From positions 35,529 through 99,528 of the forward strand of contig CAMFIF010000015.1 in the NCBI GenBank assembly GCA_945952415.1: 64,000 nucleotides of DNA, read 5' to 3'. Shown piece after piece: positions 1 through 64,000 of this stretch (its first letter is position 1; each line of letters starts with the position of its first letter). The notes under the pieces are model-generated. The model searched no databases. It worked only from the letters and a program-made list of their open reading frames with translations, and was not told the origin of the DNA. Position numbers and translations under genes: made by a program. The stretch is from an uncultured Rhizobium sp. GTDB lineage: Bacteria > Pseudomonadota > Alphaproteobacteria > Rhizobiales > Rhizobiaceae.

Positions 1-1
1 G

Positions 2-148
2 GACAAGAGCGTGAAGCGCAAGGAAAAGCTGGAGGCGGATTATGTCGGCTTCGAATGCCCCGATTACTTCGTCGTCGGCTATGGCATGGATGTGGCCTAT
101 GCCTTCCGCGAATTGCCCTTCGTCGGCGTGGTGACCGGGGACGCCTGA
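2..148 (+). CDS. hpt: Hypoxanthine phosphoribosyltransferase, C-terminal fragment
   Basis: Only the last 48 codons are in the window; the gene runs in from the left edge. The frame from position 2 reads into a C-terminus containing ADYVGFECPDYFVVGYGMD followed by FRELPFVGVV. This is the conserved end of HPRT enzymes, where the FVVGYGxD segment carries the aspartate near the purine and Mg-PRPP site. The enzyme salvages hypoxanthine and guanine to IMP and GMP in the cytoplasm. The family is clear from this signature; the N-terminal PRPP-binding loop cannot be inspected. It lies upstream of cpdR on the same strand, separated by a 131-bp gap with a palindromic regulatory-looking element. Confidence 0.85.
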   Translation, partial: DKSVKRKEKLEADYVGFECPDYFVVGYGMDVAYAFRELPFVGVVTGDA

Positions 149-184
149 CCCATATCGGGAATTGCCTTCATCTTTAAGAATCCC

Positions 185-206
185 GTTAACCATCCATTTG
201 GTTAAC
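185..206. promoter_or_regulatory. GTTAACCA/TGGTTAAC palindrome, CtrA-like half-sites upstream of cpdR
   Basis: Perfect 8-bp arms at 185-192 and 199-206 surround a 6-nt centre, about 75 bp before the cpdR start. Each arm contains TTAACC, the half-site recognised by the cell-cycle regulator CtrA in Rhizobiales and Caulobacter. Spacing between the TTAA cores is 12 rather than the classical 7, so binding is an inference. Control of a cell-cycle proteolysis adaptor by CtrA would make sense. Confidence 0.4.
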
Positions 207-279
207 CAAGGCCGTTTACGCGCCGCAAAGAAAAATCGCGCCATGTAGGTCTCGGCAAAGACGAGCAGGAGCGACCCAG

Positions 280-639
280 ATGGCCCGGATTCTCATCACC
301 GAAGACGAAGATTCCCTTCGCCGTTTCGTCGCCCGTGCGCTTCGCATGGACGGACACGAAACCCATGAGGCCGCCGATGGTGCGGAGGGGCTGGAAATGC
401 TCCAGGAAGGTCGTTTCGACCTTCTTCTTTCCGATATCCGCATGCCGGTCATGGACGGGATCGAGCTCGCTCACCGGGCTGCCGATGCCTTTCCGGGCAT
501 GAAGATCCTGCTGATGACGGGTTATGCCGAGCAGCGGGAGCGCGCCGACGACCTCATGGAGAAGATCGTCGACGTGGTGCCGAAACCCTTCGCCCTTCCC
601 GATATACGCCGCGCGGTGGCGCTGGCGCTCGCCGCCTGA
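280..639 (+). CDS. cpdR: Single-domain response regulator CpdR
   Basis: A 119-residue receiver domain with no output domain. The acidic pair is near residue 8, the phospho-acceptor is Asp52 in LLLSDIRMP, the conserved Thr is at 80 in LLMTGYA, and the signature Lys is at 102 in VPKPF. This length and sequence match CpdR, the adaptor regulator that, when unphosphorylated, primes the ClpXP protease for cell-cycle substrates, with phosphorylation through the CckA-ChpT relay. A purine-rich stretch (GGAGCGACC) precedes the ATG. The gene stands alone between hpt and a convergent TIGR02302-type gene. A generic CheY-like protein is the alternative, but a stand-alone receiver beside hpt and lysA is the usual rhizobial cpdR setting. 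Confidence 0.85.
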   Translation: MARILITEDEDSLRRFVARALRMDGHETHEAADGAEGLEMLQEGRFDLLLSDIRMPVMDGIELAHRAADAFPGMKILLMTGYAEQRERADDLMEKIVDVVPKPFALPDIRRAVALALAA

Positions 640-653
640 GAGGGAACGGCGCC

Positions 654-3197
654 TCAGTTCAGATTGAGGAGGCGCTCCAGATATTGCCGGCCCGTCGGCG
701 TCATGCCGCCTTCGCCCAGCTTGCGGCGGATGGCATCCAGAATGTCGCGGGCGCGCTGCACGTCGGTCGTGTCGGGCAGCTTGTCGCCGCCGTAGTCACC
801 GAGCCCGTCATTGCCGTTCGAGCGTCCCAACGGATCCTTCATGCCGCCGCTGCCCGGTCCGGCCTGATTCATCCCGCCGCCCTGGCCTTGCCCCTGCCCC
901 TGGCCGGCCATGGACTGCATCATTTCCTGTGCGCCCTTGCGCAGCGCCTGCAGCGCCCGCCCCTGGCTGTCGATGGCGGGCTGGCCTTCGCCGCGGCCGA
1001 GCGACTTGCCGGCCCCGTCCATCTCCTTGCCCGCATCGCCCAGGCCCTTGTTGGGCTTCATGCCAAGGCCTTTCAGACCTTCGCCCAATTCCTGCAGCTG
1101 CTTTTCCAGCGCGCGCTGGCGCTTCTCCAGCTGCCGCATCGCCTCTTTCTGCTTCTCGGTCATCGCGCCCGGGTCGGTCGCCTGTTCGTTGGTCATGGGA
1201 TCGAGGGGTTCGTCCTCGCCAGGCACGCCCGGATCGGTCTGCCATTGCTGCTGCTCAAGCTCCTGGTTGAGCTTGTAGGTGTCCTCCATCAGCTTCTGCT
1301 GGTCGCGGAGGATCTTGCCGAGCTTGTCTACCTGCTCGCGGGCCCGATTTTCCGCTTCCGAGGGCTGGCGGGGCGTTCCTCCCGCCTGAAGATTGTTCAT
1401 CAGCCGCTGCATGTCCGACAGAAGCTGCTGAGCCGCCTCCCGGTTACCGGAGCGCGCCATGTTTTCCAGCTGGTTCAGCATCTTTTCCAGATCCTGCTGG
1501 CGAATCACGTTGCGCGCTTCGGCATTGGGCTCTCGTCCGGGCTTCTGCTGCTCCAGCCGGCGGGAAAGCGCCTGCATGTAGTCCTTCATGGCCTTGCGCA
1601 GATTGTCCATCAGCGCCTGCACCTCGCTGTCCGGCGCGTTGCGCTTCAGCGCATCGGCGAGCGCCTTCTGCGCATCCCGCACCGCCCGCTCCGCCATGGA
1701 GAGATCACCGCCATCGATGCCGAGCGCGATATCCCAGAGATAATCGGCGGCATCCTTCAGGGAGGCTTCGTCACGGGCGAGCGCCATGCGGGCCCGGGCC
1801 GATTTCAGCAGCAGGAAATGGGAGACCTTCGGGACCGTCTCTTCGGCGCGCAGCAGCGCCGCGTCATTGTAATCGATGGCCTTCTGGATCTGCCTCGCAT
1901 CGAGGGCGAAGATCTGCCGCTGCTCGGCGGTGGCCGCGGCCAGCGGATCGGAAAAATCGCGGGCCGGAAGGATCATGTCCAGCGGATCGGAGCGGCCGGT
2001 CTGTCCGGCGGCATCCGTCGCAACCAGGGTCACCCGCACGCGCTTGCCGGCCAGCGGATGTTCGGTGAGATTGCGGCTCGTCACGCCCTTGACGTCCCCG
2101 GCCTTCCGGCCCGGCGAATCCAGCGGAAATTCCGGCAGGGGATAGAGCGGAAGGGCCTGAGGCGGCTGGTCCAGGGGCACGATGTCCGCCCTTGCGCTTT
2201 CCAGCCCGTAGTCGTCATGGCCCTTGAAGCGGATTTCCAGCGCGCCGGTAACGGTGCGGCGTGGCTTGCCGTCGAAGCTGATCCGCGGCGGTTCGTCGGC
2301 CAGCAGCGCGATCGGGTAGCGGGTATCGCCGGCTGCAAGCTCGCCGGCGGAATCGAGCTTGAGCTTGTAGGCAAGGGCGCCGCCAGCCGCCGGCTGATCG
2401 GCGGAGATCCTGCCTTTTTCCGCGGAGAGCGTGACGGGCTTACCGCCATTGGCCGGAGTGAAGACGACCGGTCCCCCGGGCTCCCCGCCGCTGATGCGGA
2501 TCGCGAGTTCGGAGAACTGCGGCACGGTAACCGGCTTGCCATCCGCGCTTAAGGTCAGGGCGGGCTTGTTCGTATAGGCGGGCGGCGTCACCCAGACATC
2601 CATCCGGAGGCCGGCCGTCGTATCGACGGTATCGTTGCTGAGGAAAGCATCGCCGATCCGGCCCGACTGGCCGGAAAGCGAATAGGCGGCCGCAATCACG
2701 AAGACCAGAGCCGGCACGGCGCGCAGCCCCATCGCATCGAAGCGGCTGATATCGGGGCGGGGAAGGCCCGCCTCCAGCGGTCCGATCCGCGCGGCCATCG
2801 ATGCCCTGTGGCGGTCCCAGAGCGCGCGGGCAAAGGGCGTGTCCTCGACGGGGTGGTCCGACTGGATGGAAATCGCCTGATGGGGAAGCCGGTTCAGGGT
2901 TTCGAGCCGGCGGTCGATCTCGGCGCGTGAGGGACGGCGCAGCCTCGCAAGCGGCAAAAGGCTCGCCAGAAAGGCAAAAATCAGGAGACCGGCAACGATC
3001 AGCCGCGGCCATTCGGGCAGGCTGCGAAAAAGACCGAACCAGGAGGCGGAAAGAAAAAGCGACAGGATGGAAAGCGGTGCGACAGCGAGGGGCAGGGCCT
3101 GCTCGGCCAGAAGCGAAATCCCCGCAAGCCAGCGCGCCGCGGCAATGCGCCGGGAGAGGCTCGTTTCTATGGGCTCGCCTTTTGCACTCGTCATCAT
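654..3197 (-). CDS. TIGR02302 / DUF4175 family membrane protein
   Basis: An 847-residue protein of unknown function, conserved in alphaproteobacteria. Two hydrophobic segments lie within the first 75 residues and a third near residues 155-175. A large periplasmic-looking beta-rich region follows, then a long alpha-helical stretch rich in Gln, Glu, Lys and Arg (about 420-700) with coiled-coil character. The tail is rich in Gly and Gln (MAGQGQGQGQGGG) and ends near GRQYLERLLNLN. Two consecutive ATG codons can serve as start. It lies on the same strand as lysA, 96 bp downstream of it, a neighbourhood typical of rhizobia. The antisense frames are long because of GC bias and are not genes. No enzymatic motif is visible. 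Confidence 0.8.
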   Translation of the reverse strand: MMTSAKGEPIETSLSRRIAAARWLAGISLLAEQALPLAVAPLSILSLFLSASWFGLFRSLPEWPRLIVAGLLIFAFLASLLPLARLRRPSRAEIDRRLETLNRLPHQAISIQSDHPVEDTPFARALWDRHRASMAARIGPLEAGLPRPDISRFDAMGLRAVPALVFVIAAAYSLSGQSGRIGDAFLSNDTVDTTAGLRMDVWVTPPAYTNKPALTLSADGKPVTVPQFSELAIRISGGEPGGPVVFTPANGGKPVTLSAEKGRISADQPAAGGALAYKLKLDSAGELAAGDTRYPIALLADEPPRISFDGKPRRTVTGALEIRFKGHDDYGLESARADIVPLDQPPQALPLYPLPEFPLDSPGRKAGDVKGVTSRNLTEHPLAGKRVRVTLVATDAAGQTGRSDPLDMILPARDFSDPLAAATAEQRQIFALDARQIQKAIDYNDAALLRAEETVPKVSHFLLLKSARARMALARDEASLKDAADYLWDIALGIDGGDLSMAERAVRDAQKALADALKRNAPDSEVQALMDNLRKAMKDYMQALSRRLEQQKPGREPNAEARNVIRQQDLEKMLNQLENMARSGNREAAQQLLSDMQRLMNNLQAGGTPRQPSEAENRAREQVDKLGKILRDQQKLMEDTYKLNQELEQQQWQTDPGVPGEDEPLDPMTNEQATDPGAMTEKQKEAMRQLEKRQRALEKQLQELGEGLKGLGMKPNKGLGDAGKEMDGAGKSLGRGEGQPAIDSQGRALQALRKGAQEMMQSMAGQGQGQGQGGGMNQAGPGSGGMKDPLGRSNGNDGLGDYGGDKLPDTTDVQRARDILDAIRRKLGEGGMTPTGRQYLERLLNLN

Positions 3198-3293
3198 CCA
3201 ACCCTAGCTCTTCCTGCCGGCCCGCAGGATGCTGCGGGCCTCGGAGGGAAGATAACACTCTTTGTGGCGCCGAGGTGGAGGTGCCGAAAGATT

Positions 3294-4562
3294 TTATGCC
3301 AGCCAGTCCGGCACCGAATCGAGGCCGATAATGTCCTCATAGGTGGGGCGCGAGCGGATCACATGGAAGCGATCGCCATGAACCAGCACTTCGGGCACGA
3401 GGCGGCGCGTGTTGTAGGTTCCGGCCTGAACCGCGCCATAGGCGCCGGCCGATCCCACAGCCATCAGATCGCCGGTCCGCGGCATGGGCATTTCCCGGTC
3501 GAGCGCGAGATAGTCACCGGTCTCGCAGACGGGCCCCACTATATCCGCCTTGATGCGCGGCGCATTGGCGGCGGTGAGGATGACGGGCCGGACCTCGTGA
3601 TAGGCTTCGTAAAGGGTGGGTCGGATGAGGTCGTTCATCGCGGCATCCACGATCACGAAGGTCTTTTCCCCGCCATCCTTTACATAGATCACTTCGGTCA
3701 CCAGAATGCCGGCATTGCCGACGATCAGGCGGCCGGGTTCGGTGACGATCTTGCAGCCGAGATCCTTGAGCTGGTTCTTCACCGTGGTGGCATAGGCATC
3801 GGGAAGCGGCGGCGGGTTGTTGTCCTCCCGATAGGGAATGCCGAGGCCGCCGCCAATATCCACATGCTCGATGTGATGGCCGTCACCGCGCAGCGTGTCG
3901 ACGAGCTCGCGCAGCAGCTTGAAGGCATCGTCGAAGGGGCGCAGCTCGGTGATCTGGCTGCCGATATGCATGTCTATGCCGGTCACCTGGATGCCGGGCA
4001 GGGTCGCCGCATGGGCATAGACCGCCCGGGCGCGTTCCCAGGAAATGCCGAACTTGTTTTCCTTCTTGCCCGTCGAGATCTTCGCATGGGTGCGCGCATC
4101 CACATCGGGATTGATGCGGAAGGAGACCGGCGCTTTCTTGCCGAGAAGCAGGGCGCGGCGGTTCAGGACCTCGAGTTCGGGCTCGGATTCCACGTTGAAG
4201 CAGTAGATACCGGATACGAGAGCCAGATCCATTTCCGCGACCGTCTTGCCGACGCCGGAGAACATGATCCGGTCGGCAGGAAAGCCCGCGGCAAGGGCCC
4301 GCCTGAGCTCGCCTTCCGAAACCACGTCGCAGCCGGCGCCGAGGCGGGCCAGCGTCTTCAGCACGGCCTGGTTCGAATTGGCCTTCATGGCGTAGCAGGT
4401 CAGTGCGTCCACATCGGCAAAGGCGGCGGAAAAGACCTTGTAATGCCGTTCCAGCGTGGCGGTGGAATAGCAGTAGAAGGGCGTGCCGACCTGATCGGCA
4501 ATGTCGGTAACGGGAACGTCTTCCGCGTAAAGAACGCCGTCGCGATAATCGAAGTGGTTCAC
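3294..4562 (-). CDS. lysA: Diaminopimelate decarboxylase
   Basis: A 422-residue PLP-dependent, fold-III (alanine racemase-like) decarboxylase that converts meso-diaminopimelate to L-lysine, the last step of lysine synthesis. The Schiff-base lysine is Lys60 in CYAMKANSN. HIGSQ, the phosphate-binding GGGLG segment, the EPGR loop and the catalytic VCETGDY cysteine motif near the C-terminus are all present. The start codon is GTG. The gene follows lptM after 27 bp on the same strand, suggesting co-transcription argH-lptM-lysA. Length and motif order are those of a complete enzyme. Confidence 0.96.
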   Translation of the reverse strand: MNHFDYRDGVLYAEDVPVTDIADQVGTPFYCYSTATLERHYKVFSAAFADVDALTCYAMKANSNQAVLKTLARLGAGCDVVSEGELRRALAAGFPADRIMFSGVGKTVAEMDLALVSGIYCFNVESEPELEVLNRRALLLGKKAPVSFRINPDVDARTHAKISTGKKENKFGISWERARAVYAHAATLPGIQVTGIDMHIGSQITELRPFDDAFKLLRELVDTLRGDGHHIEHVDIGGGLGIPYREDNNPPPLPDAYATTVKNQLKDLGCKIVTEPGRLIVGNAGILVTEVIYVKDGGEKTFVIVDAAMNDLIRPTLYEAYHEVRPVILTAANAPRIKADIVGPVCETGDYLALDREMPMPRTGDLMAVGSAGAYGAVQAGTYNTRRLVPEVLVHGDRFHVIRSRPTYEDIIGLDSVPDWLA

Positions 4563-4589
4563 GGGGTTTAGGGACCTGGTTTGGGGAGA

Positions 4590-4784
4590 TCAGAGAAGCG
4601 GATCGAGTATGAAGGGCTTGTTCGGGACAGGCGGGGGCGGCGCATCCTTCTTGCCGTATTTGCTGTCGGCCTGGGCAGCGACGCTCGGCGGGTCGAGATC
4701 GCCCTTGCGCCCGCAGGACGAAAGAGCCAGCGATGCGGCAAGCACCGTGAGCAGCGATATGAGCTTCAGCTTTTTCAAGGGCAT
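4590..4784 (-). CDS. lptM: Small lipoprotein LptM (YifL-like)
   Basis: A 64-residue lipoprotein. A short basic N-terminus and hydrophobic segment are followed by the lipobox LALSSC and then GRKGDLDPP, the hallmark of the LptM/YifL family that associates with the LptD-LptE lipopolysaccharide translocon in the outer membrane. A GTG codon 15 nt upstream is in frame, but AGAGGA sits about 6 nt before the ATG at 4784, so that ATG is preferred. The tail is Pro-rich (APPPPVPNKP). It sits between argH and lysA, the usual alphaproteobacterial order. Function beyond membership of this family is inferred. Confidence 0.85.
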   Translation of the reverse strand: MPLKKLKLISLLTVLAASLALSSCGRKGDLDPPSVAAQADSKYGKKDAPPPPVPNKPFILDPLL

Positions 4785-4915
4785 CGGATCCTCTTGCACA
4801 ATTTCGGGCTTGCGGTGCTTTCCCGCCCTTCGGGACGATGAGAACGGTTGCCGGTTCTACTGGAAAACCGGGCCGGGAGCAAAGTCTATCTGCCCCGGGC
4901 GGCCCCGTCTTTTCG

Positions 4916-6319
4916 TCAGATGCGCGAGCGCCACCCGGCGATCTGGCGGCGGACTTCCGCCGGTGCGGTGCCGCCGTAGCTCTTGCGGGAGGCAACCGAT
5001 GCCTCAACGGTCAGGACCGAATAGACGCCGTCATTGATCACGGGGTTGATGGCCTTCAGCTCTTCCAGCGTGAGTTCAGAGAGGGTGCAGCCCCGTGCCT
5101 CAGCGGCTGCGACCGCCCGACCGGTCACATGGTGGGCTTCGCGGAAGGGCAGGCCTGCTTCCCGCACCAGCCAGTCGGCAAGATCGGTGGCGGTGGAATA
5201 GCCGGAGCCTGCGGCATCTTTCATCCGGTCGGTGCGCACCGTCAGGTCTCGCACCATGCCCGTCATGGCGGCGAGCGCCAGTTCCAGGCTTTCGGCGGCA
5301 TCGAAGACCTGTTCCTTGTCTTCCTGCATGTCCTTGGAATAGGCGAGCGGCAGGCCCTTCATCACGGTCAGCAGTGCGATCAGCGAGCCGTTGATGCGGC
5401 CGGTCTTGGCGCGCACGAGTTCGGCTGCATCCGGGTTCTTCTTCTGCGGCATGATCGAGGAGCCGGTCGAGAAGGCGTCGGACAGGCGCACGAAGCCGAA
5501 TTGCGGCGTCGTCCAGATGACGATTTCTTCCGCAAGGCGTGAGAGATGCATGGCGGCAATGGCGGCAACCGAGAGGAATTCCAGCGCAAAATCCCGATCC
5601 GATACCGTATCGATGGAATTTCGGGTCGGCTCGCGAAAGCCGAGCGCTGCAGCCGTCATGTGCCGGTCGATCGGATAGGGCGTGCCGGCAAGCGCAGCCG
5701 CACCGATCGGGCTTTCATCGAGGTGTTCGATGGCATGGCGCACACGGGCTCGATCCCGGCCGAACATTTCCACATAGGCCATGCAGTGATGGCCGAAGGT
5801 CACGGGCTGGGCGGTCTGGAGATGGGTGAAGCCGGGCATGACGGTTTCGGCATGTTCTTCGGCGCGGTCGAGGAAGGCGGCAATCAGCTTGGTCAGCGCC
5901 GCATCGGTGCGCTCGAGTTCGGCCTTGACCCAGAGACGGAAATCCAGCGCGACCTGATCGTTGCGTGAGCGGGCGGTGTGAAGCCGCCCGGCCGCGGGGC
6001 CGATGAGCGTTGCCAGCCGTGCCTCGATATTCATGTGAATGTCTTCAAGCTTGCGTGAGAAGGCGAAGTTTCCGCTTTCGATCTCGCCGCGGATGGTGTT
6101 CAAACCGGAGACGATCGCGTCGCGGTCGCTCTCGCTGATGATGCCCTGCTTCGCGAGCATCGTTGCATGGGCGATGGAGCCGCGAATATCCTCGGCATAG
6201 AGCTTCTTGTCGAAGTCGATGGAGGCATTTATCTCCTCCATGATGGCATCCGGACCGGACGCGAAGCGGCCGCCCCACATCTGATTGGAAGCCTGAGTGT
6301 CGGAACTGCCGTTTGCCAT
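4916..6319 (-). CDS. argH: Argininosuccinate lyase
   Basis: A 467-residue member of the fumarase/aspartase superfamily that cleaves argininosuccinate to arginine and fumarate, the last step of arginine synthesis. The superfamily signature [12 protein letters not shown] is intact, including the catalytic serine of the flexible loop. [10 protein letters not shown] near residue 115 forms the substrate-binding region. The N-terminus MWGGRF is typical. The start is 24 bp from the divergent tlpA start. The enzyme is cytosolic and active as a homotetramer. Confidence 0.97.
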
Positions 6320-6343
6320 GCGCTGACCATCCTGGAGACTGAA

Positions 6344-7018
6344 ATGACCGAGAAGAAGCCGTTTGGCCTTTCCCCCGCCCTCTTGATCGCAGCCGCCCTT
6401 GTGGCGGGCGGCCTTGCCGGTGTGGCAGGGATATACGTGAAGGGCATGGCTTCTGGCAATGCCGGCACGGCCCAGAACGGTACGGAAGTCGCTGGTGCGG
6501 AATGCCCGATCGCCCCGGCGCGCAAGACTGCCTTTGCCCAGGCGGCCAAGGGTTCGGTGGCGGCCATGACGCCGCTCGATCCGCCGCGCAGCCTGTCCGG
6601 GCTTTCATTCAAGGGGCCAGACGGAAAAGAGCTGACGCTCAAGGATTTTACCGGCAAGACCGTGCTTCTCAATCTCTGGGCCACCTGGTGCTTTCCCTGC
6701 CGGGAGGAAATGCCGGCGCTGGACCGGCTGGAAAATCTCGCCGGCAGCAGCGGCTTTGAAGTGGTGGCGGTCAATATCGACACGGGATCGGACGAGAAGC
6801 CCAAGGCCTTTCTCGCAGAAACCGGCATCGAGAGCCTGAAGCCTTATCGCGATGACAGCATGGGCATCTTCAACGCGCTGAAGAAGGAAGGACTGGCCCT
6901 TGGCCTGCCCGTCAGCCTGCTGATCGATCCGAAGGGATGCGTGATGGGTGCGATGAACGGGCCTGCGGCCTGGGACGGGCCGGAAGCGAAGGCCCTGATC
7001 GAGGCCACCGGGAGCTGA
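6344..7018 (+). CDS. tlpA: Thiol:disulfide interchange protein TlpA
   Basis: A 224-residue membrane-anchored thioredoxin-fold protein. The N-terminus has one hydrophobic anchor (residues about 10-32, [20 protein letters not shown]). The periplasmic thioredoxin domain carries the active site [14 protein letters not shown] Cys at about 54 and one at about 201 recall the second disulfide of rhizobial TlpA. TlpA reduces periplasmic thiols needed for copper delivery and cytochrome oxidase maturation. The start was chosen for the GGAG motif 7 nt before the ATG; an earlier in-frame extension overlaps argH and is unlikely. Its divergent arrangement with argH leaves only 24 bp between start codons. 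Confidence 0.9.
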
Positions 7019-7038
7019 GGCTCCCGGAGCGATGTCGG

Positions 7039-7911
7039 TCAGCGCGTGGGAACGGGATGTTCGCCGCGGTAATCGTAGAAGCCGCGGCCGGACTTGCGGC
7101 CAAGCCAACCGGCTTCGACATATTTGACGAGAAGCGGGCAGGGCCGGTACTTGCTGTCGGCGAGGCCATCATGCAGCACCTGCATGATCGAAAGGCAGGT
7201 GTCGAGGCCGATAAAATCGGCAAGCTGCAGCGGGCCCATCGGGTGGTTGGCGCCGAGACGCATGGCGGTGTCGATGGCATCCACCGTGCCCACGCCTTCA
7301 TAGAGCGTGTAGATCGCCTCATTGATCATCGGCAGGAGAATGCGGTTGACGATGAAGGCGGGGAAGTCCTCGGCCACCGTGGTCGTCTTGTCGAGCGTGT
7401 TGACGAATTCGCGGGCCGCCCGGAAGGTGCCCTCATCGGTCGCAATGCCGCGCACCAGTTCCACGAGCTTCATGACCGGAACCGGATTCATGAAATGGAT
7501 GCCCATGAAGCGCTCGGCGCGGTCGGTTGAAGAGGCCAGGCGGGTGATGGAGAGCGAGGAGGTGTTGGTGGCGAGGATCGCTTCCGGCTTCAGGACCGGA
7601 CAGACCTGCGCATAGATCTTGCGCTTGATCGTCTCGTCCTCGGTTGCCGCCTCGATGACCAGATCCGCATTGGCGAGATCGTTGACATCTGCGGATGCGG
7701 TGATGCGGGCGAGCGCCTCGGTCCTCACCTCATCGGTCATCTTGCCGGAGGAAACCTGCCGGGCAAGGTTGCCGTTGATGGTCGCCAGCGCCGGCTCGAT
7801 GCGCTCCTTGGCAACATCGTAGATATGGACCTTGTAGCCCGCTACTGCGGAGACATGGGCAATGCCGCAGCCCATCTGACCCGCGCCGATGATGCCGATG
7901 TTCTTGATCAT
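7039..7911 (-). CDS. 3-hydroxybutyryl-CoA dehydrogenase
   Basis: A 290-residue NAD-dependent dehydrogenase. The N-terminal Rossmann motif GIIGAGQMGCGIAHV begins at residue 6. FMGIHFMNPVPVMKLVE contains the catalytic His region, and the C-terminal helical domain includes GPLQLADFIGLDT and ends in GRKSGRGFYDY. It oxidises 3-hydroxybutyryl-CoA to acetoacetyl-CoA in butyrate and beta-oxidation routes. AGGAGG lies 6 nt upstream of the ATG at 7911, so a longer in-frame reading is rejected. It is downstream of etfBA on the same strand, a common pairing because ETF accepts electrons from acyl-CoA dehydrogenases. A hairpin separates it from etfA. hbdA, hbd and paaH are possible names. Confidence 0.92.
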   Translation of the reverse strand: MIKNIGIIGAGQMGCGIAHVSAVAGYKVHIYDVAKERIEPALATINGNLARQVSSGKMTDEVRTEALARITASADVNDLANADLVIEAATEDETIKRKIYAQVCPVLKPEAILATNTSSLSITRLASSTDRAERFMGIHFMNPVPVMKLVELVRGIATDEGTFRAAREFVNTLDKTTTVAEDFPAFIVNRILLPMINEAIYTLYEGVGTVDAIDTAMRLGANHPMGPLQLADFIGLDTCLSIMQVLHDGLADSKYRPCPLLVKYVEAGWLGRKSGRGFYDYRGEHPVPTR

Positions 7912-7957
7912 GTCGACCTCCTGAGGGCAGGCCAAACCTGCTCCAGACCAGAAATTT

Positions 7958-7980
7958 GCCGGGCCCAACCTGGGCCCGGC
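7958..7980 (-). terminator. Hairpin with AAATTT tail downstream of etfBA
   Basis: A perfect 10-bp GC-rich stem (GCCGGGCCCA / TGGGCCCGGC) with a 3-nt loop. Read on the minus strand it is followed by AAATTTC. It lies between etfA and the downstream dehydrogenase and could terminate or attenuate the etfBA transcript. The T-run is short. Confidence 0.55.
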
Positions 7981-8054
7981 AAGAGTGATAGTCTTCTGTT
8001 CGTCGATTGACCAGCCCCCTCTTTCACCAGAAGAGGGTGCGGTTAAGGACCGAC

Positions 8055-8984
8055 TTAGAGTGCCTTCTCGAGCTCCGGCAGGGCTTCGAAGATATCGGCG
8101 ACGAGGCCGTAATCGGCAACCTGGAAGATCGGGGCTTCTTCGTCCTTGTTGATCGCGACGATGACCTTCGAGTCCTTCATGCCGGCGAGATGCTGGATCG
8201 CGCCCGAGATGCCGCAGGCGATGTAGAGCTGCGGGGCAACCACCTTGCCGGTCTGGCCGACCTGCCAGTCGTTGGGGGCATAGCCGGCATCGACGGCGGC
8301 ACGCGAGGCGCCGACGGCGGCACCGAGCTTGTCGGCAACCGGCAGGATCACTTCCTTGAACTTCTCTGCCGAACCGACGGCACGGCCGCCCGATACGATG
8401 ATCTTGGCGGAGGTGAGTTCCGGACGGTCGGAAGAGGAAAGCGCATCGGCCACATGGGTCGACAGGCCCGGATTGCCGGCGGCAGCCACGTTTTCGACGG
8501 ATGCCGAGCCACCTTCGCCAGCGGAAGCGAAGGATGCGGTGCGCACGGTGATGACCTTCTTGGCGTCGGTCGTCTGGACGGTCTGGATTGCGTTGCCCGC
8601 ATAGATCGGACGCTTGAACGTGTCGGCCGAAACCACTTCGGTGATTTCCGAGACCTGCATGACGTCGAGAAGGGCGGCCACGCGCGGCATCACGTTCTTG
8701 GCAACCGAGGTCGCAGCCGCGATGATCGTGTCATAGGAGCCGGCGAGCGATACGACGAGGGCCGCCAGCGGTTCAGCCAGGTTGTTGGCATAGTCGTCGC
8801 CATCGGCAACGAGGACCTTCGACACGCCGGAGAGCTTTGCGGCAGCGGCGGCAGCGGCAGAAGCGCCCTTGCCAGCGACCAGCACGTGGATGTCGCCACC
8901 GATCTGCTGGGCGGCCGAGAGTGCCTTCGCGGTCTGGTCGGAGAGGGTGGTGTTGTCGTGTTCTGCGAGAAGCAGGATAGCCAT
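8055..8984 (-). CDS. etfA: Electron transfer flavoprotein alpha subunit
   Basis: A 309-residue FAD-binding subunit of the soluble ETF heterodimer, which carries electrons from acyl-CoA and other dehydrogenases to ETF-quinone oxidoreductase. The C-terminal FAD domain shows [31 protein letters not shown] and [16 protein letters not shown], the ETF-alpha signature. The N-terminal [11 protein letters not shown] is typical. An upstream in-frame extension overlaps etfB and is not used. It follows etfB with a 25-bp gap, in the conserved order etfB-etfA. Confidence 0.96.
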
Positions 8985-9009
8985 TTTAATGTTCTCCTGA
9001 TCAGAATTC

Positions 9010-9759
9010 TTAGAGGACGCCAGCTTCGACTTTAAGCTTTTCGACAAGCTCGGCAACCGACTTGACCTTGACGCCAGCCTTGCGGCCACCGGGCTCTTCG
9101 GTCTTCAGCACCTTGAGACGGGCAGCGGTCGAGACACCGAAATCGGCAGGGGTCTTTTTGTCGAGCGGCTTCTTTTTTGCCTTCATGATGTTCGGCAGCG
9201 AAGCATAGCGCGGCTCGTTGAGGCGAAGATCGGTCGTGACAACGGCCGGAAGCTTGATGTCGATGGTCTGTAGACCGCCGTCGACTTCGCGGGTGACGGT
9301 TGCCTTGTCGGCACCGATCTCGACCTTCGAGGCAAAAGTGCCCTGGGCCCAGCCGAGAAGGGCTGCGAGCATCTGGCCGGTCTGGTTGGCATCGTCATCG
9401 ATCGCCTGCTTGCCGACGATGATGAGGCCCGGCTGCTCGGCTTCGGCAACGCCCTTCAGGATCTTGGCGACGGCGAGCGGCTCGACGGTGTCGTCGGTCT
9501 CAACCAGGATGGCCCGGTCGGCACCCATGGCGAGCGCGGTGCGGAGCGTTTCTTCCGCCTTGGCCGGGCCGATGGAAACGACGACCACTTCTTCTGCCTT
9601 GCCGGCTTCCTTGAGACGCAGCGCTTCCTCGACCGAGATTTCGTCGAAGGGGTTCATCGACATTTTCACATTCGCAAGTTCAACACCGGAGCCATCCGGC
9701 TTCACGCGGATCTTGACGTTGTAATCGACGACGCGCTTCACGGGTACGAGGATTTTCAT
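9010..9759 (-). CDS. etfB: Electron transfer flavoprotein beta subunit
   Basis: A 249-residue AMP-binding subunit of ETF. It begins [19 protein letters not shown] and shows [19 protein letters not shown], the AMP-binding region [15 protein letters not shown], and [16 protein letters not shown], the recognition loop that docks dehydrogenases. Length matches the family. It is the first gene of the etfBA unit; the next gene upstream (rhomboid) is on the same strand but 163 bp away, so its own promoter is likely in that gap. Confidence 0.96.
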
Positions 9760-9922
9760 GAGGTCCTTCCTTCAAACTCTGTCGGCGGAAAAAATGCGCC
9801 ATCGGGCGCGTTCTTGATGGTCGAATGGCGACATGGAACCGCGCTTTTCCTCCTGAACGCGAGACTTCGCCATGCCAGCCGCCAAATTCCGGGTTCGGAT
9901 TTAAAGCGCGCAGCCTTCTGCG

Positions 9923-10732
9923 TCAACGTCCCCAGCGGTGGCGGGGCGGTTCCTTCCCGTCCTTCGCCGTCGCGTCGCGGCCGTTCTCAATGCGACGCCA
10001 GGGGGTGACCGGCACCGGCTCCTCCGGGGCTTCGCGGCTACGCGCCACCTCTCGCCCGAAGAGCGGAACGCCCGGACGCCGCATGACGAGCACCAGAAGC
10101 CCGCCCGCAATGATACCGCCCACATGGGCTGCGAAGGACACGCTTTCCCCGTAACCCGAGATCAGGGCGAAGAACTGCTGCCCGATCCAGAAGGCGAGGG
10201 GGATGAAGGCCGGAAGGGGTACGGGGATGCCGAAGAAGACAAGCACCCATAGGCGCACATGCGGGTGCAGGAGCGCATAGGCGACAACAACACCGGAGAT
10301 GGCCCCCGATGCCCCGATCAGCGGCGCCTCTGCCTGGCCCGAGAGCAGGAGGTGCATGCCCGCACCGGCGGCCGCGCAGGCGAGATAGAAGAGGAGGAAG
10401 CGGACATGGCCCAGTGCATCCTCGACATTGTCGCCGAAGATCCAGAGGAAGATCATGTTGATGCCGATATGGGTAATGCCGCCATGAATGAAGGCATAGG
10501 TGACGAAGGTCGCCTCTGGCGGCACGCCCCGCAGGGCTTCCGGCAGCACCGCATGATGGGTGACGAGCGCGGGAATGAAGCCGAACATGGCGACGATGCG
10601 GTTGGCGAGGTCGCCTGCTCCCTCCGGCAGCATGACCAGCCAGACGAGAATGTTGATCGCGATCAGGGCACGGGTCACGTAGGGGGTCGAAATGTGCCGT
10701 AGCGCATTCGCGTCATGGATGGGGATCAGCAT
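9923..10732 (-). CDS. Rhomboid-family intramembrane serine protease
   Basis: A 269-residue multi-pass membrane protein. The catalytic Ser lies in LIGASGAISGVV (GASG motif) and the partner His in SFAAHVGGIIAGG. The conserved HGGITHIGINMIFLWIFGDNVED segment precedes them, and six or so hydrophobic helices span the protein. Start MLIPIHDANALRH is typical of the alphaproteobacterial subgroup, and an upstream in-frame extension lacks support. It cleaves substrates within the membrane; no substrate can be inferred here. The C-terminus is a basic, disordered tail. Confidence 0.9.
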   Translation of the reverse strand: MLIPIHDANALRHISTPYVTRALIAINILVWLVMLPEGAGDLANRIVAMFGFIPALVTHHAVLPEALRGVPPEATFVTYAFIHGGITHIGINMIFLWIFGDNVEDALGHVRFLLFYLACAAAGAGMHLLLSGQAEAPLIGASGAISGVVVAYALLHPHVRLWVLVFFGIPVPLPAFIPLAFWIGQQFFALISGYGESVSFAAHVGGIIAGGLLVLVMRRPGVPLFGREVARSREAPEEPVPVTPWRRIENGRDATAKDGKEPPRHRWGR

Positions 10733-10820
10733 GGTCTGCCTTCTGCGTCGCTTTGCCGCGGCGTTTCTCCACCATGAAGGAGGTCTTTCCTCCTGGCAAG
10801 GGGCAGGACCGGCGGCAGGC

Positions 10821-11399
10821 TCAGCGATTCTTGCCCGGCACCCAGAGCACATCCGCCCGACCGTGGTCATTGGCGTGACGGGCGGCGACGAAGAGCAGGT
10901 CCGAGAGCCGGTTGAGATACTGGATCACTTCGGGTCCGACGATCTCGCCGGGCTCCTTCGAAAGTGCGACGACCAGGCGCTCGGCCCGCCGGGCGACGGT
11001 GCGGGCGAGATGAAGATGCGCGGCTGCGGCCGTGCCGCCCGGCAGCACGAAGGAGTTCAGCGGTTCGAGATCGGCGTTCAGCCGGTCGATATCCGCCTCC
11101 AGCCGGGCAACCTGGGCCGGCACGATGCGCAGCGGCTCCCATGCGGGCTTCTCGCCGGTGTCAGGCGTGGCGAGATCGGCGCCGAGATCGAAGAGGTCGT
11201 TCTGCACATGCTCCAGCATCGCATCGAGTGGATCGAGGCCGCGGGTATGCAGCCTCGCCATGCCGATGACGGAGTTGGTTTCATCCACGCTGCCATAGGC
11301 ATCGACGCGCAGGTCGTGCTTCAGGCGGCGGGGGCCGGTGACGAGCGCGGTGGTGCCATTGTCTCCGGTGCGGGTGTAGATCTTGTTCAGCTTGACCAT
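10821..11399 (-). CDS. Cob(I)alamin adenosyltransferase, PduO type
   Basis: A 192-residue PduO-type ATP:corrinoid adenosyltransferase. The N-terminal ATP-binding motif KIYTRTGDNGTTAL is followed by DAYGSVDETNSVIGMAR, and the RTVARRAERLVVAL helix carries the conserved Arg residues. It transfers the adenosyl group of ATP to cob(I)alamin to make coenzyme B12. It lies 88 bp upstream of the rhomboid gene on the same strand. The product is sometimes called cobO in automated annotation, but it is not of the CobO/BtuR family. Confidence 0.93.
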   Translation of the reverse strand: MVKLNKIYTRTGDNGTTALVTGPRRLKHDLRVDAYGSVDETNSVIGMARLHTRGLDPLDAMLEHVQNDLFDLGADLATPDTGEKPAWEPLRIVPAQVARLEADIDRLNADLEPLNSFVLPGGTAAAAHLHLARTVARRAERLVVALSKEPGEIVGPEVIQYLNRLSDLLFVAARHANDHGRADVLWVPGKNR

Positions 11400-11529
11400 G
11401 GTTTCGATCTTTTCGGGCGCCGCAAGGCCGCTTGCGGTTCTTGACGATTATCAGGGGCCAGTCTCCCCGGGGAGGGGAGGGCGTGCTTTGCCGGATGCGC
11501 CGCCTGACGGCGCATTTCCCTCGCCGGCC

Positions 11530-11727
11530 TCAGCGTCCGCCGCCGGTCAGCCAGAGCGTCAGCATGATCAGCACCACGGCAATCGCCTGCAGGAGGACGC
11601 GCATCTGCATGAGCTTGTTCGAAAGATTGGAATTGCCGCCCTTCATCATGTTGAAGAGGCCCCTTGCCAGGACGATGGCCACGAGCCCCATCACGATCAG
11701 GGCAAGAACGGTTGTGAAACCGGACAT
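11530..11727 (-). CDS. Twin transmembrane helix small protein (HIG1-like)
   Basis: A 65-residue protein with two predicted membrane helices (about residues 5-25 and 45-62) joined by a polar turn, FNMMKGGNSNLSNKLMQMRV. This matches the short alphaproteobacterial HIG1-domain proteins related to mitochondrial respiratory supercomplex factors. It lies upstream of the cobalamin adenosyltransferase on the same strand, an arrangement seen in many rhizobia. No direct functional evidence is present. Confidence 0.8.
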   Translation of the reverse strand: MSGFTTVLALIVMGLVAIVLARGLFNMMKGGNSNLSNKLMQMRVLLQAIAVVLIMLTLWLTGGGR

Positions 11728-11748
11728 GAAATCTACCTTTCGAATTTG

Positions 11749-12582
11749 TCAGTCTAACCGGCGCAGGAGCCTGTAGAACAGGTCTGCGGGCAGCAGCTTT
11801 TTCAGGAAGTAGCCGCGCTTGGCCGGTGTTGTGACAAGATAATGAGGGCGCGGTCTGTCTGCGGTCAAGGCGTGGACCAGCACTTTGTAGACCGCCTCGG
11901 GGCCGAGCTTGTAGCGATTGACCGGGCCGGTGCCGTCCAGCCGTGCCAGTTCGCGACGATAGGCCGCGGCATGAACCGAGCCCTCGAGATCGATGTTATC
12001 CCGGATCCGGGCAAGCGCATTGGCCGTAAAGCGGGAGGTGATCGGGCCGGGCTCGATGAGGCTGACGGAGATGCCGCTGCCTTCGAGCTCCATGCGCAGC
12101 GTGAGGCTCAGGCCCTCAAGTGCATATTTCGAAGCCGTATAGGCGCCGCGCCAGCGATAGGGAACGAGGCCCAGGATCGAGGAGCACTGGACGATCCGCC
12201 CCTTTCCCGCAGCCCGCATCGCCGGCAGGACCCGGCGCGTCAGGTGGTGCCAGCCGAAGAGGTTGGTCTCGAACTGCTCGCGCAGCGCTTCGACGGGCAG
12301 GTCCTCGACGGCGCCAGGCTGTCCATAAGCCCCGTTGTTATAGAGTGCATCGAGCCGGCCGCCGGTGCGCTGAAGCACCTCCTCCACCAGCCGGTCGATG
12401 CTCTGCTGGTCGCGATAATCCATGAGCAGGCCCTCGATGCCCTCCGCTTCGAGCGGTGCGAGGTCTTCCTGGCGCCGCACGGTCGCAAAGACGCGCCAGC
12501 CATCCTGCTTCAGGGCGCGGGCGCAATAGGCCCCGATCCCGCTCGATGCGCCGGTCACGATGATGGATTTCCTGTCGGTCAT
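11749..12582 (-). CDS. Short-chain dehydrogenase/reductase
   Basis: A 277-residue classical SDR. The NAD(P)-binding motif VTGASSGIG is at residues 9-17, YNNGAYG corresponds to the NNAG element, and the catalytic YTASKYAL (Tyr-x-x-x-Lys) sits in the middle. Substrate is not predictable. The start ATG at 12582 gives MTDRKSIIVTGASSG, with the Rossmann fold at the expected distance; the longer reading is rejected. It is divergent from the YihY-family gene, sharing a 90-bp intergenic region. Confidence 0.88.
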   Translation of the reverse strand: MTDRKSIIVTGASSGIGAYCARALKQDGWRVFATVRRQEDLAPLEAEGIEGLLMDYRDQQSIDRLVEEVLQRTGGRLDALYNNGAYGQPGAVEDLPVEALREQFETNLFGWHHLTRRVLPAMRAAGKGRIVQCSSILGLVPYRWRGAYTASKYALEGLSLTLRMELEGSGISVSLIEPGPITSRFTANALARIRDNIDLEGSVHAAAYRRELARLDGTGPVNRYKLGPEAVYKVLVHALTADRPRPHYLVTTPAKRGYFLKKLLPADLFYRLLRRLD

Positions 12583-12671
12583 GTGATTCCTGTACAAAAG
12601 CGGTGACGTTTCCCATATTGCGGATGCGGGCCGAAGGGCCGCTCTTCGCCCGTCGCTCACCCGGAGATGGA

Positions 12672-13571
12672 ATGCCGACCTTTATCCGCGTTATCTATCG
12701 TGTCGTCTATGATGCTCTCTATCATTTCACAGAGGATGATGGGTGGGCGATGGCCAGTCACGTGGCGCTGTCCACCCTTCTTGCCCTGTTTCCCTTCCTG
12801 ATCTTCGGTACGACACTGGCCACCTATCTCGGCGCGGACCGGTTTTCGGAAACGGCCGTGCATCTGATCTTCGACACCTGGCCGCCCAGCATTGCCAAGC
12901 CAATCTCGGACGAGGTGCGGCAGGTGTTGACCATACCCCGCGGCGGGCTTCTCACCATCTCCGTTCTCGCGGCCGCCTATTTTGCCTCGAACGGGGTCGA
13001 GGCCGTGCGCGTCTCGCTCAACCGGGCCTATCGCATCCTGGAGACGCGACGCTGGTACATCACCCGCCTGACCAGCCTGTTCTGGGTGCTGGCGGCGGTG
13101 CTCTCGCTGGCGGCGATCAGCCTGTTTCTCGTGGTGGTGCCGGTTGCCCTCGGCTTTGCGGAACAGCGCTTTCCCTGGCTCAAGGAGCCGCTCGGGGTGA
13201 TCTCCAGCTGGCGCGTGTATGGAACGCTGATCGTGCTTGCCATCGGCGTGACGATTTCCCATCTCTGGCTGCCGGCCGGGCGGCGGCGCATTCGCGACGT
13301 GCTTCCGGGTGTCGTCGTGACCCTGATTGCCTGGACGATCGCCGCCATCGTCTTTGCCTATTACATCTCGACCTTCGCCAATTATGCCCGCACCTATGCG
13401 GGTCTGGCCTCGCTGATGATCGCCCTCGTCTTCCTTTACATGTCGGCTGTCATCTTCATCATCGGTGCGGAAATCAATGCGGCGATGATCAAGTATCGGG
13501 TGATGAACCGGATGCTCTGGCGGGTTACCGGTCCGGAGCCGCTAGAGGCTGACGAGGCCGCGGATATCTGA
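12672..13571 (+). CDS. YihY/BrkB family inner-membrane protein
   Basis: A 299-residue protein with about six hydrophobic helices. DDGWAMASHVALSTLLALFPF in the first third and SLMIALVFLYMSAVIFIIGAEINA near the C-terminus are hallmarks of the YihY/virulence-factor BrkB family (once misassigned as RNase BN). Function is unknown. GGAG lies 6 nt before the ATG at 12672. The last 30 bp overlap the convergent gluQ gene. Confidence 0.88.
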   Translation: MPTFIRVIYRVVYDALYHFTEDDGWAMASHVALSTLLALFPFLIFGTTLATYLGADRFSETAVHLIFDTWPPSIAKPISDEVRQVLTIPRGGLLTISVLAAAYFASNGVEAVRVSLNRAYRILETRRWYITRLTSLFWVLAAVLSLAAISLFLVVVPVALGFAEQRFPWLKEPLGVISSWRVYGTLIVLAIGVTISHLWLPAGRRRIRDVLPGVVVTLIAWTIAAIVFAYYISTFANYARTYAGLASLMIALVFLYMSAVIFIIGAEINAAMIKYRVMNRMLWRVTGPEPLEADEAADI

Positions 13572-14423
13572 GGGCGAGAACCCCTCTCGCCTGAGCGTGG
13601 CCAGGGCGGTGGAACGATTGCTTTTCGAGAGCTTCTCACCCTTGTCGTCGAGCACAAGCCGGTGGTGGTGATAGACTGGCTCCGGCAGGCCCAGGAGAAC
13701 CTGGAGCAATCTCTGCACAGCAGTGGCGTGGTAGAGATCGAGACCACGAACCACGTGGGTGATCTCCTGCGCGGCATCGTCAACGATCACGCAGAGCTGA
13801 TAGCTGCCCGGCGCATCCGAGCGCGAGAGAACGATATCGCCCCAGGCGAGGGGGTCGGCGGTAATCCATCTGTCTTCGCCGCTCCCGGTTTCGGTCCAGC
13901 CGAGACCGGCACCCGCAGCGGCGACGGCTTTTGCCATGTCGAGGCGGATCGCGTGACGTTCGCCTGCATCCAGCCGCCTTGCCCTTTCGGCCGGGGGGCG
14001 CAGACGATCCAGGTCAGGATAGAGCGGGGCGCCATCGGGATCGCGGGGCCAGGGGTTCCCAGCGCGTTCGGAATGCGCCACGAGCGCCTTTACCTCGCCG
14101 CGGGTCATGAAGGCCGGATAGGTCAGTCCTAACCTCTCTAATTCCTGAAGCGCGGCCTGATATTCGGAAAGATGGTCCGACTGGCGTCGCTCGGGCGCAT
14201 CGGAGGAGAGGCCAAGCCAGGCGAGATCATCGAGCAGCGCCCTTTCCAGGGCCGGAGTGCAGCGGGTCTGATCGATGTTTTCGATCCGCACCAGATAGGC
14301 GCCGCCGGCTTCCCGCGCCATGTCATGGTTGAGAAAGGCGGACAGCGCGTGGCCGAGATGCAGCTCGCCGTTCGGGCTCGGCGCAAAGCGGAATTTCGCG
14401 GATTGACGGTGACTGTTGGGCAT
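13542..14423 (-). CDS. gluQ: Glutamyl-Q tRNA(Asp) synthetase
   Basis: A 293-residue truncated class I synthetase lacking an anticodon-binding domain. FAPSPNGELHLGHALSA is the HIGH-region and GEKLSKS the KMSKS-type motif. GluQRS attaches glutamate to the queuosine base at position 34 of tRNA-Asp. Length fits the family. The gene is convergent with the YihY gene, overlapping it by 30 bp, and divergent from alkA with 14 bp between starts. Confidence 0.92.
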   Translation of the reverse strand: MPNSHRQSAKFRFAPSPNGELHLGHALSAFLNHDMAREAGGAYLVRIENIDQTRCTPALERALLDDLAWLGLSSDAPERRQSDHLSEYQAALQELERLGLTYPAFMTRGEVKALVAHSERAGNPWPRDPDGAPLYPDLDRLRPPAERARRLDAGERHAIRLDMAKAVAAAGAGLGWTETGSGEDRWITADPLAWGDIVLSRSDAPGSYQLCVIVDDAAQEITHVVRGLDLYHATAVQRLLQVLLGLPEPVYHHHRLVLDDKGEKLSKSNRSTALATLRREGFSPSDIRGLVSL

Positions 14424-14437
14424 GGTCCCCTTCTGCC

Positions 14438-15115
14438 ATGGTTCCGGCGCAGGAGAAAAGAGTGGAGAGAGAGGCAGGCTTCGTCGAGGCGGCTGATTTT
14501 TCCGCGGCGCTCGAGGCGCTTGTCCGCATCGACCCCCTCCTTCGGCCCGTCATTGCCGCCACCGGTCCGCTGCCGGCGCGTAGCGGAAGGCCGGGCTTCG
14601 AGGGGCTCGCCTATACCGTGGTTGCCCAGCTGGTATCCCGCCAAAGCGCCGAGGCGATCTGGACCCGGCTGGTGGCCAGAACCGGCGCCTTTACCCCGGA
14701 ATCCTATCTCGCAATCGCCGGCGGGGAGGGGCCGAGGCTCGGACTGACCGCTGCCAAGGCGGATACGCTGGTTCGGGTGGCCGAGGCGATAGGTTCCGGC
14801 GCGCTCGATCTCGATCATCTGGCCCGCCTGCCGGCGAAGGAGGCGATCCGCATGCTCACGCGCATCAAGGGCATCGGGCTCTGGACCGCAGAAGTTCATC
14901 TGCTCTTCAATGCAGGACATCAGGATATTTTTCCGGCGGGGGATCTCGCCCTCCGCGTCGCGGTAGGGGCCGCGATGGATCTGGGGCCTCGGCCCGATCC
15001 CGCAGCGCTGCGGCATTTCGCCCTGCGCTGGGCGCCGCACCGGTCGGTCGCGGCCCGGCTTTTCTGGGCTTTTTACGGGCTTGTGCTGCGCCCGGGCGCG
15101 CCCCTCGTCCCCTAG
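14438..15115 (+). CDS. DNA-3-methyladenine glycosylase II (AlkA-like)
   Basis: A 225-residue HhH-GPD superfamily glycosylase. The helix-hairpin-helix reads LTRIKGIGLWTAEVHLL, and the following DIFPAGDLALR carries the catalytic Asp. The upstream helix FEGLAYTVVAQLVSRQSAEAI is also characteristic. It excises alkylated purines in base-excision repair. No N-terminal Ada-like domain is present. A hairpin followed by T5 begins 3 bp after the stop codon. Confidence 0.9.
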   Translation: MVPAQEKRVEREAGFVEAADFSAALEALVRIDPLLRPVIAATGPLPARSGRPGFEGLAYTVVAQLVSRQSAEAIWTRLVARTGAFTPESYLAIAGGEGPRLGLTAAKADTLVRVAEAIGSGALDLDHLARLPAKEAIRMLTRIKGIGLWTAEVHLLFNAGHQDIFPAGDLALRVAVGAAMDLGPRPDPAALRHFALRWAPHRSVAARLFWAFYGLVLRPGAPLVP

Positions 15116-15118
15116 AAT

Positions 15119-15147
15119 CCGGCTTCCTCGCGGAAAGGCCGGTTTTT
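15119..15147 (+). terminator. Rho-independent terminator after alkA
   Basis: The stem CCGGC-TTCC pairs with GGAA-(AG)-GCCGG, with one bulge and a 4-nt loop, followed by TTTTT at 15143-15147. It starts 3 bp after the alkA stop codon. Confidence 0.7.
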
Positions 15148-15221
15148 CTGGATATTTGGCTTCACAAGCCTGTCACAAGCGACTTAGTATAAGCATCTGG
15201 AAAGCAGAATCGATCAGGAGC

Positions 15222-15785
15222 ATGACCTTGACGATTGCAGTCTCGCCGCAGGCCTTGCCGGCACTTGTACTGAATGCTGACTACAGGCCGCTGAGTTATT
15301 ATCCCTTGTCGCTATGGTCCTGGCAGGACGCGATCAAGGCGGTTTTTCTCGACCGTGTGAATATCATCGCGGAATACGATCATTCCGTTTCGTCTCCGAG
15401 CTTTTCGATGCGGCTGCCGAGCGTGGTCTGCCTGAAAACCTATGTGCAGCCGACCCGCAATCCCGCCTTCACCCGGTTCAACGTCTTCCTGCGCGACAAG
15501 TTCGAATGCCAGTATTGCGGCTCGCCCGATGATCTGACCTTCGATCACGTGCTGCCGCGCGCCCATGGCGGCCAGACGACCTGGGAGAATGTGGTGACGG
15601 CCTGTTCGCCGTGCAATCTGCGCAAGGGCTCGAAGCTGCCGAAACAGGCGGGCATGTTTCCGGCGCAGAAACCCTACCAGCCGACGGTGCAGGATCTGCA
15701 CAATAACGGGCGGCTCTTCCCGCCCAATTACCTGCATGAAAGCTGGATGGACTATCTCTACTGGGATAGCGAATTGCAGCCCTGA
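15222..15785 (+). CDS. HNH endonuclease family protein
   Basis: A 187-residue protein with an HNH nuclease fold. The zinc-type knuckle CQYCG (about residue 100) precedes DDLTFDHVLPRAHGG (His-containing strand) and ENVVTACSPCNLRKGSK (Asn-His-type helix with CxxC). The N-terminal half (LVLNADYRPLSYYPLSLWSWQDA) is typical of a widespread alphaproteobacterial and cyanobacterial family annotated simply as HNH endonuclease. GGAG lies 2 nt before the ATG and AGGAG slightly upstream. The substrate is unknown. It converges on dsbB with only 5 bp between stops. Confidence 0.87.
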   Translation: MTLTIAVSPQALPALVLNADYRPLSYYPLSLWSWQDAIKAVFLDRVNIIAEYDHSVSSPSFSMRLPSVVCLKTYVQPTRNPAFTRFNVFLRDKFECQYCGSPDDLTFDHVLPRAHGGQTTWENVVTACSPCNLRKGSKLPKQAGMFPAQKPYQPTVQDLHNNGRLFPPNYLHESWMDYLYWDSELQP

Positions 15786-15790
15786 GTTCC

Positions 15791-16300
15791 TCAGGCCTTT
15801 TGGGTCCGCAGCGACCGGAAGGCAAATGCCGCCAGAACGAGGCTTGCGATCACGTTCCAGCCGGCGAAGGAAAGACCGAGCACCCGCAGCGCCGCATCCG
15901 TGCAGGAAGGGCCCTTCACCGCGTTCAGATCGTTGAGAAGGTTGCTGGCATCCTGTGTCACGCCATTTGCGCTGGTGGCACAGGTGGCCGGGCCTTCCCA
16001 GAAATGCCATTCGACGCCCGAGTGGTAGACGCCGAGGCCGGCGCCGACCAGCATCATGATGCCGACGACGGCGGTGAGAAGACGGGTGATCCAGGCCGGG
16101 CCGCCCAGGGCGGCATTCAGGGCCGCGAGCAGCGCAACCGGGATACCATAATAATAGGGCTGCCTCTGCAGAAGGCAGAGCGCGCAGGGAATATAGCCGC
16201 CGATATGCTCGAATCCGAGGGCCGATCCCACCGTTGCGGCCATGCCAGCTGCGAGGAGAAGGGCCGAGGTCAAGCCCGGGCGGGCCGAAAGCGTGGTCAT
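15791..16300 (-). CDS. DsbB-family disulfide bond formation protein
   Basis: A 169-residue membrane protein with four predicted helices. The quinone-side CALCLLQR motif provides the CxxC pair after the first helix. The second periplasmic loop contains a cysteine in ATCATSANGV and another in GPSCTDAAL, as in DsbB. It reoxidises a DsbA-like thiol oxidase using ubiquinone. The ATG at 16300 is preferred over a TTG two codons upstream because AGAGGA sits 6 nt before it. Confidence 0.85.
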   Translation of the reverse strand: MTTLSARPGLTSALLLAAGMAATVGSALGFEHIGGYIPCALCLLQRQPYYYGIPVALLAALNAALGGPAWITRLLTAVVGIMMLVGAGLGVYHSGVEWHFWEGPATCATSANGVTQDASNLLNDLNAVKGPSCTDAALRVLGLSFAGWNVIASLVLAAFAFRSLRTQKA

Positions 16301-16315
16301 GGGCAATCCTCTGCG

Positions 16316-16906
16316 TCAGTGAGCCAAGAGCTTATAGGCGATAAAGGCCAGAATAAGAACTGCGGCGCCGACTGCCGCAATCGTGCCCAGCCTTTTCTCG
16401 ATGAATTCCCGGATCGGCTCGCCATAGGCCTTCAGCAGCCAGGCCAGCAGGTAGAAGCGTGCGCCGCGGGCGACGATGGCCGAGAGAACGAACAGAAGAA
16501 GGTTCACATGCGCAACGCCTGAAAGGATCGTCACCACCTTGATCGGCGGCAGATGGGCGAGACCGGACGTGACGAGAAGCAGCATGATGGTGGAATAATC
16601 CACCGAGGTGCGCAGCGCCTCGAAGGCCTCGAGCTTGCCGTAGAATTCCAGCACCGGCTTGGCGAATGCCTCGAAGGCGTAATAGCCGAGATACCAGCCG
16701 GCAATACCCCCAAGCACCGAGGCGACCGTTGCCACGAAGGCATAACGCCAGGCCTTTTCCGGCCGGGCCAGAGCCATGGGCAGGAAGAGAACATCCGCCG
16801 GCACCAGAAAGACCGAGCTTTCCACGAAGGCAATGATGGCAAGCCAGATTTCCGCGGATGGCCGGGCGGCCAGCGAGAGGGTCCAGTCGTAAAGGCGGCG
16901 GAGCAT
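16316..16906 (-). CDS. YqaA-family (DedA-like) membrane protein
   Basis: A 196-residue protein with several membrane helices and the SNARE-associated/VTT-type signature: AGWYLGYYAFEAF followed by a hydrophobic re-entrant-like region and ARGARFYLLAWLLKAYG. The N-terminus MLRRLYDWTLSLAARPSAE is typical of YqaA proteins. Its function is unknown, though related DedA proteins move undecaprenyl phosphate or other lipids. It is upstream of the dsbB-like gene on the same strand, 15 bp apart, so the two are probably co-transcribed. Confidence 0.85.
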   Translation of the reverse strand: MLRRLYDWTLSLAARPSAEIWLAIIAFVESSVFLVPADVLFLPMALARPEKAWRYAFVATVASVLGGIAGWYLGYYAFEAFAKPVLEFYGKLEAFEALRTSVDYSTIMLLLVTSGLAHLPPIKVVTILSGVAHVNLLLFVLSAIVARGARFYLLAWLLKAYGEPIREFIEKRLGTIAAVGAAVLILAFIAYKLLAH

Positions 16907-17135
16907 GTTTTTCCGTTCCGTTGAGGCGCATCGCTTTTATGCGCGGCACGGGCCGCTGTAAATGGCCTCCCGCGCGCCCGGCTTTTCCCGGCCCATCCTG
17001 TCCCCTGTACGGATTTGATCCGGTCATTCGAATTTTACGCATTTCCGGAACGATGAATATAACAGTCGTTGAATATCATCGAAGCGGACAATGATCCTTT
17101 CGAGGATCGGGACGGAAAGAGGACAGGACGCGACC

Positions 17136-18101
17136 ATGGCCGTTTTGGATGCGCTTCGCTTTGCCCGGCAGGCAGACCAGGAGCTGGGTTCAGCCTTGAA
17201 GACGATGGCGACGGGCCGGACCGTTGCCTCTGCCAAGGAAAACCCCACCTACTGGGCGATGGCGCGCGAGACCGCTGGCGACCGCCAGGCGATGGACACG
17301 GTCAACACATCCCTCGATTATGCAGAGGTAAAGCTGGATACGGCCGAAGCGGCGCTTGAGGGCGTACACGACAATGTGACCAGGATCCAGGCGATCCTGA
17401 CCCTGGCACGCGAACCGGGAGCGGACCGGGCGAAGCTCGGAAAGGAGATCGACGCGCTCCGGGATGGTATCCGCTCCATGATCGAATCGGCGGGGGTGAA
17501 CGGTCTCAATTACATGGTGGCGAATGTGCCGACTGCTGCCGGCTATATCGGCTATCCGGCTCTTGAGCTTACCGGTTCGCTTGTACGCCAGTCGAACGGA
17601 TCGCTGGCAGTGAAGACCATCGATTTTTCCGGCAAGGACCTGGTGATGCTGAGCACGGACACGGCGACGGCCGGGCGCTTTTCGGCGGTCGGCTATCTCA
17701 ATCCCATCGCCCAGCCGGCGGGCGCTGCCTACCCCACCATGTATTACCAGCTCGTCGGCACGGCCTCCCATATGTGGGTGAATGCCCGGGATATCGGCCT
17801 GACTGCCACGACCCCGGATTCCTATATCGACGAGATGGTGTCGGCGCTGGAAAATGTCCGCTCGAAGGTGGCTCTGGCGCTGACCGATCTCGGGCTTGCC
17901 GGCCGCAGCGTCTCCGTTCAGCGCAGGATCAATGCCGCGGTGATTTCCGGCATGGATCGCCGGATCAGCACGCTCGTCGATGCGGACATGACGGAAGAGG
18001 CGGCGCGGCTTCGGGCTCTCGAAGCCCGAAGCGCCCTTTGCCGCGAGATGCTCGGCCTTACCGGGCAGAAGCCGGAAGCCCTGCTTCTGCTCGTTGCCTG
18101 A
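17136..18101 (+). CDS. Flagellin-like protein, orphan
   Basis: A 321-residue protein with flagellin N- and C-terminal D0/D1 helices. The N-terminal half has SAKENPTYWAMARETAGDRQ, matching the SAxDNAxYWSIA motif of rhizobial flagellins, followed by heptad-rich helices. The C-terminal half has ISTLVDADMTEEAARLRALE, matching the LVDADMNEESTRLKALQ signature, and ends in GQKPEALLLLVA. It is not next to other flagellar genes. The N-terminus MAVLDALRFARQADQELGSA differs from the usual MTSINTN start, so assembly as a filament subunit is uncertain. It sits directly left of tRNA-Leu and the island. An upstream in-frame ATG lacks a ribosome binding site. Confidence 0.75.
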   Translation: MAVLDALRFARQADQELGSALKTMATGRTVASAKENPTYWAMARETAGDRQAMDTVNTSLDYAEVKLDTAEAALEGVHDNVTRIQAILTLAREPGADRAKLGKEIDALRDGIRSMIESAGVNGLNYMVANVPTAAGYIGYPALELTGSLVRQSNGSLAVKTIDFSGKDLVMLSTDTATAGRFSAVGYLNPIAQPAGAAYPTMYYQLVGTASHMWVNARDIGLTATTPDSYIDEMVSALENVRSKVALALTDLGLAGRSVSVQRRINAAVISGMDRRISTLVDADMTEEAARLRALEARSALCREMLGLTGQKPEALLLLVA

Positions 18102-18181
18102 ACCCTCCCTGAGGCCACAGTTTTGTCGTTGCAATTCGAGACTGCCTTGCTTTATATCGCCGGGTCTTGCCTTCGCAGCGT

Positions 18182-18266
18182 GCCCCATTGGCGGAACTGG
18201 TAGACGCGCTCGACTCAAAATCGAGTTCCGAAAGGAGTGCTGGTTCGATCCCGGCATGGGGCACCA
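18182..18266 (+). tRNA. tRNA-Leu (anticodon CAA)
   Basis: The acceptor arms GCCCCAT and ATGGGGC pair perfectly. The anticodon stem is CTCGA/TCGAG around the loop CTCAAAA, giving anticodon CAA (decoding UUG). A long variable arm typical of tRNA-Leu and a TTCGATC T-loop follow, and the 3' CCA is encoded. Its 3' end is the insertion point of the island, and the tRNA remains intact. Confidence 0.95.
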
Positions 18267-18269
18267 TAT
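18244..18269. repeat. attL: 3' end of tRNA-Leu, direct repeat of attR
   Basis: This is the T-loop to CCA segment of tRNA-Leu plus TAT. A copy at 50475-50499 matches at 24 of 26 positions, differing by one C/T and one missing G in the G4 run. The conserved core between the differences is CCGGCATGGG. This is the expected attL site for a tyrosine-recombinase island. Confidence 0.8.
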
Positions 18270-18389
18270 CTCAGTCCACGGACGTCCAGACAAGTCCGTA
18301 AACATCCAAAAAATCAATGTAATTTAAGGGATTAGCGTCCACGGGCGTTCGTATGCGTCCATTCGAATGTTCTTGAATTCAGCGCATTT

Positions 18390-18450
18390 GTTGGTATCTT
18401 AGTTGGTACTGAAGGAAATACCAACGCTCGGATACCAACAGGATACCAAC
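18390..18450. promoter_or_regulatory. GTTGGTA / TACCAAC iterons in front of the integrase
   Basis: Two direct GTTGGTA copies start at 18390 and 18402, 12 bp apart. Three inverted ATACCAAC copies start at 18418, 18432 and 18443, the last one touching the integrase ATG. A matching pair of GTTGGT copies, also 12 bp apart, is near attR. The best explanation is integrase or excisionase arm sites, which could also autoregulate int. Confidence 0.55.
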
Positions 18451-19671
18451 ATGCCGCTGAGTGATTTCTCGATTAGGACCATAAAGCCAGCCGAAAAGAT
18501 TCAGAAAAAGTCTGATGGCGATGGTCTCCAGTTGTGGGTGATGCCGCTGGGTTCAAAGCTCTGGCGTTATGCATATCGATATAACGGCAAACAAAGAACG
18601 CTAGCTTTGGGCTCATATCCAGAGATTACCTTGGCAAATGCCCGCAGAAAGCGCGACGAAGCCAAAACCCTGTTGGCTTCGGGGACCGATCCCGGCCAGC
18701 AGCGCAAAGTCGACAAGATCACCAAGGCATTGTCCGATGCGGCGACTTTCGACAGCGTTGCCGAAGAATACCTCGCGAAGAAGATGCGGGAAGGGATTGC
18801 GGCGAGCACGGTGAAGCGTCTGCGCTCCCAGTTGCGCCTTGTAAGCCCTGCCTTCGGGCAGCGCCCGATCGCGGATATCACGATACCCGAAGTTCTGGCA
18901 CCGCTGCAGAAGATCGATGGCCGGGGCACGCACGAAACCGCGACACGCACGAAGGAACTGTGCGGCGCGATTTTCCGGTTTGCCATGGCCACCGGACGAC
19001 GCAGGGACGACCCGACCCAGGCGCTGAAAAACGCGCTCACCAATCACAAGGTCAAGCACCGCGCCGCCATCCTCGATCCTGCGGCCTTCGGGGCGCTTCT
19101 CCGTGCCATTGACGACTGCGACGTGCAGCCGACAACGAAGGCCGCCCTGAAACTCCTGGCGCTCGTATTCTCTCGGCCTGGTGAGTTGCGAAATGCCGAA
19201 TGGCAGGAATTCGATCTGGAGAAAGCCATATGGCGAATTCCGGCAGGCCGTATGAAAATGCGGCGTGAACACCAGATCCCGCTTTCCCGCCAGGCGCTGG
19301 ATATCCTCAAGGATCTTCAGACGATCACGGGCGACGGCAAGCTTCTGTTTCCCGGCAATCGCAGCTACCAGCGTCCGATCAGCGAAAACACGCTCAACGC
19401 GGCGCTTCGCCGAATGGGATATGACAAGGACCAGGTGACTGCGCATGGCTTTCGCGGCACCGCTTCAACGCTCCTGAACGAGAGCGGTCGGTTCTCGCCC
19501 GACGCCATCGAACGCAGCCTTGCACATCAGGACAGTGACGAAACCCGCCGCGCCTATATTCGCGGGGCCTACTGGAACGAACGTGTGGCCATGGCGCAAT
19601 GGTGGGCCGATCATCTGGATGTCCTTAGAGAGGGAGGAAAGGTGATTGAAATGCCGAAGAAGCGAAAATGA
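18451..19671 (+). CDS. int: P4-type tyrosine recombinase (site-specific integrase)
   Basis: A 406-residue integrase with an N-terminal DUF4102 arm-binding domain (SDFSIRTIKPAEK, SDGDGLQLWV, LGSYPEITLANARRKRDEA). The central SAM-like domain covers about residues 95-180, and the catalytic domain follows. Catalytic elements visible are the first Arg in LVFSRPGELRNAEW, HGFRGTAST (His-x-x-Arg), and ETRRAYIRGAYW with the nucleophilic Tyr. Family members integrate islands into tRNA 3' ends, matching its position 180 bp from tRNA-Leu. The ATG follows an iteron directly; an earlier in-frame GTG is possible but would lie within the iterons. The gene appears intact. Confidence 0.93.
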   Translation: MPLSDFSIRTIKPAEKIQKKSDGDGLQLWVMPLGSKLWRYAYRYNGKQRTLALGSYPEITLANARRKRDEAKTLLASGTDPGQQRKVDKITKALSDAATFDSVAEEYLAKKMREGIAASTVKRLRSQLRLVSPAFGQRPIADITIPEVLAPLQKIDGRGTHETATRTKELCGAIFRFAMATGRRRDDPTQALKNALTNHKVKHRAAILDPAAFGALLRAIDDCDVQPTTKAALKLLALVFSRPGELRNAEWQEFDLEKAIWRIPAGRMKMRREHQIPLSRQALDILKDLQTITGDGKLLFPGNRSYQRPISENTLNAALRRMGYDKDQVTAHGFRGTASTLLNESGRFSPDAIERSLAHQDSDETRRAYIRGAYWNERVAMAQWWADHLDVLREGGKVIEMPKKRK

Positions 19672-19876
19672 GGATGTTCTGAAGGGCAAGACGACGATGA
19701 CCGCTTCGCGCCTTCATTTCGGCCGTCGAGACAGCTTGACCGAGCACCTTCAAGCTGCCGGTCTGTTTGCCAGGTCTGCAAAGCGCCAATAGGAGCTGTA
19801 TTTTTAGCCTGTGATGCGTCTCCGCGCCTTGTCGCCAAGGCATCGCCCCGGCTCGTATCGTCTGTAAGGCTCGGTG

Positions 19877-20776
19877 TCAGGCTGATGAAAGGCGGTCCTT
19901 CAACCGGGGCGTCGCGAAATCCGCGAAAGCTCTCAGCTTTAACGGCATTATAGCCTGCCCCGTATGCACAAGATGAACCGGAAGAGGCTCCGGCTGAAAC
20001 GCCTCCAGCACGACAACGAGGCGACCGTCTGCAATCGCTTCTGCCGCCTGATAGGAGAGAATCCGTGCAATTCCTGCACCTGCAATTGCCGCATCGATTG
20101 CGCCATCAGCAGTATTGACAGCAAAGCGCGGTCGGATGGGCACGGCCACCGTCTCCGCACCCTTTTGAAAGGTCCAGACATCCGTAGTGTAGAGCCGTTC
20201 GAAGGCGATGCAGTCGTGTGCGGCCAGAGCTTCGACGTTGCCCGGCATGCTGCGTGCGGCAAGATAAGACGGACTGGCGCAGGTAACCCAGCGGACCGCG
20301 CCCAGCTTGGTTGCCACCAGACTGCTGTCCGGTAACGGGCCGATCCGCACGGCAAGATCGACGTGATTCTCGACGAGATCGACGACATAGTCGGCGAGCA
20401 CCAACCGGACATTGATTTCCGGATAGGCCTTGAGGAATTCCAGAACGACCGGCTCGACATGCATGCGCCCAAACATGATCGGCGCGGTGATCAGCATGTC
20501 GCCACGCGGCGCGCGGTATTCACCGGTTGCAAAGCGTTCCGCTTCGTCCAGCTCATCGAGGATGCGTCTGCATGTTGCCACGAAGGCCTGTCCGGCATCC
20601 GTCAGCAGTAGTTTGCGGCTCGTGCGCACCACCAGCTGCGCACGCAGATGTGCTTCCAGATCCGAAACGCGGCGGCTGACTGTCGGCAACGGCACGCCGA
20701 GCGTCCGCGAAGCCGCAGAAAGACTGCCGCCGTTTACAGCCGCCACAAGCGTACGCATGGCTTCAAAACGATCCAT
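19877..20776 (-). CDS. LysR-family transcriptional regulator
   Basis: A 299-residue LTTR. The N-terminal winged helix-turn-helix (MDRFEAMRTLVAAVNGGSLS, then LPTVSRRVSDLEAHL) is followed by a periplasmic-binding-like effector domain from about residue 90. The ATG at 20776 was preferred over an upstream TTG. It is divergent from the AhpD-like gene, sharing a 119-bp region, the standard layout for an LTTR controlling the neighbouring operon. The effector is unknown. Confidence 0.9.
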   Translation of the reverse strand: MDRFEAMRTLVAAVNGGSLSAASRTLGVPLPTVSRRVSDLEAHLRAQLVVRTSRKLLLTDAGQAFVATCRRILDELDEAERFATGEYRAPRGDMLITAPIMFGRMHVEPVVLEFLKAYPEINVRLVLADYVVDLVENHVDLAVRIGPLPDSSLVATKLGAVRWVTCASPSYLAARSMPGNVEALAAHDCIAFERLYTTDVWTFQKGAETVAVPIRPRFAVNTADGAIDAAIAGAGIARILSYQAAEAIADGRLVVVLEAFQPEPLPVHLVHTGQAIMPLKLRAFADFATPRLKDRLSSA

Positions 20777-20895
20777 TTGATATTCCAAAAAACGGAAGGA
20801 AGGCTTGCCAAACTACCGGATACTGCAACTTTCTGCAATGTTCTAGGAATTGGGCGTCGGCCAATAATGGCCTTATCCCATGAAGGAACACCCAA

Positions 20896-21447
20896 ATGAC
20901 CCGCATTCCCCTGCCTGCGACTGTTGCCGATGCGCCGGAAGCCTCCCAGCCGCTGCTGAACGCAGTTGCCAAGCAGCTCGGTTCGGTACCCAACATGTTT
21001 CGCCTGGTCGCGTCCAGCCCGCAGGCGCTCGAAGGCTATCTCGGCCTCAGCGGCGCACTCGGCAAGGGTGCATTGCCTGCCGCAACGCGTGAGCGTATTG
21101 CGCTTGCCGTCGCCGAAGTGAATGGCTGCGACTATTGCCTGTCGGCGCACAGCTATCTGGGCAAGGCCTTTGCTGGCTTGGACGACGCGGAAATCGCAGC
21201 CAACCGAAGCGGCGCATCGAACGATCCAAAGGCAGATGCCGCCGTGCGCTTCGCAGCCAAGGTGGCCAGCGCACGTGGCCACGTTACCGACAGCGATTTC
21301 GCGACGGTGAAGAATGCTGGCTACAGCGACGCACAGGTCATCGAGATCGTGCAGCACGTCGCGCTCAACAGCTGGACCAATTACTTCAACTCTGTGTTCC
21401 GGACCGAGATCGACTTCCCCGTCGTAACGCCGAGGGCCGCAGCCTGA
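20896..21447 (+). CDS. Carboxymuconolactone decarboxylase / AhpD-like protein
   Basis: A 183-residue helical protein with the AhpD-type active-site motif VNGCDYCLSAHSYLGK (Cys-x-x-Cys followed by His). This motif defines the peroxidase-related enzymes of the carboxymuconolactone decarboxylase family, so thiol-based peroxide or alkylperoxide reduction is the likely role. GAAGGAA lies about 9 nt before the ATG. It is the first gene of a three-gene unit divergent from the LysR gene. Confidence 0.88.
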   Translation: MTRIPLPATVADAPEASQPLLNAVAKQLGSVPNMFRLVASSPQALEGYLGLSGALGKGALPAATRERIALAVAEVNGCDYCLSAHSYLGKAFAGLDDAEIAANRSGASNDPKADAAVRFAAKVASARGHVTDSDFATVKNAGYSDAQVIEIVQHVALNSWTNYFNSVFRTEIDFPVVTPRAAA

Positions 21448-21512
21448 ATAGAACCGCCGACGGACGCCGGTATCACCGGCGTCCCTTTCGGCCAGTGTTG
21501 GAGAAGGAACCG

Positions 21513-22136
21513 ATGACCAGCCCTTCAAGCGATCTCGCATTCACGCCCACCGTAAAGTCGATGCAGACAGCGCGCGGCTCGCGGGCAGGATATGCCCGGA
21601 TTGAAGAAAGCGGTGGTTTCCGGACCCGTATCACCAGCGATCTGGCGGAATTTCTCTCCACAATCGATACGGCTTATCTGGCGACCGCCAATTCTTCTGG
21701 ACAGCCCTATGCACAGCATCGCGGCGGCCCGAAGGGCTTCATCCGCATGATCGGCGACAACACGCTCGCCTTCGCCGATTATGCGGGCAACAGGCAGTAC
21801 ATCACAACCGGCAATCTGGCAGACAACGACAAGGCTTTCCTCTTCCTGATGGATTATGCCCACCGACGCCGGATCAAGCTGTGGGGCCGGGCACGCGTCG
21901 TGACGGACGATCCGGCGCTGATCGAAGACCTGATGCCGAAAGGCTACCGGGCCCGGCCGGAACAGGCCATCCTGTTCGATGTCGAAGCCTGGGACGCAAA
22001 CTGCCCGCAACATATTCCCCAGAAGTTCGACGCCGCCGACGTGGCCGGAGCCGTCAAGCGGCTCGAAGCTCGTATCGCCGAGCTCGAAACCGAAAACGAA
22101 GCCCTGAAGCGTCAGATTGAGAGGATCAAGCCATGA
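21513..22136 (+). CDS. Pyridoxamine 5'-phosphate oxidase-like flavoprotein
   Basis: A 207-residue FMN-binding split-barrel protein. [27 protein letters not shown] is the flavin-binding strand pair (given here as landmarks within residues about 52-78), followed by [18 protein letters not shown] and [13 protein letters not shown]. The C-terminus forms a short coiled coil ([19 protein letters not shown]). GGAGAAGG precedes the ATG. Its stop overlaps the next start by 4 bp (ATGA), so the two are translationally coupled. The substrate is unknown. Confidence 0.85.
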
Positions 22137-22597
22137 CCCGTCCGCCCCTTCCACCCTTTACCGCCGAAACTGCCGCCCAGAAAGCACGCATGGCCGAGGA
22201 TGCCTGGAACAGCCGCGATCCCGCTCGGGTGTCGCTGGCCTACACGGCGCACAGCCAATGGCGAAACCGATCCGAGTTTGTCGAGGGGCGGGACGAGATC
22301 GTAGCGCTGCTTGGGCGCAAGTGGGCGCGGGAGCTGGATTATCGTCTGGTCAAGGAAGTCTGGGCCTTCACCGGCAACCGCATCGCCGTCCGCTTCGCCT
22401 ACGAATATCATGACGACAGTGGCAACTGGTTTCGCGCCTATGGCAACGAGAACTGGCAATTCGATGCCGAGGGACTGATGGAGCGGCGCATTGCGAGCAT
22501 CAACGAACATCCGATTTCCGAAGTCGAACGCAAACTCCGCTGGCCGCTCGGCAGACGACCCGATGATCACCCAGGACTTTCTAACATGGGGCTATGA
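22133..22597 (+). CDS. NTF2-like protein (DUF1348)
   Basis: A 154-residue cone-shaped NTF2-fold protein. [18 protein letters not shown] followed by [15 protein letters not shown] and [20 protein letters not shown] is characteristic of DUF1348, small proteins often found with redox enzymes. It is the third gene of the LysR-controlled cassette and overlaps its neighbour by 4 bp. No catalytic role can be assigned. Confidence 0.85.
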
Positions 22598-22934
22598 ATC
22601 CTGCGGTGCAGAGGTTGCACTGGTGCAGACCTGATCTAACCGCAGCAGCGCTCGTCGACGCGCCAGATATCGGGAATTAGGTGAACTGACCGCTTGTGCT
22701 GGATCGCAGCCCCTGGAAATCCGCACTGTACAAATGCGGAATCGAGCTGCTACCTGCCAAGGGTGAGCGCGCTTCGAGCCCAATGCGAACAATGGCGCCA
22801 GATCCATTCATGTCCGCTTGGGTCTTTCGACACACCACCACCAGACAGTCCGCTCCCTGCCCAAATTCCCGACCCCAACACTCCCGCGATCCAGTTTTTT
22901 ATACCGTAGCATCTGCAGACATCATTGATGTCCT
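22598..22934. other. Intergenic stretch with no recognisable gene
   Basis: These 337 bp separate the redox cassette from the convergent defence operon. Short reading frames are present on both strands but lack ribosome binding sites and similarity. No strong hairpin with a T-run was seen. Confidence 0.6.
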
Positions 22935-24143
22935 TCACCTTTGGCGTTTCACAATCTTTTGCAAGTCGCGGTCATATCGGTAAAGATGAAGCTCACCATC
23001 CTTGATCAGCCGCGCAGCGTGAGCGACGTGCTCTGGCAGGACATAGAACCATTCTCGCGGACGAATTCTCTTGCCAAAGCGGTCAATGATGAAGAGTTCG
23101 CCCGGTTTTGCGGCGTCAAAGAACCGATGCAGCAAGTTCTCCACCTTCGAGCGGGACAGGTTCTGCAATTCGTAGGTTGCCACGATCTCGACGGGTGCCA
23201 GCAGAAATGTTGGGTCATTGCGGGCATCGGCCACACGACGCCGGACATCCTGGGACGTCACGCCAATCTTGTAGAGAATGTCGCGCTGGGGCTTGATCGC
23301 AGGGTCTTCCGAAAGGCTGCGTGCGACGTAGATCGTGCCGGACAGCGCAATTTTATCGCTTTCCCAATCCGGGTCCAGAGGGCCGAGGCCCAGCCGCTGG
23401 ACGACGCGGGCGGTCTTGTCATCGTTGAGCGACTTTCTGAAGGATGACATCAGCGGGTCGCTCTCGGTGCCATTCGAGAAGATCACGCGAAGGCGATGAT
23501 CGCGTGCGCCGCCGCGTTGCGTGCTTTCGCTCTTTTCCGCGATATAGGCCAGAAGACCGTTGCGGATAAAGAAGTCGCCTTCCTGCGGTTCGATGACGGC
23601 CCATTTCTCGATCAGGCTTGCTTCCCGTTCCCCCGTATCAAGAGCCTGCTGCATGGTTTCGAACAGGCCCGCAAACTCATCGAAATCCTTACAGGGCACG
23701 AAGTCGGCCCTGTGGTCGGGCGTCTGCCGTTCTGCGGCCGGTGTCACATGCTTGAGCCGAACGAGGTCAGGCAAAACATCCAGGCCGTCGTCGCCAAAGA
23801 TATCATCGAGCGAGTCCGGGATGTCCTCGTCTTCAACCTCATCCCGCCACGAAACCTCCGCGACCTCCCCTTTCCGTGCCAGGAGCCCAAGCCGGTCTGC
23901 CTGACGAAGCGCATCGGTTGGAGACTTGCGAAGTCCTTCCCAGATGGTGCCGAGCCGCATCTCTTCGTGTTGCGCAGAGTTGGGGTCCGGCAGACGTCCG
24001 TTCTGTTCATAGAAGCGCGTAACATCTTTCAGGATAGCCATGCCGTCGCTGCCGGTCGATGACGCCCTCGACTTCACCTTCACAGCAAGCAGGCCAAATT
24101 CGTCCGGCTCGGCGAATATCTCTTCCAGTGTCGGGCGGGGCAT
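22935..24143 (-). CDS. GIY-YIG nuclease family protein (T5orf172-like)
   Basis: A 402-residue protein. The C-terminal third carries a GIY-YIG-type nuclease core: SGTIYVAR at about 268-275, ILYKIGVTS at 289-297, Arg301-303, and a conserved Glu in SKVENLLHRFF near 335. The T5orf172 form of this domain is found in phage and defence nucleases. The N-terminal 260 residues are acidic and not recognised, and probably form a targeting or partner-binding part. Its ATG overlaps the helicase stop by 1 bp (TGATG), so the two are tightly coupled. It is the last gene of a four-gene minus-strand operon with an Mrr-like nuclease, methyltransferase and helicase. Confidence 0.8.
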   Translation of the reverse strand: MPRPTLEEIFAEPDEFGLLAVKVKSRASSTGSDGMAILKDVTRFYEQNGRLPDPNSAQHEEMRLGTIWEGLRKSPTDALRQADRLGLLARKGEVAEVSWRDEVEDEDIPDSLDDIFGDDGLDVLPDLVRLKHVTPAAERQTPDHRADFVPCKDFDEFAGLFETMQQALDTGEREASLIEKWAVIEPQEGDFFIRNGLLAYIAEKSESTQRGGARDHRLRVIFSNGTESDPLMSSFRKSLNDDKTARVVQRLGLGPLDPDWESDKIALSGTIYVARSLSEDPAIKPQRDILYKIGVTSQDVRRRVADARNDPTFLLAPVEIVATYELQNLSRSKVENLLHRFFDAAKPGELFIIDRFGKRIRPREWFYVLPEHVAHAARLIKDGELHLYRYDRDLQKIVKRQR

Positions 24144-26269
24144 CAGCTTGCAGTCTCCCGCATCATCTGCGCCTTGCGGTTCTTGAGCCAGGCCAGCGCT
24201 TCTGCCATGCGCTTTTCCAGCGCATCTTCGGCATGAACATTCGGCTCGCGCCCTTCCTGCGCCCGGAAGCGCTTGATCCGAGGCCAGAGCGTCCGCGCCT
24301 CTTCCTCTGTCATCTGCACACGCATGGCCACCATGGCTGACTGTACCTGCGACAGAAGCGGGGCGTCGAAGCTGCGCGAAGCCACCTCGAAGCACTCCTG
24401 AAACGCGTTGACGCTGTCGATCAGATCAATATCCAGCTCTCGGACATTGATGAAGCGGCGCACCATGGCCAGCAGCGTGTTGGGTGCTGCCCGCATATCA
24501 TCATCCGCTTCGACTGCTTCTGTCTGCCACATGCCGCCGCCTGCGCCAATCGTCTCGCCCTCTGCCTGATCAGCCCCGATAAACGGCGCGCCGGCATCCT
24601 GAAATCCACGTTGGGCATCATGCCGCGCGAGCGTCAGCAGATTCATCCGGGCGGCAAGGTTCTGGCGGATGGATTCGGTTTCGTCATCGCTGAGGTTTTC
24701 ATAGCGATGCTCGATAATGTCGGGCAGCAGCATCTGCGTTGCCACTTCCGGTGCCGTGTCCGGGGAAACGATGCGGGCATCGACAGCCTGGCAGGCCGTT
24801 GCCATCAGGTCCGCCATATCGTTTTCGCAGATATCCCGCGCCCGGTCGGTCGGTGGCTCCATCAGGCCCTTGATGCCGATAGTGATGGTGCCCCTGCCAT
24901 CATCGCTGATCGGTTCGCGGATGTCGCCATCTTCCCGGCGATAGAATTTGAAATTGGGTGCCAGTACCTGCTCCATCAGCAGAGAGCCGGAAATGGCCTT
25001 CAGCATGTCGTTGACGGCATCCTTCACCGCCGCCGTTTCCACGCCCGGTTCGGCGACCAGATTGGTGAAGATGGCTTTCGTCTTGCCCGGTGCATCCCGC
25101 GTTGCGCGGCCGATGATCTGCACGATTTCGGTCAGCGATGCACGATAGCCGATGGTCAGCGCGTGTTCGCACCATACCCAGTCGAAGCCCTCCTTGGCCA
25201 TGCCGAGAGCGATGATGATGTCCACCTTGGCGCGATCGGCCGCATCGTCGCGCTTGCCATCCGGCCCCTTGATCTCTCGGGAAAGCGCGGCCTTCACGCC
25301 CTCGCGTTCCGCGCCATCATGAACGAGATCGGCCACTTTCAGTACGCGGCCATCTGCCGTGCGGATCAGATCGAAGCCGGTCTCCTCTTCAACGCCAATG
25401 TGCTCGCCGATAAGGTCGAGAATCCGGCCCACCTCATCGTTCTTCTCGCCGAAGGCTTCTGCCGAGCCGCGATGGGGAATGTGGATTATGGTCTTCAGCG
25501 TGGTGTCCAGCACATCGGGCAGGCCATTGATATATTGCCCGCGATAGAAGCTGTAGTTGACGCCGAGCGCCTTCAGATACTCGTAGCCTTCGAGCTGTTC
25601 GTAATAGGAATAGGTGATGGTGGTGAAGCGCGCCTCGTCTTCCGGCCGCAGCACGGGCACGGCATCGCCTCGGAAATAGGAGCCGGTCATCGCCATGACA
25701 TGGGTTTGCCCGCGCCCGACGATCTGGCGCAGAATTTCGCCGAGCCGGTTGTTATCGGCCGCCGAGACATGGTGAAACTCATCGATGGCGAGGAACAGAT
25801 TGTCGAAGGCCTCGATACCCTGCGCCCGCTCCACCGCCTCGAAACCGAAGCGGAAGGTGGCATGGGTGCAGACCAGCACGCGGGCGCCGGACTGCATGAA
25901 GTCGGAAAAGGCCTTCACCTTCTGCGCCGTCGAGCCATCCTCCGTGCCGGAAAGGCAGAGGTTCCAGCGGTCCTCAACCTGCCAGTCGGCATCGAAGCCA
26001 TAGCTTTTCAGGTCTGTCGAGCGGAAGGAGCCGCCAATCGAGGTTTCCGGCACGCAGACAATGGTTTTCGCCAGTCCCTGATGGTTCAGCTTGTCCAGCG
26101 CCACGAACATCAACGCGCGGCTCTTGCCTGCGGCCGGCGGAGCCTTCAGCAGAATGAACTGCGCGCTGCGGGCGGCATAGGCGCGGGCCTGCATGGGCCG
26201 CTGGCCAAGCGCATTGGTGGCCTTGGATTGCCCGGTGCCGGCATAGCGAACATTGACCATCTCGACCAT
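24143..26269 (-). CDS. DEAD/DEAH-box (SF2) helicase of a restriction-like system
   Basis: A 708-residue SF2 ATPase. Walker A is KAPPAAGKS at about 42-50, motif II is AIDEFHH at about 161-167, a motif III-like MAMTGSYFRGD follows, and motif VI is QIIGRATRDAPGK near 385. This resembles the helicase of type I/III-like restriction complexes, without an attached nuclease domain. The start abuts the methyltransferase stop with no gap, and its own stop overlaps the GIY-YIG gene. It probably translocates along or opens DNA for the neighbouring nucleases; that role is inferred from context. Confidence 0.85.
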   Translation of the reverse strand: MVEMVNVRYAGTGQSKATNALGQRPMQARAYAARSAQFILLKAPPAAGKSRALMFVALDKLNHQGLAKTIVCVPETSIGGSFRSTDLKSYGFDADWQVEDRWNLCLSGTEDGSTAQKVKAFSDFMQSGARVLVCTHATFRFGFEAVERAQGIEAFDNLFLAIDEFHHVSAADNNRLGEILRQIVGRGQTHVMAMTGSYFRGDAVPVLRPEDEARFTTITYSYYEQLEGYEYLKALGVNYSFYRGQYINGLPDVLDTTLKTIIHIPHRGSAEAFGEKNDEVGRILDLIGEHIGVEEETGFDLIRTADGRVLKVADLVHDGAEREGVKAALSREIKGPDGKRDDAADRAKVDIIIALGMAKEGFDWVWCEHALTIGYRASLTEIVQIIGRATRDAPGKTKAIFTNLVAEPGVETAAVKDAVNDMLKAISGSLLMEQVLAPNFKFYRREDGDIREPISDDGRGTITIGIKGLMEPPTDRARDICENDMADLMATACQAVDARIVSPDTAPEVATQMLLPDIIEHRYENLSDDETESIRQNLAARMNLLTLARHDAQRGFQDAGAPFIGADQAEGETIGAGGGMWQTEAVEADDDMRAAPNTLLAMVRRFINVRELDIDLIDSVNAFQECFEVASRSFDAPLLSQVQSAMVAMRVQMTEEEARTLWPRIKRFRAQEGREPNVHAEDALEKRMAEALAWLKNRKAQMMRETAS

Positions 26270-28954
26270 TTACTTCGCCCCCTGCTTTACCCGCGCCGCA
26301 TAGAGCTTGAACAGCTTTTCCAGTCGCTCGGTGTCATTGCGGAAGGGGCGGCCGATATACATGCTCTCCAGCAGCTCATCATTCTCCCGGTGCACCGCCC
26401 GCAGATCTTCCGGCATCTTGTCCGGGTCGTAGAGGTCGGCGATGGTTTTGGGGTAATGCTGATAGCGTGTTTTCAGAATGCGCCGCGCCGATGCCGAAAG
26501 CTGCTCCAGCTGCTCGGCGGTGAATTTCGGCACCGGAAAGGTGTTCCAGCCCAGCGTGTTGGAATAGCGGAAATCGGATTTCAGCTTGCCGCAAACGGTC
26601 GCGATCCAGACGAGGTGCAGACGCGAGGCGATCAGGGCGATGCACCAGTCAGGGGCGTCTGGTATCAGAAATGCTAGATTTGATACGACAGCGCCACTTT
26701 CGAGCTTACCTACAGGAAACCATTCTCGCCGCTCCGAGCTTACCGAAGGGACAATTAGTGGTTCTCCTGCCCTTGGGCCAACATGTTGGAAGCGATGAGG
26801 CACAAGAGACAAAACGTCTCTTGTTTCCCGCTTCTTGCTGACTTTTCGCAAATCCTTGACAGCTAAAAGCCGCCTCGAAATTTCTGGTATTGCTTCTGCC
26901 TCTTCTCTTTGGTCGTCATCTATGGCGATGCACCATCTTCGCAGATCTTTTATGAAGTCCTCCGAACCGGAAAATCGCCTGACGAATTTTCTTGCTGCCG
27001 GCCAGTGATCTAGCAGCTCATTAACTTCCGATTCATCAAGTATAAGATTGCCACCGTCATTAGGCACGCTGCCCGTTACCATGCGCGGAAGCGTGAAAAA
27101 AAGCGGCCGAGGCTGGCTTTTTATTTCAATATCTGCGGCGTCTATAAGAAATCGATTTATATTTGTGCACTCGTGAACGATGCCATCTGTGAATAGTCGC
27201 TTTAGGTTTGTTCTCCATGTGTCCTGTATGCCTACAATGACGCAATTAACGGCTGCATTTTTGGACGCATTGTTAGCCCACTTGAAGGTCGTATAAGCGA
27301 AAAATATCGATTTTTCAGCATTAAGCACGTGTGGCCAGAGCTGGTCTACTTGTCGTCCCTGGCACAAAGAATTTGTTGAAACTAGGGCGAAGCGTGATCG
27401 TCGCCCCGATATATAGTCCGACGCCAGCAAGAACCAGCATCCAACATAATCTATATATCCTATCTGTCTTATTCTCTTTCCTAGAACGAACGCCATATCT
27501 TCTTGGTGCGCCGCGTCCTTCTTGCCCTTCCCCAAAAACGGCGGATTTCCCGCGATGTAAACCTCTTCATCCGCGCCAGGTGGCGGGCAAACCTCATCCC
27601 AGTTCACCCGCAGAGCATTGTCGCATCGGATCTGACCACCATCCCTCAACGGCAACAGCGGAGGCATCCGCCCGAACACATCGGCAAAGCGGGCGTTTGC
27701 CTGATATTCGGCAATGAACAGCGCCAGCTTTGCCGTTTCCGCCGCAAAGTCCGTCAACTCAATGCCGTAGAACTGGTTGAGGCTCACCGAGGAAAACATG
27801 ACATTCTGCGGATTGTCCTCCAGCTCTCCCAACCGTTTCAGAATGCGAATCTCGCGCTCGCGCATCTGCCGGTAGGCGACGACAAGAAAATTGCCGGAGC
27901 CGCAGGCGGGATCGAAGATGCGGATTTTCGACAGGCGGTGAAGCTGGGCCTTCAGGGCCGCCGGCTTGTCCCAGGCCTTGTCCAGTGCCTCATCCAGATC
28001 ATCCAGAAACAACGGCCCCAGCACCTTCATGATATTGGGTACCGAAGTGTAATGCATGCCGAGTTCGGCGCGGGCCTTGGGATCGGCGATCGACTGGATC
28101 ATCGAGCCGAAAATATCCGGGTTGATCAGCTTCCAGTCCAGATCGGCGGCATCGCGCAGATAGCGGAAGGAGATCGGATCGAAGGCCGGTGCCTCTATGG
28201 CATCGGCAAACAGTCCGCCATTCACGTATTCGAATTTGTCCGTCCAGGCCGGCAGGCCCTGACGCTGCCCCCTGGGAAGGTTCATGGCGGAAAATGCCTG
28301 AACAAGCACATCGCGGGCATGTTCGCCCCTGTTGCCGCCATAGGAAAAGACGGCATAGGAAAACTGGTTTTCCCCGAAGACGCCCACATCTTCAGAGAAC
28401 AGGCAGAAGATGAGCCGCGTCATGAACAGGTTCATGGCATGCCGGCGCTCCGGCACGGCCCAATCCGGGTTCGCCTTCAGAAGGGCATCATAGAGTTTTG
28501 CGAGCTTGCCGGTGGCCTTGATGTCAACCGGGTTTTCCTCTGCCGCGCGGTAGCGCTCCTTGCCGGCCGCAGGCAGGAAAAAGGCGAAGTGCGTGCCAAG
28601 TTCGGCAAACGGGCAATGCAGCGTTTCCCCCGATTTCGGATGCTCGGCCGCGATCATCTCGCCATCCGTGGCGAGAAGGATTGCGGGTTTCGCCTTGGCC
28701 GTGCGCCTGGAGGCGCGGAGCACGTCCAGCATACCGGCCGCCTCGCCAGGGAGGGCAGGGGCGTAATGGAACTTGCCGTTCAGCAGCACGCCGCCCGCAA
28801 TGTCCGACTTGTTGGTGGTCCCCGCCCTCAGCTTGGCAACGGTTGCCTGGGCATTATCCGTGGCCTGCGCAAAGGCATAGCCGAACTCGGCGGGATCGAA
28901 TTTTGCCTTGGCAATGGCATCAAGGGCGTCTGCAATGTCTGTCGGGTTCATCAT
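26270..28954 (-). CDS. Class I N6-adenine DNA methyltransferase (YeeA/MmeI-like)
   Basis: An 894-residue DNA methyltransferase. The SAM motif IFDPACGSGNFL is at 346-357 and the catalytic motif IAGNPPF at 467-473. Before them, residues 280-305 (DIFGSMIQSIADPKARAELG) match the family lead-in. Motif order I then IV with a C-terminal specificity region is gamma-type. The stretch coding for residues about 490-755 (26690-27480) is strikingly richer in A+T than its flanks, suggesting a swapped target-recognition domain. No nuclease motif is visible in this protein, so cutting would fall to its neighbours. Two ATG codons are adjacent at the start. Confidence 0.88.
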   Translation of the reverse strand: MMNPTDIADALDAIAKAKFDPAEFGYAFAQATDNAQATVAKLRAGTTNKSDIAGGVLLNGKFHYAPALPGEAAGMLDVLRASRRTAKAKPAILLATDGEMIAAEHPKSGETLHCPFAELGTHFAFFLPAAGKERYRAAEENPVDIKATGKLAKLYDALLKANPDWAVPERRHAMNLFMTRLIFCLFSEDVGVFGENQFSYAVFSYGGNRGEHARDVLVQAFSAMNLPRGQRQGLPAWTDKFEYVNGGLFADAIEAPAFDPISFRYLRDAADLDWKLINPDIFGSMIQSIADPKARAELGMHYTSVPNIMKVLGPLFLDDLDEALDKAWDKPAALKAQLHRLSKIRIFDPACGSGNFLVVAYRQMREREIRILKRLGELEDNPQNVMFSSVSLNQFYGIELTDFAAETAKLALFIAEYQANARFADVFGRMPPLLPLRDGGQIRCDNALRVNWDEVCPPPGADEEVYIAGNPPFLGKGKKDAAHQEDMAFVLGKRIRQIGYIDYVGCWFLLASDYISGRRSRFALVSTNSLCQGRQVDQLWPHVLNAEKSIFFAYTTFKWANNASKNAAVNCVIVGIQDTWRTNLKRLFTDGIVHECTNINRFLIDAADIEIKSQPRPLFFTLPRMVTGSVPNDGGNLILDESEVNELLDHWPAARKFVRRFSGSEDFIKDLRRWCIAIDDDQREEAEAIPEISRRLLAVKDLRKVSKKRETRDVLSLVPHRFQHVGPRAGEPLIVPSVSSERREWFPVGKLESGAVVSNLAFLIPDAPDWCIALIASRLHLVWIATVCGKLKSDFRYSNTLGWNTFPVPKFTAEQLEQLSASARRILKTRYQHYPKTIADLYDPDKMPEDLRAVHRENDELLESMYIGRPFRNDTERLEKLFKLYAARVKQGAK

Positions 28955-28990
28955 GGAAATATGTGTTTCTTTTATTGGGATGGTTGCCGG

Positions 28991-29992
28991 TCATGACCAG
29001 GCAGGAATGAAAATACGCTTCAATGGCACGAGCTGCTGGGTCTCGAGGTCGAGCTTATCGTACTGCTCGAGCAGGCTTTTTACCAGATCGTCAAGATCCA
29101 TGAGCGCAGTCGGGATGCGGGCGCGTTCGGCCTCATAGCGCGCCTCGCGGGTAAAGCCGCCGGTGCTGACGTAGAGGCCCTTGTCGAGGTCATGCCGTCC
29201 GGCAATGAAATTGCGCAGGTCCGGCGCGCCCATGGAACCTTTGCGATGCTTGACCTCCACAACGATGCGGGGCGCCTCGAACCCAAAGCCATCGGGCGAC
29301 GCGACAATATCCTTGCCGCGATCAGGCCCGGCCTCTGAAATCCTTGTCTTGTAGCCAAGGGAGCGAAGCAGGCCGGCAACCAGCTCCTGCATCTCCTCCC
29401 AACCAAGCGCGCTCACCTTGTCCTTTATGAATTCCCGCGCGCGGTTCGCCATGTTCTCGAAGATGTCGTCTTCCGCCGCCTCGCTGATGGCAAGGGGCGC
29501 TTCCGGCGGCGCCGCGCCGCGTTTGGCGAGAGCCTGCCTGAGTTCGGCCGCAACCTCATTCGACAGCCTGAAAAGGGTAGAGATTGATCCAAGGCTGTTG
29601 CGGCTCTCCACGGATAGCAGATCACGGCTGACTTCCCCTTCCCATGTCACGGAGCGGACCTGTGTATCTTCGGGGTCGATGGAGGGGTCGTGTCTGTAGG
29701 GACCGGCAATCTGACCGACGAGATAGATCCGGCTTGAAGGATCATAGGTGACGATCATGTCGCCGACGGTCATCTCGTTCACGAAGCGGTGGAGCTGACC
29801 GGCAGCCATGGCCTGGCTTTGTGGCTTTGAACCGGGATAAGTTACGGCAAACGCATTGCTTATCGCCTTGCGCGTTTTCGCGGCCGAGAGATCGCCCAGC
29901 GCCGGCCATCCGATGGCAACGACCGACTTTTCCTTGAACGCTTCAAAGAGACGCCCATTTCGCTCCGCGCGCACCATCCAGGCTTTGCTCAT
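28991..29992 (-). CDS. Mrr-like restriction endonuclease
   Basis: A 333-residue protein with a C-terminal Mrr_cat (PD-(D/E)xK) domain. GWEEMQELVAGLLRSLGY leads into GPDRGKDIV (Asp228) and VVEVKHRKG (Glu246-x-Lys248). This fold cuts methylated or otherwise marked DNA in Mrr. The N-terminal 110 residues (MSKAWMVRAERNGRLF, VAIGW, VGDMIVTYDP, YLVGQIAGPY) resemble the small modified-base or nucleic-acid reader domain often fused to Mrr. GGGGGAG precedes the ATG at 29992. It is the first gene of the operon, 36 bp before the methyltransferase. Confidence 0.88.
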   Translation of the reverse strand: MSKAWMVRAERNGRLFEAFKEKSVVAIGWPALGDLSAAKTRKAISNAFAVTYPGSKPQSQAMAAGQLHRFVNEMTVGDMIVTYDPSSRIYLVGQIAGPYRHDPSIDPEDTQVRSVTWEGEVSRDLLSVESRNSLGSISTLFRLSNEVAAELRQALAKRGAAPPEAPLAISEAAEDDIFENMANRAREFIKDKVSALGWEEMQELVAGLLRSLGYKTRISEAGPDRGKDIVASPDGFGFEAPRIVVEVKHRKGSMGAPDLRNFIAGRHDLDKGLYVSTGGFTREARYEAERARIPTALMDLDDLVKSLLEQYDKLDLETQQLVPLKRIFIPAWS

Positions 29993-30302
29993 GTCACTCC
30001 CCCTATCCCGCGGACAATTCCGCACTCGCAGCCGGAATGCAATAGGATCAGGCAACAATCCAAGGTCGTTGGAAAGGTGTCTTGGACAACTAGCCATGAT
30101 GACGGTAACCCGCAGCGGATCGAGACCCAGAGGGTTCGCGCGCGCACGCGATGCTGTGTGCAGAAAATCGCCCTCGGGCACCATGAAGGGTCACGATATA
30201 TCCACCCTCAGAGGATTGCCCGGCCAGAGGAAAGATTTGCCATGCGCAACCCTGGCGTGATTGGAGGATGACAAATCCTTCAGCTGGCAATAGCCTGGCG
30301 GC
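29993..30302. other. Divergent intergenic region between the mrr operon and the DUF3883 gene
   Basis: 310 bp with no supported gene. It must hold the promoters of both divergent units. No clear operator palindrome or hairpin-T-run was recognised. Confidence 0.55.
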
Positions 30303-31136
30303 ATGAGCGCTGAAGTCTGGTCCGATCAGGAAAATGATTTTATCGTCGCGACCTATTTCGCGATGCTGAAGGACGATCTTGCAGGGCGCCCTTACAACAA
30401 GGCGGCCCTGAACAGAAGCCTGCAGCAGCTCGTCAGCCGAACACGCGGCTCCATCGAGTTCAAGAACTGCAATATCTCGGCAGCCCTGATCGGATTCGGT
30501 CTTCCCTATATCAAGGGTTACCAACCGCGCTTCAATTTTCAGATGTCGCTGGCGGAAGCCATTTCTCGGTGGCTTGCGAGGAACCCGGCCTTCGAGATGG
30601 CCCGCAGTCCGGGTGCGGAAACCAGCGGCTTTAGCGAGCCTCCACCGCTGTTCTTCGGCACTCCGCCAACCCTGCGAAATGCCCCGCCGGCACCCGAGCT
30701 TGCCCAGCTTGAGGCGATTGCCCGCAAGTTCGACGTGGCGGGTCGAGACGAGCGCAACCGCTCCCTTGGACAAGCAGGGGAAGAACGCGTCTTCCTTCAC
30801 GAGCGTTCTCACTTGAGCGCCTGCGGGCGGCCCGATCCTTCTGCCAGAGTTCGCTGGGTTTCCCGTGAAGACGGCGATGGTGCTGGCTACGATATAGCAA
30901 GCTTCACCCCGAGCGGCTCCCCTCGACTGATCGAGGTCAAGACGACAAACGGCTGGGAACGCACGCCTTTTTACATTTCCCGCAACGAACTGGAGGTGGC
31001 GACTGCCCGGAGGCAGGAATGGAGCCTCGTTCGCCTCTATGATTTTTCACGCGAAGCCCGTGCCTTCGAGATCCGGCCGCCCCTTGAGGCGCACGTATCC
31101 CTGATGGCGACCCAATATCAGGCAAGCTTTCAATGA
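30303..31136 (+). CDS. DUF3883 domain-containing protein (PD-(D/E)xK-like)
   Basis: A 277-residue protein whose C-terminal 120 residues match DUF3883. GQAGEERVFLHE contains Glu160, DGDGAGYDIASF contains Asp197, and RLIEVKTTNGW contains Glu211-x-Lys213, followed by FYISRNELEVA. These residues form a restriction-nuclease-like catalytic set common in defence islands. The N-terminal 100 residues look like a small helical domain (SDQENDFIVATYFAML) seen in other nuclease-associated proteins. Its stop overlaps the next start by 4 bp. Confidence 0.8.
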   Translation: MSAEVWSDQENDFIVATYFAMLKDDLAGRPYNKAALNRSLQQLVSRTRGSIEFKNCNISAALIGFGLPYIKGYQPRFNFQMSLAEAISRWLARNPAFEMARSPGAETSGFSEPPPLFFGTPPTLRNAPPAPELAQLEAIARKFDVAGRDERNRSLGQAGEERVFLHERSHLSACGRPDPSARVRWVSREDGDGAGYDIASFTPSGSPRLIEVKTTNGWERTPFYISRNELEVATARRQEWSLVRLYDFSREARAFEIRPPLEAHVSLMATQYQASFQ

Positions 31137-32200
31137 AGGACATTCCGCGTAGCCGGTCCGGCCCCCGTTTCCTGCGCTTCATTGGCATCGATTATTCCGG
31201 CGCGGAAACCCGGGACGCATCGTTGAAGGGCTTGCGGGTCTATCAGGCACAGGACGGCCGGCTGCCGCGCGAAGTCCTGCCGCCGCCAGGCAACCGAAAA
31301 TACTGGTCGCGGCGAGGGGTGGCCGAATGGCTCGTGGCCATGTTGAAAGATGATATTCCGACCATCGTGGGGATCGATCACGGTTTTTCGATGCCACTCG
31401 CCTATTTCGAGCGGCATCGGCTGCCCCATGACTGGTCATCCTTTCTCGACGACTTCTGCCACCATTGGCCGACAGACCACCCAAACGTCTATGTGGACTT
31501 TGTTCGCGAAGGTGTCCTCGGCAGTGGGGCTGAGCGTATGGGCGAGCGCAACTGGCGACGCTATACGGAAGTCGCCGCCGGCTCTGCAAAGTCCGTGTTT
31601 CATTTCGATGTGCAGGGATCCGTCGCGAAATCCACCCATTCCGGCCTGCCCTGGTTGCGTTTCATACGGCAGAGCTTGCCGCAGGTGCATTTCTGGCCCT
31701 TCGATGGCTGGGAGCCGGGGCCGAATGCCATCGTCATCGCCGAGGTCTACCCGCGTCTCTGCAGCGCAAACTACGAGGCCGAGGACCGAACGCCGGACCA
31801 GCACGATGCCTATTCCGTGACAAGATGGCTCGCCGAGGCAACCGTATCTGGAGAAATAGACAGGCTGTTGCAGCCGCCCCTCCGGGGACACATCAAAGCC
31901 GCCGCCGCTGTCGAAGGGTGGATCCTGGGAACGCCATGGGACGAGAGAAGCTTTATAGCGAAAGTGACGGGTGCAGCCAGCAGCCGCACAGCGCGGAAGA
32001 CAACGCAGCCCGGATATGTGAACCGGAACAACCAGCAAGTGGTAAGGCGCACCGCTATCCCTGGCAACGATCGCCATCAAACGGTCTACGAATTGCGTTG
32101 CCTAGACTGCGAACATTCCTACGGCGCAAACGGCAGCGACATATTCCAGCGCCGCTGCCCCTCCTGCGATAAGGGTGCGGCGGGACTGCAATTCGGCTAG
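31133..32200 (+). CDS. DUF429-like RNase H-fold protein with C-terminal zinc ribbon
   Basis: A 355-residue protein. FIGIDYSGAE (Asp20), TIVGIDHGFSM (Asp82), AEVYPRL (Glu204) and PDQHDAYSV (Asp222/225) line up as the acidic set of a DUF429-type RNase H-fold nuclease. A basic linker follows from about 275, then a zinc ribbon with Cys-x-x-Cys pairs (LRCLDC and RRCPSC). It is translationally coupled to the DUF3883 gene. The pairing of two nuclease-like folds within a defence island suggests a two-component antiviral or DNA-processing unit, but no published system could be matched with certainty. Confidence 0.65.
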   Translation: MKDIPRSRSGPRFLRFIGIDYSGAETRDASLKGLRVYQAQDGRLPREVLPPPGNRKYWSRRGVAEWLVAMLKDDIPTIVGIDHGFSMPLAYFERHRLPHDWSSFLDDFCHHWPTDHPNVYVDFVREGVLGSGAERMGERNWRRYTEVAAGSAKSVFHFDVQGSVAKSTHSGLPWLRFIRQSLPQVHFWPFDGWEPGPNAIVIAEVYPRLCSANYEAEDRTPDQHDAYSVTRWLAEATVSGEIDRLLQPPLRGHIKAAAAVEGWILGTPWDERSFIAKVTGAASSRTARKTTQPGYVNRNNQQVVRRTAIPGNDRHQTVYELRCLDCEHSYGANGSDIFQRRCPSCDKGAAGLQFG

Positions 32201-32612
32201 TGGATGTTGAGGTCTGAAGCAGCGCCGTCGCAGCCGCATTGCCAAACCCAACGTCTACCACTTGGTATCGATCGGAAGGTTGGTTGTCCTCTCCTAGTGG
32301 CGAGGACAGTGCCCTATTTCTGAAAGCTGCCGTCTCCTGACGCGACAGGAGACGGCAGTGTCACCAATGGCGCCAGGACAGACACCGCCATTGCGCGCTG
32401 CCGGATGACTAGCCGACAATTGACAAATTACGATTTCACATTTCCATGGTGCGCGCATCTCTAAAATAGAGTTCTCTTATATATAAAGCGCTTCATATCT
32501 GGGTTTGGCTTCTGGGATTTCTGGACCTTACTCAATTCTCCAATGCAATATCTGCGTCTCCAGATCATAGGGAAGACGGGCGAACACTTCTCCGTTAAAG
32601 ACGACGGGGATG
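32201..32612. other. Spacer region between the DUF429-like gene and the trailer end of the array
   Basis: 412 bp without a supported gene. The part at 32400-32540 is A+T-rich. It contains a perfect 12-bp hairpin at 32328-32357, annotated separately. Because the array is transcribed leftward, this is its trailer side. Confidence 0.6.
32328..32357. terminator. Perfect 12-bp hairpin, possible terminator at the array trailer
   Basis: TGCCGTCTCCTG and CAGGAGACGGCA are exact inverse complements around a 6-nt loop. On the minus strand the stem is followed by GCTTTC, a weak T-run. It lies 255 bp beyond the last repeat and 128 bp after the DUF429-like gene, so it may stop transcripts from either side. 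Confidence 0.45.
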
Positions 32613-35600
32613 CGGTTCATCCCCGCGTGGGCGGGGAATACATCGGCGTTGGTTTGGGGGCATTCGCAGAAGGCGGTTCATCCCCGCGTGGGCGGGGAAT
32701 ACCAACAGACTGCCCGCCAGTCATTCGACCGGCTCGGTTCATCCCCGCGTGGGCGGGGAATACGCGGAGGCGGTCGGCCACGATGGCGAGCAGGACGGTT
32801 CATCCCCGCGTGGGCGGGGAATACGGTCACTCCGCCGGGCGGGGTGGTGCTGGACCCGGTTCATCCCCGCGTGGGCGGGGAATACCGCGACCAGATCAAG
32901 CTCGATGCGCTCAATCTCGGTTCATCCCCGCGTGGGCGGGGAATACGCGCTCAACACCTGCGCGCGGAACGAGGCGATCGGTTCATCCCCGCGTGGGCGG
33001 GGAATACGGCCTATGACTATGCCGTGCCGATGCGGTTCATCCCCGCGTGGGCGGGGAATACTGCGCGGCGAGGAAGGTGGCTGCCTGCAATGCCGGTTCA
33101 TCCCCGCGTGGGCGGGGAATACGATAGCGCGGAAATCAGAAGGTGTCATTGTCACGGTTCATCCCCGCGTGGGCGGGGAATACATTGGCGCAGCGTCTGA
33201 GAGACGTCCGGCGGGCGGTTCATCCCCGCGTGGGCGGGGAATACTCGGCAAGGCGGGTCCAGACAACGCGCCAAACCGGTTCATCCCCGCGTGGGCGGGG
33301 AATACTGTCTCCGACCTCGACGAATTCGATCGGCATGCGGTTCATCCCCGCGTGGGCGGGGAATACGCGGATCCGCTCGCTCGCGTCCGCCTCGATAGCG
33401 GTTCATCCCCGCGTGGGCGGGGAATACTGTCAAGGGTTTCACGTACAGTCATTAGCTCACGGTTCATCCCCGCGTGGGCGGGGAATACCCCCGTTTAAGG
33501 CGTCCAAGCGCAAAGTTCCTCTGGTTCATCCCCGCGTGGGCGGGGAATACTCGGAACTGTCGTGGCAGGGGAGGCCGCACGACGGTTCATCCCCGCGTGG
33601 GCGGGGAATACGATGCACAAGCCGCAAAGGCTCAGATCAACGGCGGTTCATCCCCGCGTGGGCGGGGAATACGACGGCGCTCGCTCCTCCGCCTTCGCAT
33701 CCGCCGGTTCATCCCCGCGTGGGCGGGGAATACCCGGAGGGCAGAAAAACAGAGCCCGCGCGCGTCGGTTCATCCCCGCGTGGGCGGGGAATACGATATC
33801 CCATTTCCGTCTCTCCTGTGTTGTGGGGGTTCATCCCCGCGTGGGCGGGGAATACTTTCGGACTATGTAAAAAACGGTCTGGAGGACCGGTTCATCCCCG
33901 CGTGGGCGGGGAATACATCATGCGCGCCAACGAGCTGCTGCTGCCCTACGGTTCATCCCCGCGTGGGCGGGGAATACTATGTTGGGGTCATACAGGGTAG
34001 CTTTCCATGCGGTTCATCCCCGCGTGGGCGGGGAATACCCGCGCGGCTTGATGAACCGCCGGGTCTGCGTCGGTTCATCCCCGCGTGGGCGGGGAATACG
34101 CCGTTGAACCCGATCGTGACCTCCTCGCTGCCGGTTCATCCCCGCGTGGGCGGGGAATACGTACCAATCACCGTCGACGGTGCGCATTTCCTCGGTTCAT
34201 CCCCGCGTGGGCGGGGAATACGACGTCCAGTAATTATACATCCGCTGCGCATCCGGTTCATCCCCGCGTGGGCGGGGAATACGGCCAGCGGCCATGCGTT
34301 ATGCCGACCCTCATCGGTTCATCCCCGCGTGGGCGGGGAATACACGGCCACGGCAGGCGCAGGCTGCGCAGGAAGCGGTTCATCCCCGCGTGGGCGGGGA
34401 ATACGGCGGGCGGAATTGAGGTCTGCTCTCTCGATGCGGTTCATCCCCGCGTGGGCGGGGAATACGCAGCAAAATCAATCAGACACGTCAACGACCGTGG
34501 TTCATCCCCGCGTGGGCGGGGAATACCTTTTTGGCGGCTTGCTTCCCCAGCTCAAAGGCGGTTCATCCCCGCGTGGGCGGGGAATACTGCGGATCGCCTC
34601 GGCTCGGGACATCGGCCGGCGGTTCATCCCCGCGTGGGCGGGGAATACGCGACGCTAAAGCCGAGCATGCGGTCGCATTTCGGTTCATCCCCGCGTGGGC
34701 GGGGAATACCCGTTGTCCGCAGGGGCCGATTACCGGGCTCGCGGTTCATCCCCGCGTGGGCGGGGAATACGCGGCATGGACCTCTGCATATGCCTGTTGC
34801 GTCGGTTCATCCCCGCGTGGGCGGGGAATACCAGGCTCTCGATCCGCAGGCGCATCGTCTCGGCGGTTCATCCCCGCGTGGGCGGGGAATACCTGGCGGA
34901 TCGTCTTGGAATCAGCAAAAGCGCCGGTTCATCCCCGCGTGGGCGGGGAATACGGTAACCCATATCCGTCTCTCCTTTTTGTGGGCGGTTCATCCCCGCG
35001 TGGGCGGGGAATACCATCACTCCGCCGGGCGGGGTGGTGCTGGACCCGGTTCATCCCCGCGTGGGCGGGGAATACGGTGAAATAACTGGATTTGTGACTG
35101 ACGTCGTGGGTTCATCCCCGCGTGGGCGGAGAATACGGCGGAAAGCGGAATTTCGAAGAAAATGGCCGCGGTTCATCCCCGCGTGGGCGGGGAATACCGG
35201 GTGCGCGGGCGCGGGTTTCGTCGGCACGCAGGTTCATCCCCGCGTGGGCGGGGAATACCGCTTTGCGCAACCCGGGCCGATGCCCGTGTGCGGTTCATCC
35301 CCGCGTGGGCGGGGAATACCGTCGGAGAGGGCGGCGGTGACTAGACGGCAACGGTTCATCCCCGCGTGGGCGGGGAATACCGCATGACACGCTCGCCCTC
35401 GCAATATGACCTCGGTTCATCCCCGCGTGGGCGGGGAATACGTCCGTCCAAATATCGTTCTGAGTACTGCGATCGGTTCATCCCCGCGTGGGCGGGGAAT
35501 ACCAGGAGGCAGCAATTAAGCGTGCACTGGACGTCTGGTTCATCCCCGCGTGGGCGGGGAATACATCGCCGGCATAGAGCTCGACATTGCCGCCTGCGGT

Positions 35601-37516
35601 TCATCCCCGCGTGGGCGGGGAATACTGGTACGCATCCGACGTTCTGGCACGGGAAGCCGGTTCATCCCCGCGTGGGCGGGGAATACCGGTCCGATTGAAA
35701 TAGACGACGCAAAGCGGGCGGTTCATCCCCGCGTGGGCGGGGAATACGTCAGGGGCAGCGTAATTCGAATCGGGAATTCCGGTTCATCCCCGCGTGGGCG
35801 GGGAATACTTTGCTCAAACGGTTTCAATCCGCCGCCATGCCGGTTCATCCCCGCGTGGGCGGGGAATACGGCAACACTAAGGGCCGCTCTTTTGATCAGA
35901 CCGGTTCATCCCCGCGTGGGCGGGGAATACTACAAGGTCAGTGTGGCGGGTATTGCTACCAGCGGTTCATCCCCGCGTGGGCGGGGAATACAAATTCAGT
36001 ACATCAAGGCGTTCTGACGCCATCGGTTCATCCCCGCGTGGGCGGGGAATACTGCGCGGCAAGAAAAGTGGCTGCCTGTAACGCCGGTTCATCCCCGCGT
36101 GGGCGGGGAATACCGCACCCACGAATATCTTTGCATTCCTCAAGCCGGTTCATCCCCGCGTGGGCGGGGAATACACACGTTCTTTCGGCTCCTGAAGCCA
36201 GTGGTCCGGTTCATCCCCGCGTGGGCGGGGAATACGTCCTAACGTCAAGCGGCGTTTCCAAAAATCGCGGTTCATCCCCGCGTGGGCGGGGAATACCTGC
36301 CCGGCCGGGTTTGTAGCCTGTGCACCTCCGGTTCATCCCCGCGTGGGCGGGGAATACCTTGACGCGGGGTTCAAGCCCGTTGATGGTTTCGGTTCATCCC
36401 CGCGTGGGCGGGGAATACATCAATGTGATTTCACGGAACATAGTTGCATCCGGTTCATCCCCGCGTGGGCGGGGAATACTCAAGGGCCTCTTCATCAACG
36501 ATGAACATTTGCGGTTCATCCCCGCGTGGGCGGGGAATACATCTGCTGGACAGCCTCAGAATACCCATCCCGCGGTTCATCCCCGCGTGGGCGGGGAATA
36601 CGGTGACCCCGCCGGGTGGAGTGGTGCTGGACCCGGTTCATCCCCGCGTGGGCGGGGAATACGAGCCGCTGCTCGGGCCTCTCCGCCTGCAATTCGGTTC
36701 ATCCCCGCGTGGGCGGGGAATACCGGACAAAGACACAGGGCTTGGATACTATAATCGGTTCATCCCCGCGTGGGCGGGGAATACGGTGCTATGATCAACA
36801 CACCAATACCCGCTGTCGGTTCATCCCCGCGTGGGCGGGGAATACTGCCTTGAATGGGAAGACGAGTTCCGCAAGCGCGGTTCATCCCCGCGTGGGCGGG
36901 GAATACGCGGTGGAGAAGAGCACCGGGCCGAAAATAGCCGGTTCATCCCCGCGTGGGCGGGGAATACGTCAAGCGTCCCATATAACGCTGTCTTGCAACC
37001 GGTTCATCCCCGCGTGGGCGGGGAATACCCTAGAGGCCGGTTTTCCGGGCATTTGAAGGCCGGTTCATCCCCGCGTGGGCGGGGAATACAGCTTTTGCCT
37101 CTTCTCGCTTTGCCCGCTCTACGGTTCATCCCCGCGTGGGCGGGGAATACCTATCGGACCGAAGGCAAGCCGGACGCGGCAGCGGTTCATCCCCGCGTGG
37201 GCGGGGAATACATTCACATGGACCTGAATTTTCCGGACATTCCCGGTTCATCCCCGCGTGGGCGGGGAATACCCCGAAACCATGCATCTGCGCATGCTCT
37301 CGGCCGGTTCATCCCCGCGTGGGCGGGGAATACGGGCATTCCTGCAGCGGTTCTTCGGCTATTGCCGGTTCATCCCCGCGTGGGCGGGGAATACGTGGTG
37401 CCGATCTTCGCCCCTTCCACCGCAAACGGTTCATCCCCGCGTGGGCGGGGAATACGAAAAATCGGGCGGTTGACCTGGTTACGCCGGCGGTTCATCCCCG
37501 CGTGGGCGGGGAATAC
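32613..37516 (-). CRISPR. Type I-E CRISPR array, 81 repeats and 80 spacers
   Basis: Repeats of 29 nt recur every 61 bp (80 intervals: 77 of 61, two of 62, one of 54). On the minus strand the repeat starts GTATTCCCCGCC, forms the CCCCGC/GCGGGG hairpin and ends with the 8-nt handle ATGAACCG, the type I-E form. Transcription is therefore leftward, with the leader at the right and the newest spacers near 37488. Spacers are 32 nt except two of 33 (before the repeats at 33523 and 35537) and one of 25 (33008-33032). One repeat (near 35109) has an internal G-to-A change on the plus strand. The last base of the repeat is G in 75 copies and another base in six. The trailer-end repeat is not degenerate. 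Three families of related spacers are visible. Confidence 0.99.
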
Positions 37517-37615
37517 CCTTCAAATAAGCATCTGATAATTCGACGCTTTTTGCAACAGCTTTTGGCTACCGGCAAAAAGCGCAGATCTAAACGATGTCAA
37601 AGAGCTTTGTCGGCT
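37517..37615 (-). promoter_or_regulatory. CRISPR leader
   Basis: This 99-bp stretch between the cas2 stop and the first repeat is A+T-richer than its surroundings. It contains an IHF consensus match next to the repeat. Further out is a perfect 10-bp inverted repeat, CGCTTTTTGC at 37544-37553 and GCAAAAAGCG at 37572-37581, which could be a terminator for the cas operon or an integration motif. The array promoter should lie here or in the end of cas2. Confidence 0.75.
37525..37537 (-). promoter_or_regulatory. IHF binding site in the leader
   Basis: On the minus strand TATCAGATGCTTA fits WATCARNNNNTTR at every defined position. It lies 9-21 bp from the first repeat. In the E. coli type I-E system IHF binds at this distance and bends the leader so that Cas1-Cas2 inserts spacers at the leader-repeat junction. 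Confidence 0.7.
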
Positions 37616-38873
<1,258 letters not shown>

Positions 38874-38875
38874 CG

Positions 38876-39628
38876 TCAACCGGGCCGCTTGATAAGCATC
38901 AGGCCACAGCCGAATGCCTTGCCCCGGCCGAACCCGGCAGCGACGCGGCGTCCGAACGGCTCCGGGTCCGTAACCTCGAGCGTGCCCGCGAGCCGCGCCA
39001 CCCCCAGTTTCGGACTATTCCTGCGGCGGCCTCCGACGATGAGGATATCCTGATCGAGCAGATCGGGTGCGCCCTTCAGGCAAAAGCCGTTCCGCTGCCC
39101 TTGCCCGTCCAGCCAGTCTTTAAGCGCCGCGGCGGCGAGCCGCTCCTTCGCCAAACCGCGCGGGCGCTCTGCGGTTCCCGCTTCACGAAGCGCATCGGCC
39201 ACCACATCGATACGCTTGCGGCCCTGTCGTCCCATTCCGGAATCCAGCTGACGGTCAACCGTTGCGTTGACGAGCAGATCGAAGACCAGCCGATCACCCG
39301 GTGCGAACCGGGGCTTCCAGGGCTTCGACTCGATGGAAAAAAATGCGCTGTCATCGCGCGGACGCGGGCCGAGCAGGTAGAAGGCATCGGTGCCAGCCGC
39401 ATCAGGTGCGCGCCGCCACAGGAATGCCGCCTTGTCCGCACCGGTTGGCAAGGAGGGCTTTCCGGCCTCCTGCATCTCGGGCGGCATCAACGTCCAGAGC
39501 AGCCGATGCGTGGTGTCGAGGCCTCGTCCATCCCCCGCATTGCCGAGCAGGATCTCGATCAGCGGAGCTACATCCGGCGCATCACGGCGGAGCGTGGCGC
39601 GGGTAAACCACAGGTCGGCAGTGCTCAT
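38876..39628 (-). CDS. cas6e: crRNA-processing endoribonuclease Cas6e (CasE)
   Basis: A 250-residue Cas6e of the RAMP superfamily. It starts MSTADLWFTRATLRRDAPD, contains the catalytic-side HRLLWTLM segment (the His of Cas6e), and the C-terminal glycine-rich loop VAAGFGRGKAFGCGLMLIKR. It cuts each repeat at the base of its hairpin, leaving the 8-nt 5' handle. Its start overlaps cas5e by 4 bp (ATGA). Confidence 0.95.
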   Translation of the reverse strand: MSTADLWFTRATLRRDAPDVAPLIEILLGNAGDGRGLDTTHRLLWTLMPPEMQEAGKPSLPTGADKAAFLWRRAPDAAGTDAFYLLGPRPRDDSAFFSIESKPWKPRFAPGDRLVFDLLVNATVDRQLDSGMGRQGRKRIDVVADALREAGTAERPRGLAKERLAAAALKDWLDGQGQRNGFCLKGAPDLLDQDILIVGGRRRNSPKLGVARLAGTLEVTDPEPFGRRVAAGFGRGKAFGCGLMLIKRPG

Positions 39629-40353
39629 GTCCTTTCCTCCGGATTGTGTTCCTGCGGCAGGCGCCACTCCTCCCGCTCGCCGAAGGTCCAGCGTATGGAG
39701 CGATCACGCGGATCGTCACGGCGAAGATGGCGGGAGGCGCGATTGGCGCCCGGCGCGTCGCCGCGCTCTTCGAGGCTGAATTCTCGCGCCATGCGCTTTA
39801 CAAGAAACGGCGTACGCTCCGCATGATCTGCAAATGCGTCCCGGACATCCTCGCGATCGAGGATGAGGGGATTGAAGGGATGGGCGGGCGGGCAGGAGCG
39901 ACGACCGACATAAGGTGCGAAAAGCGGGCGCCGAAAGGCTTCGGCTAGTTCCTCAAGCGTCAGCCTGCCCGGCATCACCGACAGGCGGTACGCCGCCTGC
40001 CAGAGACCATCGGCTCGATAACCGCGGCGCGTGATCGAGGTTGCGAGATGGTCCCGATCCTCAAGGGCATCTGCCCGGGTGCGTGCACCCTTGGCCGATT
40101 GGCTCAGGGACTGGAAGGTGTGAAAATCGGCGAGAGACTCGCCGGGTTCATGGAGCGCCGCTGCCGTCACCAAGGCCGTGGCGAGGGCTGCCTGTCCCTC
40201 GCCATCGGTGCGTTCGACACCCAGCACCGCACCGGCCAGCCCGATCAGGGCCGAACGGGTCGGCATGTCGGTAGAGTGACGTGCGGCATTGCCCGGGCTG
40301 TCGCCAAAGCTCGCAAAAGGTGCCTTGAGCACTATGACCAGCCACTTGGCCAT
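39625..40353 (-). CDS. cas5e: Cascade subunit Cas5e (CasD)
   Basis: A 242-residue Cas5 RAMP protein. It begins MAKWLVIVLKAPFASFGDSP and includes DMPTRSALIGLAGAVLGVER, typical of CasD, which caps the 5' handle of crRNA in Cascade. The ATG at 40353 overlaps the cas7e stop by one base, and a GTG one codon upstream is an alternative. The C-terminus is longer and more basic than in E. coli. Confidence 0.94.
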   Translation of the reverse strand: MAKWLVIVLKAPFASFGDSPGNAARHSTDMPTRSALIGLAGAVLGVERTDGEGQAALATALVTAAALHEPGESLADFHTFQSLSQSAKGARTRADALEDRDHLATSITRRGYRADGLWQAAYRLSVMPGRLTLEELAEAFRRPLFAPYVGRRSCPPAHPFNPLILDREDVRDAFADHAERTPFLVKRMAREFSLEERGDAPGANRASRHLRRDDPRDRSIRWTFGEREEWRLPQEHNPEERT

Positions 40354-41417
40354 CACAATCCCTCCGCGGCGAAGGCCGCAAGCTGGGCGAGAGACAAGGA
40401 TTTCTCGTTTCCCACCTCGAGGATAGCAGGAGGAACATCCGCATCGTCGCCATAAATATCCCGGAAGCTCTTGCGCTCCTGTTCCAGTTTGGCGATGGCC
40501 TTGGCGACGATATCCGGTCCCGTGACCGGCACGGTGAAGGCTCCCGACAGATTGAGGGGCTGCTGGTCACCCTTCAGCGCCAGGATGTAGCGGGCGCGGG
40601 CGTGATTGGCGAAGGAATTGATCTTGCCTGTCGGAACCGCCATCGCGGCAGCCCGCACCAGCGCATCGAGCCCCCGGGCGGCCAGCACCTTGTCACCGCC
40701 AAGGTTCTTCGTCAGCAGATCGCGGTTCACGCAGACATAAAGATAATAGACGCCCGACCCGAAGCCGGTTTCGCCGATAAAGCCTGCGCCCGCATCCTCA
40801 TCCTTTCCCTTGAGATCATCGACCGCGGTATAAAAATCGTCTCCGATAGCGACCCCATTGACTGTGAAGGCATGGGCGACCTGAACGGCGGCATCCCGGT
40901 TCAGGTCGGCATTGTCGGCCAGCATGCGGCCGAACATGGCGATATCGACAGCCCCATCCGCAGGGCGCATGACCATCCGGGCGAGGTCTTTCTCCTTCGG
41001 AAGCGTTTCGCCCGCATAACGCCTTTCGGCGAGATCGAGGGCGGCGGCGCGCTCGTCCGGCGAGATGAAGGCCAGTTGGGCGGTGCGGGCGAGATCCGAT
41101 TTCCTTTCCGTTTCCAACTTGCCGAAGACCGTCACGATCTCCTTGGCGATGTCTATGGCCTGATTCGCCGGAGCCCCCATGTCTTTCAGATGGGCGATGA
41201 TTACTTCGCCCATGCGCTGGGTCCGTTCGCCGAGATGCCCTGCAAGGGATGTGCGGAAAACTTCATGCGTCCGGATCGCGCGCTTGATCGCCTGGCTGGA
41301 AATGCGCTGACGCTCCACCCCACCGATCCTGGCGGATTTGGGCCGCCCGAGATCGTCGCGGTTGGGATTGGAAATGGGATAATCGGTCAAAATATGCAGT
41401 TGCAGGAAGCGGCTCAT
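40353..41417 (-). CDS. cas7e: Cascade backbone subunit Cas7e (CasC/Cse4)
   Basis: A 354-residue Cas7. The N-terminus FLQLHILTDYPISNPNRDDL and SQAIKRAIRTHEVF are family hallmarks, and GVYYLYVCVNRDLL is also conserved. Six copies form the filament that holds crRNA and flips out every sixth base of the guide-target pairing. It overlaps cse2 by 4 bp. Confidence 0.96.
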   Translation of the reverse strand: MSRFLQLHILTDYPISNPNRDDLGRPKSARIGGVERQRISSQAIKRAIRTHEVFRTSLAGHLGERTQRMGEVIIAHLKDMGAPANQAIDIAKEIVTVFGKLETERKSDLARTAQLAFISPDERAAALDLAERRYAGETLPKEKDLARMVMRPADGAVDIAMFGRMLADNADLNRDAAVQVAHAFTVNGVAIGDDFYTAVDDLKGKDEDAGAGFIGETGFGSGVYYLYVCVNRDLLTKNLGGDKVLAARGLDALVRAAAMAVPTGKINSFANHARARYILALKGDQQPLNLSGAFTVPVTGPDIVAKAIAKLEQERKSFRDIYGDDADVPPAILEVGNEKSLSLAQLAAFAAEGL

Positions 41418-41998
41418 GCGGCGGTCTCCTCGGTTGAAATGGCGTTGGTTTCGGATGAACTGGATTCAAATGGATGGCCGAAATAGTCGTAGGTCCAGCG
41501 TCGGCGGGCTTTTTCACCCCAGTAGAGAATGTCTTCAACGAAGGCGTAGAGGTTAACCTCCTCGTCCCGCGCCATCAGCAGCGCACGGCGGAGCGTCGTC
41601 ATGATCTCGGTTTCGTCTCCGCGATCGAGCGCGCCGATGAGCACCTGAAACCGAAGCGGCTTCAGAACATAGTCCGACGTATCCTGCTGCTTGCCCAGCA
41701 TACGCATCAGCCGCTTCCCGCTTGAACGGTCGGTTTTCCGGCCCGCCAGAAGGCCCGCTATCATGGCAACACGCCGGAAGCGATGGGCTTCGAAGTCTGA
41801 ACCATCGGCATTCATCCTGCGCAGGAAATCGTGAAATGCGGGCTCCAGCTCAACATCCGCTGGTGAGGCCGCCCGGCGCAATCGCGCCCGCGCTCCGGCA
41901 TCGCCGCGCCTGTTCTTTTCCTCGTCTGGATAAAGCGCCCGCCAGGCTTTGATGATTGCTTCCACTTTCGGGTTTCTTTCAATTGCAGGAATTGTCAT
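41414..41998 (-). CDS. cse2: Cascade small subunit Cse2 (CasB)
   Basis: A 194-residue helical protein. RARLRRAASPADVELEPAF and RFRRVAMIAGLL are recognisable, with RLMRMLGKQQDTSDYVLKPLRFQVLIGA in the C-terminal half (residues about 108-135). A dimer of Cse2 stabilises the displaced DNA strand of the R-loop. It overlaps both neighbours by 4 bp (ATGA), so Cascade stoichiometry is probably coupled through translation. Confidence 0.93.
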   Translation of the reverse strand: MTIPAIERNPKVEAIIKAWRALYPDEEKNRRGDAGARARLRRAASPADVELEPAFHDFLRRMNADGSDFEAHRFRRVAMIAGLLAGRKTDRSSGKRLMRMLGKQQDTSDYVLKPLRFQVLIGALDRGDETEIMTTLRRALLMARDEEVNLYAFVEDILYWGEKARRRWTYDYFGHPFESSSSETNAISTEETAA

Positions 41999-43650
41999 GC
42001 CACATCTCCCTTTGTGCGCTTGCGGGCTGATTTGGGTTCTGACGGTTGAAGGATGCCGAGATCGGAAGCAATCTTGCCGATGTTCCGGAGCTGCACATCA
42101 AGGCGCCGGTGCTCCTCGACAACGGCTTCGATCCGGTTGAACCGGGCGGGATCGGCGAGCGCCGGGGCCGTATGGATGTCGTAAATCCGAAGGGCCGTTT
42201 CTCGCAGCGTCCTCAACCATCCTTTCTTCAGGGTCTGGTCGTCGGGCGCATTTTGTTCGGCGATGGCACGGATGTGATCATGAAAGGCTGTTTCCGTGTC
42301 GGCGAAGAAGGCGTCGGTGGCTTCCGCGAACAGTCCGGTCTCCGTCGATTTTGCCTGTCCGGAGAACAGGGCTTGGTTCAGCGCCCTGCGCAACAGGCCG
42401 ACGACCCTGTCCGCGCTGTCGGCCAAGGAGACGGCCAGATCGGCAAGGCGCTGCGCGGACTGCTCGTCCGCGGCGATGTAGAGCGGCTGGACAGAATAGA
42501 GGTAAGTCTCGGCCTCCATGTTGTTCATGGACCAGCCGGAGGCCAGCATACGCAGTGTCTTGCCGCGCATCGCTTCGGCGGCAGGACCGTTCAGGACCGC
42601 TTTCACAACCGCAGCGGGAGAGGCGATATTACCCTTATCAACCCGGCCAACCGTCATGCCGACCCAATCGCGGTACCCCAGACGGCTGGCCTTAGGTTTA
42701 ACGCTGTAGGGTGGGTTGTCTTTAAGCTGGCGATAGGGCGTGAGTGGGTGGGTCCAGACAGAATAGTTCATGCCCCACGGCTTCTGAATGAAGCCGGTGA
42801 CCAGCGGCCCTGTTTCCCCGGTCATCGGACACTGCCCCTCCCCCCCGACAACGAGTCGAATACGCCGCGGCATGCCGAAGAAGGCCTGTGCCGGATGAAC
42901 GGCAGGATCAGCCTCAGCAATCTCCCGGGGCGGTTTCCCTTCGGAGGTGATCGTCGGGCGAAGCCAGGGAAGCACACGGCCGAGATCGGCATCGTGAAGC
43001 GCGTTCTCCCGGTTGAATTGGACCGGAAGATTGGCGAGAAGCATGCGCAGAAGCGGCACGGGCGCATTGTTGCTGATCGGCAGCACGAGTGTCGTCATCG
43101 GGCCGCCGCCGCGCATGGACGTCCGGTTCCCTGCCCCACCCGATGGCGCAAATTGCTGTAGTGTATAGAGCGCGATTGCCGCCGCTTTCAGACCAAGCCC
43201 GGGAAAACGATCCCGGTGGGTCAAGAGATCGGCATTCTTCTTCTGCCCGTTGACGCCGGGCGTATCGATCAGCAGGGCTTCGGCGGCATTCGGCTCTCCG
43301 GCCAGTTCCTCGAAATCCTGACAGAACCGGGGGCCCTTGCCGTTTTTATCGCCGAGCAGATTGAAGTGGGACCGGAGCGCCATGATACGCGCCGGCACAT
43401 CGGTTTCCGCCTCGCCATGCCAGATGTCCAGCCAGTCATCCGGCTTTGCCGGTTTGTAAACAAGGGACAGAATCCCGATGCACAATTCGATACACGCAAT
43501 GTTGAAATCGGCACGCGGCCAGTCGAAGGAAACCGCGAAATCGCCGTGCTCGACCAGAAGGTCGGAAAAGGTCATCCAGGCCTTGCCGCCCGATGCCTTG
43601 ATGACGGGAAAAACTGGATCGGTGAGTATGTTGAGCTGGGGAACAGACAT
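41995..43650 (-). CDS. cse1: Cascade large subunit Cse1 (Cas8e, CasA)
   Basis: A 551-residue Cas8e. It starts MSVPQLNILTDPVFPVI, has the loop region FNLLGDKNGKGPRFCQDFEEL and GAGNRTSMRGGGPMTTLVLP (landmarks near residues 92-112 and 195-215), and a C-terminal four-helix bundle. It reads the PAM and recruits Cas3. AGGAG is 9 nt upstream of the ATG. It is the first gene of the Cascade-adaptation operon, separated from cas3 by 371 bp that contain the crRNA-like element and predicted promoter. Confidence 0.95.
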   Translation of the reverse strand: MSVPQLNILTDPVFPVIKASGGKAWMTFSDLLVEHGDFAVSFDWPRADFNIACIELCIGILSLVYKPAKPDDWLDIWHGEAETDVPARIMALRSHFNLLGDKNGKGPRFCQDFEELAGEPNAAEALLIDTPGVNGQKKNADLLTHRDRFPGLGLKAAAIALYTLQQFAPSGGAGNRTSMRGGGPMTTLVLPISNNAPVPLLRMLLANLPVQFNRENALHDADLGRVLPWLRPTITSEGKPPREIAEADPAVHPAQAFFGMPRRIRLVVGGEGQCPMTGETGPLVTGFIQKPWGMNYSVWTHPLTPYRQLKDNPPYSVKPKASRLGYRDWVGMTVGRVDKGNIASPAAVVKAVLNGPAAEAMRGKTLRMLASGWSMNNMEAETYLYSVQPLYIAADEQSAQRLADLAVSLADSADRVVGLLRRALNQALFSGQAKSTETGLFAEATDAFFADTETAFHDHIRAIAEQNAPDDQTLKKGWLRTLRETALRIYDIHTAPALADPARFNRIEAVVEEHRRLDVQLRNIGKIASDLGILQPSEPKSARKRTKGDVA

Positions 43651-43739
43651 GAATATGCGCTCCTACAATCTCCAGTGCGCATAGGCGCTCTGGACAAAAC
43701 CAACGAAAATCGTTTATTGAGCGCAGCAGGGAGCTGCGC

Positions 43740-43760
43740 TTACTTGGGTAAGACGCCCAT
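43740..43760 (-). other. Six-codon mini-ORF with strong ribosome binding site, followed by a hairpin
   Basis: On the minus strand ATG GGC GTC TTA CCC AAG TAA is preceded by GAGAGGTGG at a good distance. Its stop codon runs into a perfect 8-bp hairpin (AGCGCAGC/GCTGCGCT, 43720-43740). It lies in the 5' leader of the cse1 operon downstream of the predicted promoter. TTA is a very uncommon leucine codon in GC-rich genomes. The layout recalls the mini-ORF toxins of CreTA modules or a leader peptide; neither is proven. Confidence 0.4.
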
Positions 43761-43830
43761 GTGGGTCCACCTCTCGACTTCTATGCAATCAGGCACCGAC
43801 CGCGAAATCTGAGCCTGTATGCTGTTTAGG

Positions 43831-43867
43831 AATGGCGGCTGTGTGTACTATTCACGCAGCCGCCATT
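43831..43867. repeat. Perfect 11-bp inverted repeat in the cse1 leader
   Basis: AATGGCGGCTG at 43831-43841 and CAGCCGCCATT at 43857-43867 are exact inverse complements around a 15-nt loop. It lies at or just after the predicted start of transcription. No T-run follows, so a plain terminator is unlikely; it could be an operator or an RNA structure. Confidence 0.7.
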
Positions 43868-43869
43868 TT

Positions 43870-43898
43870 CTTTTAGGGGATTCTAAAGGAGTCGTCAA
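43870..43898 (-). promoter_or_regulatory. Predicted promoter of the cse1-cas2 operon
   Basis: On the minus strand TTGACG (43898-43893), a 17-nt spacer and TAAAAG (43875-43870). The -35 is near consensus and the -10 matches four of six positions. Transcription would start near 43863, leaving a leader of about 213 nt before cse1. The -35 box overlaps the end of the site matched by the crRNA-like spacer. Confidence 0.5.
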
Positions 43899-43931
43899 CC
43901 CCCCTTTTAATCACCCCAAGGCTACCAACTT
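43897..43931 (-). promoter_or_regulatory. Protospacer-like target of the crRNA-like RNA, with AAG PAM
   Basis: On the minus strand AAG (43931-43929) is followed by TTGGTAGCCTTGGGGTG. The spacer of the element at 43956-43987 matches positions 1-17 of this site except position 12. Mismatches resume at 18. The 32-nt footprint ends at 43897, overlapping the predicted -35 box by 2 bp. The partial match fits binding and repression rather than cleavage. Confidence 0.7.
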
Positions 43932-44016
43932 GTCCCCGCGCGGACGGGGAGCGGCGCCAACACTGGCGTGCACCCGAAGGCTACCAACGGGTCATCCCCG
44001 CGTGGGCGGAGGACTC
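43929..44016 (-). ncRNA. crRNA-like regulatory RNA (CreR/CreA-like degenerate mini-CRISPR)
   Basis: In transcript orientation a first pseudo-repeat (44016-43988) matches the array repeat at 24 of 29 positions, keeps the hairpin through a G-T wobble, and ends in handle ATGACCCG (7 of 8). A 32-nt spacer follows (43987-43956), then a second pseudo-repeat (43955-43929) that keeps the CCCCG/CGGGG stem but has lost the handle, ending in AAG. It starts 5 nt after the cas3 stop on the same strand, so it could be made from the 3' end of the cas3 mRNA and cut by Cas6e. CreR and CreA RNAs, known from several CRISPR types, have this form and guide the Cas complex to a promoter. Confidence 0.7.
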
Positions 44017-44021
44017 CATCC

Positions 44022-46748
44022 CTATCGTGGACTTGCTTCCCTGTCTACCTCGATAACTCTCAGGCCACGCTTGGCATCATAGACCAGACCGGTGGGCCGC
44101 ATGGTTTTCAGGTGTCCGTCCTCCCTTACCTCAAGAAGAAGAATATTCTGCTCCCATTCCGGCCAGGTCTGGTGGGTACTCTCCACAAGTGTCGAATCCG
44201 CGGGCTCGGGCAACTGGCCGCCTGAAAGGCGAGCAAGCCATTTTGTCCGGACGGAAATTTCGCTCAGCGGCCAGTTCAACCGGTCGTCGACGCCATCGCG
44301 TCTCACGAGGGGAACCAGACCTGCGCCTTCACGCCTTGCCAGCCGAATCGTGACTTGCTTCTCGCCGAGGCGCGTGCCCACATCCTCGTCAGCCGATGGG
44401 CATGTCAATTCGCCGTAGCCATTTTCCGGCTTGATGACGTTCATCTGGCCCTGTGATCGCTCCCCATAGCGCGTGCCCACCGACTTGCGATGCTTGCCAC
44501 GAAGCGCCTCAGGAAGATCGTCTTCTTCGCTGCGATAGGCCGCCTCGATCAGGCGGCGCAGGTCTTGAGGCGTGTCGAGCCTTCCCTTGTCCAGCAGCAT
44601 GCGGGCCGTGCGCCACATTACCCCGGCGAAATCGTAAACGTGAACCGCAGTCCCCAGCACGTCATTGAGCCATTCCGCCCGGACATTGTCTCCCGGCGTT
44701 GCCGTCAAGAGATAAAGGATCGGCTCGGCAATAGGCCGGTGAGGTCTGGCATGACGCCACAAACGCCCCGCTCGCTGGACGATCAGGTCCACAGGCGCGA
44801 GATCGGAAATCATCAGATCCGCATCCAAATCCAGCGATTGCTCGAGCACCTGCGTACCGATGAGAATGTGTCCCGCTCTCGCCTCCGGGGTGCTCTCCCG
44901 CCCGAACAATTCCTGCATACGGCTTTCAATAGCCAGTCGGTCATCGACCACGAAACGCGCATGGGCGAGATGGCACCGGGCGGGATCGTGCCCGGCTGCC
45001 AGCAGCCTGTCATGGCTTTCAATCGCGGCGTCGACCGTGTTGCAGATCATGATGACGGCGGCACCTTGCAGCGCAGCCTCCAGCGCGCGGACGATGCAAT
45101 CCGCCCGCGAAGCCAGGGGGCGGACCACGACGCTCCGGACGAGTTCCGGCAAGGTCTCGACCGAAAGCTCCTCCAGCCCCCCGGCAGCGCTCCAGCGCGT
45201 CAGCAGAGGATAGAGAGGGTCGTCTGCGGCCTCTGCCAACGATGTCCACATTCCGCGGCCGTCAGAAAAGGATTGGACCAAACGGTTCCGCACTTCGCGG
45301 TTCAGCGTCGCGGACAACACGATGACCGATCCACCGAGGCGAGCCTGCATTTCGACCAGCCGGTTCAGTTCTTCGCCCATATACGCATCGCAGGCATGGG
45401 CCTCGTCGACGATCAGGATGCGTCCAGCCAGGGCATACTGGCGCATGGTGAGATGCTTCTTTGGCAGGACCGACAAGAACGCCTGGTCAATGGTTCCCGC
45501 GCCGGCATCGGCGAAGAATGCTTTCTTGCGGCTGTCGCCGATCCAGGCGTTGAAGTGGGCGGCAACGCTGCCCTTGTCCCCTTTGTCCGCTCCGTCGAGA
45601 CGGGCCAAGCCATTGGCAAGCTTCGACTTGCCGTGGGCCAAGACCAGAGTGGCATCACCCTCGAACAGGCCGTTCATCGCCGCCTCAAGCCGGGCGTGCA
45701 TGGCATTTGCGGTTGCCATGGTCGGCAGCGCGACGAAGATGCCCTCGGCCCGGCCTGCCGCGACCATACGTGAGGCGAGCAGCAAGGCGGCCTCCGTCTT
45801 GCCGGAGCCGGTTCCGTCTTCGATAATGACGATTTGCGGTTCGTCTGGAATGGCAAGGGTGGCTGCCAGCGTCTGCATCGGCCGCGCCGGTCCCGCATGT
45901 GCTGACAGGTCGCCAAGGGATGCGATGCGCGCCTTCGCGGGGATCAGCCCCTTGTTAGCCAAGGCACGATCAGCGGCCTCAAGGGCCACTGGCCAATAGT
46001 CAGCAACGCCGATTTTAGAATCGGCGCACGGGAAGTATGCAAGATCAGACCCGACCCAATCCGCAAGTGTGATCAGTCCGTTGAGGGCAAAGGAAAGCTC
46101 CGCCTGCCGGCGAATCCGTTTCAAGTGACGAAGCTCAGGAAACAAGCCAATCAGTTCGGTGCACAGTTGCGCAGCGGCGGCAACGCATGCGCTGCCAATC
46201 TCGCCATCGTTCACGGCCCTGTATGGCGAAGCGGAGAGATATTCCCTCTTCGGTGCCTTCCCATGATGACCGGCGACGGCAGACACGATGAGGTCGCGCA
46301 TGCCGTCCGGCCCGAACACCGGTGTCAATGCGCTCTGGATTTCGGCCGCTTTCAATAAAACCGCCGTTGCCTCCCAATGACCGTAGCGCCGGGAGGTCAT
46401 TTCCGGCCAAGGGCCCAGAACACCAACTGGCCAAAGGTCTTGGCGCTGCGCCTGGAAGACCACAGAAATCTTGCCAAGGTCATGGAGGGCCGCCAGAAGA
46501 CCGCAAAGGCGGGCGTGATCGTCCAGAGACAGTCCGGACAGGCGCGCCTCCCGCTGCAGGCGCGTGGGATTGTTTTGAAGAAAGCGCAGAGCGCAAGCGC
46601 CTACATCCAACATGTGATGGGAGACGATCTTGTGCCCGGGCTCCTTACCGTCGTCATGTGACTTCGCCCAAAAATGCGAATGCAGAGGGGCCACGGTTTC
46701 CGTTCCATGTCTGGTTTCAGTGTTTTGTCGGCTTCGATAGTAATGCAT
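44022..46748 (-). CDS. cas3: CRISPR-associated helicase/nuclease Cas3
   Basis: Up to 908 residues: an N-terminal HD nuclease domain fused to an SF2 helicase. FWAKSHDDG and ALHDLGKISVVF carry HD-domain residues. IIEDGTGSGKTEAAL is Walker A, ILIVDEAHACD is the DEAH box, and a C-terminal accessory domain completes it. Cas3 is recruited by Cascade to degrade target DNA. The ATG at 46748 lacks a ribosome binding site; a GTG at 46691 with GGAACGGAA upstream, just before LHSHFWAKSHDDG, may be the real start. It has its own promoter and is separated from cse1 by the regulatory region. Confidence 0.96.
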   Translation of the reverse strand: MHYYRSRQNTETRHGTETVAPLHSHFWAKSHDDGKEPGHKIVSHHMLDVGACALRFLQNNPTRLQREARLSGLSLDDHARLCGLLAALHDLGKISVVFQAQRQDLWPVGVLGPWPEMTSRRYGHWEATAVLLKAAEIQSALTPVFGPDGMRDLIVSAVAGHHGKAPKREYLSASPYRAVNDGEIGSACVAAAAQLCTELIGLFPELRHLKRIRRQAELSFALNGLITLADWVGSDLAYFPCADSKIGVADYWPVALEAADRALANKGLIPAKARIASLGDLSAHAGPARPMQTLAATLAIPDEPQIVIIEDGTGSGKTEAALLLASRMVAAGRAEGIFVALPTMATANAMHARLEAAMNGLFEGDATLVLAHGKSKLANGLARLDGADKGDKGSVAAHFNAWIGDSRKKAFFADAGAGTIDQAFLSVLPKKHLTMRQYALAGRILIVDEAHACDAYMGEELNRLVEMQARLGGSVIVLSATLNREVRNRLVQSFSDGRGMWTSLAEAADDPLYPLLTRWSAAGGLEELSVETLPELVRSVVVRPLASRADCIVRALEAALQGAAVIMICNTVDAAIESHDRLLAAGHDPARCHLAHARFVVDDRLAIESRMQELFGRESTPEARAGHILIGTQVLEQSLDLDADLMISDLAPVDLIVQRAGRLWRHARPHRPIAEPILYLLTATPGDNVRAEWLNDVLGTAVHVYDFAGVMWRTARMLLDKGRLDTPQDLRRLIEAAYRSEEDDLPEALRGKHRKSVGTRYGERSQGQMNVIKPENGYGELTCPSADEDVGTRLGEKQVTIRLARREGAGLVPLVRRDGVDDRLNWPLSEISVRTKWLARLSGGQLPEPADSTLVESTHQTWPEWEQNILLLEVREDGHLKTMRPTGLVYDAKRGLRVIEVDREASPR

Positions 46749-46773
46749 GAATTTTTCATATATGCGAGCCCTA

Positions 46774-46803
46774 ATATTATGGATATCTACCAGACGGTTT
46801 CAA
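46774..46803 (-). promoter_or_regulatory. Predicted cas3 promoter
   Basis: On the minus strand TTGAAA (46803-46798), an 18-nt spacer and TAATAT (46779-46774). Transcription would begin near 46767, 19 nt before the ATG at 46748 and 76 nt before the alternative GTG. The area is clearly A+T-rich. Confidence 0.5.
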
Positions 46804-46951
46804 TTTTTCCAGCAAGGCTTTATGTCGCCGGGGCGATCACGGTTGATATGCAAGAACGACGCGCGTGCAAGGCAGGGGATGACGGGAGGGGTCTCAGGTC
46901 ATTTTCGGAAATTAAGCCGCTTAACTCTCTCCGCTGGCTAATGCCCAGCGG

Positions 46952-48589
46952 CTAATGAGCCCGCACCTTTCCCGGATTGTTTCTTAGATAAACCGTCTGA
47001 GCACGCTCAAAATCTGGGTCGGATTCCGCAATCTCTCCCCTTTCGAATGCGAGATAAAGATCCAGTTCGCTGCGGCTGGCGAGTGCTCTCGCGCAGAGTT
47101 CATCAAGGATCTCTTCTCTCTCATTGTCAGGCATCACGGCGTAGTGCTTCCGCGTGACTTCCACCGGCGTGTGACCAAGGTTAAGCTGCAGAGCAACCTC
47201 TTCCACGACATTCATGCATCCGCGTTTGGCCAAGAAGGGATGAAGGCATTTCCTGAAGTCGTGAGATGCTATGTCCTCCGGAGGAAAGCCAGCGGCAGAA
47301 GCAGCCTCCTTGATAATCCTGTTCACGGTATCTTCGCTTCTCCAGCCTTCAGGCGGTTCTTCATCCGAACGCTTGTAACCGAGTCCCAGAGCATTGGGCT
47401 GGAGGTAGCGGTCCGGGAGGAAAAAGGGGGCGTCTTCTCCAAATCCGTTTGCCCTGCGCCAATCGGCCCATTCCCGAATGGTATCCAAAAGCCCCGAGCC
47501 CAGGTCCAGCAAATAGGTGCGAATGTGCTTTGAATTCTTTGTGTTTACCTGGCGCGGGTCCTGATTGATCCACCGTGTTGGAAGGTTCACATGTTTGCCA
47601 CGCAAGGTGATCAGGGCCGTGGCCCGAATGCCTGTTACAATCAACATGGCTATGATCGCCCGGTTGCGCAGGTCGGCAGGATGGTCTCCTTCCATGCCCT
47701 TGAAGATGCATAAAGCCTGGTCGAAGGTCAGCTTGGTTTCCCTTGCCATGCCGGCCGCCGTTGCGGCTTCCCTGCGGGACAGACTGAAGTAGCCGGCGAG
47801 ATCCGGCGCGAGTGCCACCCCGGCCTGGCGACCAAGCCAGGTGAAGAAGGCCCGGCATCGGTCAAGCGTATGCGAGGCGGTGGAACTGCTCAAGCCGGTC
47901 CCGTCTTCCCGATCACGGCATGCGCGAAGCTCTTTCTTGAAGCGGCAGGCATCGTCAATGGTCACCTTTCGATAGGGCTTGTGGCCGAGAAAGGCGCTCA
48001 TGCGGCTGATCGAACGGAGATGTTCATCCACGGTGCGTATGTCAAGGTTCTCATGGTCCTGCAGATAGGCGATATAGCTGTAGAGCCTGCGGAGATTGCC
48101 GCTGTTGGATTCTGCAGGAATGGAGCCCCCATTTCTCGCAGGACGCCAAGAAACCAGCCTATCACATACGTCGGACGAGTCTTCCGGGGTGTTGGCAGAA
48201 GCCTCGATGATTTCGGGAAGGCTTCGGTCAGGAACTCTGGTTTGTAGCATGCTGTGGCAATCGATGCATTTCCCTGTCACTTCGATGCATGCGGGTGCTG
48301 CCGCTCTGGTCCCCAATGTTCCTTTCATCAGTGGCTTGAAGCCGAGACAAAAATGGCAGAACACGCAGCCATTTTCGGGTGCTCTTCCGCCCTTCCATCG
48401 CGTCGCCGTGATGAACCGCCGCAGTTCGTAACCGGAGAACAATTGTGGCCGACCGTCATCGACCGGCTGAAGGCCCTGCTTGATCCAGTTGGTGATGGTG
48501 CTGTCGCAGACGCTGTAAAGGTGACACACACTTTCGCGGCTGTAGATCCAATGCCGCCGCGCCTTCGTCGGGTCGTACAGTCGCGACAT
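46952..48589 (-). CDS. Tyrosine recombinase with N-terminal DNA-binding and zinc-binding region
   Basis: A 545-residue recombinase. The first 60 residues look like a helix-turn-helix (YSRESVCHLYSVCDSTITNW, IKQGLQPVDD). Next come Cys clusters, CVFCHFC and CIDCH near residues 78-112, which may bind zinc. The catalytic domain shows VTGIRATALITLRG (Arg I), SHDFRKCLHPFL (His-x-x-Arg) and LGHTPVEVTRKHYAVM with the nucleophilic Tyr. It is unlike the P4-type integrase at the other end of the island. It starts 2 bp after the stop of the AlpA-like gene. The ATG at 48589 is preferred over an upstream in-frame reading that overlaps that gene. Confidence 0.82.
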   Translation of the reverse strand: MSRLYDPTKARRHWIYSRESVCHLYSVCDSTITNWIKQGLQPVDDGRPQLFSGYELRRFITATRWKGGRAPENGCVFCHFCLGFKPLMKGTLGTRAAAPACIEVTGKCIDCHSMLQTRVPDRSLPEIIEASANTPEDSSDVCDRLVSWRPARNGGSIPAESNSGNLRRLYSYIAYLQDHENLDIRTVDEHLRSISRMSAFLGHKPYRKVTIDDACRFKKELRACRDREDGTGLSSSTASHTLDRCRAFFTWLGRQAGVALAPDLAGYFSLSRREAATAAGMARETKLTFDQALCIFKGMEGDHPADLRNRAIIAMLIVTGIRATALITLRGKHVNLPTRWINQDPRQVNTKNSKHIRTYLLDLGSGLLDTIREWADWRRANGFGEDAPFFLPDRYLQPNALGLGYKRSDEEPPEGWRSEDTVNRIIKEAASAAGFPPEDIASHDFRKCLHPFLAKRGCMNVVEEVALQLNLGHTPVEVTRKHYAVMPDNEREEILDELCARALASRSELDLYLAFERGEIAESDPDFERAQTVYLRNNPGKVRAH

Positions 48590-48591
48590 GT

Positions 48592-49140
48592 TCAGCGGTC
48601 GGCACGTGCCGTAGGAGAGAGGTGGTTGAGGTAGTGATCGATGTCTCTCCTGTCCCAGCGCGTGGATCCGCCAATCCGTACAGGACTTGGAAAAACTGCC
48701 TCTTTCCGGCAGAGACGCCATATCTTCGATACGCTGACGGACATATAGGCCGCCACGTCTTCCACTGTCATCATCCGTGCAACAGCTGTGGCCTTCGGGT
48801 GTCTCGAAGATGTGCTCTTCTTGCCCACTTCCCTTTTCCGCTCATTTGTCTTCTCAGGAGCTGCCACCTGGGTGACGGCAGCCGTAACATCGGCAAGGGA
48901 TTCTTCATTCAGGTTGAGGTCGTTCTTCTTGTCCTGATCGCCCTGTCTTTGTGGCGTGTCGAGCGGCACCGGTCGGCGCTTTGCCCCCGAAGACTGGCTT
49001 GCTTCTGCATAGGCATTCAAAAATTCCGGTTCTGCGCGGTTTGCTGGGGCATTGCCAGCGACGGCTTTTCTGTCGAGAGCGGATGTTTTTTGCGAATGCC
49101 CATCCGCGTGCGCAACTGGTTTGCACATGAGGAGCTCCAT
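48592..49140 (-). CDS. AlpA/MerR-like helix-turn-helix protein
   Basis: A 182-residue protein. The first 115 residues are polar and low in complexity. The C-terminal 60 residues contain MTVEDVAAYMSVSVSKIWRL and FPSPVRIGGSTRWDRRDID, a winged helix-turn-helix of the AlpA/excisionase type. It could be the recombination directionality factor or a regulator of the adjacent recombinase. A second ATG at 49128, preceded by GGAG, is an alternative start. Confidence 0.7.
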   Translation of the reverse strand: MELLMCKPVAHADGHSQKTSALDRKAVAGNAPANRAEPEFLNAYAEASQSSGAKRRPVPLDTPQRQGDQDKKNDLNLNEESLADVTAAVTQVAAPEKTNERKREVGKKSTSSRHPKATAVARMMTVEDVAAYMSVSVSKIWRLCRKEAVFPSPVRIGGSTRWDRRDIDHYLNHLSPTARADR

Positions 49141-49226
49141 GGCGTTCTGAAGAGCGTGGGGCGACTGCGCCTTGCAACCCAGAATGCTGATTTGCCTCGA
49201 ATAACCTCTGTGATGAAGGTGCCGAA

Positions 49227-49409
49227 CTACTCGCCCTTTGTCGGCAGTGTGGCAATGAACCGCTCCAGATCCGCGCGGAGGATCAGCGTGCGTTTGCCAA
49301 GCTTCCTGACGGGTAGACGTCCTTCTTTAATGACGCTGTAAAGTGTTGAACGACCTATCCCGATGATGCGGGTGGCCTCGGCAATAGAAAGGGTCGGCTT
49401 GTCGTGCAT
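49227..49409 (-). CDS. Excisionase-family DNA-binding protein
   Basis: A 60-residue helix-turn-helix_17 protein. LSIAEATRIIGIGRSTLYSV and GRLPVRKLGKRTLILRADLE form the recognition helix and wing. This size and sequence match phage and island excisionases. It precedes the AlpA-like and recombinase genes on the same strand, forming a plausible recombination module. Confidence 0.8.
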   Translation of the reverse strand: MHDKPTLSIAEATRIIGIGRSTLYSVIKEGRLPVRKLGKRTLILRADLERFIATLPTKGE

Positions 49410-49481
49410 GGTCTTGTCTCCATCTGTACCCGTTCAATGTCGAGCGGATGCATGGACCCTGCCGTGGATGATGCCGGAAAC

Positions 49482-50234
49482 CTATTTGTGCAATTGTCCC
49501 GCAATGAATTCGTCGGACAATTTCTGGAAGCGTTTCACGCGATCAGGGTCGCGTGGCCCCCGAGGCCCCCGCCTTTGTGGCGGCTTTAACTCTTTAGAAA
49601 GCCGAAGGATGAGGTTTCTTGAAGCGGCCGGTAAGGACCGCTTCACCAGTTCGACAAGTTCCCGCTGCGTCAGTGGGTCGAGATCGGGTGGGGTCGCCGC
49701 GAAAATTTTCTCGATCAGCCGTCGCAACGTCGCCTGCGCGACAACGGCTTGAATGGAGACTAATTTTATCGCTTGTGTATGTTCCGGCCAGTGGTCCAGA
49801 ATGAGGTCGGCGCGGATCTGTATCTGCGTGTAACCGGCTACATGCCGACCGTGGATCGACCCTCCGTACTCGTCATCGCTATCCAATGCGATCAGCTGGT
49901 ATGTCTTGCCGGTCTGGTACCAATCGTTTGTTCCTGTCTGCTTCCAGATCCCGCTTGGGATAGGAACCAGTGGGCCGGGTTGATCTTGCCTTGCGCCGCG
50001 AACCAGGGATTCAGCTATGTGGGGCGGCATGTCGGCAAGCGTGCTGATCAGGGTTTCGCTCGCCTCACTTTCCCGAATGCCATATTCCGAAAGGGTCATT
50101 GGCTGGCCACGCATGGCGATCCATTCCAAAGCAGCACCAATGCCTATCCAGACACCGTCAAGATCTGAACGGTGAATGCCGGGCTGTACAATTTCGTCCT
50201 GATTGCGCGATTGAGACTGGCTTTCGTCTTCCAT
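49482..50234 (-). CDS. Hypothetical protein
   Basis: A 250-residue protein not recognised by family. The middle (IPSGIWKQTGTNDWYQTGKTYQLIALDSDDEYGGSIHGRH at about 93-130, quoted as two adjacent landmarks) looks globular and beta-rich. The C-terminus is basic and Pro/Arg-rich (KPPQRRGPRGPRDPDRVKR), suggesting nucleic-acid contact. It is the first gene of the right-end recombination module and lies 240 bp from attR. Confidence 0.6.
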   Translation of the reverse strand: MEDESQSQSRNQDEIVQPGIHRSDLDGVWIGIGAALEWIAMRGQPMTLSEYGIRESEASETLISTLADMPPHIAESLVRGARQDQPGPLVPIPSGIWKQTGTNDWYQTGKTYQLIALDSDDEYGGSIHGRHVAGYTQIQIRADLILDHWPEHTQAIKLVSIQAVVAQATLRRLIEKIFAATPPDLDPLTQRELVELVKRSLPAASRNLILRLSKELKPPQRRGPRGPRDPDRVKRFQKLSDEFIAGQLHK

Positions 50235-50383
50235 CCTGAGTGCCTTCCCGATGATGGCCGAGCCTGGTCGATCCCGGACTTTGATAAACGGTCTTGGAAG
50301 CTATTAAGTTGGAATAGACTTTAACAGGCATTCTGTATATGCCTTATTGACCGCGCATGATGGGGAACCGCACCTGTACCGAG

Positions 50384-50424
50384 AACCAACCGAGAAAAAT
50401 GTTGGTCTTTTTGTTGGTCTTTTG
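50384..50424. promoter_or_regulatory. GTTGGT direct repeats near attR
   Basis: GTTGGTCTTTT occurs at 50401 and again at 50413, 12 bp apart, and AACCAACC at 50384 is an inverted relative. The same 12-bp-spaced GTTGGT pair is found near attL. They are probably integrase arm sites. Confidence 0.5.
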
Positions 50425-50474
50425 AAAAACCGCATTCCAGTTAAGATTTTACAATCAAATGGATAATTCGCCTA

Positions 50475-50499
50475 TTCGATTCCGGCATGGGCACCATAT
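50475..50499. repeat. attR: degenerate copy of the tRNA-Leu 3' end
   Basis: TTCGATTCCGGCATGGG continues into CACCATAT, matching the tRNA-Leu 3' end at 18244-18269 except for one C/T and one missing G. It marks the right edge of the island. The surrounding 50235-50666 contains no gene. Confidence 0.8.
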
Positions 50500-50666
50500 A
50501 CAACTCCCGTCACCGATGCTTTCCATCCCTCATTGGCACATCCTTGTCCCGGATTCCGGGCTTTGCGCTGATATGAGAATGTAGGCAAATTGTTCATCCG
50601 TAATTACTAACTTTTAAGCGGGCGCTGGTATGGTCGGTTTCTCACGTTTGAATTATTGAGAGCACA

Positions 50667-51599
50667 ATGACTGTTGTTCGCATTCCAAAAAATCAGTTGC
50701 GCAAAGGTATGTATGTCGAGTCGGTCGAATGTTCGGACGCCGATTTCGGCAAGCGGCGTTTTATTCTCGATCACGATGAGGATCTGGAGGCCATTGCGGC
50801 GGCTCCGGCGGAATATGTGGTCATCAACATGTCACGCGGTGCGGGTGCGCGGGGCGCTGCGCGGGCGGAGCCGCGCGATGGCGCGCGTGAAGCGGACGAG
50901 ATAAGGCTGCGGAAGGCGGCGGAGACGCTGAGCCGTGCCACAAGCTCCGTCAAGACGGGCTTCGCCAGCTTCCTGTCCGGAGAGACCCAGACGCTCGACG
51001 ATTTCACGCCCGTTTCGCGCGAGATCAAGGAGCGGATGGAGGAAGATCCGGCGGTGATGCTGGAACTCACCCGTCTCAAGACCAAGGATGAGGGCACCTT
51101 CGTCCATTCGGTGGCCGTCGGAGCGCTGCTCACCTCGGTCGGGCAGGCGGTCGGCTACGACGATCAGACGGTGGAGATGCTGGGCGTTGCCGGCATCCTG
51201 CATGATTGCGGCAAGCTTCTCATCCCGAACATGATTCTCAACAAGCGCGGATCGCTGACGGATGTGGAGCGGCAGATCATTCGCAACCATCCCGAACTCG
51301 GTTATCAGCGGCTTCTCACCTATCCGGGCATGTCAGAGATCGTGCTGGAAATCTGTCGCTATCACCATGAAATGCTCGATGGCAGCGGCTATCCGCACGG
51401 ACTCAAGGCCGACGCACTCTCTCCCTTTGTGCGCATGTCGACGATCTGCGACGTCTATGATGCGCTGACCAGCGTCAGGCCATACAAGAAGGCCTGGACC
51501 AGCCGCCAGGCGATTGCCTGGATGTTCGAGCAGGGCGAGCGTTTCGACCGCAAGCTGCTGCTGCGCCTCGGCGAGATCATCGCGGACGAGAGGCCCTGA
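50667..51599 (+). CDS. HD-GYP domain cyclic-di-GMP phosphodiesterase
   Basis: A 310-residue protein with an N-terminal DUF3391 region (residues 1-110: VVRIPKNQLRKGMYVESVEC) and a C-terminal HD-GYP domain. AGILHDCGK supplies the HD metal site, and YHHEMLDGSGYPHGL is the GYP signature. It hydrolyses c-di-GMP in the cytoplasm, influencing motility and attachment. It is the first core gene right of the island and lies upstream of lysC on the same strand. Confidence 0.92.
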   Translation: MTVVRIPKNQLRKGMYVESVECSDADFGKRRFILDHDEDLEAIAAAPAEYVVINMSRGAGARGAARAEPRDGAREADEIRLRKAAETLSRATSSVKTGFASFLSGETQTLDDFTPVSREIKERMEEDPAVMLELTRLKTKDEGTFVHSVAVGALLTSVGQAVGYDDQTVEMLGVAGILHDCGKLLIPNMILNKRGSLTDVERQIIRNHPELGYQRLLTYPGMSEIVLEICRYHHEMLDGSGYPHGLKADALSPFVRMSTICDVYDALTSVRPYKKAWTSRQAIAWMFEQGERFDRKLLLRLGEIIADERP

Positions 51600-51738
51600 G
51601 TCAGCGGGTGCTAGGCCCTTGCAAGGGAGCACGCCATTGCGGATCGCGGGTGTGTTTCCCATTGCGCCAATCCCCTGTTTTCGATAAGAGACCGCGCAAC
51701 TTCCGTGCCCTTTCCCTGGGATGCGGAGCTTCGGAGTC

Positions 51739-51765
51739 CGGCACCCCTGCGGGTGCCGTTTGTTT
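51739..51765 (+). terminator. Hairpin with TTTGTTT between the HD-GYP gene and lysC
   Basis: CGGCACCC and GGGTGCCG form a perfect 8-bp stem with a 4-nt loop, followed by TTTGTTT. It lies 140 bp after the HD-GYP stop and 47 bp before the lysC start. It is most simply a terminator for the upstream gene; an attenuator in the lysC leader is possible. Confidence 0.6.
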
Positions 51766-51812
51766 GGCCGGCCCGCCTCGCCCGGAGGCGGCACTTCCTG
51801 TGGAATAAGCCT

Positions 51813-53087
51813 ATGGCACGCATCGTGATGAAATTCGGCGGCACTTCGGTGGCCAATCTGGAGCGAATCCACAATGTGGCCCGCCACGTGAAACGGGAAG
51901 TCGATGCCGGCCATGAAGTGGCGGTCGTCGTGTCGGCCATGTCCGGCAAGACGAACGAACTCGTCGACTGGGTACAGACCATGCCGAAGGTCACTGGCGC
52001 CGATACGCCTTTCTTCGATGCGCGGGAATATGATGCGGTGGTGGCGTCCGGCGAGCTGGTGACGGCGGGCCTTCTCGCCATTGCGCTGCAGTCCATGGGC
52101 ATCAATGCCCGGTCCTGGCAGGGTTGGCAGATCCCGATCCGGACGGACAATGCCCATGGCGCGGCCCGTATTCTGGAGATCGAGGGCGGCGACATCATCC
52201 GCCGCATGGGCGAGGGTCAGGTGGCCGTGGTCGCGGGCTTCCAGGGGCTCGGCCCCGACAACCGCGTGGCAACGCTCGGCCGCGGCGGTTCCGACACGTC
52301 GGCAGTTGCGATTGCCGCCGCAGTCAAGGCGGATCGCTGCGACATCTACACGGATGTCGACGGCGTCTATACCACCGATCCGCGCATCGAGCCGAAGGCG
52401 CGGCGCCTGAAGAAGATCGCTTTCGAGGAAATGCTGGAAATGGCCTCGCTCGGGGCCAAGGTTCTGCAGGTGCGCTCGGTGGAGCTTGCCATGGTTCACA
52501 AGGTCCGCACCTTCGTGCGTTCAAGCTTCGAGGATCCCGATGCGCCGGGCATGGGCGATCCCGTCAATCCGCCCGGTACGTTGATTTGCGACGAGGAAGA
52601 GATCGTGGAACAGGAAGTCGTAACCGGCATTGCCTATGCCAAGGATGAAGCCCAGATTTCGCTCCGGCGTCTGGCGGACCGCCCCGGCGTGTCCGCTGCC
52701 ATTTTCGGCCCGCTCGCCGAGGCGCATATCAATGTCGACATGATCGTGCAGAACATTTCCGAAGACGGTTCTCGCACGGACATGACCTTTACCGTGCCTT
52801 CCGGCGACCTGGAAAAGGCCAAGAAGGTGCTGGCCGACAACAAGGAGAAGATCGGCTACGACGTCGCCCAGAGCGAGTCCGGTCTGGTCAAGGTCTCCGT
52901 CATCGGCATCGGCATGCGCAGCCATGCGGGCGTTGCCGCCTCCGCCTTCCGCGCGCTTGCGGAAAAGGGTATCAACATCAAGGCCATCACCACGTCCGAA
53001 ATCAAGATTTCGATCCTGATCGACGGCGCCTATGCAGAACTCGCAGTCCGGACTTTGCATTCCTGCTACGGTCTCGATAAGAGTTGA
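51813..53087 (+). CDS. lysC: Aspartate kinase
   Basis: A 424-residue aspartokinase that phosphorylates aspartate at the entry to lysine, threonine and methionine synthesis. It begins MARIVMKFGGTSVANLERI (KFGGTS phosphate-binding motif), has LGRGGSDTSAVA and a kinase domain to about residue 250. Two ACT domains follow for feedback control (GVSAAIFGPLAEAHINVDM and GVAASAFRALAEKGINIKA). Length matches the alpha/beta form of rhizobia. It lies 82 bp upstream of ptsP. Confidence 0.96.
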   Translation: MARIVMKFGGTSVANLERIHNVARHVKREVDAGHEVAVVVSAMSGKTNELVDWVQTMPKVTGADTPFFDAREYDAVVASGELVTAGLLAIALQSMGINARSWQGWQIPIRTDNAHGAARILEIEGGDIIRRMGEGQVAVVAGFQGLGPDNRVATLGRGGSDTSAVAIAAAVKADRCDIYTDVDGVYTTDPRIEPKARRLKKIAFEEMLEMASLGAKVLQVRSVELAMVHKVRTFVRSSFEDPDAPGMGDPVNPPGTLICDEEEIVEQEVVTGIAYAKDEAQISLRRLADRPGVSAAIFGPLAEAHINVDMIVQNISEDGSRTDMTFTVPSGDLEKAKKVLADNKEKIGYDVAQSESGLVKVSVIGIGMRSHAGVAASAFRALAEKGINIKAITTSEIKISILIDGAYAELAVRTLHSCYGLDKS

Positions 53088-53169
53088 TTTGCGGGCCGGA
53101 TTTTCGGTGGCGTGATCCGGCTGCCGACGGGCGGCCGGATGGGAAATTGAGATCTTAGGAGCCTACGCG

Positions 53170-55437
53170 ATGAGAGACCTGTCTGCGGGTCCGCGCGTTC
53201 TGCTCAAGCGGTTGCGCGAATTGATGGCGGAACCGCTCGAGCCACAGGAGCGCCTCGACCGCATCGTTCGCCAGATCGCCCAGAACATGGTGGCCGAGGT
53301 ATGCTCGGTCTATGTGCTCCGAGCCGATGGCGTTCTCGAGCTCTATGCCACCGAAGGTCTCAACAAGGGTGCCGTGCATCTGGCCCAACTGCAGATGGGG
53401 CAGGGTCTGGTCGGCACCATCGCGGCCTCAGCCCAGCCGCTCAATCTTTCCGACGCCCAGTCGCATCCTGCCTATCGCTACCTCCCGGAAACGGGCGAAG
53501 AGGAGTTCCATTCCTTCCTCGGCGTGCCGATCCTGCGTGCCGGCCGCTCGCTCGGCGTTCTGGTCGTCCAGAACAAGGCGATGCGCAATTACCGCGAGGA
53601 CGAGGTCGAGGCGCTCGAGACTACCGCCATGGTGCTGGCCGAAATGGTGGCCACCGGCGAACTCAAGAAGATCACCAAGCCTGGCCTGGAGCTGGATCTC
53701 ACACGACCCGTCACCATCGATGGCGACGGCTATAATGACGGGATCGGCCTTGGCCATGTGGTTCTGCATGAACCGCGCATCGTCGTCACCAACCTCCTCA
53801 ACGAGGATACGGACAAGGAAATTTCCCGCCTCGCAGACGCGATGAGTTCGCTCAGGATCTCCATCGACGACATGCTCTCGCGGCGAGAGGTCTCAATGGA
53901 GGGCGAGCACCGCGAGGTACTCGAAACCTACCGCATGTTCGCCCATGATCGCGGCTGGGTGCGGCGTCTGGAAGAAGCAATCCGCAACGGCCTGACCGCG
54001 GAGGCCGCTGTCGAGAAGGTTCAGAGCGACACGCGGGCGCGGATGATGCGCCTGACCGATCCCTATCTGCGCGAGCGGATGCATGATCTCGACGATCTCG
54101 CCAACCGGCTCCTGCGGCAGCTCACCGATTACGGCTCCAAGGCGGCCGGTGCTTCGCTTCCGAATGACTCGATCATCGTTGCCCGTGCCATGGGTGCGGC
54201 GGAGCTGCTCGATTATCCCCGCACCAATATTCGTGGTCTGGTTCTCGAAGAGGGGGCCGTTACCAGCCATATCGTCATCGTGGCGCGCGCCATGGGCATT
54301 CCCGTGGTCGGGCAGGCCGCGGGTGCCGTGGCGCTTGCGGAAAACGGCGATGCGGTCATCATCGATGGCGACGATGGCAAGGTGCATATCCGCCCGCTCG
54401 CCGACCTCCAGAAGAGCTATGAGGAAAAGGTGCGCTTCCGCGCCCGCCGCCAGGAGCAGTTCCGGGCGCTGCGCGACGTCGAGCCGGTAACCCGTGACGG
54501 GCATCGCATCAGCCTGCTGATGAATGCGGGCCTTCTGGTCGACCTGCCGCAGCTCGTGGAAAGCGGTGCCGAAGGGGTGGGCCTTTTCCGCACCGAGCTG
54601 CAATTCATGATCGCCTCGACGCTGCCGAAGCTTGAGGAGCAGGAAGACTTCTACCGGAATGTTATCCGCCAGGCGGCCGGCCGGCCGGTCACCTTCCGGA
54701 CGCTCGACATTGGCGGCGACAAGGTCGTTTCCTATTTCCGCTCGCAGGAGGAGGAAAACCCGGCGCTCGGATGGCGGGCAATCCGCCTCTCGCTCGACCG
54801 GCCGGGGCTTTTGCGCACCCAGCTCCGGGCACTCTTGAAAGCTTCCGCCGGGGCGGATCTCAAGATGATGATCCCGATGGTGACCGAAGTGTCCGAAATC
54901 CGGAAGGTGCGGGATCTCTTCCAGAAGGAAGTGCAGCATCTCTCGAAGTTCGGCCATTCGCTGCCGAAGAGGCTGCAGTTCGGCGCGATGCTGGAAGTGC
55001 CGGCGCTCATGTGGCAGCTCGACGAGCTGATGCAGGAGGTGGATTTCGTCTCGGTCGGGTCCAACGATCTCTTCCAGTTCTCCATGGCGGTCGACCGCGG
55101 CAATGCCCGGGTGTCCGACCGATTCGACATTCTCGGCCGCCCCTTCCTGCGCATCCTCCGGGATATCGTGCGGGCGGGCGAGCGGAACCAGACGCCGGTG
55201 ACCCTCTGCGGTGAAATGGCGGGCAGACCGCTTTCTTCCATGGCCCTTTTCGGCCTCGGCTTCCGATCGGTTTCCATGTCGCCGGCGGCCATCGGGCCGG
55301 TCAAGGCCATGCTGCTGGGGCTCGATGTGGGCAAGCTTGCCAATGTCATGGAAGCGGCGCTTAACGAGATCAAGCCCAAGGTGCCGATGCGCGAAGTGCT
55401 TCAGCGCTTTGCCGAGGAAAACAATATTCCGCTCTGA
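53170..55437 (+). CDS. ptsP: Phosphoenolpyruvate-protein phosphotransferase PtsP (EI-Ntr)
   Basis: A 755-residue enzyme I of the nitrogen phosphotransferase system. An N-terminal GAF domain (about 1-165, LFLGVPILRAGR-like region) is followed by the EI N-terminal domain. The phosphorylated His is in GAVTSHIVIVARAMGIPVVG, and the PEP-binding TIM barrel has EGVGLFRTELQFM and VGSNDLFQFSMAVDRG. It passes phosphate from PEP to NPr and EIIA-Ntr, linking nitrogen status and stringent response. It lies between lysC and prfA, a conserved rhizobial order. Confidence 0.95.
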   Translation: MRDLSAGPRVLLKRLRELMAEPLEPQERLDRIVRQIAQNMVAEVCSVYVLRADGVLELYATEGLNKGAVHLAQLQMGQGLVGTIAASAQPLNLSDAQSHPAYRYLPETGEEEFHSFLGVPILRAGRSLGVLVVQNKAMRNYREDEVEALETTAMVLAEMVATGELKKITKPGLELDLTRPVTIDGDGYNDGIGLGHVVLHEPRIVVTNLLNEDTDKEISRLADAMSSLRISIDDMLSRREVSMEGEHREVLETYRMFAHDRGWVRRLEEAIRNGLTAEAAVEKVQSDTRARMMRLTDPYLRERMHDLDDLANRLLRQLTDYGSKAAGASLPNDSIIVARAMGAAELLDYPRTNIRGLVLEEGAVTSHIVIVARAMGIPVVGQAAGAVALAENGDAVIIDGDDGKVHIRPLADLQKSYEEKVRFRARRQEQFRALRDVEPVTRDGHRISLLMNAGLLVDLPQLVESGAEGVGLFRTELQFMIASTLPKLEEQEDFYRNVIRQAAGRPVTFRTLDIGGDKVVSYFRSQEEENPALGWRAIRLSLDRPGLLRTQLRALLKASAGADLKMMIPMVTEVSEIRKVRDLFQKEVQHLSKFGHSLPKRLQFGAMLEVPALMWQLDELMQEVDFVSVGSNDLFQFSMAVDRGNARVSDRFDILGRPFLRILRDIVRAGERNQTPVTLCGEMAGRPLSSMALFGLGFRSVSMSPAAIGPVKAMLLGLDVGKLANVMEAALNEIKPKVPMREVLQRFAEENNIPL

Positions 55438-55471
55438 TAGCGGTTCCCATCCCATGCTGGAGTGAAAGCCG

Positions 55472-56551
55472 TTGGCAAAACTGCCTGTTGAGAAAATGCG
55501 CGAACTGGAGCGCCGCTTCGGCGAGATCGAGGCGCGCATGTCTGCGGGTCCGGCGGCGGATGTCTATGTCAAGCTCGCCTCGGAATATGCGGAATTGCAG
55601 CCGGTCGTCGGCAAGATCCGCCAGTATGAAAAGGCGCTCGGCGAGCGAGACGGTCTGGAATCCCTTCTTGCCGACCGCGATACCGATCGCGAGATGCGCG
55701 AGATGGCGCAGCTTGAACTGCCCGAAATTTCGGCTCGGCTCGACGGGCTGGAAAAGGACATTCAGATCCTTCTTCTTCCTAAGGATGCGGCAGACGAGAA
55801 AAGCGCCATCGTCGAAATCCGCGCGGGCACCGGTGGCTCGGAAGCGGCCCTTTTCGCGGGCGACCTCTTCCGCATGTATGAGCGTTTTGCCAGCGCCAAT
55901 AATTGGCGCGTTGAGGTGCTTTCCGCCTCGGAAGGGGAGGCGGGCGGATATAAGGAAATCATCGCGACGATTACCGGCAAGGGCGTGTTTTCGCGGCTGA
56001 AGTTCGAATCCGGCGTGCACCGGGTGCAGCGCGTGCCGGAGACGGAAGCGAGCGGGCGCATTCACACCTCCGCCGCCACGGTGGCGGTGCTGCCGGAGGC
56101 GGAGGAAATCGACATCGAGGTCCGCCCGGAGGATATCCGCATCGACACGATGCGCTCCTCGGGTGCCGGCGGCCAGCACGTCAACACGACGGATTCCGCC
56201 GTGCGGATCACCCATCTGCCGACGGGGCTCGTGGTCACGAGCTCGGAAAAGTCCCAGCACCAGAACCGCGCCAAGGCGATGCAGGTGCTGCGCTCTCGGC
56301 TTTATGACATGGAACGCCAGCGCGCGGAAAGCGAGCGCTCCGCTGATCGCAAGAGCCAGGTGGGCTCCGGTGACCGGTCGGAGCGCATTCGCACCTATAA
56401 TTTCCCGCAAGGCCGCGTGACGGACCACCGCATCAATCTGACGCTCTACAAGCTCGACCGCATGATGATGGGCGAAATCGACGAAATCGTCGATGCGCTT
56501 CTTGCCGACTACCAGGCCGGGCAGCTGGCGCAGCTCGGCGATCAGCCATGA
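55472..56551 (+). CDS. prfA: Peptide chain release factor 1
   Basis: A 359-residue RF1 for UAA and UAG stop codons. The peptidyl-transfer GGQ motif is in [19 protein letters not shown], and the codon-reading PxT is PET in [15 protein letters not shown]. The start is TTG at 55472, giving [19 protein letters not shown], with GGAG 9 nt upstream. It overlaps prmC by 4 bp (ATGA), ensuring co-production with the enzyme that methylates its GGQ glutamine. Confidence 0.97.
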
Positions 56552-57402
56552 GCGAGAAGACGCTCTCCGATCTCCTCCTTGCCGTCCGGCGGCGCTTTGC
56601 CGATGCCGGGCTTGAGGAGGCGGGGAGCGATGCGCGCCACCTCATTGCCGGTCTTCTCGGCCTGTCGCAGACCGATTTTCTCACCCGTCCCGACCGGCCG
56701 GTAACCGAAGACGAGGAGCGTCTGATCGAAGCGGCGGTAAGGCGCAGAATCGGTCGTGAACCGGTGCATCGCATTCTCGGACGGCGGGAATTCTACGGGC
56801 TGGAGCTTGCGCTTTCGCCCGAGACGCTTGAGCCCCGGCCGGATACGGAAGTGTTGGTGGAGGAGGCGCTTGCCTGTCTTGCCGGGCGTGCGCATCCGCG
56901 CATTGTCGATTTCGGCACGGGAACCGGTGCCATTGCTCTTGCGTTACTCTCCGAATGCCAGGACGCGCGTGCGCTCGGCATCGATCTTTCCGAAGAAGCC
57001 CTTGAAACGGCAATGGCCAATGCGAAGCGGCTCGGTCTTTCCGAGCGGTTTTCCGTTCGCCGCAGCGATTGGGGCGATGCGGTTGACGAGCGGTTCGACC
57101 TGATCGTGTCGAATCCGCCCTATATCGCTTCAGCGGTGATCGAGGAGCTTTCTCCGGATGTGCGTCTGTTCGATCCCATGCTGGCGCTCGATGGCGGGGC
57201 TGACGGGCTCGATGCCTACCGAGCGCTTGCGGCGCAGGCGGATCGTCTCCTGAAGCCTGACGGCAGGATTGCTCTCGAGATCGGCTATGACCAGCGGGAG
57301 AGCGTGACGGATCTCTTCGGCAGGGCGGGTTTCGCCTGTCTTCGCGCTGTCCGGGACCTTGGCGGCAATGACCGGGTTCTGGTCTTCGCCCGGCAGGGCT
57401 GA
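56548..57402 (+). CDS. prmC: Release factor glutamine methyltransferase
   Basis: A 284-residue SAM-dependent enzyme that methylates the GGQ glutamine of RF1 and RF2. [23 protein letters not shown] is the N-terminal hinge, [12 protein letters not shown] the SAM motif, and IVSNPPYIA the substrate-binding NPPY motif. It is coupled to prfA by a 4-bp overlap. Confidence 0.96.
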
Positions 57403-57948
57403 GGCTCGGGGCCTCGGCGATTTCTCTCGAAGGTCTGCGGATCGGGGGATGTGACGGAATGGTAATATTTTTCACACCCCCTGAGAAAGTGCTTGGATTT
57501 CCCGGCGAAGCGCGATAGTTTCCGGCCACGTACCGGGCAGACGGGGGTGGGCGATCGTTTCGTCCAGTTTCAGATCAGCCGAGGGGATGGTTTCCGAAGT
57601 GAAGCCGCAGGTGGCCGAAATCGCCGGGACGTGAACTCAGTAATCTTGACCTTCAGGCAGCGTGGTGGGCGCAAGCCACATCCAAAGCCTTATGGCCCCT
57701 GATCCGTCCTGCGGACGGGAGCCGGTCGGGCAGGCTTGCCGCTGACGACATGGACGGCAGGACGTTTTGTCCGGCCGTGAAACATTCTCACGATCGGCTG
57801 CGGATGTTTCTGCCGCGCCGGAGAATGGATACTGAAACCCGAAACCCGCCTGGCTGCGGATTGCGGGACGAATTCAATGCCCTGAGCCCAAGCGGATTGG
57901 CCGCGAGGACGGGCTGGTTATCACAACGAGAATACAGGTGAGCATTCG
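57403..57948. other. Long GC-rich intergenic region, possible structured leader
   Basis: 546 bp between prmC and the DUF4167 gene. Short frames exist but none with a convincing ribosome binding site or similarity. Hairpins are visible, for example CCGTCC/GGACGG and GTGG/CCAC around GCGCAAG, and the sequence lacks coding bias. It could be the leader of the DUF4167 mRNA or hold a small RNA gene; no known RNA family was recognised. Confidence 0.5.
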
Positions 57949-58728
57949 ATGAGGCCAGGACAGCAGAACAAGCGCGGTCGCGGGCGTGGCAATAACGGCA
58001 ATGGCGGAAACAACAATTTCAACCGCAAGGGCTCCAACCCCCTGACGCGCACTTTCGACAGTTCCGGTCCGGATGTGAAGATCCGCGGCACGGCACAGCA
58101 CATTGCCGAAAAATATGCGGCGCTGGCCCGCGACGCCCAGAGTGCCGGCGACCGGGTGATGGCCGAAAACTATCTGCAGCATGCCGAACATTATAACCGC
58201 ATCATTGCCGCCGCCCAGGCGCAGATGCAGGAACGCTTCCAGCGCGACGACCGCGGCGATTATCTCGACCGGGACGAGGATACGGAAACTGAAGGCGTCG
58301 ATTCCAGTGATTCCGGCGATGTGTCCGAGCAGGACGAGCAGCCGGTGGTGCAGCAGGCACAGCCGCGCGCCAACAACCATCAGGAACAGCGCGAACACCG
58401 CCGTGACCGTCGGGAACGTCCCGAGCGGCAGGACCGCCAGGAGCGGCAGGACCGGGGCGAGCGCCCCGAGCGAACGGAACGTCCCGCCCCGGCTCAGGCG
58501 GCAGCGCCCGTCATCGACGATACGACGCCCCAGCCTGTTATCGAAGGGGTGCCGGCGGAAGTGGCTGTTGCAGAGGCGGAAGCCGGTGCCGGTGCCACGG
58601 GTGGCGAACGTGCACCCCGCCGCCGCGGCTCGACCCCGCGTCCGCGCCGCCAGCCCCGGGCTGCGGCTGCCGAAGGGGGCGAAGGCGAGGCCAAGTCCAG
58701 CGAACCGGCCCTTGCCGATTCCGAATAG
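57949..58728 (+). CDS. DUF4167 domain-containing protein
   Basis: A 259-residue protein. The N-terminal DUF4167 region contains RGRGNNGNGGNNNFNRKG, then SSGPDVKIRGTAQHIAEKY and GDRVMAENYLQHAEHYNRI. The rest is disordered and highly charged, rich in Arg, Glu, Gln and Pro. The RGG-like start and charged tail suggest RNA binding. Its function is unknown although it is conserved in alphaproteobacteria beside prmC and clpB. A terminator follows. Confidence 0.88.
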   Translation: MRPGQQNKRGRGRGNNGNGGNNNFNRKGSNPLTRTFDSSGPDVKIRGTAQHIAEKYAALARDAQSAGDRVMAENYLQHAEHYNRIIAAAQAQMQERFQRDDRGDYLDRDEDTETEGVDSSDSGDVSEQDEQPVVQQAQPRANNHQEQREHRRDRRERPERQDRQERQDRGERPERTERPAPAQAAAPVIDDTTPQPVIEGVPAEVAVAEAEAGAGATGGERAPRRRGSTPRPRRQPRAAAAEGGEGEAKSSEPALADSE

Positions 58729-58748
58729 TTTTCAGCGTAATGCCTTTC

Positions 58749-58778
58749 GAAACCCGGCTCTGGCCGGGTTTCTTCTAT
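58749..58778 (+). terminator. Rho-independent terminator after the DUF4167 gene
   Basis: GAAACCCGGC and GCCGGGTTTC form a perfect 10-bp stem with loop TCTG, followed by TTCTATCT. It begins 21 bp after the stop codon. Confidence 0.7.
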
Positions 58779-58902
58779 CTGCCGCCTTCGGGTCTTTTCT
58801 TCATGCAATTTCAAAAAATCTGCCGCCTCGCTTGTCGCGATCTTCAAAGCGGAAAATCAATTCCCATATGAGCTTTCGAGAGAGGTGAGGGCGCCTGCGG
58901 CG

Positions 58903-58933
58903 CTTGACCTCGGTCAAACCAGAGCATGGAATT
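58903..58933 (+). promoter_or_regulatory. Possible RpoH (heat-shock) promoter of clpB
   Basis: CTTGAC at 58903-58908, a 16-nt gap and CATGGAATT at 58925-58933. CTTGA is the -35 core of alphaproteobacterial sigma-32 promoters. A heat-shock promoter here is expected for clpB; the -10 match is only moderate. The wider gap 58729-59033 holds no other gene. Confidence 0.45.
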
Positions 58934-59033
58934 GTGATGCAATCTGATGCTCGACGATCCGCCTTAAAGGGGGTCGATCCGGAACCATCATCCGCGTGCC
59001 GACATGGGCGGGATGATCCAAGGAGGTATAGGA

Positions 59034-61640
59034 ATGAATATCGAGAAATATTCCGAGCGCGTGCGCGGTTTCCTGCAATCCGCCCAGACCTGGGCGCTTT
59101 CCGAAGGGCACCAGCAGTTCAGCCCCGAACATGTGCTTAAGGTGCTTCTGGACGATGATCAGGGCATGGCGTCCTCGCTCATCGAACGGGCCGGCGGCAG
59201 CGCCCGCGAAGCGCGCATTGCCAATGATGCGGCCCTTGCCAAACTGCCGAAAGTAAGTGGCGGCAGCGGCCAGATCTATCTCTCGCAGCCGCTTGCCAAG
59301 GTGTTTTCGACCGCTGAAGACGCTGCCAAGAAGGCCGGCGACAGCTTCGTCACCGTCGAGCGCCTGCTTCTGGCGCTGGCGATCGAAAGCTCGTCATCCA
59401 CGTCTGCCACGCTGAAGAAGGCGGGCGTGACGGCGACTTCGCTCAACCAGGTCATCAATGATATCCGCAAGGGCAGGACCGCCGATGGCGCCAATGCCGA
59501 ACAGGGCTTCGATGCGCTGAAGAAATATGCGCGGGACCTGACCGCCGAAGCAAGGGAAGGCAAGCTCGATCCGGTGATTGGCCGCGACGATGAAATTCGC
59601 CGCACCATCCAGGTCCTGTCGCGCCGGACGAAGAACAATCCCGTGCTGATCGGCGAGCCCGGCGTGGGCAAGACCGCGATTGCAGAAGGCCTCGCCCTGC
59701 GCATCGTCAATGGTGACGTGCCTGAATCGCTGAAGGACAAGCGCCTGATGGCGCTCGACATGGGCGCGCTGATTGCGGGTGCGAAATATCGCGGCGAATT
59801 CGAGGAGCGGCTGAAGGCCGTGCTCTCCGAAGTGCAGTCGGAAAGCGGGGAGGTCATTCTCTTCATCGACGAAATGCACACGCTGGTCGGCGCCGGCAAG
59901 TCCGATGGGGCCATGGATGCCTCGAACCTCCTGAAGCCTGCGCTGGCTCGGGGCGAACTCCATTGCGTTGGTGCCACCACGCTCGACGAATATCGCAAGC
60001 ATGTGGAAAAGGACCCGGCCCTTGCCCGTCGCTTCCAGCCCGTCATGGTCGAGGAACCGACGGTGGAGGACACGATCTCCATCCTGCGTGGCCTCAAGGA
60101 AAAATACGAGCAGCATCACAAGGTGCGCATTTCGGATAGCGCACTGGTGGCCGCTGCGACCCTGTCGAACCGCTACATCACCGATCGTTTCCTGCCCGAC
60201 AAGGCGATCGACCTAATGGACGAAGCCGCCTCCCGTCTGCGCATGCAGGTGGATTCCAAGCCCGAGGAACTGGATGAACTGGATCGCCGGATCATCCAGC
60301 TCAAGATCGAGCGGGAAGCCCTGAAGAAGGAAACGGACCAGGCCTCACAGGACCGGCTGCAGCGGCTCGAAGCTGATCTTACCGGTCTTGAGGAACAGGC
60401 GGATGCGCTCACGGCCCGGTGGCAGGCGGAGAAGCAGAAGCTTGGCCTTGCCGCCGATCTCAAGGGCAAGCTGGACGAAGCCCGTAACGAGCTAGCGATT
60501 GCCCAGCGCAAGGGCGAATTCCAGCGCGCTGGCGAGCTTGCCTACGGCGTCATTCCGGATCTCGAGCGGCAGCTAGCCGCCGCCGAGGCCCAGGACGGAC
60601 AGTCGCAGGGCGGCATGGTGCAGGAGGTGGTGACGCCGGATGCGATTGCGCATGTGGTTTCCCGCTGGACCGGCATTCCCGTCGACAAGATGCTGGAAGG
60701 CGAGCGCGACAAGCTGTTGCGGATGGAAGACGAGCTCGCAAAATCCGTGGTCGGGCAGGGCGATGCGGTTCAGGCCGTGTCGCGGGCGATCCGGCGATCC
60801 CGTGCGGGCCTGCAGGATCCCAACAAGCCGATCGGGTCCTTCATCTTCCTCGGTCCGACCGGGGTGGGCAAGACGGAGCTGACCAAGGCGCTGGCCCGCT
60901 TCCTCTTCGACGACGAAACCGCGATGGTGCGCATGGATATGTCGGAATACATGGAGAAGCACTCCGTAGCCCGGCTGATCGGTGCCCCTCCCGGCTATGT
61001 CGGCTATGAGGAAGGTGGTTCGCTGACCGAGGCCGTCCGCCGCCGTCCCTACCAGGTCGTGCTGTTCGACGAGATCGAGAAAGCCCATCCCGATGTGTTC
61101 AACGTGCTGCTTCAGGTTCTGGATGACGGCCGGCTGACCGACGGTCAGGGCCGCACCGTGGATTTCAAGAACACGCTGATCATCATGACCTCCAACCTGG
61201 GGGCGGAATATCTGACCGCGCTCGGCGAGAATGAGGACAGCGAAGTGGCCCGGGAACAGGTCATGGGGGTCGTGAAGGCGTCCTTCAGGCCGGAATTCCT
61301 GAACCGCGTGGATGAAATCCTGCTCTTCCATCGCCTGCGCCGCAGCGAGATGGGGGCCATCGTGGACATCCAGCTGAAGCGGCTGATCGGGCTGCTCGCC
61401 GAACGCAAGATCGCGATCGAGCTGGACGAAACCGCACGCACCTGGCTGGCCGATCGTGGCTATGATCCGGTTTACGGCGCGCGGCCGCTGAAGCGGGTGA
61501 TCCAGAAGTTCGTGCAGGATCCGCTCGCCGAGAAGATCCTTTCGGGCGAGGTGCCGGATGGATCGACGGTAAAGGTACGGGCGGGCAGCGACCGGCTGCT
61601 GTTCAGCGTCTCCTCTGCCGCCACGGCGCAGGCGGCCTGA
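59034..61640 (+). CDS. clpB: ATP-dependent chaperone ClpB
   Basis: An 868-residue Hsp100 disaggregase. It has the N-terminal Clp repeat domain, the first AAA+ module with GEPGVGKT, a coiled-coil middle domain at about 400-530 ([15 protein letters not shown]), and a second AAA+ module with [15 protein letters not shown]. It dissolves protein aggregates together with DnaK. The ATG at 59034 is preceded by AGGAGG; ten extra upstream codons are rejected. Confidence 0.97.
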
Positions 61641-61667
61641 AGAACCGGCAAGAAACGGAAATGGAAA

Positions 61668-61704
61668 AAAGGCCCCGGCACGATCCGGGGCCTTTGTCTT
61701 TTTC
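61668..61704 (+). terminator. Bidirectional terminator between clpB and the M23 peptidase gene
   Basis: AAAGGCCCCGG and CCGGGGCCTTT form a perfect 11-bp stem with a 6-nt loop. It is followed by GTCTTTTT on the plus strand and by a T6 run on the minus strand, so it can serve both convergent genes. Confidence 0.85.
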
Positions 61705-61739
61705 GGGCGTGATTGGGGAAGGGCAGGAGAGGGGCGGGT

Positions 61740-63686
61740 TCAATCCGTATTGCTTGCCAGCTGCTCCTGCTTGCCATCCTTGGCAATCAGGGCGTCGATG
61801 CGCTTGCGCTCATCCTGGAATTTCGCCAGCGCCGGTCCCTCCAGCGACTTGCCGCCAGGAAGCCTGATCTTCAGCGGGTCCACCTTGGTGCCGTTCACGA
61901 TCATCTCGTAATGCAGATGCGGGCCGGTCGATTCCCCCGTGGTGCCGACCCAGCCGATGATCTGCCCCTGATGCACCTTCGCGCCCTTCTTGACGCCCTT
62001 GGCGATGGCACTCTGGTGGTTATAGGAGGAGACATAGCCATTGGCATGGCGGATGAGCGTCTGGTTGCCATAGCCGCCGGAATCCCATCCGGCCTTTTCG
62101 ACGATGCCATCACCTGCGGCAATGATCGGCGTGCCTGATGGCGCGGCCCAGTCGACGCCGGTGTGCATCTTCATGTAACCGAGGATCGGGTGGCGCCGCA
62201 TGCCGAAGGGGGATTTGAAAATGCCGTTCGGCACGGGCTTGCGCAGCAGGAACTGCTTCAGGCTCTGGCCCTCTTCGTTGTAATAATCGATGCTGCCGTC
62301 TTCCGGATCCTGGAAGCGATAAAGGCGAGCGTCCGTATCGCCAAACTTGGCGTGGAGATAGAGAAGCTCCGAATTGGCATCGGCCTTTCCGGTCTCGCGG
62401 TTCACGGAGAAGAAGGCCTGGAGCGCATCGGTCGGGCGCAGGCGCGCCTGGAAATCGACGGTGCTTGCGAGGAGCTTGATCACCTTCGAGGTCATGGACT
62501 GGCCCATGCCATAAGAGAGCGCGGCACGGTAGATGCCGTCATAGACTCTTGGCAGATTGTCGTCCGCCACATTGGCGACCGCATCATCATCGAAGGCCGT
62601 CCTGACCGCATCGAGCATGGGGGGCTCGGAGGCCTCGACCAGGTGTTGCTTGTCATCGACGGCCACCGTCGCGAGATGGCCACCATCTCGGTAGAGGCTC
62701 GCCCGGATGATCGTCGCCTTTTCCCCCTTTTGCAGAAGGCCGATGCGGAGCACATCGCCATCCTCCAGTTGCGCCGTGCTGCGCAGATCGGAAATCGCCT
62801 GTTCCACCACCTTGGCCTGGTCGCCTGGATAGCCCGCCTCCACCATGGCATCGGAAATCGCGATATCGCGGTGGATGGGGATGATGTCGTCGGCGAATTC
62901 GGGGCTCTGGGCGGTCACCGTTTCCGGTTCGGCGGTGGACATGTTCTGCTCGACCACCTGGGCGGTGATGCCCGTGCCGAGATCGACATTCTCGTCGTCG
63001 GCGGCAAAGCGCTGCGGGTCCACGTAATAGAGGGCAGCCACCTGGCTGTCGCCGTCGGTGAGGACCGAACCATTGGTCCTGACGTTTTCCTCGATCTCCT
63101 CGCGGCTCATGGGCTCTGCAAAGCCATAGCGGGATTTGCCAAGCGGGAAATCCTCGCTCTTCAGGCTAACCTCGGATTCCACGTCGGAACCATAGATCAC
63201 GCCGGCGCGGGGTGCCTCCGGCTCCTTGTCGTCGGAGGACATGACGGCCAGCGGATCGAAGGCCGGATAGGCCTCCTGGGAGGGGTGGGCGGCGGCGAGC
63301 GACATCTTCACAAGCGCGAAGGGCTGGCGGCGAACGACTTCCTGATCGCCCTCCTTCACGAGGGTCGCGATTTCGAGGATCTTCCGGTCGGTGGCGCGCG
63401 GGGCGATGGTCGCCGGTATCAGGCGTCCGCCCTGCTTGATGCTGTCGGGCTTCACCGCTGCGGCGGTGGTCTTTGCATAGGCCTCTGCCGGAATGGCGAG
63501 TTTCTGGCGTCCGTCAAGCGCCGCAAAGAGGGCGACGCCCATCAGGATGCTGCTCGTGAGGCCGGTGAGGAAGGTGCCCGTCAGCCAGCGGAGGGAAATC
63601 TCCCGCCGGTCCGGCGCACGCCGGCCATCGGCCAGGATGGGTGGCGTATCCCCGAGCGACCGCTTCAATTGTGGATCAACATTCAT
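61740..63686 (-). CDS. M23-family (LytM) metallopeptidase
   Basis: A 648-residue cell-wall peptidase. One membrane helix at about residues 38-58 (LTGLTSSILMGVALFAAL) is followed by a long periplasmic region. The C-terminal M23 domain carries the zinc ligands in MHTGVDWAAPSGTP (His-x-x-x-Asp) and GPHLHYEMIVNG (His-x-His). The family cuts peptidoglycan cross-links or activates other amidases during growth and division. The middle contains an opacity-associated-like LysM-type region (DVLRIGLLQKGEKATIIRAS). Confidence 0.9.
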   Translation of the reverse strand: MNVDPQLKRSLGDTPPILADGRRAPDRREISLRWLTGTFLTGLTSSILMGVALFAALDGRQKLAIPAEAYAKTTAAAVKPDSIKQGGRLIPATIAPRATDRKILEIATLVKEGDQEVVRRQPFALVKMSLAAAHPSQEAYPAFDPLAVMSSDDKEPEAPRAGVIYGSDVESEVSLKSEDFPLGKSRYGFAEPMSREEIEENVRTNGSVLTDGDSQVAALYYVDPQRFAADDENVDLGTGITAQVVEQNMSTAEPETVTAQSPEFADDIIPIHRDIAISDAMVEAGYPGDQAKVVEQAISDLRSTAQLEDGDVLRIGLLQKGEKATIIRASLYRDGGHLATVAVDDKQHLVEASEPPMLDAVRTAFDDDAVANVADDNLPRVYDGIYRAALSYGMGQSMTSKVIKLLASTVDFQARLRPTDALQAFFSVNRETGKADANSELLYLHAKFGDTDARLYRFQDPEDGSIDYYNEEGQSLKQFLLRKPVPNGIFKSPFGMRRHPILGYMKMHTGVDWAAPSGTPIIAAGDGIVEKAGWDSGGYGNQTLIRHANGYVSSYNHQSAIAKGVKKGAKVHQGQIIGWVGTTGESTGPHLHYEMIVNGTKVDPLKIRLPGGKSLEGPALAKFQDERKRIDALIAKDGKQEQLASNTD

Positions 63687-64000
63687 CCGTGGCGTCCAGC
63701 CGTCCTGTTCCCTGATGTCACAGATCGCAAGATGTGCCCCCTTATGAGGAGCAAGTCAAATCACGAGAGAGGCGCATGCCCGCTTTCCACGGGCGCGCGA
63801 AGGGATGCTCCATGACCTTTCTATACGGCACATTTGCGGCAGCCATGGCTCTAAGGCGGGCCCGGGGTGTGGGGGCGCATGGTAAAGGAAGGGTTAAGGG
63901 CCGGAAAGCGCGGCTCGAAAACGGGAAGCACTATATAACCTATACAAAACAACCACTTATCATTTTGTATGAATTTTTTATGGGAATGGGTGTTGACTGT
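63687..64000. other. Intergenic region at the right edge with an A+T-rich dyad
   Basis: 314 bp with no complete gene. At 63942-63949 and 63963-63970 ATACAAAA and TTTTGTAT form an exact 8-bp dyad around 13 nt, inside an A+T-rich run that looks like a promoter region for a gene beyond the window. Confidence 0.5.

Follow-up and report, generated by a model that had tools for sequence, protein, structure and literature searches.

Probable en bloc exchange of a specificity cassette in a DnmA-type DNA methyltransferase gene of an uncultured Rhizobium

The dnmA-yeeB-yeeC genes of B. subtilis encode, in this order, a methyltransferase that marks GACGAG (PMC7261158, PMC9973331), a helicase and a T5orf172/GIY-YIG protein (PMC9973331). 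No restriction was seen with the partner genes of DnmA in B. subtilis (PMC9973331), and deletion of homologues in Vibrio crassostreae is cited, in PMC9973331, as raising the sensitivity to some phages. The Type IIL enzyme MmeI (PMC4833311, PDB 5hr4) carries a PD-(D/E)XK nuclease in the same chain as the methyltransferase. The window analysed here, a stretch of 64,000 nucleotides from contig CAMFIF010000015.1 of an uncultured Rhizobium sp., resembles the DnmA-YeeB-YeeC system in that an MmeI-like methyltransferase without a recognised nuclease motif is followed by genes for a helicase and a T5orf172/GIY-YIG protein. The genes and the parts of the methyltransferase gene, in window positions, are as follows:

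22935-24146, minus strand: GIY-YIG/T5orf172 protein, conserved YeeC-like partner (Pfam MUG113 and T5orf172)
24143-26269, minus strand: DEAD-box helicase, YeeB-like partner (Pfam), kept beside the methyltransferase in most loci
26270-28954, minus strand: predicted DnmA-type (MmeI-fold) N6-adenine DNA methyltransferase, 894 aa (Pfam and PDB 5hr4)
26270-26659, minus strand: conserved C-terminal backbone of the methyltransferase, residues 766-894, with K792/D794 and R796 (residue mapping)
26660-27530 (approximate), minus strand: putatively exchanged specificity cassette, residues ~476-765 (GC3 change-point, identity drop, DNA homology break and tree conflict)
27531-28954, minus strand: conserved N-terminal backbone (residues 1-474), whose end lies directly behind NPPF
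28991-29992, minus strand: Mrr_cat nuclease gene, an optional neighbour (Pfam, PADLOC PDC-S02; start inferred)

All five MmeI domains (MmeI_N, hel, Mtase, TRD and C) were matched by Pfam in the methyltransferase. MmeI (5hr4) is its sole solved relative by sequence, and the predicted model of the window protein (mean pLDDT 85) reaches a TM-score of 0.86, by target length, against this structure. The methyltransferase motifs are retained (H301, N470-P-P-F and W559, with NPPF at residues 470-473), and by Pfam, sequence and fold the gene encodes an MmeI-like m6A methyltransferase whose activity is predicted. The likeness to MmeI extends to the fold, the contact positions and the domain order from the helical spacer on. 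In contrast, the defining Type IIL feature, an N-terminal PD-(D/E)XK nuclease in the same polypeptide, has no counterpart by sequence in the window protein: the alignment with MmeI begins only at residue 129 and the window clade has H105-P-K107, which leaves a fused nuclease unsupported. At residues 97-107 (window 28630-28670), most homologues carry D97...D105-x-K107, which resembles a short-spaced PD-(D/E)XK motif; this family consensus possibly marks a degenerate nuclease domain.

As compared by Pfam and gene order, the superfamily II helicase gene and then the T5orf172/GIY-YIG gene lie directly downstream of the methyltransferase gene in the window, and both partners are found downstream in most homologous loci, from several phyla. 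The start of the YeeC-like gene was inferred at an ATG that overlaps the helicase stop. DNA homology with the relatives is limited to the operon and its Mrr neighbour (22951-30004). The Mrr_cat gene, a type of neighbour absent from the B. subtilis locus, accompanies the operon in L032, L034 and L035 and is missing beside L033. About 3 kb from the operon, a tyrosine integrase gene (18403-19671) adjoins a tRNA-Leu gene (18182-18266), suggesting an island, with its probable end at this place. A NOV_C-domain gene (PF13020, 30303-31136) beside the operon, on the opposite strand, is possibly a further defence gene.

The sequence-only reading had described an A+T-rich patch with GC-rich flanks in the methyltransferase gene at 26690-27480, and GC3 along the gene confirmed it. 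A change-point fit with two breakpoints over the 894 codons placed the patch at residues 484 (481-491) to 765 (761-771), with a GC3 of 0.43 inside versus 0.75 outside. The patch is real and far beyond chance, the log-likelihood gain being 43 versus 9.6 for the best of the 60 shuffles that served as control. At fourfold-degenerate sites, the GC content is 0.83 before the patch, 0.41 within it and 0.89 after it. The location had thus been given correctly, but the extent slightly short: DNA homology to the relatives breaks at 26659, at the same position against L032, L035, L116 and L106 (at 26611-26626 against L034 and L033), and restarts at 27518-27543.

An alignment of homologues, proposed as the check on a replaced segment, gave the expected pattern. 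Against the five closest relatives (L032, L116, L033, L034 and L035), identity is 91-94% before the patch, 36-40% inside and 89-98% after it, and no close homologue equally conserved through the patch was found. These five relatives also diverge from each other within the block. The gene thereby has the makeup of a mosaic allele, with conserved flanks, a divergent central block and sharp borders, the left of which sits directly behind NPPF-L-G. The block comprises the rear half of the MTase domain and about three quarters of the TRD. The earlier expectation of a specificity domain directly after NPPF, replaced as a swapped TRD, therefore needs amending: the segment does follow NPPF, but it starts inside the catalytic domain rather than at the TRD border, and the last part of the TRD was not exchanged in the window clade. 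Among 107 homologues, pairs whose N-terminal backbones are 80-100% identical average 46-47% identity in the cassette; the pair L106/L119 has 73% cassette identity and 61% N-terminal backbone identity.

Block and backbone also conflict in phylogeny, as in a mosaic allele. In the backbone tree, the window and the five relatives form one clade with a support of 100, and the window branch measures 0.039. In the cassette tree the window branch measures 1.2, ~30 times its length in the backbone tree, and the backbone clade is rejected (94 lnL, p_AU 1.2e-5). In this tree, whose inner branches have weak support and whose rows are long, cassettes from different backbone clades come together, namely L116 with L106/L119 and L035 with L118. 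Together, the drop in identity and the conflict between patch and backbone trees lend good support to the recombinational replacement of the specificity segment that had been postulated.

We consider it highly probable that the patch is a specificity cassette exchanged en bloc by recombination in the conserved flanks of the DnmA-type gene; at the level of sequence, the block, the places where it begins and ends, and the disagreement of the trees are established. The left crossover would lie directly behind the NPPF catalytic motif and the right one in the latter half of the TRD; the incoming DNA, from a source outside the genome, was presumably recombined in by the ordinary homologous route. 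A local donor is lacking, because the genome has a single MmeI_TRD copy, and a search through 385 genomes from the class, together with plasmids, phages and viral contigs, gave nothing above ~42% identity to the cassette. No repeats were found at the cassette borders, which, with no second MmeI_TRD copy, speaks against repeat-driven shuffling of the kind seen in domain movement or inverting hsdS. The lack of a donor would also suit divergence of the patch in place, through fast point mutation under diversifying selection and without recombination, and such selection is plausible for a segment that forms the DNA-facing part. This account is nevertheless very improbable in view of the sharp homology edges, the composition step at the patch, the sister cassettes that cross backbone clades, the rejection of the backbone clade and the disproportionate length of the cassette branch. 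The sharp change of composition inside one gene might also point to an assembly chimera or a sequencing artefact, an explanation that is scarcely credible for a frame open over 894 codons with intact catalytic residues, the same architecture recurring in independent relatives.

An en bloc exchange of this kind would probably have altered the methylated site. Positions 1-2 of the MmeI site are read by TRD-N and the others by TRD-C, and K487, S488 and K489, just past NPPF, contact the minor groove (PMC4833311). We placed the contact residues, taken for MmeI from PMC4833311, through the window-MmeI (5hr4) sequence alignment. The cassette holds the residues equivalent to the MmeI contacts for positions 1-3, the minor-groove loop and the 774-equivalent (position 4). 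The equivalents of MmeI 805, 806, 808 and 810 lie in the C-terminal part that is kept; the spared end of the TRD carries the position-6 determinants K792/D794 and the position-4 arginine R796. By MmeI rules, the combination of a bulky residue and Arg (L760/R796) corresponds to G at position 4 and the K-D pair (K792/D794) to G at position 6, which predicts NNNGAG as the type of site, methylated at its A; like the GACGAG of B. subtilis DnmA, it ends in GAG. Among relatives that share the K-D pair, the position-2 residues vary (F/M, Y/K or Y/Y versus T/V in the window), and position 3 has R/D, T/N or, as in the window, S/N. The exchange would have brought in the residues for site positions 1-3, one of the two for position 4 and the minor-groove loop that follows NPPF, leaving the catalytic front half, the position-6 residues and the C-terminal part unchanged. 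A new specificity, as the sequence-only reading proposed, is predicted from these assignments, and the DNA sequences that are marked and guarded probably differ among close relatives. The helicase and the GIY-YIG protein may rely on the methyltransferase for recognition in a Type I-like manner; with recognition shared, marking and attack would change together, and a swap need not be lethal.

We surveyed the composition of the same segment across the family, comparing GC4 of the cassette (residues ~476-800) with that of the backbone in 107 homologues (L002-L141), which are phylogenetically non-independent, so that the counts are descriptive. In 104 of the 107, the cassette has the lower GC4. 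The difference is nearly the same at conserved sites (0.36 vs 0.59) and at variable sites (0.35 vs 0.57), and poor site conservation is therefore rejected as its origin. The A+T shift is also seen in 19 of 20 genes with a backbone GC4 below 0.35; donors drawn from an average pool should make the cassettes of A+T-rich hosts richer in GC, and no such rise was seen. In the mean family profile, the shift is 0.00 at residues 464-471, reaches -0.25 at 480-487 and recovers between about 792 and 815. The left edge is thus sharp, at NPPF, and the right edge lies further on than in the window clade, suggesting that right crossovers vary across the family. The helicase displays no internal composition step, which rejects a general mid-gene GC dip. 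Relative to the other genes of their loci, cassettes are lower in GC in 53 of 58 cases; in a small sample of Type I loci (L150-L179), HsdS has a lower GC than its neighbours in 22 of 28 (Wilcoxon p 4e-5).

Since 104 of 107 homologues share the shift over the same segment, A+T-richness by itself is not proof of a recent foreign donor. A recent arrival from an A+T-rich organism, whose signature of low GC had yet to ameliorate, would agree with the GC3 values of the patch and its flanks, and the same argument has been applied to Neisseria modA, whose recognition domain was reported to be low in GC and interpreted as foreign (PMC3311624). We find this account unlikely here, given how widespread the shift is, even in genes with A+T-rich backbones; a generic composition says nothing on recency or donor, a point that leaves import itself unaffected. 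Being near-universal, present at conserved sites and beginning with the segment, the shift might instead serve function or translation (slower codons that aid folding would be one case) and owe nothing to recombination, even with the cassette exchanged. That option appears rather doubtful, because HsdS, which has a different fold, shows a similar tendency relative to its neighbours, which fits exchange and not the needs of one fold; the helicase, moreover, lacks an internal shift. A further possibility, though less probable than not, is that specificity cassettes are a separate compositional compartment, synonymously more A+T-rich than their own gene and neighbourhood in nearly every lineage, with the edge at the crossover. 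If such a compartment is general, and the small HsdS sample agrees, it would bear on recombination itself: for instance, biased gene conversion may enrich homologous flanks in GC but bypass cassettes that cannot be aligned, or cassettes may pass time in an A+T-biased mobile pool. The family-wide composition step, which is the least explained of our results, cautions against taking a low GC content of a recognition domain as proof of recent foreign origin.

The exchange of recognition domains has precedents in Type I and Type III systems, and the window methyltransferase is a clear further example. Block exchange is unusually clear here and runs through the whole methyltransferase family, giving a base-resolution view of a route by which a DnmA-type operon can acquire another target, via one block, with the catalytic front half and the partner genes kept; we predict that strains more than 90% alike in the operon mark different sites. 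Cassette exchange is absent from the descriptions of the B. subtilis system (PMC7261158, PMC9973331), and our literature search found no report of it in the DnmA/MmeI-type family, although an earlier description is possible. Type III Mod/modA (PMC3311624) offers a close parallel in that a central recognition block between conserved methyltransferase motifs, low in GC, is replaced en bloc and moved between lineages; TRD exchange in Helicobacter Type III systems is cited in PMC3983042. The Type III systems differ from that of the window in using another methyltransferase and other partner proteins. In Type I HsdS (PMC3874165, PMC3077401), specificity is likewise altered by recognition-domain exchange through conserved flanks. 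However, HsdS forms a subunit by itself, with two TRDs and flanking repeats for domain movement, whereas the window enzyme has one TRD fused to the catalytic domain, half of which moves along with it.
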